Below are positions 1-35,348 of a DNA stretch of 35,348 nt, piece after piece. The notes under the pieces were generated by a model. It saw nothing but the letters and a program-made list of their open reading frames with translations. It was not told the DNA's origin and ran no database searches. Source of the DNA: Myxococcaceae bacterium (GTDB taxonomy: Bacteria > Myxococcota > Myxococcia > Myxococcales > Myxococcaceae); NCBI GenBank assembly GCA_019694595.1, contig JAIBBQ010000049.1, positions 1 to 35,348 on the forward strand, written 5' to 3'. The position numbers and the translations under genes are program-made. The stretch's first letter is position 1, and each line of letters starts with the position of its first letter.

Positions 1-2
1 CG

Positions 3-2585
3 GGCGGCGGCGCGTCCGGCTCCGGCGGCGGCATGGGCGGCACTGGCGGCGGCGCGGCGGGTGGGCAGGGTGGCGGCGGCGCGAGCCTCGACGGCGGCAC
101 CGGAGCGCTCACCCTGGGACATGCGTTCTACGGCCACCTGCGCGGCGTGACCTTCGGCGGCGGGAAGTTCGTGGCGGTCGGCGAGCTCGGTGCGACCGCG
201 CAGTCCACCGACGGGCTCAGCTGGAGCTTCTCCTTCGCGGAGTCTCCGGACGCCCTCACCGGCGTCACCTACTTCTCGAACCTCTTCATCGCCACCAGCG
301 CGAACGGCAGCATCTTCACCTCTCCCGACGCGGTGCAGTGGACCCGCCGCGACACCGGCGGCACCGGTGCGCTGGCGGACGTCACCTCGAGCCCGACGCT
401 CGCGGTCGCCGTGGGCGGCGGCTTCGGCGCCACCTCGCGCGTGCTCGCCTCGGCTGACGGCATTCACTGGGACGCGGGAACCTGGAACGCGTCGGGCTCC
501 CACCAGGTGGTGAGCATCGCCTACGGCAACGGCAAGTTCGTCGGCCTCGGGCAGTCGAACAGCGGCTCCGGCGCGGCGTACTCGGGCACCACGGGCCTGT
601 CGTTCCCCACCACCGAGCAGTCGTTCCCGTCTCCGCAGTCGCGCTCGGTGCGCTTCACCGGCGGCCGCTTCATCGTCTCCAGCGACCAGCGGGTCACCGA
701 GCTGGGCGGCTTCGCGGGCGGCCTCTATTCCGGGCCGCAGGAGCTGCGCACCGCGGTCTCCGGCAACGGGACCACTGCCGCGCTCGGCGTCTGGGGCGGC
801 GTGGTGGCCTCGCTCGACGGCGGCGTGATGACCTCGCGGAGCCAGGCGGCGACCGGGACCATCAACGCGTCCGCGTTCGGCAACGGCGTCTTCGTCGCGG
901 TGGGCAACGACGGCATCCTGCTGCGCTCCACCGACGGCCTCGAGTGGACCACGGTCACCGAGGGCGCCACCGTCCGCTACACCTCGATGGCGTACGGCGC
1001 CGGCCGCTTCGTCGCCATGGGCGGCGGCAACGGCCTCACCCCGCGGCTCCTCACCTCGACCGACGGCCTCAGCTGGTCGTTCGGTCCGCGCGTGGGCATC
1101 AACGTGCGCGCGCTCTCGAGCGGCTTCTGGGCCGGTGGCAACGCCGGGCAGGTGGCGCACTCCGACGACGGCCTCACCTGGACGGTGGTGCAGACCCCGG
1201 CGTTCTACCCGGTGTCCGACGTGGCGCAGGGGCCCGGCGGCCTGGTCACCGTGGGCGGCTTCGGCGAGGTCTACAGCTCGGCCGACGGCGGGTCGTGGAC
1301 CCGCAGCGACGCCGGCACCAACCAGACGCTGATCCGCGTGGTGAACGCCAACGGCCTCTTCGTGGCCACGGGTGGCGGCACGCTCTTCACCTCGGGTGAC
1401 GGCAAGGGCTGGACCAAGCAGACGCTGCCCGGCTCGCCGTTCGAGAGCCTGATGTCCATCAACTACCAGGGCGGGAGCTGGCTGGTGACCGGCCGGCAGA
1501 AGGTCTTCACCTCGGTCGACGCGGTGACCTGGAGCTCGGTGGCGCAGCCGGCGTTCAACCTCGACGGCGTCGCGTTCCACGACGGCACCCAGTACGTGAT
1601 GTCGCGCTCGCAGCCGTGGCTCTTCACCTCGCCCGACGGGGTGGCGTGGTCGGCGCGGGACTCCGGCGTCGAAGGCTCGAGCTCGTTCCAGCTGGAGCAG
1701 GGCGCGTTCGGCGGTGGCACCTGGGCCTTCGCGCACGAGCCCAACCGCGTCGCTTCCACCGTCAACCTGGGCGACTTCTCGGTCTTCAACACCCAGCCCA
1801 ACGCCCGGGTGACCGCGCTGGTCGACCTCGCCGACGCCGGCGTGCTGGCCTTCACCGAGCACGGCCTGGGCCTCAAGGCGGCCGACCGCCGGAACTTCAC
1901 GCCGGTGAACTTCGGCATGGAAGCGGGCCCGCGCGGCCGCGTGGCGCGCCTCGGCTCGACGCTCATCGCCACCACCGGCACCGGGCTCATCTGGCGCTCG
2001 ACCGACGAGGGTGCGACCTGGCAGCGGGTGCGTCTCGCGCCGCGTGGCTCGAGCATCACCGTGCCGGTGGCCGCGTTCGGCAAGTTCTGGGTCTTCAACG
2101 GGCAGGTCGCGAACTCCACCGACGGGCTCACCTGGAACGTGCTGTCGCCGAACGGCCTCGTGCGCTCGGTGGCCTTCGGCAACGGCCGGCTGACGCTCGA
2201 TGGCACCTCGTCGAGCAACGACGGCATGACCTTCACGCCTTCCAGCCTCGACGACGGTGGCACCGTGCCCCGCTTCAACGACATCGCCTTCGACCGCGGC
2301 CTGTTCATCGGCGTGGGCAACGACGGCGTGGTGGGCACCTCGAGCGACGGGCAGAAGTGGCAGCTCCAGGCGTTTCCGGCCACGACCGACGACTTCCGCA
2401 CCGTGCAGAGCTCGTCGAGCGGCTGGGTCGCGGCCGGCAGCAACGGCCTCATCGCCACCTCGCTCGACGGCGGGAGCTGGCAGCGCCGGTACGGCCCGCC
2501 GCTCGAGCTGGTGTCGTCGGTGAGCGACGGCACCGACGTGCTGCTGGGTGGCGAGAAGGGCCTCATCCTGCGCGTCGCGCCCTGA
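3..2585 (+). CDS. Asp-box (BNR/YCF48-like) beta-propeller protein, 5' end outside the window
   Basis: The reading frame is open to the left edge of the window, so the true start, and probably a lipoprotein signal, lies upstream. The visible protein begins with a Gly/Ala/Ser-rich linker of about 40 residues and then runs for about 800 residues as a repeat protein. I count about 15 copies of an Asp-box-like motif of the form S-x-D-G-x-x-W (STDGLSWS, SPDGVAWS, SSDGQKWQ, SLDGGSWQ). Each is preceded by a strand such as GNGVFVAVG or FIGVGNDG. This pattern is typical of sialidase-like or YCF48-like propellers, enough for two or more propellers. No catalytic sialidase residues are evident, so a binding or scaffold role outside the cell is more likely than an enzyme. 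The stop is followed 18 nt later by a strong hairpin, so transcription probably ends here. Confidence 0.8.
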   Translation, partial: GGGASGSGGGMGGTGGGAAGGQGGGGASLDGGTGALTLGHAFYGHLRGVTFGGGKFVAVGELGATAQSTDGLSWSFSFAESPDALTGVTYFSNLFIATSANGSIFTSPDAVQWTRRDTGGTGALADVTSSPTLAVAVGGGFGATSRVLASADGIHWDAGTWNASGSHQVVSIAYGNGKFVGLGQSNSGSGAAYSGTTGLSFPTTEQSFPSPQSRSVRFTGGRFIVSSDQRVTELGGFAGGLYSGPQELRTAVSGNGTTAALGVWGGVVASLDGGVMTSRSQAATGTINASAFGNGVFVAVGNDGILLRSTDGLEWTTVTEGATVRYTSMAYGAGRFVAMGGGNGLTPRLLTSTDGLSWSFGPRVGINVRALSSGFWAGGNAGQVAHSDDGLTWTVVQTPAFYPVSDVAQGPGGLVTVGGFGEVYSSADGGSWTRSDAGTNQTLIRVVNANGLFVATGGGTLFTSGDGKGWTKQTLPGSPFESLMSINYQGGSWLVTGRQKVFTSVDAVTWSSVAQPAFNLDGVAFHDGTQYVMSRSQPWLFTSPDGVAWSARDSGVEGSSSFQLEQGAFGGGTWAFAHEPNRVASTVNLGDFSVFNTQPNARVTALVDLADAGVLAFTEHGLGLKAADRRNFTPVNFGMEAGPRGRVARLGSTLIATTGTGLIWRSTDEGATWQRVRLAPRGSSITVPVAAFGKFWVFNGQVANSTDGLTWNVLSPNGLVRSVAFGNGRLTLDGTSSSNDGMTFTPSSLDDGGTVPRFNDIAFDRGLFIGVGNDGVVGTSSDGQKWQLQAFPATTDDFRTVQSSSSGWVAAGSNGLIATSLDGGSWQRRYGPPLELVSSVSDGTDVLLGGEKGLILRVAP

Positions 2586-2603
2586 GGCGTGCGCCGGAAG
2601 GTG

Positions 2604-2630
2604 CCCACCCCTGAGCGTCTCGGGGGTGGG
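2604..2630 (+). terminator. Terminator-like hairpin after the propeller gene
   Basis: CCCACCCC (2604-2611) pairs with GGGGTGGG (2623-2630). The stem continues inward through a T-G wobble and GAG/CTC, leaving a CGT loop. This gives a 12-bp stem starting 18 nt after the stop codon. There is no T-run after it, as is common in very GC-rich genomes, so terminator function is inferred from position and stability. Confidence 0.6.
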
Positions 2631-2812
2631 CGAGGGTAGGGAAGAAGCGGAATTCGCTCGCGATTTCGGTCGCCGCCGGTGTCCCTCCACGAGGGACGCG
2701 TGGGGTGGCGACCCATCACTCCTTTCGGTGTCCAATCGCCTGAAAATCGAGTGATTCCAGCCGTCTAGAGCAGGCCCGGAACGTGGATAGGGACAGCCAC
2801 GTGAGGACCGAC

Positions 2813-4612
2813 ATGCGACTGCTCAAGATCCTGGCCGTGGTGGGTGTGGCGGGGTGCGATGGCGCGATCATCACCCCCAGCCCGGGCGACCCGTCGACCC
2901 AGATGCCGGTCGACCCGTCGAACCCCTCGAATCCGTCGAACCCGACGAATCCGACCAACCCGTTCCTGCCGGTCGACCCCAACAACACGACCAACCCGAC
3001 GAACCCGACCAACCCCACCAACCCGACGAACCCCACGCCGCCGGTCGATCAGTGCGCCGGGGTGACGGTGGCCGCGGCGCCGTCGACGCTGCGCCGGCTG
3101 AACGCGGAGCAGCAGCTCAACTCCTACCGCGACCTGCTGAACGACCAGACGCTGGCGCCCACGCTGGCGCCGCTCGCCGGGCCGATCATCACCGAGCAGG
3201 AAGTGGAGACGCTCAACGCGGCGGCGCACGCGCTGGTGCTCAAGAAGGGCCACGAGAGCTACCTCAAGTGCAGCATCACCGGCGCGCTCAACAGCACCTG
3301 CGCCGACCAGTTCATCGCCGACTTCGGGCACGCGGTGTTCCGCCGGCCGCTCACCGTCGACGAGAAGGCGGGCTTCAAGGCCGACGTCTACGACGCGGTG
3401 CGCACCAACACCGCCATCACCCCGGTGGCGACGTTCAAGGAGTGCATCGACGCCACCGCGGAGGCGATCCTCCAGGCGCCCCAGTTCCTCTACCTGCACG
3501 AGGAAGGCGTGGTGGACCCCACGCTGCCCGCGGGCATCCGCCGGCTGACCGGCAACGAGCGCGCCACCCGCCTGGCGTACCTGCTGTGGAACAGCACGCC
3601 CGACGCGACGCTGCTCGCCGCGGCCGAGAACGGCTCGCTCGACACCGCCGCTGGCGTCCGCGCCCAGGCCGACCGCCTGCTCAAGGACCCCAAGGCGCAC
3701 AAGGCGATTCGCGGCGTGGTGGCGGAGTGGCTGCAGCTCGACGGCAACTCGCACCAGGCTTCGCTGGAAGCGGCCCCCAAGGACGCCACCAAGTTCCCGT
3801 TCGACAACGCGGTGCTGCGCGCGGCGATGCGCGAGGAAGTGCTCGCGCTCTACGAGAAGGTGTTCTTCGAGACCGGCTCCTTCAAGTCGCTGATGACGTC
3901 GCGCAAGGCGTACGTGAACCGCTCGCTCGGCCAGCTCTACGGCGTCACCACCGGGCTGCCGGCGAACGACGCCACCTCGGCCTGGGTCGACCTCAAGGAC
4001 ACCGAGCGCTCGGGCCTCTTCACCCGCGCGGCGTTCCTCGCGCTCTACACCCCGCAGGATCAGCAGTCGCCGATCCGCCGCGGCGTCTTCCTCTACCGCG
4101 AGGTGCTGGGCCAGGCGCTGGCGCCGCCGCCCCCGAACGTGGACAACACGCCGCTCAAGCCGGGCGCCACCGCGCTGGCGATCCGCGACCAGGTCGACAC
4201 CCGCACCGCGTCGGCCGGCTGCCAGGCGTGCCACGCCCACATCAACCCGCTCGGCTACGCGCTGGGCAACTACGACGCCATGGGTCGCTACGTGACGACG
4301 GAGTCGGGCACCTTGAACGGCCAGGCCTACTCGGTGCCGGTCGACTCCACGGTGACGCTGAAGGACGTGGACGTGGCCGGCGTGGTGCGCGGCGGGGTGG
4401 AGCTCTCCGACAAGCTCGCCGCCAGCGTGCCGGCGCACGATACGATGGCCAAGGTGTGGTTCACCCACGCCAACCAGCGCACGGCGGTGAAGACCGACGC
4501 GTGCAGCCTGCAGCGCCTCGACGAGCGGTTCCGCCAGACCGACGACATGCGGGACCTCGTGCTCTCGCTGACCACCGACGACAACGCCCTCTTCATCCAG
4601 GAGACGCCATGA
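2813..4612 (+). CDS. DUF1592 (PSD1-type) lipoprotein with CxxCH motif
   Basis: The chosen start is ATG 2813, which has GAGG 6 nt upstream and gives a lipoprotein signal with lipobox V-A-G-C15; a GTG at 2783 would add 10 residues before the signal. After Cys15 comes a Pro/Asn/Ser/Thr linker of N-P-T and N-P-S repeats. The rest matches the multi-domain family found in myxobacteria and planctomycetes: a DUF1587-like segment (RRLNAEQQL), DUF1595 (VFRRPLT), DUF1592 (RLAYLLWNSTPD), DUF1588 (RRGVFLYRE, then PPPPNVD) and DUF1585 (HINPLGYALGNYDAMGR). C470-x-x-C-H474 is a potential heme c attachment site. The biochemical role of the family is not established; exported redox or polymer-degrading roles have been suggested. 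The stop overlaps the next start (ATGA), so the DUF1552 protein is translationally coupled and probably works with it. Confidence 0.88.
   Translation: MRLLKILAVVGVAGCDGAIITPSPGDPSTQMPVDPSNPSNPSNPTNPTNPFLPVDPNNTTNPTNPTNPTNPTNPTPPVDQCAGVTVAAAPSTLRRLNAEQQLNSYRDLLNDQTLAPTLAPLAGPIITEQEVETLNAAAHALVLKKGHESYLKCSITGALNSTCADQFIADFGHAVFRRPLTVDEKAGFKADVYDAVRTNTAITPVATFKECIDATAEAILQAPQFLYLHEEGVVDPTLPAGIRRLTGNERATRLAYLLWNSTPDATLLAAAENGSLDTAAGVRAQADRLLKDPKAHKAIRGVVAEWLQLDGNSHQASLEAAPKDATKFPFDNAVLRAAMREEVLALYEKVFFETGSFKSLMTSRKAYVNRSLGQLYGVTTGLPANDATSAWVDLKDTERSGLFTRAAFLALYTPQDQQSPIRRGVFLYREVLGQALAPPPPNVDNTPLKPGATALAIRDQVDTRTASAGCQACHAHINPLGYALGNYDAMGRYVTTESGTLNGQAYSVPVDSTVTLKDVDVAGVVRGGVELSDKLAASVPAHDTMAKVWFTHANQRTAVKTDACSLQRLDERFRQTDDMRDLVLSLTTDDNALFIQETP
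2914..3042 (+). repeat. N-P-T / N-P-S low-complexity linker repeat
   Basis: Imperfect 9-bp repeats (such as aacccgacg and aaccccacc) encode a run of Asn-Pro-Thr and Asn-Pro-Ser triplets just after the lipobox of the DUF1592 protein. The run is interrupted once by an FLPVDPNN segment. It is likely an extended tether between the membrane anchor and the folded domains, and a site of replication slippage. Confidence 0.75.
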
Positions 4613-6093
4613 GCACCAAGTTCTCGCGCCGCTTCTTCATCCAGGGCTTCGGTGGGCTGGCGATCGCGCTGCCGGCGCTGGAGTTCACCGAGAAGGCGTG
4701 GGGGCAGACGGCGCCCAAGCCGCGCTTCCTCACCTTCTTCGAGCACGGCGGCACCCTGACCAACCACATGGGCAACATCTACGGGTACCAGGGCTTCACC
4801 GACGGCTCCCAGGAGTCGCAGGGCATGGACGCCTGGCGCCCCACCAGCAAGCCGGGCCAGCCGCTCACCTTGGGCGCCATTCACCAGCCGCTCGCGGCGG
4901 CGGGGCTGACCAACGACTGCGTGGTGGTGCGCGGCATCGACAACATGGCCGGCGACAAGCAGGGCGACTACGGCAACGGTCACGGCATCTCGAACGTCAC
5001 CATCCTCACTGCGGGGAAGGGGAAGAACCCCGGTGAGGCCGACGACAAGTCGATCGCCTACGGCCCGTCGATCGACCAGGTCATCGCGGCGCGCTGGGGC
5101 GCTCCGGCGGGCGGGCTGGCGTCGGTGAACCTGCTGCTCGACGCGCACAACTACGGCAGCCCGTTCTTCAAGGCCTCGCAGCAGTACGCGTCGCTGCTCG
5201 ACACGCCGCAGAAGGCGTTCAACACCATCCTGAGCGGGGTGCAGACCGGCACCGGCGGCCCCGACCCGGCGGTGGTGCGCGCGCAGGCGCTCAAGGTGAG
5301 CGTGCTCGACGGCACCTCGAAGAACCTGCAGCGCTACCAGAACAAGATGTCGGCGCAGGACAAGCTCGCGGTGCAGGCGCACCTCGACGCGGTGCGCTCC
5401 ATCGAGCAGCGGGTGGCGGCGATCCAGCCCCCGGTGGCGCCGAGCTGCAGCAAGCCGTCGGTGAGCGGCACCTTCACCAACATCGGCAACACCTGGCAGG
5501 TGATGGTGGACATCGCGCTGGCGGCGCTGCGCTGCGGTCAGACGCGGGTGCTGAGCCTCGAGGTCGGCGACTTCCACATGACGTGGGACCCCACGCCGCT
5601 GCCCTTCACCGTCGGCTACGACATCGGCCACTCGCTGCATCACATGTCGCGCGACATGGGGAACAAGGGCTCGCTGTACATGCCGCACCCCGACTGGCTG
5701 ACGCCGTACCAGCAGGCGATGATCCGCAACCGGCAGCTGCGCGCCCAGATGGTGGCGCGGCTGCTCAAGGGCCTCAAGGACACTCCCGAGGCGGGCGGCA
5801 ACATGCTCGACAACTCGCTCATGCTCTGGACCAGCGAGTTCAGCCACGGCGCGATCCACTCCGGCAGCGACATGCCCATCATGCTGGCGGGCAAGGCGGG
5901 CGGCACGCTCCAGACGGGCCGGTACCTCAACTTCAACACCAAGGCGACGACGGACGACTTCACGCTCCAGTACGCCACGCAGACCGCGACCAACAACCTC
6001 TACGTCTCGCTCCTCAACAAGCTGGGCTTCGCGGACACCACCTTCGGCGACATGTCGTACGCCGCCAAGCCGGGCGGGATCGCCACCCTGTAG
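4609..6093 (+). CDS. DUF1552 family protein, Tat-exported
   Basis: This 494-residue protein begins with a twin-arginine signal (S6-R-R-F-F-I, then a hydrophobic GGLAIALPAL stretch), so it should be exported folded. The body matches the DUF1552 family: an early FEHGGTLTNHMGN segment, a central LEVGDFHMTWD, then IGHSLHHMS, and a late LWTSEFSHG. The His/Asp/Glu-rich motifs suggest metal binding, but no reaction is established for the family. The gene overlaps the upstream DUF1592 gene by ATGA. Pairing of these two families is common in myxobacterial genomes, so the proteins probably act together outside the inner membrane. No terminator is evident before the next gene, 45 nt away. Confidence 0.88.
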   Translation: MSTKFSRRFFIQGFGGLAIALPALEFTEKAWGQTAPKPRFLTFFEHGGTLTNHMGNIYGYQGFTDGSQESQGMDAWRPTSKPGQPLTLGAIHQPLAAAGLTNDCVVVRGIDNMAGDKQGDYGNGHGISNVTILTAGKGKNPGEADDKSIAYGPSIDQVIAARWGAPAGGLASVNLLLDAHNYGSPFFKASQQYASLLDTPQKAFNTILSGVQTGTGGPDPAVVRAQALKVSVLDGTSKNLQRYQNKMSAQDKLAVQAHLDAVRSIEQRVAAIQPPVAPSCSKPSVSGTFTNIGNTWQVMVDIALAALRCGQTRVLSLEVGDFHMTWDPTPLPFTVGYDIGHSLHHMSRDMGNKGSLYMPHPDWLTPYQQAMIRNRQLRAQMVARLLKGLKDTPEAGGNMLDNSLMLWTSEFSHGAIHSGSDMPIMLAGKAGGTLQTGRYLNFNTKATTDDFTLQYATQTATNNLYVSLLNKLGFADTTFGDMSYAAKPGGIATL

Positions 6094-6103
6094 CGCGCTT
6101 GCG

Positions 6104-6139
6104 TCGCGCGGCGGATCCGCCGAGGGTTCGGCCGCGCGA
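6104..6139 (+). promoter_or_regulatory. Inverted repeat reaching the AraC-type gene start codon
   Basis: TCGCGCGGC (6104-6112) is the exact reverse complement of GCCGCGCGA (6131-6139). The last base is the A of the ATG at 6139. A nested perfect 12-bp palindrome, GGCGGATCCGCC, lies at 6110-6121. As RNA the outer repeat could sequester the start codon; as DNA it could be an operator for autoregulation. It could also terminate the upstream operon. Which of these applies cannot be decided from sequence. Confidence 0.4.
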
Positions 6140-7167
6140 TGGCCCGAGCGAGCGTCGACCCGAGCTTCACCTTCCGGCTGGTGCCGCTCGTGCTGCGGCT
6201 GCTCGAAGCGCGGGCGGTGCCGGCGCCCGAGCGCGCGCGGCTGCTGGGGCTCCTTCCGGCAGGGGCGGCCACCGCGGCGGAGGTGAGCGCGCCGCTCTCG
6301 GTGATCGCTGGCTTTCTCCAGCAGGCCGCGCAGGCGTCTCCCGCCCCGTCGCTGGGGCTCGAGCTCGCCGGCGCCGTGCCGCGGGGAACGTACGCGTGGC
6401 TCGAGTTCATCGCCCGGCTGTCGCCGTCGCTCGAGGCGGGGATGCAGGCGGTGAGTCGCTACTACCGGCTGATCAACCGGGGCGGCGAGCTGGTGCCGGT
6501 CAAGCGCGCGCAGCAGGTGGGACTGGAGATCGTGGTGCCGGGCCGCAAGGGTGGCTGGGGCCGCGAACTCAACGAGTACACGCTGGCGCTCTTCCACCGC
6601 ATCGCGCGGGAGCTGGTGAGCGACTGGGCGGTGACGCGGGTGTGGTTCAGCCACGCCGACCCCGGCCCCACGGCCCGGCGCGCGTTGCAGGTCTTCTTCG
6701 GCGTCGCGCCCGAGTTCGCGCAGCGCACCAGCGGCTTCGAAGGCCCGGCGGTGCTGGCGGCCAAGGCGCTGGGGAGTGCGGACCCGGCGCTGCTGGGGCT
6801 GCTCCAGGCGCAGGCGGACGCGGTGCTGGCGCAGCAGGCCCCGCTCGCGGTGCTCGGGCAGCGGGTGCGCGAGGAGATCTGCGCCCGGCTGGGCAAGGCG
6901 GAGGTGGGCATCGAGGCGGTCGCCCCGGCCCTGGGGCTCACCCCGCGCACGCTGCAGCGAAAGCTCAAGGACGAGGACCTGGGCTACCAGGCGCTGCTCG
7001 ACGGGGCGCGCGCGCAGTTCGCCAAGGGCTACCTCGCGGACCCGCGGCTGAGCGTGAGCGAGATCGCCTTCCTCCTCGGCTACTCGGAGCTGCGGGCCTT
7101 CGACCGGGCGTTCCGGCGCTGGACCGGAGCGAGCCCGATGGCCTGGCGGGAGCAGTCGCGCCGCTGA
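6139..7167 (+). CDS. AraC family transcriptional regulator (OruR/ArgR-like architecture)
   Basis: A 342-residue regulator. The N-terminal about 200 residues resemble the arabinose-binding-like domain of the long AraC proteins (PF12625 type). The C-terminal about 95 residues are a classical double helix-turn-helix: first helix pair around GIEAVAPALGLTPRTLQRKL, second around SVSEIAFLLGYSELRAFDRAF, ending with the conserved WTGASPMAWR. It presumably senses a small molecule and controls a nearby or distant operon. It lies 45 nt after the DUF1592/DUF1552 pair on the same strand and may be cotranscribed with it. The inverted repeat over its start codon may regulate it. The effector is unknown. Confidence 0.9.
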   Translation: MARASVDPSFTFRLVPLVLRLLEARAVPAPERARLLGLLPAGAATAAEVSAPLSVIAGFLQQAAQASPAPSLGLELAGAVPRGTYAWLEFIARLSPSLEAGMQAVSRYYRLINRGGELVPVKRAQQVGLEIVVPGRKGGWGRELNEYTLALFHRIARELVSDWAVTRVWFSHADPGPTARRALQVFFGVAPEFAQRTSGFEGPAVLAAKALGSADPALLGLLQAQADAVLAQQAPLAVLGQRVREEICARLGKAEVGIEAVAPALGLTPRTLQRKLKDEDLGYQALLDGARAQFAKGYLADPRLSVSEIAFLLGYSELRAFDRAFRRWTGASPMAWREQSRR

Positions 7168-7364
7168 CTGTCCGGGTTGCGAACAGGGCAGCTGGGCTTA
7201 AGTGCTCCACCTGCACCTCGACGCGGCAGCTCGCGTGTGAAGGAGCCTGACGGGCGGAGCGCCGACCGAAACGCGGGAATGACGTCTTGGCGCGTTGTGT
7301 CCGGTCGATGTCGCCCAAGGTCCGGGTGCGGCGGGGTGGTGCCGGCGTTGCAACGTGGCCCGGC

Positions 7365-8678
7365 ATGGACCGGACCAAGCTCGGCGCTGCAGCAGTCTCG
7401 ACGTTCCTCCTCCTCCTCCCCGCGTGCGGGGTGTCGGTGGTGTCCCCGGCAGACGACGGCCCGATGCCGGACGAGGCCTCGACGGGCCAGAAGGTGAACT
7501 GCGGGCCCCAGATGTCCCGCTTCCCGGTCAACGCGGAGCACAACATCGGGTACGACGCCGCGTCCTGCGGCGGCAGCTGCGCGACGAGCTGCCCGGACCA
7601 GAACGCGAACTCGGACTACGGCGGCGTGCACCACGGCGTCGACGTGTTCGCCTTCTACCGAGCGCCGATCGTCGCCGTGGCCGCGGGCACCATCACGCGG
7701 GCGGGCGTGCCGAGCTCCACTTCAGGGCTCCGGGTCACCCTCGCTGACGGGTGTGGCTGGTGGTACTACTACGGCCACCTCGACGAGGCGGTGGTCAGCG
7801 AAGGCCAGCACGTCGAGGCGGGGCAGCTGATCGGCTTCATGGGCAGCTCGGGCGCGCCTTCGGTGCACCTGCACTTCAACGTCTCCGCCGACGGCGACTA
7901 CTACAACGACATCGATCCGTTCGGGCTGCTCAACGCGACCAGCGCCACCGCGTGCGGCGGCGGCGTGGGGAGCGACGGCTGCACCGACGGCCAGCGTCAG
8001 GCCTGTGGCACCTACGGCTCGGCGTGCGTGGACAACCAGTGCAACGGCGGCACGTCTTCGGGGCCGGGCTGCACGCAGGGGGAGCTCGCGGCGTGTGGCA
8101 CCTACGGCTCGAACTGCGTGGACCACCAGTGCAACGGCGGTACCTCGCCCGGCACCGGCTGCACCTGGCGAGAGGCGCACGACTGCGGCGCGTACGGCTC
8201 GAACTGCGTGGACCACCAGTGCAACGGCGGCACCTCGCCCGGCACGGGCTGCACCTGGCGCGAGACGCACGACTGCGCGGCGTACGGCTCGAACTGCGTG
8301 GACCACCAGTGCAACGGCGGCACCTCGCCAGGCACGGGCTGCACCTGGCGGGAGACGCACGACTGCGCGACGTACGGCTCGAACTGCGTGGACCACCGCT
8401 GCAACGGCGGCACCTCGCCAGGCACGGGGTGCACCTGGCGGGAGACGCACGACTGCGCGGCGTACGGCTCCAACTGCGTGGACCACCAGTGCAACGGCGG
8501 CACGGCGCCGGGCAGTGGCTGCACCTGGCGGGAGACGTACGACTGCAAGGCGAAGGGGGCCGGCTGCGTCGATCACGCGTGCAGCGGGGGCACCGCTCCC
8601 GGCACCGGCTGCACGTTCCGCCAGACGCTCGACTGCTCGAAGGCGGGCAAGGCCTGCGCCATGGGGGCCTGCACCTAG
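7365..8678 (+). CDS. M23 (LytM-like) peptidase-domain lipoprotein with C-terminal Cys-rich repeats
   Basis: The chosen start is ATG 7365, because it gives a clean lipoprotein signal (lipobox L-P-A-C21); an upstream in-frame start at 7287 would bury it. No good Shine-Dalgarno sequence is visible. Residues about 85-185 form an M23 fold: H89-x-x-x-D93, then WWYYYGHLD, and H168-L-H170, the zinc-ligand motifs of LytM-type endopeptidases that cut peptidoglycan cross-bridges. Residues 205-437 are seven full 30-residue repeats plus one partial copy, each with four Cys (GC-T...DC...NCVDHQC-NGGT). These probably fold as small disulfide-bonded modules and may bind the cell surface. The protein is 437 residues. 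A hairpin follows, between this gene and the convergent GH5-like gene. Confidence 0.85.
   Translation: MDRTKLGAAAVSTFLLLLPACGVSVVSPADDGPMPDEASTGQKVNCGPQMSRFPVNAEHNIGYDAASCGGSCATSCPDQNANSDYGGVHHGVDVFAFYRAPIVAVAAGTITRAGVPSSTSGLRVTLADGCGWWYYYGHLDEAVVSEGQHVEAGQLIGFMGSSGAPSVHLHFNVSADGDYYNDIDPFGLLNATSATACGGGVGSDGCTDGQRQACGTYGSACVDNQCNGGTSSGPGCTQGELAACGTYGSNCVDHQCNGGTSPGTGCTWREAHDCGAYGSNCVDHQCNGGTSPGTGCTWRETHDCAAYGSNCVDHQCNGGTSPGTGCTWRETHDCATYGSNCVDHRCNGGTSPGTGCTWRETHDCAAYGSNCVDHQCNGGTAPGSGCTWRETYDCKAKGAGCVDHACSGGTAPGTGCTFRQTLDCSKAGKACAMGACT
7977..8675 (+). repeat. Tandem 90-bp coding repeat (7 full copies plus 69 bp)
   Basis: A strict 90-bp period encodes 30-residue Cys-rich modules at the C-terminus of the M23 lipoprotein. 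Copies 3 to 6 are nearly identical at the DNA level, which points to recent expansion or gene conversion. Copies 1, 2, 7 and the partial eighth are more diverged. All copies stay in frame and keep the cysteines, so the array is under protein-level constraint. Confidence 0.95.
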
Positions 8679-8716
8679 CGCGGCAGCACCGGCGCCCCGC
8701 CCGAGCAAGGGGAGGG

Positions 8717-8741
8717 CGCGAGTCGGGCAGGTCGACTCGCG
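8717..8741. terminator. Hairpin between convergent M23 and GH5-like genes
   Basis: CGCGAGTCG (8717-8725) and CGACTCGCG (8733-8741) form a perfect 9-bp stem with a 7-nt loop. It begins 39 nt after the stop of the M23 gene and lies 31 nt beyond the stop of the convergent GH5-like gene. The position fits a bidirectional terminator. There is no strong T-run on either strand. Confidence 0.6.
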
Positions 8742-8772
8742 TTCGAGGGCGGAGGCGACCGGTGACGTGTGC

Positions 8773-10101
8773 TCAGCGCGCGAAGTTGGGGGCGATCTTG
8801 GCGAAGTAGTGGCTGTTCATCAGCGCGCCGTACTCGGTGAGGCCGGAGCCTCCGTCGGTGAGCGAGTTCTCGTCGCACCAGAGCCACAGCCACGGCAGCA
8901 GCCCGTTGTGGCCCTGCGGGATGCCTGCGTCGACCAGCCAGTCGGCCACGTCGGCCGGGTAGGTCGGCGTGTACGGCGAGGTGCCGGGGTTGATGGCGCC
9001 GACCCCGGTGACCAGCAGCGGGGAGGCGGGATGGTTCATCGCCGCGATGGCATTGCTCAGGGGGATGTTGGGGTACCAGCCGTGGGCGAACACCACGTTC
9101 GACTTGCCGCCGTTGACCGACTTCTCGTGGTTCACCACCGCGGTGAAGGTGGTCGCGTCGTAGCCGGTCGCGTAGTTGATGGTGTCGAGCACCACGACGC
9201 CGGAGAAGCCGTGGGTGCCGCGGAGGGTGGTGAGCGCAGTCTGGCTCGCGGTCTGCCACGCCGACCAGGTGATGGTCCCCGGCTCACTGAAGGGGTTGAG
9301 CACGAGGAAGGCTTCCACGCCTCGCGCGCGGGCCTTGGCGACGATCTGTCCCATGAGGGCGAGGGTGTCGGTGAGATCGGTGAGGGCCTGTCCGGAGTGA
9401 CTGTGATCCGACGGCATCGAGTAGATGCCCTGTGCGGCGAACGCCTCGATGAGATCCGCCAGCTTGTCGATGGCGTCACTGCGGCTCTGATACGCGGCCG
9501 TGCCGACGTTGAGCCGCACCACGTTGATGCCGAGGCCCCGAAGGCGCTGGGCGAGCGCGACGCGGTTGGCCCAGTGGTCGGCGAAGTAGGTCGTGGTGCA
9601 GGTGTCGACGTACCGCAGCGTCTCCAGGTTCACCCCGGAGACGGTCAGGCGCCGGCCGTCGCCGTGCTTGAGCTCGCTCCCCACGACGTAGGGCGGGAGG
9701 ACGCCCGCGTCAGGCTGACCACCACCCGCGCTGCCGCCACCCGCGCTCCCGCCGCCTACGCTGCCGCCACCTGCGCTACCGCCACCCGCGCTGCCGCCGC
9801 CCGCGCTGCCGCCACCTGCGCTGCCGCCACCTGCGCTACCGCCACCTGCGCTACCGCCACCTGCGCTCCCGCCACCCGCGCTCCCGCCACCCGCGCTGCC
9901 ACCACCTGCGCCTCCGCCACCCGAGCCACCCTGGAGGCAGCGATCCGCCTCGATGGTGCCCGGGTTGGGCTGGCAGCGGGCGCTGACGCAGGTGAAGCCG
10001 TCAGGGCAAAGGTGCGTGTCGTCGCACGCGGCGCCCTGGAAGCACGGGGCCACCGGGCAGGCCGCCGACAGGAGCAGAGTGAGAAGGGCTGCCCGACGCA
10101 T
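8773..10101 (-). CDS. GH5-like (cellulase-fold) lipoprotein with altered catalytic residues (copy A)
   Basis: The 442-residue protein has a short hydrophobic export signal (probable lipid Cys15, though the lipobox is not canonical) and a Cys-rich module (CDDTHLCPDGFTC). A linker of about 12 GGGSA units and a GH5-type TIM-barrel domain follow. The domain keeps VSGVNLE, LGINVVRLNVG and a C-terminal PWLWLWCDEN. It is a clear paralog of the protein at 13781-15091. Compared with that copy, the acid/base motif NEP reads S272-E273-P, the HxY region reads A-H-G341-W-Y, and the presumed nucleophile Glu of GEVG is Gly366 (TGVG). It may therefore bind polysaccharide without cutting it. It is divergent from the kinase operon across a 61-nt gap. 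The GH5 assignment is from motifs only. Confidence 0.78.
   Translation of the reverse strand: MRRAALLTLLLSAACPVAPCFQGAACDDTHLCPDGFTCVSARCQPNPGTIEADRCLQGGSGGGGAGGGSAGGGSAGGGSAGGGSAGGGSAGGGSAGGGSAGGGSAGGGSAGGGSVGGGSAGGGSAGGGQPDAGVLPPYVVGSELKHGDGRRLTVSGVNLETLRYVDTCTTTYFADHWANRVALAQRLRGLGINVVRLNVGTAAYQSRSDAIDKLADLIEAFAAQGIYSMPSDHSHSGQALTDLTDTLALMGQIVAKARARGVEAFLVLNPFSEPGTITWSAWQTASQTALTTLRGTHGFSGVVVLDTINYATGYDATTFTAVVNHEKSVNGGKSNVVFAHGWYPNIPLSNAIAAMNHPASPLLVTGVGAINPGTSPYTPTYPADVADWLVDAGIPQGHNGLLPWLWLWCDENSLTDGGSGLTEYGALMNSHYFAKIAPNFAR
9718..9912 (-). repeat. GGGSA linker microsatellite (15-bp unit)
   Basis: About twelve tandem 15-bp units on the minus strand encode Gly-Gly-Gly-Ser-Ala (one unit has Val for Ala). 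They separate the Cys-rich N-terminal module from the GH5-like domain of copy A. Synonymous differences between units show that the array is not brand new. It is probably a flexible tether. Confidence 0.9.
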
Positions 10102-10114
10102 CAGGTCGAAAGTA

Positions 10115-10124
10115 GCACGCGTGC
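10115..10124. promoter_or_regulatory. 10-bp palindrome in the divergent promoter region
   Basis: GCACGCGTGC is a perfect palindrome in the 61-nt gap between the GH5-like copy A gene (minus) and the TPR/2-TM gene (plus). Its location makes it a candidate operator controlling both directions. No convincing -35/-10 pair is visible in the gap. Confidence 0.3.
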
Positions 10125-10162
10125 ACCCCCCTCCCGCGGGTCTCCACTAGACTGCGCTTCCG

Positions 10163-11026
10163 ATGGTGGCGGCACTTCTCCTCGGGCTCGCCCTCGCTAC
10201 CGACGCGAATCCGTTCCTCGCGCAGGCGCAGCAACACTACCGCGCGCTGGAGTACGAGCAGGCCGAGACGCTCCTCGCCGTGCTGCGCCAACAGCCGCTG
10301 CCTCCTGCCGACCAGCTCGCGGTCTTCGACCTGCTCGCCCGCATCGCGATCGCCAAGGACGATGCCGGCGCGGCTCGGAGCCACTACCGCGCCCTCCTGG
10401 GCGTCGATCCTCACTGGCCGGGCCCGGTGGACGCGGCGCCCAAGGTCGTCGAGGCCTTCACCCAGGCGAAGGCCGCGCAGTTCCCGCGCGGCCTGTGCAC
10501 GCTCGACGCCCGACGGACCGGAGCCGGCGTGGAGATCACGCTGCTCGATCCGTACCGGCAGATCGCCACCCTCGAGCTGGTCACCTCGCCTGGCACTCCG
10601 CGAGAGCGGACAGTGCCGCTCGAGCTCTCGCTGCCGATCACCACCGCGGCGGCCTCGGCCGTGCCGCTCGACGTGCGCGCGAGGAACAAGGACGGGGTGG
10701 TCTTCCGCCACGTGATGCTCCCGGGCCTCGAGCCGGAGCCCCTCCCTCCGCCGGTGGAGGTGGTCGCGCCGCAGCTCGCACCCTCGAGGGGCATCTCGCC
10801 CACGCTCGTGGTGGGCGTCGGCGCTGCGGTGCTCGCGGTCGCCGCCGTCGGGCTCGCCGCGGCCAGCGCGGCCGAGTCGAATCAATCCTTCGGGGCCACC
10901 TATGCGAGCGAGCGCCGGGCCCACTACGACGCCTCGAAGGCGATCGCCGTCGGCGCCTACGCCTCGGGGGCTGCCGCCGTCGCCGCCGGCGTCGGCACCC
11001 TGACGCTCTGGTTCTGGGCCCCATGA
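10163..11026 (+). CDS. TPR-like membrane protein with two C-terminal TM helices
   Basis: A 287-residue protein. A short signal (VAALLLGLALATDA) precedes a helical region at residues 17-105 that looks like two to three TPR-type repeats (QQHYRALEYEQAETLL; ARSHYRALLGVDPHWPGPVD). A beta-rich segment (about 115-190) and a Pro-rich linker follow. Two hydrophobic helices (about 211-234 and 260-285) flank a polar loop containing a Tyr/His/Arg-rich stretch. The same helix-loop-helix tail occurs in other myxobacterial TPR or PEGA proteins, including the partial gene at the right end of this window. The gene overlaps the Ser/Thr kinase start by ATGA, so it is probably a partner of the kinase, for example as a periplasmic sensor. 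I do not recognise a named family. Confidence 0.75.
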   Translation: MVAALLLGLALATDANPFLAQAQQHYRALEYEQAETLLAVLRQQPLPPADQLAVFDLLARIAIAKDDAGAARSHYRALLGVDPHWPGPVDAAPKVVEAFTQAKAAQFPRGLCTLDARRTGAGVEITLLDPYRQIATLELVTSPGTPRERTVPLELSLPITTAAASAVPLDVRARNKDGVVFRHVMLPGLEPEPLPPPVEVVAPQLAPSRGISPTLVVGVGAAVLAVAAVGLAAASAAESNQSFGATYASERRAHYDASKAIAVGAYASGAAAVAAGVGTLTLWFWAP

Positions 11027-12506
11027 GCGAGGGGGCACGCGGTCACCAGCTCGGCCGCTACCTGCTCGGCAGCCGAATCTCGACCGGGGGCATGGGGGAG
11101 ATCTACCTCGCCACCCAGCACGGCCCGGGCGCTTTCGCCAAGCCGCTCGCCTTGAAGCTCCTCCTGCCGCACCTGGCGAGCGAGCCGCGGGCGGTGGAGA
11201 TGTTCATGTCCGAGGCGCGCGTCGCGGCGCGCATGGCCCACCCCAACGTGGTGCAGATCTTCGACGTCGGCCAGGACGCCCACCGCTACTTCCTGGCGAT
11301 GGAGCTGGTGCGCGGCGTCGCCCTGTCCACGCTCATCAACCGGCTGCGGACGCCGCCGCCGGCCGAGGTCGTGCTCTACGTCGCCCGTGCGCTCCTCGAT
11401 GGGCTCACCCACGTGCACGGACTGGCCCAGAACGGCGTTCCGCTCCGCCTCGTCCATCGCGACGTGACGCCGCACAACGTGCTGGTGTCGGTGCACGGCG
11501 AGGTGAAGCTGACCGACTTCGGCATCGCCAAGGCGGCGGACCAGGCGCCCAACACCGAGGCCGGCACCTTCCGCGGCAAGCTCGGCTACGCGGCCCCCGA
11601 GGTCTGCCGCGGCGACGGTGCCGAGCAGCGCAGCGATCTGTTCTCGGCTGCGGTGAGCCTCTTCCACTTCGCGACCCTGGTGGCGCCGTTCCGGCGGGGC
11701 ACCGGCCCCGAGACGATGCTGGCGTCCATCTCCGCCCCGCTGCCCGATCTGAGGGCGCTGCGGCCGGACCTCCCGGACGCCTTCGCCGACGCACTGCAGC
11801 GGGCTGCTGCCAAGCCACTCGAGGAGCGCTTCGCCACCGCCGCCGAGTTCCGTGCCGCACTCCCCGCGCCGGCTTCGATGGAGGCCGTCGGCGCCCTCGG
11901 CCGCCTGGTCGCCGAGGCCTGCGGCAGCGAGGTCTCGAGCCTCGACGATCGCACCCAGGAGCTCAGCCTCCCGAGCCACACCGAGAGTTCCACCTCCCCG
12001 AGCGCCGTGCGCAGGGTGTGGCCGTACTCGCTGGGGCTCGGCCTGGCTCTTGCTACTGGCACCTACGTGCTCGTCCACTCCAATGACGCCGTCGAACCGC
12101 CCCCGGAGCCGGTCGCTCTGGTCGACGCTCGGTCGCGAGAGGCCGTCGCGCCAGCAGCCCGGGTCATCCCCGCAGCGGTGGCTCCCGCGGAGGCCCCGGC
12201 GCCCGCGCGCGAGGATCCCGCGGAGCCTGCTGCGGCAGCGCCAGCGGTGGAGCCGGCCCACCCGGTGCGCCGCGCGAAGGCCCGGCCGGCCGAGGTGGCT
12301 GGCGGTTTCCTCCGCGTCGACGCGGACCCATGGGCGCTGGTGACGGTGAACGGCAAGGCGCTGGGCCAGACGCCGCTCGCCAAGGCCGCGGTGCCTTCGG
12401 GGGCACTGACCGTCGTCCTCCGGAACCCCACCACCGGGCACCAGATCCGCCACCAGGTCCAGGTCGCGCCCGGCCAGACGGTGACCATTCCCCGGGTGGA
12501 CCTGCG

Positions 12507-12510
<4 letters not shown>
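11023..12510 (+). CDS. Ser/Thr protein kinase with TM segment and PEGA domain
   Basis: The 495-residue protein begins with a Hanks-type kinase (about 11-280). It has a glycine loop S-T-G-G-M-G (20-25), K45 in ALKLLL, E64 in the C-helix, the catalytic loop H145-R-D147 with N152, and D165-F-G. All essential residues are present, so it should be active. A linker leads to one TM helix (about 332-352), then an Ala/Pro-rich periplasmic stalk and a C-terminal PEGA domain (about 425-495; [17 protein letters not shown]). The kinase therefore faces the cytoplasm and the PEGA domain the cell wall side. The start overlaps the TPR protein (ATGA) and the stop overlaps the FHA-sigma54 activator (ATGA). The likely circuit is that the kinase phosphorylates a target recognised by the FHA domain next door. 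Confidence 0.92.
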
Positions 12511-13780
<1,270 letters not shown>

Positions 13781-13787
<7 letters not shown>

Positions 13788-15091
13788 GCGAAGTTGTCGC
13801 TGACCTTCGAGTAGTAGTGGCTGTTCATCGCGGTCCCGAAGGCGGTCAGCTGGCCTTGCTGATCGATCATCGTGTTCTCGTCGCACCACAGCCACATCCA
13901 CGGGAAGAGCCCGTTGTGGCCCTGGGGCACCCCGGTGGTGATCAGGTAGTCGGCGACGTCCGACGGGTACTGCACGGTGAACGGCGAGCTGCCCGGGTTG
14001 ATGGGGCCGACCTCGCCCACCAGCAGCGGGAACTGCGCAGCGTGTCCCATCGCCGCAGTGGCGCTGGAGAGGGGAATGTTGGGGTACCAGTGGTTGGTGA
14101 AGGCCACGTTCGCGGTGCCGCCGTTCACCGACTGGTCGAAGGCCGTCACCGCCGACAGCGTCGTGGCGTCGAAACCGGTGGCCCAGCCGATGGTGTCCAG
14201 CACCACCACGCCGTGGAAGCCGAGCGCGCCGCGCAGCGTCGACAGCGTCTGCTGCTGCGCCGCCTGCCAGCTCGACCACGCCATCGGTCCGGGCTCGTTG
14301 AAGGGGTTCAGGATGAGGTACGGCTCGAGGCCCTTCGCGCGGACCTTGGCGAGGATCTGTCCCATCAGCGCGAGGCTCGCGGTGACGTCGTTCAGGTCCT
14401 GGCCGGTGTGACTGTGATCCGACGGCATCGAGTAGATGCCCTGCGCCGCGAAGGCGCCGATGAGGTCGACCAGCTTGTCGAGCGCGTCGGGCCGACCCTG
14501 GTAAGCGCCGACGCCCACGTTGAGCCGCACCGTGTTGATGCCCAGCGCACGGAAGCGCTGCGCCAGCGCGACGCGGTTGCTCCAGTGGTCGCCGAAGTAG
14601 GTGGTGGTGCAGCTGTCGACGTAGCGCAGCGCCTCCAGGTTGACGCCTTCGACCACCAGCCGCCGCCCGTCGCCGTGGTGCAGCAGGTGGCCCTGCACGT
14701 ACGGCGCGCGCGGTCCCGCATCGGGCGCGAGGCCGGCGTCGGGCGTGGGCGTACCGGTTCCAGCGTCGGGGCGCCCGGCATCGGCGACCTGGGTGCCGCC
14801 GGCATCGACCGGCGTCGGGGTCGAGCCTGCGTCGGCCGTCGCAACCGCCGCGCCTCCGCCTCCGCCTCCGCCTCCGCCTCCGCCTCCGCCTCCGCCTCCG
14901 CCTCCGACTGCAGCGCCGCCGCCGTCCGGGCCCGGGATGACGGGCCGCCCCCCGCTGCCACCGGGGCTCGCCGCGCCTCCGCCCGCACACCCGGGCTGCA
15001 GCGCCTGGGCGACGTGCAGGTCGCTCGATTCACCGCAGGCGGTCGCCCAGCAGGCGACCGCGGACACAGCAAGCAGCGCTCTCAGGTGCAT
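13781..15091 (-). CDS. GH5-like (cellulase-fold) lipoprotein with complete catalytic motifs (copy B)
   Basis: The start is ATG 15091, which gives a lipoprotein signal (ACWATAC); the frame stays open upstream but without a signal. The 436-residue protein has a Gly/Pro-rich linker including a run of about 19 Gly, then Asp/Ala/Pro-rich sequence and the GH5-type domain. It retains N265-E266-P (acid/base), N-H334-W-Y (HxY) and G-E360-V-G (presumed nucleophile), with [11 protein letters not shown] and WMWLWCDEN. It is probably an exported glycosidase; the substrate cannot be told from sequence. It is a paralog of the gene at 8773-10101, with long identical stretches such as [12 protein letters not shown]. 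It is convergent with the FHA-sigma54 gene and the stop codons interleave. Confidence 0.82.
14852..14907 (-). repeat. GGAGGC hexanucleotide microsatellite (poly-Gly)
   Basis: About nine perfect copies of a 6-bp unit (GCCTCC on the plus strand) encode most of a poly-glycine run in the linker of GH5-like copy B. The purity of the repeat suggests it changes length often. Changes in whole units keep the frame. Confidence 0.9.
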
Positions 15092-15157
15092 GCCGGGCAC
15101 CAGTGCACCGGCCGGGCCAGGTGCGCCGCGGAGTGAGAGTCCCCCGCTGGAACGGCG

Positions 15158-15196
15158 AGGCCCGTGTCCACCTGACCCACGGTGGGACACGGGCCT
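15158..15196 (-). terminator. Strong hairpin between the small lipoprotein gene and GH5-like copy B
   Basis: AGGCCCGTGTCC (15158-15169) is exactly complementary to GGACACGGGCCT (15185-15196). The stem can extend by CCACC/GGTGG. It begins 26 nt after the stop of the minus-strand lipoprotein gene and upstream of the next minus-strand gene. It most likely ends transcription of the lipoprotein gene so that copy B is expressed separately. No T-run follows. Confidence 0.65.
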
Positions 15197-15222
15197 CCGC
15201 GCCGTCGGCACCAGGCCGGGCG

Positions 15223-15858
15223 TCAGCTGCAGTGCGCGGGAATGCTCCCGCAGTCGTTCACCTTGGAGACGGTGTCGAGGATGCCGAGGCCCGAGGTGAA
15301 GAGGATGTCCATGCCGCAGGACGCGATGGACGACGCGCAGTTGGGGACGTCGGCGTAGTTGGTCCACCGCCAGGTGTTGCGACTCGACCGGTAGCGGCAC
15401 TGCAGCGTGTAGTAGCTGCGCGCCGGCGTGTCGTGACGGATGGGGAAGCAGCCCTCGTAGATGAAGTTGTCGTCGCTCACCATCCAGTAGTCGCCGCCGT
15501 GCGGGTAGTTCAGGTTCTCGTTGAAGGTGGTCTCGCCGGATCGCGGGGGCATGTACGCCGCGTGGCCCGAGTAGACGACCGAGTTGTAGTCGTGCTCGGT
15601 GAAGTACTCGTAGACCACCCGGCAGATGGAGCCGTGCGGGTTCGGCTCGGTGTAGTAACAGGAGATGCTGCTCCAGTAGCTGAAGAGCAGGTCTTCACGC
15701 AGCCGGACCTTCTTCACCCGCTGCTCGTTGCTGATGATCGCGTGCTCGCTGCTGCCGCGATCGGTGCCGCCGCTGCCGTCCACCTCGCCCACCTCGGCGA
15801 CCCCGCAGCCGAACGTCACCACCGACACCGCCAGTGCTGCCAGTTGCTTCGCGTGCAT
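15223..15858 (-). CDS. Small secreted lipoprotein of unknown function
   Basis: A 211-residue protein with a lipoprotein signal (lipobox T-F-G-C18). Low-complexity Gly/Ser/Asp sequence follows, then a compact domain rich in aromatic residues and cysteines (SYWSSISCYYTEPN, VYEYFTEHDYNSVVYSG, GGDYWMVSDDNFIYEGC). The even Cys content suggests disulfides and folding outside the cytoplasm. I do not recognise a family. Its ribosome binding site is the best in the window, so it is probably well expressed. It is a single-gene unit, ended by the hairpin at 15158-15196 and divergent from the helical repeat gene at 16033. Confidence 0.75.
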   Translation of the reverse strand: MHAKQLAALAVSVVTFGCGVAEVGEVDGSGGTDRGSSEHAIISNEQRVKKVRLREDLLFSYWSSISCYYTEPNPHGSICRVVYEYFTEHDYNSVVYSGHAAYMPPRSGETTFNENLNYPHGGDYWMVSDDNFIYEGCFPIRHDTPARSYYTLQCRYRSSRNTWRWTNYADVPNCASSIASCGMDILFTSGLGILDTVSKVNDCGSIPAHCS

Positions 15859-15863
15859 TGTCT

Positions 15864-15869
15864 TCCTCC
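15864..15869 (-). promoter_or_regulatory. Strong Shine-Dalgarno of the small lipoprotein gene
   Basis: GGAGGA on the minus strand lies 5 nt before the ATG at 15858. Most genes in this window have weak sites, so this one suggests high translation of the small lipoprotein. Confidence 0.8.
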
Positions 15870-16032
15870 GGTTGGACTTCGCGGCCTGGCTTGAGCAGCG
15901 GCCGTGCCAAGGCTTGCGTGGGGCGCGCGCGTCCCGTTCTGGGACAGCTGCGGCGGCGCAGCCCGGCTCCAGGGCCTGACTTGACGGACTGGACCGCGCG
16001 ACCCTTTCCTCGACCGGGCGTCACTCCCCCGG

Positions 16033-17193
16033 ATGCCCAACCCGCTCTCCCTCGCCGCCGGTCTGCTCAAGCTGCCCGTGAAGGCCGCCAAGGGTGTGGC
16101 CTCCGCGGCGCTCCACCAGGGGCTCGAGGTCGCGGGCGGGCCGCTCTACCAGGCGGTGGGCCGGCCGATGGCGCGCGAGGCCTTCGCTCAGCTGTGGGCG
16201 ACGCCCGAGTTCCGCGGGTACCTGGAAGGTCAGCTCACCCGCTCGCTCTCGGCCAACCCGCAGGCGGTGGCGGCGCTGGCCAAGCCGCTCGCCGCCGACG
16301 TGCTGAAGGACCCCGGGGTGCAGGCCACGCTCGCCGAGGTCGCCCGCCAGGTGGTGGACGACCGCTCGCTCCGGGGCGAGGTGCTCCAGAGCACGGCGCT
16401 GGGGCGGGTGGCGATGCGGCTGCCGGCGGTGCGGCACCGCGTCGAGCGCCAGCTCGAGACGGCGCTGTCCTCGAAGGCCCTCGCCGAGGCCGCCCAGGCG
16501 GAGACCGAGGCGCTGCTCGCCGACCCGGCCTTCCTCGCCCGCACCGTGCACGCCGCCTTCGCCCAGGCCGGCTCGGACCAGATGCAGGCGGTCGCGGCCC
16601 GCATGTTCGAGCACGTGCTCGACGATCCGCGCGCCGCCGGCCTGGTGAGCGCCGGGGTTGAGGAGGCCGCCCAGGCCTCCGGCGCCTCGCTCAAGGCGCT
16701 GCTGGCGAACGGCCCCACCGCCTCGATGCGCACCCTGATGACCGAGGTGGTGCAGGGGCTCTGGGAGAGCCCGGAGCAGCGCGACGACCTGCAGGCGCTG
16801 GTGCTGGCCCAGCTCGCTGCCGACCCCGCCGCGGTGCAGGCCTTCGCCGGACCGGTCATCGACGCGCTGCTGGAAGACCCGGCGGTGCACGCCGCGGCGA
16901 GCGACGTCACCGGCCGGCTCCTCGGCGATCCGTCGAGTCGCGCCGAGCTCCTGCAGGGCCAGTCGGCGCTGGTCCGCAAGGTCGCCGGCAGCCAGAAGGT
17001 CATCGCGGCGTCGACGGCCGTCGCCCGCGACGCCCTCGAGAGCCCCGAGGTGCGCGAGCGGACCCGCGCCCAGGTCGGCGCGCTCCTCGGAGACGCGAAT
17101 TTCCTCGAGCGCACCGCCCAGGCCACCTTCCGCACGCTCGAGGCCTCGGACCTCTGGGGAGCCGCCCCTGCCGCGCCCGACGACGACGCCTAG
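16033..17193 (+). CDS. All-helical repeat protein of unknown function
   Basis: A 386-residue, Ala/Leu-rich, almost entirely helical protein without signal peptide or clear TM segment. The N-terminus (LLKLPVKAAKGVASAAL) would form an amphipathic helix. The rest contains short helices starting with a D-P or S-P cap after a Leu pair, about every 18-40 residues (VLKDPGVQ, LLADPAFL, VLDDPRAA, LWESPEQR, LAADPAAV, LLEDPAVH, LLGDPSSR, ALESPEVR). This could be a solenoid or a set of surface-binding amphipathic helices, as in lipid-associated proteins. I know no family match. The start has no good Shine-Dalgarno. It lies 96 nt upstream of the caleosin-like gene on the same strand and may be part of that cluster. 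Confidence 0.75.
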   Translation: MPNPLSLAAGLLKLPVKAAKGVASAALHQGLEVAGGPLYQAVGRPMAREAFAQLWATPEFRGYLEGQLTRSLSANPQAVAALAKPLAADVLKDPGVQATLAEVARQVVDDRSLRGEVLQSTALGRVAMRLPAVRHRVERQLETALSSKALAEAAQAETEALLADPAFLARTVHAAFAQAGSDQMQAVAARMFEHVLDDPRAAGLVSAGVEEAAQASGASLKALLANGPTASMRTLMTEVVQGLWESPEQRDDLQALVLAQLAADPAAVQAFAGPVIDALLEDPAVHAAASDVTGRLLGDPSSRAELLQGQSALVRKVAGSQKVIAASTAVARDALESPEVRERTRAQVGALLGDANFLERTAQATFRTLEASDLWGAAPAAPDDDA

Positions 17194-17239
17194 GGCACGC
17201 CGTCGTCAGTGATTTCAAGTGTTTCGGCTGACAGGTGTC

Positions 17240-17267
17240 GTTGCATGTGACCGGCGCAACCACATGC
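17240..17267 (+). promoter_or_regulatory. Overlapping inverted repeats upstream of the caleosin-like gene
   Basis: GCATGTG (17243-17249) pairs with CACATGC (17261-17267), and GTTGC (17240-17244) pairs with GCAAC (17256-17260). The two arms overlap, so as RNA only one hairpin could form at a time. The element ends 22 nt before ATG 17290. It could be a dyad operator or a small attenuator; there is no further evidence. Confidence 0.35.
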
Positions 17268-17289
17268 CCCCTCCGGCCGATACCTCTGC

Positions 17290-17787
17290 ATGGCCACCAA
17301 GATCGCCGATGGGTACCGCAGCTCGCCGGACCAGGTCTTTCGCTACGCCTCCGACAAGCAGAACCACTTCTCTGCCTTCGACTTCGACCTCGACGGCAAG
17401 CTGAGCATCGGCGAGCTGGCCAAGGGCTTCGAGGTGCTGGGCAACTCGCCCGCGGCGTCCAAGTTCAAGGCGACCTTCGCCCGCATGTTCTTCGGCAGCG
17501 ACCTGTCGAAGGTCACCTCCAAGGGCGACGGCTTCTACGACCGCTCGGGCAACGTCGACACCGCCAAGGTCCACGAGGTCTTCCAGCGCTTCACCAAGAA
17601 CGGCGTGCTCACCAAGGACGACGTCAACGAGGTGGTGGCGGGCTTCGGCATCAAGGACCGCCTCACCAAGAAGGGCCAGTACGGCTCGGCCTTCAAGCTC
17701 CAGAGCGGCTACACCGAGGACCAGTTCGTCGAGCTGCTCAAGGGGCACCTGCTGCGCGACAAGTTCCTCGAGCGCATGGGGCAGTGA
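17290..17787 (+). CDS. Caleosin-like EF-hand protein (putative peroxygenase)
   Basis: A 165-residue soluble protein. Residues 31-42 are a textbook EF-hand loop (D31-F-D33-L-D35-G36...E42). His26 lies five residues before the first Asp, and E42 is followed by LAKGFEVLG. Plant caleosins have the same layout: heme-binding His, FFD loop, then G-F-x-x-(I/L)-G. Further on, GFYDRSGNVDTAKVHEVFQRF resembles the caleosin G-x-Y-D-x-x-G-x-F segment. Caleosins are Ca- and heme-binding peroxygenases that use fatty-acid hydroperoxides. Differences: the oil-body hydrophobic hairpin with proline knot is absent, and the second conserved His (HGSDSG in plants) seems replaced by Thr/Ser. The next gene encodes an oxygenase of the family that makes such hydroperoxides. 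The alternative is a plain EF-hand protein. Confidence 0.62.
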   Translation: MATKIADGYRSSPDQVFRYASDKQNHFSAFDFDLDGKLSIGELAKGFEVLGNSPAASKFKATFARMFFGSDLSKVTSKGDGFYDRSGNVDTAKVHEVFQRFTKNGVLTKDDVNEVVAGFGIKDRLTKKGQYGSAFKLQSGYTEDQFVELLKGHLLRDKFLERMGQ

Positions 17788-17860
17788 GGCCGACCGGACG
17801 CGCGCGAACGTTGTGGCGGTGGCCCCGAGGCGCATAGCCTCGCGGGGAAGCAATCTTTCA

Positions 17861-17867
17861 GGGGGAG
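17861..17867 (+). promoter_or_regulatory. Shine-Dalgarno fixing the start of the heme oxygenase gene
   Basis: GGGGGAG ends 6 nt before ATG 17874, supporting this start and hence the long N-terminal extension of the heme oxygenase. Confidence 0.65.
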
Positions 17868-17873
17868 CACACC

Positions 17874-20336
17874 ATGCCGTCGCGCATCGAAGGCGGAGCC
17901 GACGTCCGGCAGCTGAAGACGTTCGAAGAGGTCGCCACGCCGCACCCGAAGACGGGCGGCATCGGCTCGTGCCCGTACCACAACGCGCTCACCGCCGGAG
18001 ACGCCGGCCAGCTGCGCGAGGTCGCGGCGGAGATGATCCGCGCGCAGACCTTCGGCGACGCGACGCTGCCCAAGGTCGAGAAGGTGCTCACCGACGCGCT
18101 GCGGGCCGACCCGGCCGACGCCGAAGGCAAGACCAACCACGCGCTCGGGGTGACGTACTTCCTCGGGCAGAAGTGGGGCGACGCCATCAAGCACCTCGAG
18201 GTCGCCGCCCAGCGCGACCCCAAGAACGCCGACATCCAGAAGGTGCTCGGCCAGGCGCGCACCAACGCGGCCACCGGCATCGAGAAGCCCTCGTACGTCA
18301 CCCACGTGCCCGACGCCTTCGAGCTGCAGCGCTCGCCCGCGGCGGGGCTGCGCGCGCCCGAAGACTGGAAGGACCTGCCCGAGAAGAAGCAGAACGCGGT
18401 CATCGCCACGCTGCGCAACTTCGCCGGCGCCGTCGGTCACCGCGTCGCCGAGGCCGCGATCTCCGCCGCCGACCGCTTCCGCGACAAGGACGCCACCTTC
18501 GCCTTCGAGAGCTGGGACCGCCGCGGCGACCTGCGCGGCAAGCTCGAGCTGGCGGCGATGCGCCACCACCTCAACGAGGACCCGCTCCAGGCGAGCAACG
18601 ACACCGTGCTCGCGGCGCAGCACGACGCGCCCAAGCCCGCGTGGACCGACAAGGTCCGCACCGCCACCGGCGCCTTCACCACCGACGAGCCGATGGAAGG
18701 TGCCGCCGGCTTCGAGTTCCAGCGCACCGGCGCCCCGGTGAAGGCCCGCGTCAACCGCGCCGAGGACCCGTCGCTGCCGTCCGCCCGCGAGGTGAGCCGC
18801 GCCATCCTCAGCGCCGACGGGCCGCGCAAGGGCGTGCCCTTCCTCAACAACCTCGCCATCGCGTGGATCCAGTTCGAGACCCACGACTGGGTGAGCCACG
18901 GCGACGTGTCGAAGACCGGCGCCTACGAGATCCCGCTCGCGCCCGACGACCCGCTCCGGCAGCGCTACGGGCTGTCGACCATGACCATCGCCAAGACGGG
19001 TGAGAACCCGGCGGGCGAGGCGGGGAAGATCTCCTACCGCAACGAGGTCACCCACTGGTGGGACGGCTCCAACATCTACGGGAGCGACCAGGCCACGCAG
19101 GACCGGCTGCGCCTCGGCGCCGACGGCAAGCAGCTCCCCGGCGGGAAGCTGCGCTTCGACGGTGGTGAGCTGCCGCTGTCGGCGGAGACCGGGGTGGAAG
19201 ACACCGGCTTCAGCCGCAACTGGTGGGTCGGCCTCGACGTGTTCCACACGCTGTTCGTCAAGAACCACAACCTCATCGCCGACAAGCTCGCCAAGGCGCA
19301 CCCCGACTGGTCGAGCGACCAGCTCTTCAACATCTCCCGCATGGTGAACGCGGCGATGATGGCCAAGATCCACACGGTGGAATGGACGCCCGCGGTGCTC
19401 CCCAACAAGAAGCTGGTGGGCGGCATGGGCGCCAACTGGTGGGGGCTCCTGGAGACGATGAAGAAGACCTTCGGCGAGCGGAAGGTCGACAACGGCTGGG
19501 AGCCGCGCGACCCGGTGCTCGGCGGCATCGTCGGCGGCAAGCGCGACAACCACGGCAAGCCGTACGGCCTCTCGGAAGAGTTCGTCGAGGTCTACCGGCT
19601 CCACGCCGGAATGATGGACCACCTCGACGTGCTGCCCATCGGCGCCACCGCGCCCACCCAGGCCATCTCCGCCGAGGCCACCCGCGGCACCGGCGCGCGC
19701 ACGGTGATGGAGCAGGTGGGCATGCCCACGCTCCTCAACTCCTTCGGCAACCAGCACATGATGGCGCTGGTGAACAACAACTACCCGTCGTTCATGCAGG
19801 ACATGGCGGTCGACGGGCAGTCGGTGATGGACCTGGGCGCCATCGACATCATCCGCGCCCGCGAGCGCGGGGTGCCGCCGTACAACGAGTTCCGCCGGCA
19901 GCTGGGCTTGAACCCCATCAGCTCGTTCGCGGACCTCGGCGCCGACGCCAAGACCATCGCCAAGCTGGAGTCGCTCTACGGCAAGGGCAAGGAAGGCGTG
20001 GAGAAGATGGACCTCCTCGCCGGCACCCTGTCGGAGGCCAAGCGGCCCGAGAACTACGGCTTCGGGGAGACCCTGTTCCAGGTCTTCATCCAGATGGCGT
20101 CGCGCCGGCTCGAGGCCGATCCGTTCTACACGGACAAGTTCAACGCCAAGTACTACTCGCAGGAAGGCATGGACATGATCGAGCACGCCACGCTCAAGAG
20201 CCTGCTCCTCGAGAACTTCCCCGAGCTCGAGAAGTCGGGCCTCAAGAACGTGAACAACGCCTTCGAGCCCTGGGGCACCGACGCCAAGTCGCACCCCGAA
20301 GAGCACCCGCTGACCGCGGGCTCGGAGAAGTACTGA
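17874..20336 (+). CDS. Alpha-dioxygenase/PIOX-like heme oxygenase of the animal-peroxidase superfamily
   Basis: The 820-residue protein has a C-terminal catalytic domain (about 300-780) that matches bacterial relatives of plant pathogen-inducible oxygenases. Marker segments are NEVTHWWDGSNIYGSD, VKNHN, and NAAMMAKIHTVEWTPAVL. Distal-side residues Q333-x-x-x-H337 (IQFETHDW) correspond to the Gln/His pair of cyclooxygenase. Y574-x-x-H577 (VEVYRLH) corresponds to its radical Tyr and proximal heme His. Retention of this Tyr argues for fatty-acid oxygenation rather than plain peroxidase activity. The first about 290 residues are an unusual extension without signal peptide: a Cys/His segment (GSCPYHN) and a TPR-like part (about 62-130; HALGVTYFLGQKWGDAIKHL). 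It lies 86 nt after the caleosin-like gene and 21 nt before the HD-GYP/LuxR gene. Expected product: 2-hydroperoxy fatty acids (inference). Confidence 0.82.
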   Translation: MPSRIEGGADVRQLKTFEEVATPHPKTGGIGSCPYHNALTAGDAGQLREVAAEMIRAQTFGDATLPKVEKVLTDALRADPADAEGKTNHALGVTYFLGQKWGDAIKHLEVAAQRDPKNADIQKVLGQARTNAATGIEKPSYVTHVPDAFELQRSPAAGLRAPEDWKDLPEKKQNAVIATLRNFAGAVGHRVAEAAISAADRFRDKDATFAFESWDRRGDLRGKLELAAMRHHLNEDPLQASNDTVLAAQHDAPKPAWTDKVRTATGAFTTDEPMEGAAGFEFQRTGAPVKARVNRAEDPSLPSAREVSRAILSADGPRKGVPFLNNLAIAWIQFETHDWVSHGDVSKTGAYEIPLAPDDPLRQRYGLSTMTIAKTGENPAGEAGKISYRNEVTHWWDGSNIYGSDQATQDRLRLGADGKQLPGGKLRFDGGELPLSAETGVEDTGFSRNWWVGLDVFHTLFVKNHNLIADKLAKAHPDWSSDQLFNISRMVNAAMMAKIHTVEWTPAVLPNKKLVGGMGANWWGLLETMKKTFGERKVDNGWEPRDPVLGGIVGGKRDNHGKPYGLSEEFVEVYRLHAGMMDHLDVLPIGATAPTQAISAEATRGTGARTVMEQVGMPTLLNSFGNQHMMALVNNNYPSFMQDMAVDGQSVMDLGAIDIIRARERGVPPYNEFRRQLGLNPISSFADLGADAKTIAKLESLYGKGKEGVEKMDLLAGTLSEAKRPENYGFGETLFQVFIQMASRRLEADPFYTDKFNAKYYSQEGMDMIEHATLKSLLLENFPELEKSGLKNVNNAFEPWGTDAKSHPEEHPLTAGSEKY

Positions 20337-20357
20337 CGTGGGAGGCGTCGGGCGCTG

Positions 20358-21911
20358 ATGCAGGCGCCGGACGACCAGGCTCCGCCGCCGCGCCTCGCCG
20401 AGCTGGTGGGCGCGCTGTCGCTGGCCACCGATCTCGCCGACGGGTTCGCGGCCGAGAAGTGTCTGCGCACCGCCATCGTCGCGGTGCGCCTCGCCCAGCT
20501 GGTGAAGGCCGGGCCGGAGGTGGTCCGGCTCTGCTTCTGGGCCGGAGTGCTGCGCTTCGTCGGTTGCACCGCCTTCGCCCACGAGGAAGGCCGCACCTTC
20601 GCGGCGGGCGACGACATCGGGCTGCGACAGGCGCTCGCCTTCGCCGAGCCGTCGAACTTCACCAGCTTCGCGCGCCACGCGCTGCCCCGGGTGGCCCGCA
20701 CCGCGCCGCTGCCGCAGCGCCTCGAGGCGGTCGGGCGGCTCCTCGGGTCTCCGTCGGCGCCGGCCGCCCACAGCCGGGCCCAGTGCGACGCCGGCAAGAG
20801 CTTCGCGCGCGCCGTGGGGCTCGCCGGCGTCGAAGGGGTGCTCGCGGTGCGCGACGAGCGCTTCGACGGCCGGGGCCCGCTGCGGCGCGCGAAGGGCGAG
20901 CAGCTCCCGCTCGCCGCGCGGGTGATCGACGTCGCCGACGTGGCCGAGCTCTACGCGTGGACGCTGGGTGAAGACGCGATGCGCGGCGAGCTCGCCCGGC
21001 GCAGCGGCGCCCAGCTCGACCCTGGCCTGGTGGAGCCGTTCCTCGCGCACGCCGCTTCGCTGCTCGAAGGGCTGCGCGCGCCGTCGTGCTGGGAGACCTA
21101 CCTCGCCGCGGAGCCTTCGCCCTGGCAGCCGGTGGAGCAGGGCGCCGCGGTGCTGCAGGCCTTCGGCCGCATCGCCGACGTCGGCTCGGTCTTCACCCTG
21201 GGCCACTCGCAGCGGGTGGGCGCGCTCGCGCGGCAGGCGGGCGCGCTGCTCAAGCTCCCCGCGCCCCAGCTCGAGCGGCTCGAGCTCGCCGGGGCGGTGC
21301 ACGACCTGGGGCGGCTCGCGGTGCCGGTGGGCCTGTGGGAGAAGCCGGGCGCGCTCACGCCCTTCGAGCGGGAGCGGATGCAGACCCACAGCCAGCAGAC
21401 CGAGACGATCCTGCGCGTCGCGCCGGCGCTGCACCCCATCGCCGAGCTCGCCGGGGCGACGCACGAGCGCGGCGGGGGCAAGGGCTACCACCGGCGGCTC
21501 CCGTGGGAGGCGATTCCCCGGGTGGCGCGCGTGCTGCCGGTGGCCGACGCCGCGGTGGCGATGGACTCGGAGCGGCCGCACCGGCCGCGGCTCGAGAGCG
21601 AGGCGCTGCAGCTCGAGCTCCTGCTGGAAGTGAAGCTCGGCAAGCTCGACCGCGAGGTGGTGGACGCGGTGCTGGAGATCGTCGGCAAGCCCCGCCCGCG
21701 CAAGGAGCGCACCTCGCCCCTGTCGCCGCGCGAGCTCGAGGTGGCGCGGCTGGTGGCGGTGGGCCGCACCAACAAGGAAGTCGGCGCCCTGCTGGCGATG
21801 TCGCCGCGCACCGCGCAGAAGCACCTGCTCGGCATCTACGACAAGCTGGGCGTCGAGAGCCGCGCCGGGCTCGCGCTCACGCTGATGGAGCAGGGGCTCC
21901 TGGAAGACTGA
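20358..21911 (+). CDS. HD-GYP-type phosphohydrolase fused to a LuxR DNA-binding domain
   Basis: A 517-residue protein. The N-terminal region (CLRTAIVAVRLAQL, LRFVGCTAFAHEEG) is the degenerate first HD-like part known from LuxR-fused HD proteins, mostly of actinobacteria. The central HD domain has GHSQRV (H283), H315-D316 with LGRLAVP, H344 and T-H369-E. GYH (376-378) stands where canonical HD-GYP has GYP, a change I recall as usual in this subfamily. The C-terminus is a LuxR/GerE helix-turn-helix (about 450-517; LSPRELEVARLVAVGRTNKEV). It may degrade or bind a cyclic dinucleotide and regulate transcription directly. It starts 21 nt after the heme oxygenase stop (GGGAGG upstream, with a long 12-nt spacer), so it is probably cotranscribed with it. 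Confidence 0.85.
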   Translation: MQAPDDQAPPPRLAELVGALSLATDLADGFAAEKCLRTAIVAVRLAQLVKAGPEVVRLCFWAGVLRFVGCTAFAHEEGRTFAAGDDIGLRQALAFAEPSNFTSFARHALPRVARTAPLPQRLEAVGRLLGSPSAPAAHSRAQCDAGKSFARAVGLAGVEGVLAVRDERFDGRGPLRRAKGEQLPLAARVIDVADVAELYAWTLGEDAMRGELARRSGAQLDPGLVEPFLAHAASLLEGLRAPSCWETYLAAEPSPWQPVEQGAAVLQAFGRIADVGSVFTLGHSQRVGALARQAGALLKLPAPQLERLELAGAVHDLGRLAVPVGLWEKPGALTPFERERMQTHSQQTETILRVAPALHPIAELAGATHERGGGKGYHRRLPWEAIPRVARVLPVADAAVAMDSERPHRPRLESEALQLELLLEVKLGKLDREVVDAVLEIVGKPRPRKERTSPLSPRELEVARLVAVGRTNKEVGALLAMSPRTAQKHLLGIYDKLGVESRAGLALTLMEQGLLED

Positions 21912-21977
21912 ACGCCCGTTCCTGCGCCAGGTGGCGACTGTGGGGCGCGCCTCGCGATCCGTACCTTGAGCACACCT

Positions 21978-21995
21978 CGCGGCGCTCACGCCGCG
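21978..21995 (+). terminator. Hairpin between HD-GYP/LuxR and NmrA-like genes
   Basis: CGCGGCG (21978-21984) pairs perfectly with CGCCGCG (21989-21995) around a CTCA loop. It lies 67 nt after the HD-GYP stop and 27 nt before ATG 22023. It may terminate the upstream unit or fold in the leader of the NmrA-like gene. Confidence 0.4.
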
Positions 21996-22022
21996 CGGAC
22001 ACTCGAGCGAGGACGCACGGAC

Positions 22023-22907
22023 ATGATCGTCATCTGTGGAGCGACGGGGTCGATGGGGCCGCACCTGGTGAAGTCGCTGCAGGACAAGGGCGTGCCGTTC
22101 CGCGCCGCGGTGCGCAGCCCCGAGGCTGCCCGGCAGAAGCTGGGGGCGCAGGTGCCGCTGGTGCCGTTCGACCTCGAGCGGCCCGCGACCTTCGCCGAGG
22201 CGCTGCGCGGGGCGAGCCAGGTGTTCTGCGCGGTGGGCGGCGCGACGGGCACGCCCGAGCTGGTGGCCTGCGAGCAGCGGCTCATCGACGCGGCGAAGGC
22301 GGCGGGGGTGGGCCACTACGTGAAGCTCTCCGGCATCGACGCCCAGGTGGACAGCCCGTCGAAGATCCAGCGCATGCACGCGGAGATCGAGCGGCACCTG
22401 CGCGCCTCGGGCCTGTCGGCCACCGTGCTCAAGCCGTCGTTCTTCTTCCAGAACTTCCTCGGGCTGCAGCCGGCCATCGCCGAGGGCGTGCTGCCGGTGC
22501 CCACCGGCCAGGCGAAGGCCGGGCTCATCGACGCGCGGGACATCGCCGACGTGGCCGCCGCGGCGCTCACCACCCCGGCGCTTCGCGGCGCCACGTACAC
22601 CCTGACCGGCCCCCGGTCGCTCAGCCACGGCGAGGTCGCGGCGATCCTGTCCGCGGTGCTCGAGCGGCCGGTGCAGCACGTGGACCTCCCGGCCCAGGCC
22701 TTCGAGCAGTCGCTGGTGCAGGCGGGGCTCCCGGGGTGGTTCGCCAACCTGCTCGCCGACGTCTACGCCACGGTGTTCGCGCCCGGGCTCATCGACCGGG
22801 TCACCGGCGACGTGCGCCGCGTCACCGGGCACGAGCCGCGGAGCCTGGAGGCCTTCGTGCGCGAGCACCGCGCGGCCTTCCTCGGTGCGGCGTCCGCCGC
22901 GGCCTGA
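22023..22907 (+). CDS. NmrA-like NAD(P)-binding protein (atypical SDR)
   Basis: The chosen start is ATG 22023, which places the Rossmann strand at the N-terminus (MIVICGATGSMG, G6-x-x-G9-x-x-G12); a TTG at 21966 would add 19 residues containing the hairpin arms. The 294-residue length is typical. Later motifs are HYVKLSGIDA, where the catalytic Tyr of classical SDRs is absent, LKPSFFFQNFL, and the DARDIADVAAAAL segment. The NmrA/azoreductase-like branch of atypical SDRs includes redox sensors and reductases acting on quinones or ethers. It is downstream of the oxygenase and HD-GYP genes and could process an aldehyde or sense NADPH, but that is only context. It is convergent with the alpha/beta hydrolase. 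Confidence 0.85.
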   Translation: MIVICGATGSMGPHLVKSLQDKGVPFRAAVRSPEAARQKLGAQVPLVPFDLERPATFAEALRGASQVFCAVGGATGTPELVACEQRLIDAAKAAGVGHYVKLSGIDAQVDSPSKIQRMHAEIERHLRASGLSATVLKPSFFFQNFLGLQPAIAEGVLPVPTGQAKAGLIDARDIADVAAAALTTPALRGATYTLTGPRSLSHGEVAAILSAVLERPVQHVDLPAQAFEQSLVQAGLPGWFANLLADVYATVFAPGLIDRVTGDVRRVTGHEPRSLEAFVREHRAAFLGAASAAA

Positions 22908-22953
22908 GCGCTCGCGGCTTCACCCCACCAGCGGCGCCATCGGGGGGAGGGCC

Positions 22954-23694
22954 CTAGCGGCGGTGCTCGCGCAGCGGCGCCTCGAAGCGCTGGGGGTGGG
23001 TGAGCAGCGCGAGGTGGCCCGACCCGGGCAGCACCACCACCTTGGCCTGCGGGTTCTCCTGCGCCACCGCGCGGGTCATCGCGTGGGACGCCCGCGGCGA
23101 GCGCTCGCCCAGCACCAGCGTCATCGGCTGGGTGAAGCGCCAGTCCGCGAAGGTGCGCGCGTCGTGAAAGACGCTGCGCACTTCCTGGAACATCTTCCAG
23201 CCGAAGAGCTCCTGCAGCTCCTGCAGCTCGGCCGGCATGCGCGCCCACGAGCCCGGCCGGTTCCAGTAGTCGATGAACACCTCGAGCCACTCCCGGGTGC
23301 CACCGCGCGCCTCGTCGGTGAGGAACCAGGGGTGCGCCCGGAAGGTGCGCGCCTCCTCGGCCGCCGCCGGGTCCACGTGATCCGCCAGCGCGAGCGCGCC
23401 GAAGAGCACCGGCTCGACGAGGAAGAAGGACTTCACCCGGTCGCCCAGCGCCCGGGCGAGCTCCATCGCCACCAGGCCGCCGTACGAGTGGGCGTGGAGC
23501 GTGAGCGGCTCGGTCCCGCCCGGGATCTGCGCCAGCAGGTGTCGCACCTCGTCGGCCACCGTGGCCCGCGTCCCCCGGGCCAGCAGCTCGCCGGGCGGGT
23601 AGCCGAGGTTCGCCAGCGCGAGGTCGCCGTCGCCCAGGAACGGGGCCCAGAGCGCGGTGGTGGTGCCGGTGGAGTGGAGGAAGAGGTTGAGCAT
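22954..23694 (-). CDS. Alpha/beta-hydrolase fold protein
   Basis: The 246-residue protein has the nucleophile elbow H-S70-Y-G-G in a TLHAHSYGGL context and a C-terminal catalytic His227 (LPGSGHLAL). A DWRFTQPMTLVLGE segment stands where the acid residue is expected. The oxyanion region near the N-terminus reads LHSTGTTTALW, typical of small esterases, lipases or haloperoxidase-like enzymes. A good ribosome site (GGAG, 7 nt spacer) supports ATG 23694. It starts 48 nt after the HExxH metallopeptidase-like gene on the same strand and is probably cotranscribed with it. The substrate is unknown. Confidence 0.85.
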   Translation of the reverse strand: MLNLFLHSTGTTTALWAPFLGDGDLALANLGYPPGELLARGTRATVADEVRHLLAQIPGGTEPLTLHAHSYGGLVAMELARALGDRVKSFFLVEPVLFGALALADHVDPAAAEEARTFRAHPWFLTDEARGGTREWLEVFIDYWNRPGSWARMPAELQELQELFGWKMFQEVRSVFHDARTFADWRFTQPMTLVLGERSPRASHAMTRAVAQENPQAKVVVLPGSGHLALLTHPQRFEAPLREHRR

Positions 23695-23742
23695 CGGCGC
23701 ACTCCTTAACGCGCAGAGGGCAGGGCGGCAGTGGTTCCGTGG

Positions 23743-24513
23743 TCAGCCGAGCAGCCCGCGCGGCGGCGCCCGGGTCGACCCCGCGAGCGGGCGGTGCGGG
23801 TGGTACAGCGCGCGCACGAAACGGGTGAAGACGTGCCGCTCGTCCCAGCGCTGGCGCGCCATGCCGTACACCCCGGGCGCGTGGCCTTCGCGCTCGGTGA
23901 ACTCGGGGACGAACTCACGCTCCGAATAGATGGCGAACACCTCGTCGACCCAGGCGCGCGAGCGGTACGTCGGCAGCATCAGCCGGTAGATGCGTTCCTG
24001 CTCGTCGTGGGTGAAGGCGAGCCGGGCGATGGCGTGCGCCATCTCGTGGGTCACCAGCATGCGCTCCGACTCCAGCGCGGTCGCCAGGAGCCCGATGCGC
24101 GCGGTCGGCCACGACGGGTGGTCCCAGAAGAGCCCCGACGCGCGGGCGGACGCGCCCTTCGGAAAGCCGTACGCGGCCATCGACTTGCCTCGGGGCACCA
24201 GGGTGATGGCGATGGGGCGGGCCGCTTCCAGCCGGGCGACGAGCTGCGGCGCGCCCTGGAGCTGCTGGGTGAGCTCCGCGAGCACCGCCTCGACCAGTGC
24301 AGGCGGACAGCCGTTCGCTTCCACCCGCACCTTGGCGCTGGCGTACTGCCGGGCGCGCGCCGGCCCGTCCTTCGGGGGCGCCCCGGCAGCCACCTCGAAG
24401 GCGTCACCTTCCGCGAGCAGGCTGAAGGCGTGGAGCGGCAGCCGCCGGCCCGTCTGCGGGTCGAGCGGGGCAGCGTCGGGCCGGTCCTGGCCCTGGTCGA
24501 ACGCATCGGACAC
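23743..24513 (-). CDS. Putative zinc metallopeptidase (HEMAH motif), cytoplasmic
   Basis: The likely start is GTG 24513, because no ATG is available near the conserved part; the Shine-Dalgarno is weak, so the start is uncertain. The 256-residue protein has no signal peptide. It contains H156-E-M-A-H160 (zinc-binding HExxH) followed about 35 residues later by DEVFAIYSERE, whose Glu could be the third ligand, as in gluzincins. The N-terminal half (ALVEAVLAELTQQL, IAITLVPRGK) resembles the small domain preceding HExxH in other uncharacterised bacterial peptidases. I cannot name a family. It is divergent from another HExxH protein 54 nt away and cotranscribed with an alpha/beta hydrolase. Confidence 0.68.
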   Translation of the reverse strand: MSDAFDQGQDRPDAAPLDPQTGRRLPLHAFSLLAEGDAFEVAAGAPPKDGPARARQYASAKVRVEANGCPPALVEAVLAELTQQLQGAPQLVARLEAARPIAITLVPRGKSMAAYGFPKGASARASGLFWDHPSWPTARIGLLATALESERMLVTHEMAHAIARLAFTHDEQERIYRLMLPTYRSRAWVDEVFAIYSEREFVPEFTEREGHAPGVYGMARQRWDERHVFTRFVRALYHPHRPLAGSTRAPPRGLLG

Positions 24514-24528
24514 GGGGCGCAGCTTATT

Positions 24529-24543
24529 GGCGGTTTTCCCGCC
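24529..24543. promoter_or_regulatory. Short inverted repeat in the divergent metallopeptidase promoter region
   Basis: GGCGG (24529-24533) and CCGCC (24539-24543) flank TTTTC in the 54-nt gap between two divergent HExxH genes. This is the only AT-richer spot in the gap (AGCTTATTGGCGGTTTTC), so both promoters probably lie here. Confidence 0.3.
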
Positions 24544-24567
24544 GCGGGTGGGCGACGATGCGTCGCC

Positions 24568-25602
24568 GTGGTCCGCACCGGTCTCCTCCTCGCCATCGCC
24601 GCCGCCTCCAGCGGCTGTTTCACCGCCCGCTACCTCACCCAGGCCGCGGTGGGGGAATACGCGCTGCTCCACGACGCCCGGCCTATCGGGCAGGTGGTGA
24701 AGGACCCCGCGGTCCCTCGGCGCACCCGCCAGCTGCTGTCCCAGGTGCCGGCCATCAAGTCGTGGGGGCAGTCGCGCGGCCTCAAGCCGACCAGCAACTA
24801 CACGCGGTACACCGATCTCCACCGGCCCGCCGCGGTGTGGGTGGTGCAGGCCTGCTCGCCGCTGGCCTTCGAGCCGCGCCGCTGGCACTTCCCCATCGTC
24901 GGCAGCGTCCCGTACCTGGGCTTCTTCGACGCCAAGGAAGCGCAGGCCTACGCGCAGACCCTCGAGCCGGACGACCTCGACGTGCTGGTGCGCGGCGCGG
25001 CGGCGTTCTCCACCCTGGGGTGGTTCCGCGACCCGGTGCTCTCGCCCATGCTCTCCGAGGGCGACGACGCGCTGGGCGATCTCATCAACGTCATCCTCCA
25101 CGAGAGCGTGCACGCGACGCTGTACGTGCCGGGCCAGTCGTCGTTCAACGAGAGCGCCGCCAGCTTCGTGGCCGACGCGATGACCGAGGAGCTCCTGGTC
25201 GAGAGCTTCGGACCGGGCGGCTGGCAGACCCGCGCGTGGCTCGCCGCCGAGGCCGACGGCAGGAAGCGCGTGGAGCGGCTGCACCAGGTGACGCAGGAAC
25301 TCGACACGCTCTACCGCTCGGACGCACCGGAGTCGCACAAGCGGGCGCGCAAGGCGGTCATCCTCGCCAACCTGAAGGCCGAGCTCGGCCTGCGGCGCAT
25401 TCCCAACAACGCCATGCTCGCCGGGTTCCTCACGTACTCCGCCGGCTCCGCGGCGTTCCCCAGGCTCAAGGCGGCCTGCGGCAGCTGGCCGCGCACCCTC
25501 GAGGCCCTGAGCGCGCTGGAGCCCCGGGACTTCGCCCAGCCTCAGCAGGAAGCGCTCGACGCCGTGCTCGACGCGCTCGCCGCCAGGAAGTGCGGGCCGT
25601 AG
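24568..25602 (+). CDS. Putative aminopeptidase lipoprotein (PF10023/DUF2265-like)
   Basis: The start is taken as GTG 24568, which gives a signal MVRTGLLLAIAAASSGC with a probable lipid Cys17; the lipobox is not ideal. The 344-residue protein shows the marks of the predicted aminopeptidase family: VPYLGFFDAKEAQ, AAFSTLGWFRDPVLSPML, and the zinc motif H178-E-S-V-H182 followed by F-N-E195. The family is known by sequence only; peptidase activity is inferred. Its stop codon TAG is directly followed by the GTG start of tgt, so the two genes are almost certainly cotranscribed, though no functional link is known. Divergent from the other HExxH gene at 23743-24513. Confidence 0.82.
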   Translation: MVRTGLLLAIAAASSGCFTARYLTQAAVGEYALLHDARPIGQVVKDPAVPRRTRQLLSQVPAIKSWGQSRGLKPTSNYTRYTDLHRPAAVWVVQACSPLAFEPRRWHFPIVGSVPYLGFFDAKEAQAYAQTLEPDDLDVLVRGAAAFSTLGWFRDPVLSPMLSEGDDALGDLINVILHESVHATLYVPGQSSFNESAASFVADAMTEELLVESFGPGGWQTRAWLAAEADGRKRVERLHQVTQELDTLYRSDAPESHKRARKAVILANLKAELGLRRIPNNAMLAGFLTYSAGSAAFPRLKAACGSWPRTLEALSALEPRDFAQPQQEALDAVLDALAARKCGP

Positions 25603-26721
25603 GTGCCGGGGCCACTTCGCTTCGAGGTGCTGGCCGAGTCGGCCTCGGGCGCGCGGGCCGGGCTCCTCCACACCCGGCGTGGCCCGGTGGAGACGCCGAC
25701 CTTCATGCCGGTGGCGACCCATGCGGGCTTCCGTCACCACACCGTCGACGAGGCGGCCGCGAGCGGCGCGAAGATCCTCCTCAGCAACACCTACCACCTG
25801 CTCCTGCGGCCAGGCCCCAAGGTCTTCGGCGAGGTGGGCGGCATCCACCGCTTCATGGACTGGCAGGGCGGGGTGCTGACCGACTCCGGCGGGTACCAGA
25901 TCTTCTCGCTGCCCGAGGAGCGCACCCTCACCGAGAAGGGCGCGGCCTTCGTCAACCCGCGCGACAACCACCGGGTGCTGCTCACCCCCGAGTCGAGCAT
26001 CGAGACCCAGCAGGCCATCGGCAGCGACATCATGATGGTGCTCGACGAGTGCATCGACAGCCGCTCCGACGAGCCCCGCACCCGCGCCGCCATGGAGCGC
26101 ACCCACCGCTGGGCGCTGCGCTCGCTGGCCGCCCATCGGAAGAAGGACACCGGCCAGGCGCTCTTCGCCATCGTGCAGGGTGGCGCTTTCGAGGCGCTGC
26201 GGGCCGAGAGCGCGTCGGTGCTCACCGAGCACCCGTTCGACGGCTTCGCGATCGGCGGGCTGGCCGTGGGCGAGCCGCGGGAAACGCTCTACCGGCTCGC
26301 CGCCTTCACCGCGCCCAGGCTCCCCCGCGCCCAGCCGCGCTACCTGATGGGCGTGGGCACTCCGTGGGACCTGGTGGAGTGCGTCTGCGCCGGGCTCGAC
26401 CTCTTCGACTGCATCTTGCCCACCAAGATGTCGCAGCAGGGCTACGCGTACACCTTCGAGGGGAAGCTCAACCTCAAGAAGACCACCCACCGGGTGTCCC
26501 TGGGCCCGCTCGACGCCACCTGTGACTGCGAGACCTGCCGGCGCTACAGCCGGGCCTACGTGCACCACCAGGTGAGCGGCGGCCACGCGCTGGGGCTGCG
26601 GCTGCTCGGCGTCCACAACCTGCGCCACTACCAGGTGCTGATGGGCCGGCTCCGGGCCGCGATCCTCGCCGGAACGCTCGTCGAGGAGCGCGCGCGGCTC
26701 TTCGAGCAGCTCGACCCGTAG
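25603..26721 (+). CDS. tgt: Queuine/preQ1 tRNA-guanine transglycosylase
   Basis: The 372-residue enzyme replaces guanine-34 in GUN anticodons of tRNA-Tyr, -His, -Asn and -Asp with preQ1 in the queuosine pathway. Visible motifs: SNTYHLLLRPG, LTD94-SGGYQIFSL (general acid Asp), FAIVQGG, FAIGGLAVGE, and FD269-CILPTK (nucleophile Asp). Zinc ligands are C307-x-C309-x-x-C312 and H338. Length and motifs match the bacterial enzyme. The start is GTG 25603, immediately after the TAG of the aminopeptidase-like gene with zero spacing, so it depends on the upstream gene for translation or transcription. queA and queD are not in this window. Confidence is high. Confidence 0.96.
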   Translation: MPGPLRFEVLAESASGARAGLLHTRRGPVETPTFMPVATHAGFRHHTVDEAAASGAKILLSNTYHLLLRPGPKVFGEVGGIHRFMDWQGGVLTDSGGYQIFSLPEERTLTEKGAAFVNPRDNHRVLLTPESSIETQQAIGSDIMMVLDECIDSRSDEPRTRAAMERTHRWALRSLAAHRKKDTGQALFAIVQGGAFEALRAESASVLTEHPFDGFAIGGLAVGEPRETLYRLAAFTAPRLPRAQPRYLMGVGTPWDLVECVCAGLDLFDCILPTKMSQQGYAYTFEGKLNLKKTTHRVSLGPLDATCDCETCRRYSRAYVHHQVSGGHALGLRLLGVHNLRHYQVLMGRLRAAILAGTLVEERARLFEQLDP

Positions 26722-26758
26722 CGCGCCATGCGCTGACGCGTGTGCGTGCAGGGCAGAC

Positions 26759-26771
26759 ACCCGCCGCGGGT
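26759..26771 (+). terminator. Small hairpin after tgt
   Basis: ACCCG (26759-26763) and CGGGT (26767-26771) form a 5-bp stem with a 3-nt loop, 37 nt after the tgt stop. A second similar stem, GACCC/GGGTC, lies at 26818-26833. Both are short, so this is a weak terminator candidate. Confidence 0.25.
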
Positions 26772-26856
26772 CGCGCAGGAGGCGCGTGGGGCGTCCCTGA
26801 CGGGGGCGACGGCGACCGACCCACCGGCGGGTCACGGGTTTCGCGTGCTTGGGCCG

Positions 26857-26872
26857 TGGACACCGCCTTGCA
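26857..26872 (+). promoter_or_regulatory. Possible sigma54 promoter of the response regulator-kinase operon
   Basis: TGGACA-N5-TTGCA matches the -24 GG and -12 GC core with exact spacing; the consensus is TGGCAC-N5-TTGCA. The predicted start point (about 26883) would leave a leader of only about 11 nt that cuts the Shine-Dalgarno, which weighs against it. Chance matches are expected in DNA of this composition. Confidence 0.2.
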
Positions 26873-26893
26873 GAGGGAACGGAGGGGTGCTCC

Positions 26894-27577
26894 ATGAACC
26901 TGCGCAAGACGATCCTGGTGGTGGATGACGAAGTGGAGATCGGCAAGGCGCTGCGCCGGCTGCTCCGGGCGGACTTCGACGTCGAGGTCGCCACCTCGGG
27001 GACCGAGGCGCTGGAGCGGCTCGCGCACACCCCCGTCGATCTCGTGCTGTCCGACTTCCGCATGCCGGGCATGAACGGCGCCGAGCTGCTGATGGAAGTG
27101 AAGCGGCTCTATCCCGCCACGGTCCGCGCCATGCTCTCGGGGTACGCCGACTTCAACTCCGTGCTGGCGGCGGTGAACGACGGCGAGATCGTCCGCTTCA
27201 TCCGCAAGCCGTGGGACGACGTGGAGCTGGTGGCCCTGCTCAAGCGCCTGCTGGCGGCGCGCGACATGGCCGCGGCGCTGTACCAGCCGTTCCGCGCTGC
27301 CCGGTCTGGCGTCGAGGCCGCCATCGGCCAGAGCGACAGCTCCGCACAGGTGAAGGTGAAGATGAACGGTGCACCGTTCGACCGCCAGCTGGCGCTCGAT
27401 CTCATCCGCCGTTTCCTGGGCGCGATCAACGAGTCGGAGATGGCGCTGGTGGGCGGGCTGCTCGAGCAGAACGGCGGGAAGCTCTCGTTCCTCGCCGAGG
27501 TCGGCGGCGAGCACCAGCTGACCCTGGAGGTCCCCGTGGCCCAGAAGGAAGCGTCGAAGAAGGTCCCGCCGTGCTGA
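26894..27577 (+). CDS. Response regulator with a C-terminal domain of unknown type
   Basis: The start is ATG 26894 with GGAGG 8 nt upstream. Residues 5-122 form a receiver domain: acidic D11-D12, phosphoacceptor D54 (LSDFRMPGMNG), S82 (MLSGYAD) and K105 (FIRKPW). This variant is typical of receivers that control phosphodiesterases or kinases. The C-terminal about 105 residues carry no helix-turn-helix; segments DRQLALDLIRRFLGAINES and GGEHQLTLEVPV suggest a small alpha/beta domain. The gene overlaps the histidine kinase start by 7 nt (GTGCTGA), so the pair is coupled. The output is unknown and may be through protein contacts. Confidence 0.88.
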   Translation: MNLRKTILVVDDEVEIGKALRRLLRADFDVEVATSGTEALERLAHTPVDLVLSDFRMPGMNGAELLMEVKRLYPATVRAMLSGYADFNSVLAAVNDGEIVRFIRKPWDDVELVALLKRLLAARDMAAALYQPFRAARSGVEAAIGQSDSSAQVKVKMNGAPFDRQLALDLIRRFLGAINESEMALVGGLLEQNGGKLSFLAEVGGEHQLTLEVPVAQKEASKKVPPC

Positions 27578-28935
27578 GGCTCGAGCGCTGGATTCCCTGG
27601 CACGCCGAGGCCTCGCTCGACGAGCGCTTCCGGGCGGAGATGGTCATCGGCGGGGCCGCGTTCTTCGTGGTGCTGGGCGCGGTCTTCGCGGTCGAGACCT
27701 TCGTCGACCCCAATGCCAGCGCCCTGACCACCGCATTCTGCATCGTCGGGTCGCTGACCTTCGCGGTGCACTTCGCGCTGGTGCGGCGGCGCTCCTGGTT
27801 CCAGGCGGCGCCGCTGCTCCTCACCGCGCAGCTGGTGCTCCTGATCTCCATCTCGTCCGTGCTGACCGGCGGGTACCGGAACTACAGCACCGCCTGGCCG
27901 ATCCTCGTTCCGCTCATCGCCACCTACCTGGTCGGGGTCCAGAGCGGGGCGATCTGCGCGGCGCTGATGTTCCTCGAAGGCCTGGGGCTGTGGTGGCTCG
28001 AGGACTCCGGCCGCTTCATTCCCCACAACACCGCCGTGATGTCCGCGACCACCGCGCTCGCGTCTGCGGGCGGCATGTTCTTCACCATCGTCGGCATCGG
28101 GGTGCTCTACGAGCGCGCCCACGCGGCGCGGCTGCGGGTGCTGTCCACCACCCTCGAACAGCTGCGCGCCACCCACCTGGAGCTCACCGAGGCGCAGAAG
28201 AAGCTCGTGGTGTCGGAACGCCTCTCGAGCCTGGGGCTCTTGGCCGCCGGCGTGGCACACGAGATCAACAACCCCATGGCGTACATCACCAGCAACGTCG
28301 CCTCGCTCAGCCGGGACCTCGAGACGATGCTCACCGACGCGTCGCTGCGCCAGGAGTACGTGGAAGACGTGCTGCCTTCGACCCTCGACGGCATCCGGCG
28401 GGTCAACGCCATCGTGAGCGACCTGCGGCGCTTCGCCCGGGGCGACCCCGACTCCTACGTGGAGTACGACCTCAACGAGGAGATCGCCGCCGCGCTGCGC
28501 ATGTCGCACTGCGAGCTCGAGCGCCACCACGCGAGGACCGATCTCGACCTCGCGCCGCTGCCCAAGGTGCTCGGGTTGCCCCGGCAGATCATGCAGGTGG
28601 TGATGAACCTGGTGATCAACGCCGCGCACGCCTGCGGCAGCGGTGGCCTGGTTCGGATCTCGAGCTGGGCCCAGGGCGAGGAAGTGATGGTCAAGGTGCA
28701 GGACTCCGGCATCGGCATGAGCCCCGAGACGCTGTCCAAGCTCTTCCAGCCCTTCTTCACCACCAAGCCGGTGGGGCAAGGCACGGGGCTCGGGCTCTCG
28801 GTGGCGCACGGCATCGTCGCCGCGCACGGCGGCCGCATCGAGGTCGCTTCCAGCCCGGGGACCGGGAGTGCCTTCACGCTCTTCCTGCCGCTGTCGCCCC
28901 CGCTGCGCGCGGAACCCGCCGCCGCCCAGGCCTAG
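27571..28935 (+). CDS. Membrane-bound sensor histidine kinase
   Basis: The start is GTG 27571, overlapping the response regulator stop by 7 nt. The 454-residue protein has about six TM helices (residues about 24-178) with very short loops, so it may sense the membrane or a hydrophobic signal. A coiled-coil (about 183-212) and a HisKA region follow, with phosphoacceptor H230 in GVAHEINNPMAYI. The ATPase domain shows the N box (NLVINAAHA), the G1 box (DSGIGM), an F box (FFTTKPVGQ) and the G2 box (GTGLGLS). All catalytic elements are present. The cognate regulator is the preceding gene. Its stop codon is within the CCTAGG that also contains the stop of convergent purU. Confidence 0.93.
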   Translation: MLRLERWIPWHAEASLDERFRAEMVIGGAAFFVVLGAVFAVETFVDPNASALTTAFCIVGSLTFAVHFALVRRRSWFQAAPLLLTAQLVLLISISSVLTGGYRNYSTAWPILVPLIATYLVGVQSGAICAALMFLEGLGLWWLEDSGRFIPHNTAVMSATTALASAGGMFFTIVGIGVLYERAHAARLRVLSTTLEQLRATHLELTEAQKKLVVSERLSSLGLLAAGVAHEINNPMAYITSNVASLSRDLETMLTDASLRQEYVEDVLPSTLDGIRRVNAIVSDLRRFARGDPDSYVEYDLNEEIAAALRMSHCELERHHARTDLDLAPLPKVLGLPRQIMQVVMNLVINAAHACGSGGLVRISSWAQGEEVMVKVQDSGIGMSPETLSKLFQPFFTTKPVGQGTGLGLSVAHGIVAAHGGRIEVASSPGTGSAFTLFLPLSPPLRAEPAAAQA

Positions 28936-29789
28936 GAAAAGACGATCGTCTTGTGCCCGTGCACGAGAATGCGGTCTTCCGCGTGCCACAGCACCGCGCG
29001 TGCGAGCACCTGCCGCTCGAGGTCGCGCCCGAGGCGCTTCATGTCCAGCGGGCTGTAGCGGTGCGAGACGTGGGCGATGCCCTGGTCGATGATCGGCCCT
29101 TCGTCGAGGTCCGCCGTCACGTAGTGCGCGGTGGCGCCGATGATCTTCACGCCCCGGTCGAAGGCCTGCTGGTACGGGTTGGCCCCGATGAAGGCCGGCA
29201 GGAACGAGTGGTGAATGTTGATGATGCGGTTCGGGTAGCGCGCGCACACCTCGCCGCTCAGGATCTGCATGTACCGCGCGAGCACCACGACGTCGGTCTT
29301 CTCGGGGAGCGCGTCGAACACCGCCCGGCTGGCGTCGTCGCGGCTCAGCCCCGCCAGCGGCACGTGGCGGAAGGGCACCTTGAAGCGGCCGACCGCGTCT
29401 GCGAGGTCGGGGTGATTCGACACCACGCCGGCCAGCTCCACCGGCAGCTCGCCCGCCGACCAGCGCCAGAGCAGCTCGAGCAGCGCGTGATCGTGCTTCG
29501 ACACCAGGATCGCGCAGCGCAGCTTGTCGGCGGCCACCCGCAGCTTCCACTGCATCTCGAAGCGCGGCGCGACCACCTCGCCGAACGCCTTGGGGAGCGT
29601 CTCGCGCAGCAGCGCCGGCGAAGGCATGTCGAACTGCAGCCGCGCGAAGAAGGTGCCTTCGGTGGCGTGCTGGTCGAGCTGGGTGACGTTCGCGTTGTGG
29701 TTCACCAGGAAGTTGGTGACCGCGGCGATGATCCCCGGACGGTCGGGGCAGGTGATGAGCAGGTGCGCGGTGCCGGCGGTGTCGGACAC
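28932..29789 (-). CDS. purU: Formyltetrahydrofolate deformylase
   Basis: The 285-residue enzyme hydrolyses 10-formyl-THF to formate and THF, balancing one-carbon pools and supplying formate for PurT. An N-terminal ACT domain (HLLITCPDRPGIIAAVTNFL) is followed by the formyltransferase fold. The catalytic set is N191-I-H193 (NIHHSFLPAF) and D229 (ADLDEGPII). The GTG start at 29789 is fixed by AGGAGA 7 nt upstream; the frame remains open further up but the ACT domain begins here. It is 56 nt downstream of the PD40 lipoprotein gene and convergent with the histidine kinase gene, with interleaved stop codons. Confidence 0.95.
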   Translation of the reverse strand: MSDTAGTAHLLITCPDRPGIIAAVTNFLVNHNANVTQLDQHATEGTFFARLQFDMPSPALLRETLPKAFGEVVAPRFEMQWKLRVAADKLRCAILVSKHDHALLELLWRWSAGELPVELAGVVSNHPDLADAVGRFKVPFRHVPLAGLSRDDASRAVFDALPEKTDVVVLARYMQILSGEVCARYPNRIINIHHSFLPAFIGANPYQQAFDRGVKIIGATAHYVTADLDEGPIIDQGIAHVSHRYSPLDMKRLGRDLERQVLARAVLWHAEDRILVHGHKTIVFS

Positions 29790-29796
29790 GAAGGAC

Positions 29797-29802
29797 TCTC
29801 CT
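29797..29802 (-). promoter_or_regulatory. Shine-Dalgarno deciding the purU GTG start
   Basis: AGGAGA on the minus strand lies 7 nt before GTG 29789. It selects this start over upstream in-frame codons. Confidence 0.75.
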
Positions 29803-29845
29803 GAGGCTGGGCGCGGGAAGTTACCGCGCCGGACGCGGTTCGGAA

Positions 29846-31864
29846 CTACTGAAGCCCCGAGTGGCACGTCGCGCCGCCATCGGGCAGCGCCACGTCGCAC
29901 ACGTCGAGCGGGTTGCAGCACAGCGGGCCGCTCGTCTGGTCGCAGATGGCGCCGGTCATCAGGCACATGCCCGCATCGGGCGGGGGGCCCGCGTCGAACG
30001 GCATGGTCCCGCCGTCGGCTTCCTGGCGCACGTCGAGCGTCCAGTACGCGCGGTGGTTGTTCTCGTTGAGCGCCTGGAACGCGAAGCGGAACGCCGGGAA
30101 GCTCGGGTCCACCGCGCCGCCCAGCTTGGAGCGGTCGATGGCCGCCACCCAGATCTGCTGGATGCCGCCCGTCGGCACCACCACGCCGTACGGCCGGGCG
30201 GAGTTGAAGGCCACCCAGTCGTAGTCGCCCGGCGGCGCCCAGGTCGGCATGTTGTTCTCGAACTGGCCGTCGGTGACCTGGTTGTTCACGTGCCGGTTGG
30301 CGCGGATGAGCTCCACCGCGACGCCGCCGTCGCTGGGCACGATCCACAGCTGGTAGGTCTTGTCGCCGTGGCCGCCCTTGACGCCCTGGGCGAAGGCGAC
30401 GTGGGCCCCGGTCGGCGAGAACGACGGGAAGAGGTTGGTCTTGCCCCCGGCGGGCACCAGCGTCCGGGGCGTGCTCCAGCTCGACGGGGGCGTGAGGCCC
30501 ACCACCTCGAGCGCGGCGCCGCCCGGCGAGTCGCCCGACTTGTTGGAGTACGCGACCAGGTCGCCCGCAGGGCTCCAGTCAGGGTTGGTGGCCGCGGCCG
30601 GGGGCAGGGGGGCGATCTTCATGCCCGTGCGGGCGTCGAACTGCGCGAGCCCCATGCCGGTGGTCGCCACCACCTGCTTGTCGTCGGGCGAGAAGGTCCC
30701 GAAGCCCTTGGTGGTGCTCAGCTCGGTGGTGAGGGTGACGGTCGGCGGCGGCTGCAGCGTCACCTCGTAGACGTATTCCCCCTTCGACGCCGAGGTGTCC
30801 GAGAAGGCGATGATCTTCTTCCCGCTGCGCGAGACGGTGTGGCACGCGACGCACTTCACCGTGCCGCCCGGCGTCGCGAGCTGGGTCGCCACCGGCTTGG
30901 CCACCACGTACCCTTCGGGCGCCGCCTCCGACACCGAGGCGCGTCGAATGCCGGCCGCGGTGGTGGACCAGTAGAAGATGGCGCCCTTCACGTCGCGCTT
31001 GGAGAAGCCGACGTGCAGCGTGGTGCTCCGGTAGACCTTGGTGTCGCCCGGCCGCACGCCGTCGACGGTCACCGTCACCGTCTCGCCCGCGTTGCCGCCG
31101 GCGATCGCCAGCCACTCGTCGACGCTCGACTCGTAGCAGCCGGCCGCAGGGTTGGCCTGCGCGCACAGCGGGTGCTGGCCGTCGGTGTAGACGACGACGG
31201 TGGCGTTGGGCCCGGCGAAGGTGACCTTGAACTGATCGTTCCCCTGGGCGCGCCACTGGAACAGCTGCTTGTAGATGTTGCGGGGGAAGCGGGTGTCGTC
31301 GTGGGGGTAGACCCACTGCGGCGACTTCATGGCGTCGCCCGTCACCGGCTGGCCGCCGAAGCGCCCGGTCACCGCGACGCCCGGGTCGCGGAAGGTCTGG
31401 GTGAGGCCGGTGATCGCCACCGAGGTGCTCACCGACAGGCACCCGTCGGTGCAGGTCACCGTGGCGGTGCCGGCGGCCGCGGGCTGGTAGCTGGTGCCGG
31501 TGAAGGTGCCCGGCGGGGTGTCGTCGGTGCGGCTCGCCGTGCAGGCGACGCGGTTCGACACGTCCTGCATGCCGGTGGCCGTGGTGGCCTTCACGGTGAA
31601 GGCCAGCGCCGAGAGCGTCTGCGCCATCACCTGGGTGGGGGAGAGGGTCAGCGCCGTGGCGCCCGGAACGCAGCTGAGCTGGCCGCCGTCGCTCAGGGTG
31701 CTGCCGCCTCCGCTCGAGGCCGTGCCGCCACCCGCGCTCGAGCCTCCGCCCGCGCTCGAGCTGCCGCCACTCCCGCCGGCCCCTCCACCGCTGCCGCTGG
31801 TGGAACCGCCACCGCAGTTACACCCCGACGCCAGGCAGACGAGAACGACGAGTGCAGCCCGCAT
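29846..31864 (-). CDS. PD40/TolB-like propeller lipoprotein with CxxCH motif
   Basis: The 672-residue protein has a lipoprotein signal (lipobox A-S-G-C15), then a Gly/Ser-rich linker and a Big-like segment (ALTLSPTQVMAQTLSALAFTV...). The central region contains C338-V-A-C-H342 (30839-30853), a possible c-type heme site, followed by TolB/PD40-type propeller strands (GTFSPDDKQVVATTG, NPDWSPAGDLVAYSN, FPSFSPTGAHVAFAQG, MPTWAPPGDYDWVAFNS). The C-terminus has six Cys (CLMTGAICDQTSGPLCC). It is probably anchored in the outer membrane, facing the periplasm or surface. The function is unknown. It lies 48 nt after the FadL-like gene and upstream of purU on the same strand. Confidence 0.82.
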   Translation of the reverse strand: MRAALVVLVCLASGCNCGGGSTSGSGGGAGGSGGSSSAGGGSSAGGGTASSGGGSTLSDGGQLSCVPGATALTLSPTQVMAQTLSALAFTVKATTATGMQDVSNRVACTASRTDDTPPGTFTGTSYQPAAAGTATVTCTDGCLSVSTSVAITGLTQTFRDPGVAVTGRFGGQPVTGDAMKSPQWVYPHDDTRFPRNIYKQLFQWRAQGNDQFKVTFAGPNATVVVYTDGQHPLCAQANPAAGCYESSVDEWLAIAGGNAGETVTVTVDGVRPGDTKVYRSTTLHVGFSKRDVKGAIFYWSTTAAGIRRASVSEAAPEGYVVAKPVATQLATPGGTVKCVACHTVSRSGKKIIAFSDTSASKGEYVYEVTLQPPPTVTLTTELSTTKGFGTFSPDDKQVVATTGMGLAQFDARTGMKIAPLPPAAATNPDWSPAGDLVAYSNKSGDSPGGAALEVVGLTPPSSWSTPRTLVPAGGKTNLFPSFSPTGAHVAFAQGVKGGHGDKTYQLWIVPSDGGVAVELIRANRHVNNQVTDGQFENNMPTWAPPGDYDWVAFNSARPYGVVVPTGGIQQIWVAAIDRSKLGGAVDPSFPAFRFAFQALNENNHRAYWTLDVRQEADGGTMPFDAGPPPDAGMCLMTGAICDQTSGPLCCNPLDVCDVALPDGGATCHSGLQ

Positions 31865-31912
31865 GGTGGCCTCCCCCGGCCGATGAGACGCCGCAGGAGG
31901 ATACCAAAGGCC

Positions 31913-33202
31913 TCAGTAATTGAAGGACGAGGAGAACAGCAGGTACAGCCGGCCCTGCGTGCCGCTCGCGGCGAGCATGGTGGTGGTGCCGTTCTGGAAG
32001 TCGTACCCGAGCTGCCGCAGCGAGGTGAGCGCGCCCACCAGGCCCACCGAGGTCGACGTGCGCTCCGAGAGGAGCGCGAAGGCCAGGGTGGCGCCGAACG
32101 TGGTCGCCTGATCGTTGCCGTTCCCCATGCCCCCCGGTTCGGGCGCAGGGTAGGGGCTCAGGTCGGTGAACAGCCCGGCGCGCAGCGCGTAGCTTTCCTT
32201 CAACACCAGCTCCGCGCCGACCGAGGCGTTCACCACCGCGTTGAGCTGCTCGTTGGCGACCTCGTGCGTGTCGTCGAACGTCACCTGCTGGTACGTGAGC
32301 GGGAGGTGGAGCGACACGTCGGCGGACACCGTCCACCCGTTGGTGAAGACCCAGGCCGCTCCCAGCCCGAGCCGGGTGGGGATGATCAGGTTCCCCGAGA
32401 AGTTGCGCGACTGCGAGATGGCGGCCGAGACGTTCTGCGCCTGGGCGCTGTAGACGCCCTGCTCGTACACCGAGCCACGCCCCCAGAGGCCGATGGTCGG
32501 CGTCCGCAGCGATGCCCCCAGCCACAGGCCATCGATGGGCTGGACCCGGATTCCGAGCGCGAATCCGAGCCCGATCGCCTGGGCATCGACCGCCTGGGTC
32601 ACACCGAGGAACGTGTTCACCTGATTCATCATCTGGGGCGCGCGCTCCAGCACCGAGAGGGTGCGCGTCGCCGTGTCCAGCTGGCCGTGGAGCGACAGCC
32701 CGATGCCCACGCGGTGGTTCACGCGGTACGCCAGCGTGGGGCCCGCGTACAGCCGGCGCTGCGACTGGCTCTGGTAGACGTTCGACACTCCGCCCGCGGT
32801 GTCGGTGCGCTGCTCGAGCTGGAACATCGACGGCGTGAAGACGTTGAGCGCCAGCACCCACTTGCTCGGCACCCCTTCGAACGGCGAGCTGCCGAGGTGC
32901 CACAGCGACCCTGCGGTCGATGGCACCAGGTTGATGGTGCTGTAGCTGAAGGTGTCGGTGGTGCCGAGCAGCCCCTGGGTGCTCCCGAAGGTCGCCCCGT
33001 AGAGGCTCGTCGACACCGACAGCGAGTTGCCCCGCGCGAAGGCCGGGCCGCCCGGGTTGTACCAGGCGCCGCCTTCGTCATCGGCCAGCGCGGTGAACGC
33101 CCCGCCCATGCCCGATGCGCGCTCGCCGATGGGGAACGGCTGGTAGTTCACCTGTCCGAAGGCCGGCAGGGACAGCACCGCGAGCAGCATCGGAACGCGC
33201 AT
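31913..33202 (-). CDS. FadL/OMPP1-like outer-membrane beta-barrel protein
   Basis: The 429-residue protein has a cleavable signal (MRVPMLLAVLSLPAFGQ). The mature N-terminus reads GERASGMGGAFTALADDEGGAWYNPGG, the hallmark of FadL/OMPP1 porins, and alternating amphipathic strands follow. It ends with the barrel signature LYLLFSSSFNY, with a terminal aromatic residue. FadL relatives carry long-chain fatty acids or other hydrophobic compounds across the outer membrane; the substrate here is unknown. It is the first gene of a likely minus-strand unit with the PD40 lipoprotein (48 nt gap). The start lies 80 nt from the divergent kynureninase-like gene. Confidence 0.83.
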   Translation of the reverse strand: MRVPMLLAVLSLPAFGQVNYQPFPIGERASGMGGAFTALADDEGGAWYNPGGPAFARGNSLSVSTSLYGATFGSTQGLLGTTDTFSYSTINLVPSTAGSLWHLGSSPFEGVPSKWVLALNVFTPSMFQLEQRTDTAGGVSNVYQSQSQRRLYAGPTLAYRVNHRVGIGLSLHGQLDTATRTLSVLERAPQMMNQVNTFLGVTQAVDAQAIGLGFALGIRVQPIDGLWLGASLRTPTIGLWGRGSVYEQGVYSAQAQNVSAAISQSRNFSGNLIIPTRLGLGAAWVFTNGWTVSADVSLHLPLTYQQVTFDDTHEVANEQLNAVVNASVGAELVLKESYALRAGLFTDLSPYPAPEPGGMGNGNDQATTFGATLAFALLSERTSTSVGLVGALTSLRQLGYDFQNGTTTMLAASGTQGRLYLLFSSSFNY

Positions 33203-33282
33203 GGCGCGCGTCTTAGCCCAGGTCGCTTTTCACGCAGCAAAGGCCTCGAATCTCTGATCTGCTCCCGCGCCGGAACGTCCGC

Positions 33283-34443
33283 ATGGCTCCAAGACCCGAC
33301 GCGCTGCGCCCCCACTACCAGCGGTTCCTCGCCCCCGGGCGGGTGCTCCTGACCGGCCACTCCCACCAGGCCTGGCCCGACGTCGCCTGGCAGGGCGTCG
33401 AGCGCGCGCTCGAGGACGCGGCAACGCACGCCGACGACAAGTGGGGCCCGGCCTTCGAGGCCGCCGACGCGGTGCGCGCCGCCGTCGCCCGGTGGGTGGG
33501 CGGCCGACCCGAGCAGGTCGCGCTCGCCATCAACACCCACGAGCTGGTGTGCCGCTTCCTCTCCGCCCTCGACCTCCGGGCCCGGCCGCACCTGGTCACC
33601 ACCACCGGCGAGTTCCATTCCATCACCCGCCAGCTGCGGCGCCTCGACGAGCAGGGGCTGGTGCAGGTCACCTTCGTCCCCGCCGAGCCGGTGGCCACCC
33701 TGGCGGATCGGCTCGGCGCGGCGGTCACCGAGCGCACTGCCGCGGTGCTCGCCTCCACGGTCCTCTTCGAGACCTCGAGCGTGGTGCCCGGGCTTCCGGC
33801 CCTGGTGGCCCGGGCCCGCGGCCTCGGCGCGGAGGTGTTGCTCGACGCCTACCACGCGTTCGGCGTGCTCCCGTTCACCCTGGACACCCTCGGCGCGCGC
33901 GACGCCTTCCTCGTGGGCGGCGGCTACAAGTACGCCCAGTGGGGCGAAGGGAACTGCTTCCTCGTGGTGCCGCCGCGCGAGTTCCGCCCGGTGCTGACCG
34001 GGTGGTTCGCCGGCTTCGGGCACCTCAGCCAGCGGCAGGACGGCGTGGGCTACGGCCCGTCGGGCGCCGAGGCCTTCGCCGGCAGCACGTACGATCCCGT
34101 GAGCCACTACCGCGCCCGCGCGGTGATCGAGTTCTTCCAGGCGCAGGGGCTCACCGCCGAGGCGCTGCGGGAGATCAGCCTGCGTCAGACCCAGCGACTC
34201 CTCGATGGGCTCTTGGGGCTGGAGCTCGCCACCCCGAGCGCTCCGGAGGCGCGCGCCGGCTTCGTGGCGGTCCGTGCTCCCGACGCGCCCGCGCTGGCCA
34301 AGGCCCTCGCCGCCGGAGGCATCCTCACCGACGCCCGGGGTGACCGGCTGCGGCTGGGGCCGGCGCCCTACCTGCTCGACGCCGAGCTCGACCGCGGCGT
34401 CGAGGCGGTCAGGCGCCTCCTCGCTCGTCGGGGCGGAGCTTGA
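33283..34443 (+). CDS. Kynureninase-like PLP enzyme (aminotransferase class V fold)
   Basis: The 386-residue protein matches the kynureninase branch of fold-type I PLP enzymes. It has LLTGHSHQAWPD near the N-terminus, D188-A-Y-H191 (PLP pyridine-binding Asp and conserved His) and K216 in GGGYKYAQWGEGN, the Schiff-base lysine. Kynureninase proper is usually slightly longer (about 410), and neighbours of the tryptophan-to-anthranilate pathway are absent, so the substrate may differ. No Shine-Dalgarno is obvious. The 3' end overlaps the convergent GtrA-like gene by 35 bp. Confidence 0.82.
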   Translation: MAPRPDALRPHYQRFLAPGRVLLTGHSHQAWPDVAWQGVERALEDAATHADDKWGPAFEAADAVRAAVARWVGGRPEQVALAINTHELVCRFLSALDLRARPHLVTTTGEFHSITRQLRRLDEQGLVQVTFVPAEPVATLADRLGAAVTERTAAVLASTVLFETSSVVPGLPALVARARGLGAEVLLDAYHAFGVLPFTLDTLGARDAFLVGGGYKYAQWGEGNCFLVVPPREFRPVLTGWFAGFGHLSQRQDGVGYGPSGAEAFAGSTYDPVSHYRARAVIEFFQAQGLTAEALREISLRQTQRLLDGLLGLELATPSAPEARAGFVAVRAPDAPALAKALAAGGILTDARGDRLRLGPAPYLLDAELDRGVEAVRRLLARRGGA

Positions 34444-34786
34444 AGATCACGTTCTTGCGGATCGGGTAGTTGAAGCAGACGAACACCACGAAGGTGCCGA
34501 GGAACGAGAGCAGCTCCGGCGGCACCCACTTCAGCACCCGCAAGAGCCCTTGGTAGAGCGACCAGTTGAGCAGCAGCGTCACCGCCTCGAAGAGCAGGAA
34601 GAGCTTCGCCTGGCGCGTCAGCGGCCCGCGCTGCGCCCGGAAGGTGAAGGTGCGGTTCCCGAAGAACTGGATGCACGCACCGGTCAGCAGCGCCGGCGCC
34701 CGCGCTTCGTCTGCAGGGACGTGCGCCACCCGGATGAGCAGGGTCAGCACCGAGAAGTCGCCTGCGGTGGCGACCCCACCCACCAC
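34409..34786 (-). CDS. GtrA-like membrane protein, start uncertain (possible CTG at 34849)
   Basis: The frame encodes about four TM helices with GtrA-family marks: VGGVATAGDFSVLTLL, FFGNRTFTF, and NYPIRKNVIFKL near the C-terminus. GtrA proteins help flip or hand over polyprenyl-linked sugars for cell-surface glycans. GTG 34786 is the first conventional start, but it cuts the usual N-terminal helix. Family-like sequence (LWARLWRFARAL) continues upstream to a CTG at 34849 that overlaps the preceding stop as CTGA, which would give a typical length of 146 residues. The C-terminus overlaps the convergent kynureninase-like gene. Confidence 0.8.
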   Translation of the reverse strand: MVGGVATAGDFSVLTLLIRVAHVPADEARAPALLTGACIQFFGNRTFTFRAQRGPLTRQAKLFLLFEAVTLLLNWSLYQGLLRVLKWVPPELLSFLGTFVVFVCFNYPIRKNVIFKLRPDERGGA

Positions 34787-34845
34787 CAGCGCCCGGGCGA
34801 AGCGCCACAGGCGCGCCCACAGCCCTTCGGGGGCAGCCGCGTCGC

Positions 34846-35348
34846 TCAGGGCAGGGTGCCGCCGACGACCAGCACCGCGCCACCCGGCGTGGGCGCCATC
34901 GCCAGTCCGGTGTCGGAGCCGGAGATGAAGAACATCGCCACCCCGGCGGCGGCCAGACCTGCGCCCACGCCCGCCAGCACCGCACCCGTGGTGGCCTTGG
35001 CGTCGGCGCCCTTGCGCACGTCGATCTGCGACCGGGGAATGTTCCCGTTGGGGTCCACCGTGAGCTGGCCAGCCTGGCCGCTGGCCAGGAGCGCCATCAC
35101 GCCGCCCACCGCCATCGTCGCCACGCCCGCGCCGCCCACCGCATAGCTGGCGATGCGCAGCCCGTTGGTCCGCGAGGGCCGCTCGGCAGGCGGCGGCTCG
35201 GCGACCACGTCGGGAATCGTCTCCGCCGGCCGGGCGGCGGGCGCCGGGTCCACCCGCGCTGCCGGCGCCGGCTGCGCCGCGCTCGTCGGCGACGGTCCCG
35301 GCTTGCTGGCCGGGGCGGGCTCGGCGGCGGCGGTGGTGGCAGCGGCGG
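34846..35348 (-). CDS. Two-TM tail of a larger protein, 5' end outside the window
   Basis: The frame is open to the right edge, so the N-terminus is missing; a GTG at 35253 is only an internal candidate. What is visible is a long Ala/Pro/Glu-rich linker, then two hydrophobic Gly/Ala-rich helices (ASYAVGGAGVATMAVGGVMALL and AVLAGVGAGLAAAGVAMFF). They flank a polar loop (GQLTVDPNGNIPRSQID). This is the same tail plan as the TPR/2-TM protein at 10163, and is common in myxobacterial TPR/PEGA proteins. It ends overlapping the possible CTG start of the GtrA-like gene. The function is not known. Confidence 0.65.
   Translation of the reverse strand, partial: AAATTAAAEPAPASKPGPSPTSAAQPAPAARVDPAPAARPAETIPDVVAEPPPAERPSRTNGLRIASYAVGGAGVATMAVGGVMALLASGQAGQLTVDPNGNIPRSQIDVRKGADAKATTGAVLAGVGAGLAAAGVAMFFISGSDTGLAMAPTPGGAVLVVGGTLP

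Follow-up and report, generated by a model that had tools for sequence, protein, structure and literature searches.

We have found, in a bacterium of the Myxococcaceae, a gene for a fatty-acid alpha-dioxygenase (alpha-DOX), P0002, that lies next to the gene of a small EF-hand protein, P0001. From its similarity scores and alignments we take P0001 as a remote and degenerate homolog of the caleosins, without two features that define the family. The genes are located in one contig (C122) of a 7.28-Mb genome in 394 contigs, and this whole stretch of 35,348 nucleotides is referred to below as the window. The alpha-DOX/caleosin pairing is not a conserved system: it was seen once, and one of the partners is degenerate. 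The explanation that we favour, and that we regard as an evenly balanced proposition, is that an ordinary alpha-DOX stands beside a lineage-specific degenerate caleosin that would not act as a peroxygenase and might be a Ca2+-binding accessory, with both genes probably transcribed together and the pairing not conserved.

The two neighbouring genes on the same strand that the first-pass annotation had described are both in place as open reading frames (Table 1), separated by 86 bp. The GC content at codon positions 1, 2 and 3 was 0.57, 0.37 and 0.98 in the P0001 gene and 0.65, 0.44 and 0.97 in the P0002 gene, a pattern indicating that both are truly coding. No terminator-like site was found on the plus strand between positions 15800 and 22000 and this, together with the short gap, makes the co-transcription of the two genes probable. 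The HD-GYP/LuxR regulator gene that follows is a possible operon partner of the alpha-DOX, and the NmrA-like gene possibly the last one of the same-strand run. A conserved operon including the HD-GYP/LuxR gene was rejected, its homologs in four relatives having no alpha-DOX, caleosin-like or NmrA genes nearby. An antisense open reading frame (17709-22868, 1719 aa) was interpreted as the shadow frame commonly seen opposite GC-rich genes.

Table 1. Genes of the window around the alpha-DOX, and alpha-DOX loci of other genomes with recurring neighbours.
Feature	Location	Strand	Evidence and remarks
Caleosin-like EF-hand protein P0001, 165 aa	17290-17787	+	Pfam, profile tests, alignments, hydropathy, coding pattern
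Putative fatty-acid alpha-dioxygenase P0002, 820 aa, N-terminal TPR stretch	17874-20336	+	Pfam, PDB matches, residue conservation, tree, model and Foldseek
HD-GYP / LuxR-type HTH regulator, 517 aa	20358-21911	+	Pfam; starts 21 bp after the alpha-DOX gene
NmrA-like NAD(P)-binding protein, 313 aa	21966-22907	+	Pfam
alpha-DOX with lipoxygenase-family gene (PF00305)	L046:7566-11504; L057:1718-5587; L047:7563-11024; G136:C449:74-2326		
Flavin reductase gene (PF00724) with alpha-DOX	L129:135-3217; L070; L108; L092; L127; L130; L011		

In the case of P0002 all the features that could be tested (family, nearest structures, residues and fold) agree, and on their combined weight we consider it beyond reasonable doubt a true fatty-acid alpha-DOX, as had been assigned before. 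The score against the Pfam model PF03098 was 306 bits. The best sequence matches in the PDB were the rice and Arabidopsis alpha-DOX (4kvj, 4kvl and 4hhr), with E values from 5e-87 to 9e-85, and the next-best match after the alpha-DOX structures had an E value of 1e-33. In the rice enzyme the residues involved with the heme, the radical and the substrate are Y379, H157, H382, H311, T316 and R559 (PMC8720084). P0002 Y574 aligns with Y379, the residue that was changed to Phe in 4kvl, and besides this catalytic Tyr the protein keeps the distal (H337) and proximal (H577) heme His and the substrate residues H500, T505 and R745. Seven positions (H500, T505, F570, Y574, H577, F738 and R745) were invariant across the 84 alpha-DOX proteins of the alignment, and H337 was shared by 83 of them. 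A structure model obtained with AlphaFold2 from a 22-sequence alignment, of moderate confidence (pLDDT 68.8), had as its top Foldseek matches four alpha-DOX structures, with target TM-scores of 0.75-0.81.

The presence of alpha-DOX in bacteria has already been published (PMC8720084). P0002 is like the bacterial CalDOX, LepDOX and CsDOX described there and like the plant alpha-DOX (PDB 4hhs, 4kvj) in family and fold, and has in common with them the catalytic Tyr, both heme His, the carboxylate-binding His and Arg, and the Thr. Unlike them, it carries an N-terminal TPR stretch, located by weak Pfam matches within the first ~130 residues, and sits on a long branch. In the tree its long branch is sister to eight bacterial alpha-DOX, which come from Myxococcota, Nitrospirota, Actinomycetota, Verrucomicrobiota and Planctomycetota, and the group of nine has a support of 100/99. 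The eight are all 770-800 aa long, and most align with P0002 into the N-terminal extension. P0002 is the most divergent member of this small multi-phylum TPR-alpha-DOX clade: 24 of 137 near-invariant alpha-DOX positions were changed in it, compared with 1-10 in the other members tested. This gives a hint that its substrate or product may therefore differ from those of other alpha-DOX. The clade (L046, L051-L057) is scattered over at least five phyla, suggesting horizontal spread.

The survey of the adjacency in relatives revealed no conserved neighbourhood, the outcome that the first-pass annotation had itself named in advance as telling against the pair. We compared 83 other alpha-DOX loci, 80 from a scan of public genomes and three from the phylum of the window, and found no caleosin-like open reading frame anywhere in the flanking sequence fetched for them, which for 73 of the loci amounted to 1 kb or more on each side. 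A caleosin was detectable in none of 48 alpha-DOX genomes, in a search where no control genome matched either, though the same model does match in the phylum of the window. Among 195 genomes of this phylum we found no ortholog of P0001, the best matches being weak and including canonical caleosins. Five of these genomes had caleosins and about six had alpha-DOX-like PF03098 proteins, and only the genome of the window had both. For the canonical caleosin genes of the phylum survey, the fetched flanks contained no alpha-DOX. Another 395 genomes around a TPR-alpha-DOX bacterium gave no caleosin, in a search in which no control matched.

These numbers are what would be expected if P0001 and P0002 were chance neighbours, i.e., if the alpha-DOX worked alone and the P0001 gene were an unrelated upstream orphan: the adjacency is missing from the 83 loci, P0001 has no ortholog in the phylum, the canonical caleosin genes there have no alpha-DOX in their fetched flanks and a single genome holds both families. 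We consider this possible, though rather doubtful. Against it stand the common strand and the distance of only 86 bp, as well as the relationship of P0001 to a family that works with alpha-DOX in plants. Besides, since caleosins occur in so few genomes of the phylum, a chance adjacency of one to an alpha-DOX would be a striking coincidence.

P0001 scored 28.1 bits against the Pfam Caleosin model (PF05042), barely over the gathering cut-off of 27 bits, and the best stretch was confined to the EF-hand region (residues 24-69). For comparison, calmodulin reached 19.6 bits and real bacterial caleosins 57.7-126.4 bits. When the whole genome was searched with PF05042, P0001 was not reported at E ≤ 0.001. 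We have also used a profile built from six bacterial caleosins, against which P0001 scored 29.0 bits, calmodulin 15.8, a bacterial EF-hand protein 9.5 and 1000 shuffles at most 8.4, the real caleosins left out in turn giving 105-254 bits. The alignment to this profile spanned residues 21-114 and included the YDxxG motif, and the comparison of P0001 with caleosins by hhalign gave 95.7% over residues 24-115. Support was thin beyond the EF-hand, with residues 55-165 alone scoring 13.4 bits versus 11.3 for the best of 3000 shuffles. It is because the scores are above chance and above those of plain EF-hand proteins that we consider P0001 a remote relative of caleosins.

Alternatively, P0001 might be a plain Ca2+-binding EF-hand protein of another family, the EF-hand alone scoring on the caleosin model. 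The restricted Pfam stretch, the score of calmodulin itself on PF05042 and the small distance from the shuffles after residue 54 would fit this. On the other side, P0001 was 13-20 bits above calmodulin and the bacterial EF-hand protein on the bacterial profile, its alignment continues through YDxxG and hhalign covers nearly the same residues. After the profile and control tests the plain EF-hand reading appears less likely, and we consider it an outside candidate.

The EF-hand loop of P0001 (DFDLDGKLSIGE, residues 31-42) is acidic at loop positions 1, 3, 5 and 12, and H26, located before it, aligns with the first heme-type His of all six bacterial caleosins. The second heme-type His is not in P0001, which has V/T at about residues 75-76 where the six canonical bacterial proteins have K/Q/E-H-x-x-D. 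In plant caleosins the motif with the second heme-coordinating His is NIHKCKHGSDSGVYD, and the lipid-binding hydrophobic segment of the family often contains a proline-rich motif. This segment, present in the other bacterial caleosins, is shortened and not hydrophobic in P0001: 57 residues separate the first His and the YD motif, versus 70-74 in the canonical bacterial proteins (i.e., 13-17 shorter), and the maximum 19-residue hydropathy is 0.50 versus 0.96-1.62 in caleosins. Another His, H95, is found 69 residues after H26, and several plant caleosins have a His-His spacing of 68-70 (PMC5216026). When P0001 is aligned with the caleosins, H95 falls 12 residues beyond the YD motif and is therefore not homologous to the second caleosin His. 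The absence of both the second His and the lipid segment rules out P0001 as a canonical caleosin, although a one-His heme protein is conceivable. A single-sequence structure model (mean pLDDT 43.6) was too poor to judge the fold, and no relatives of P0001 that could deepen it were found in viral contigs or plasmids. The caleosin signature that had been claimed for the protein holds up as remote homology with an EF-hand and H26, and does not extend to the second His or the lipid segment. Likewise, the proposed profile check did give a match over the cut-off, albeit a marginal one centred on the EF-hand.

Caleosins have been published before from a myxobacterium, the Sorangium cellulosum copies (PMC5957377), and a further caleosin, canonical and with both His, is encoded on a different contig of the genome of the window (C127:2381-2887, locus L012:2348-2908; 112.7 bits), not near an alpha-DOX. 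P0001 has in common with these caleosin/peroxygenases the EF-hand, the first His and YDxxG, but has neither the second heme His nor the hydrophobic lipid segment, and its score is very low. If any caleosin of this genome reduces hydroperoxides, the one in C127 would be a better candidate than P0001. Elsewhere, at L049:10858-12572 and L050:3459-6032, canonical caleosins adjoin a fatty-acid desaturase and an AMP-binding acyl-CoA synthetase-like gene. At L015:5787-6638 (minus strand) a caleosin runs in frame into what appears to be the start of an alpha/beta hydrolase (VVLLHGFPEFWWSW), after which the frame ends; this is possibly a fusion or a broken frame, and a Pfam search gave no hydrolase match for the hydrolase part.

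If the pair is an ordinary alpha-DOX beside a degenerate caleosin, as we favour, the heme of P0002, with H337 distal and H577 proximal, would be oxidised by peroxide and a radical would be formed on Y574. H500 and R745 would hold the carboxylate of the fatty acid while T505 positions the alpha-carbon, and the addition of O2 at C2 would give an (R)-2-hydroperoxy acid, which in turn would give a one-carbon-shorter aldehyde by decay, or a 2-hydroxy acid. This scheme is taken from the chemistry of the alpha-DOX family, and what P0002 itself displays of it is the residues. P0001 would be a lineage-specific homolog with one good EF-hand left, its second heme ligand and its lipid anchor having been lost. 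Most likely it is not a peroxygenase but a predicted Ca2+ binder, and it could be a soluble accessory, perhaps tuning or placing the dioxygenase.

We consider it improbable that the two proteins form a two-step module, in which the alpha-DOX makes a 2-hydroperoxy fatty acid and P0001 reduces it or transfers its oxygen. There is a precedent in Arabidopsis, where alpha-DOX1 and AtCLO3 are reported to carry out a coupled reaction on leaf oil bodies (PMC6914826), and the same two families are found in the bacterium as neighbouring genes; P0001 keeps the first heme His and the EF-hand, and H95 is a candidate replacement heme ligand. However, AtCLO3 is an oil-body peroxygenase, whereas P0001 has neither a second heme His nor the lipid segment, and the bacterial pairing is not conserved. 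The two invariant heme-coordinating His have been described as required for the peroxygenase activity of caleosins, and sequences without the canonical motifs were set aside in published work (PMC6309107; PMC5957377). Since one heme His is lost and none of the other genomes examined shows the pairing, the sequence does not support a working two-step oxylipin pathway, and the self-contained pathway that had been proposed for the locus fails at its peroxygenase step. We also find it hard to believe that the bacterium built a plant-like couple independently, in which a minimal, soluble caleosin with one His (or with H26/H95) would take the 2-hydroperoxide from a TPR-tagged alpha-DOX.

We have found other genes that recur beside bacterial alpha-DOX. 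A lipoxygenase-family gene (PF00305) adjoins the alpha-DOX in four loci (Table 1), only 3-25 bp away in three of them. The four loci belong to three genomes of the phylum of the window and one Actinomycetota MAG; in G136 the lipoxygenase adjoins a PF03098 fragment at the contig end. In the phylum survey, the three genomes whose lipoxygenase shares 50% identity or more with that of G130 (G130 included) all have an alpha-DOX sequence adjoining it. No lipoxygenase was detected in the genome of the window itself, in a search in which no control matched. Judged from gene neighbourhoods, the alpha-DOX/lipoxygenase pair is a better candidate for a bacterial oxylipin module than the pair with the caleosin. 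In seven loci, one of them a short fragment, an alpha-DOX has within 1.3 kb a flavin reductase of the old-yellow-enzyme family (PF00724); the hosts are cyanobacteria, an acidobacterium and, for the fragment, a genome from the family of the window. In 35 loci a LuxR-type AAA (MalT-like) regulator is near the alpha-DOX, mostly just upstream, and these loci are gammaproteobacterial as far as we have looked at them (e.g., L087:5175-7814). With about 900 aa, the alpha-DOX of Gammaproteobacteria are longer than the others.

A bacterial heme dioxygenase with a separate protein that converts the hydroperoxide is likewise found in Nostoc punctiforme, which has a 10S-DOX and a catalase-related hydroperoxide lyase (summarised in PMC13049297). 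The dioxygenase there belongs to a different subfamily, and the second enzyme is demonstrated and of a different kind.

Should P0001 and P0002 work together, the alpha-DOX/caleosin step of plant oil bodies would have a bacterial counterpart, and this would, if true, be a minimal system for asking how caleosins handle hydroperoxides. Our data correct this attractive earlier reading: bacterial alpha-DOX are widespread, and what recurs next to them is not a caleosin but a lipoxygenase-family gene or a flavin reductase. The alpha-DOX/lipoxygenase and alpha-DOX/flavin reductase pairs are better places to seek bacterial oxylipin pathways.
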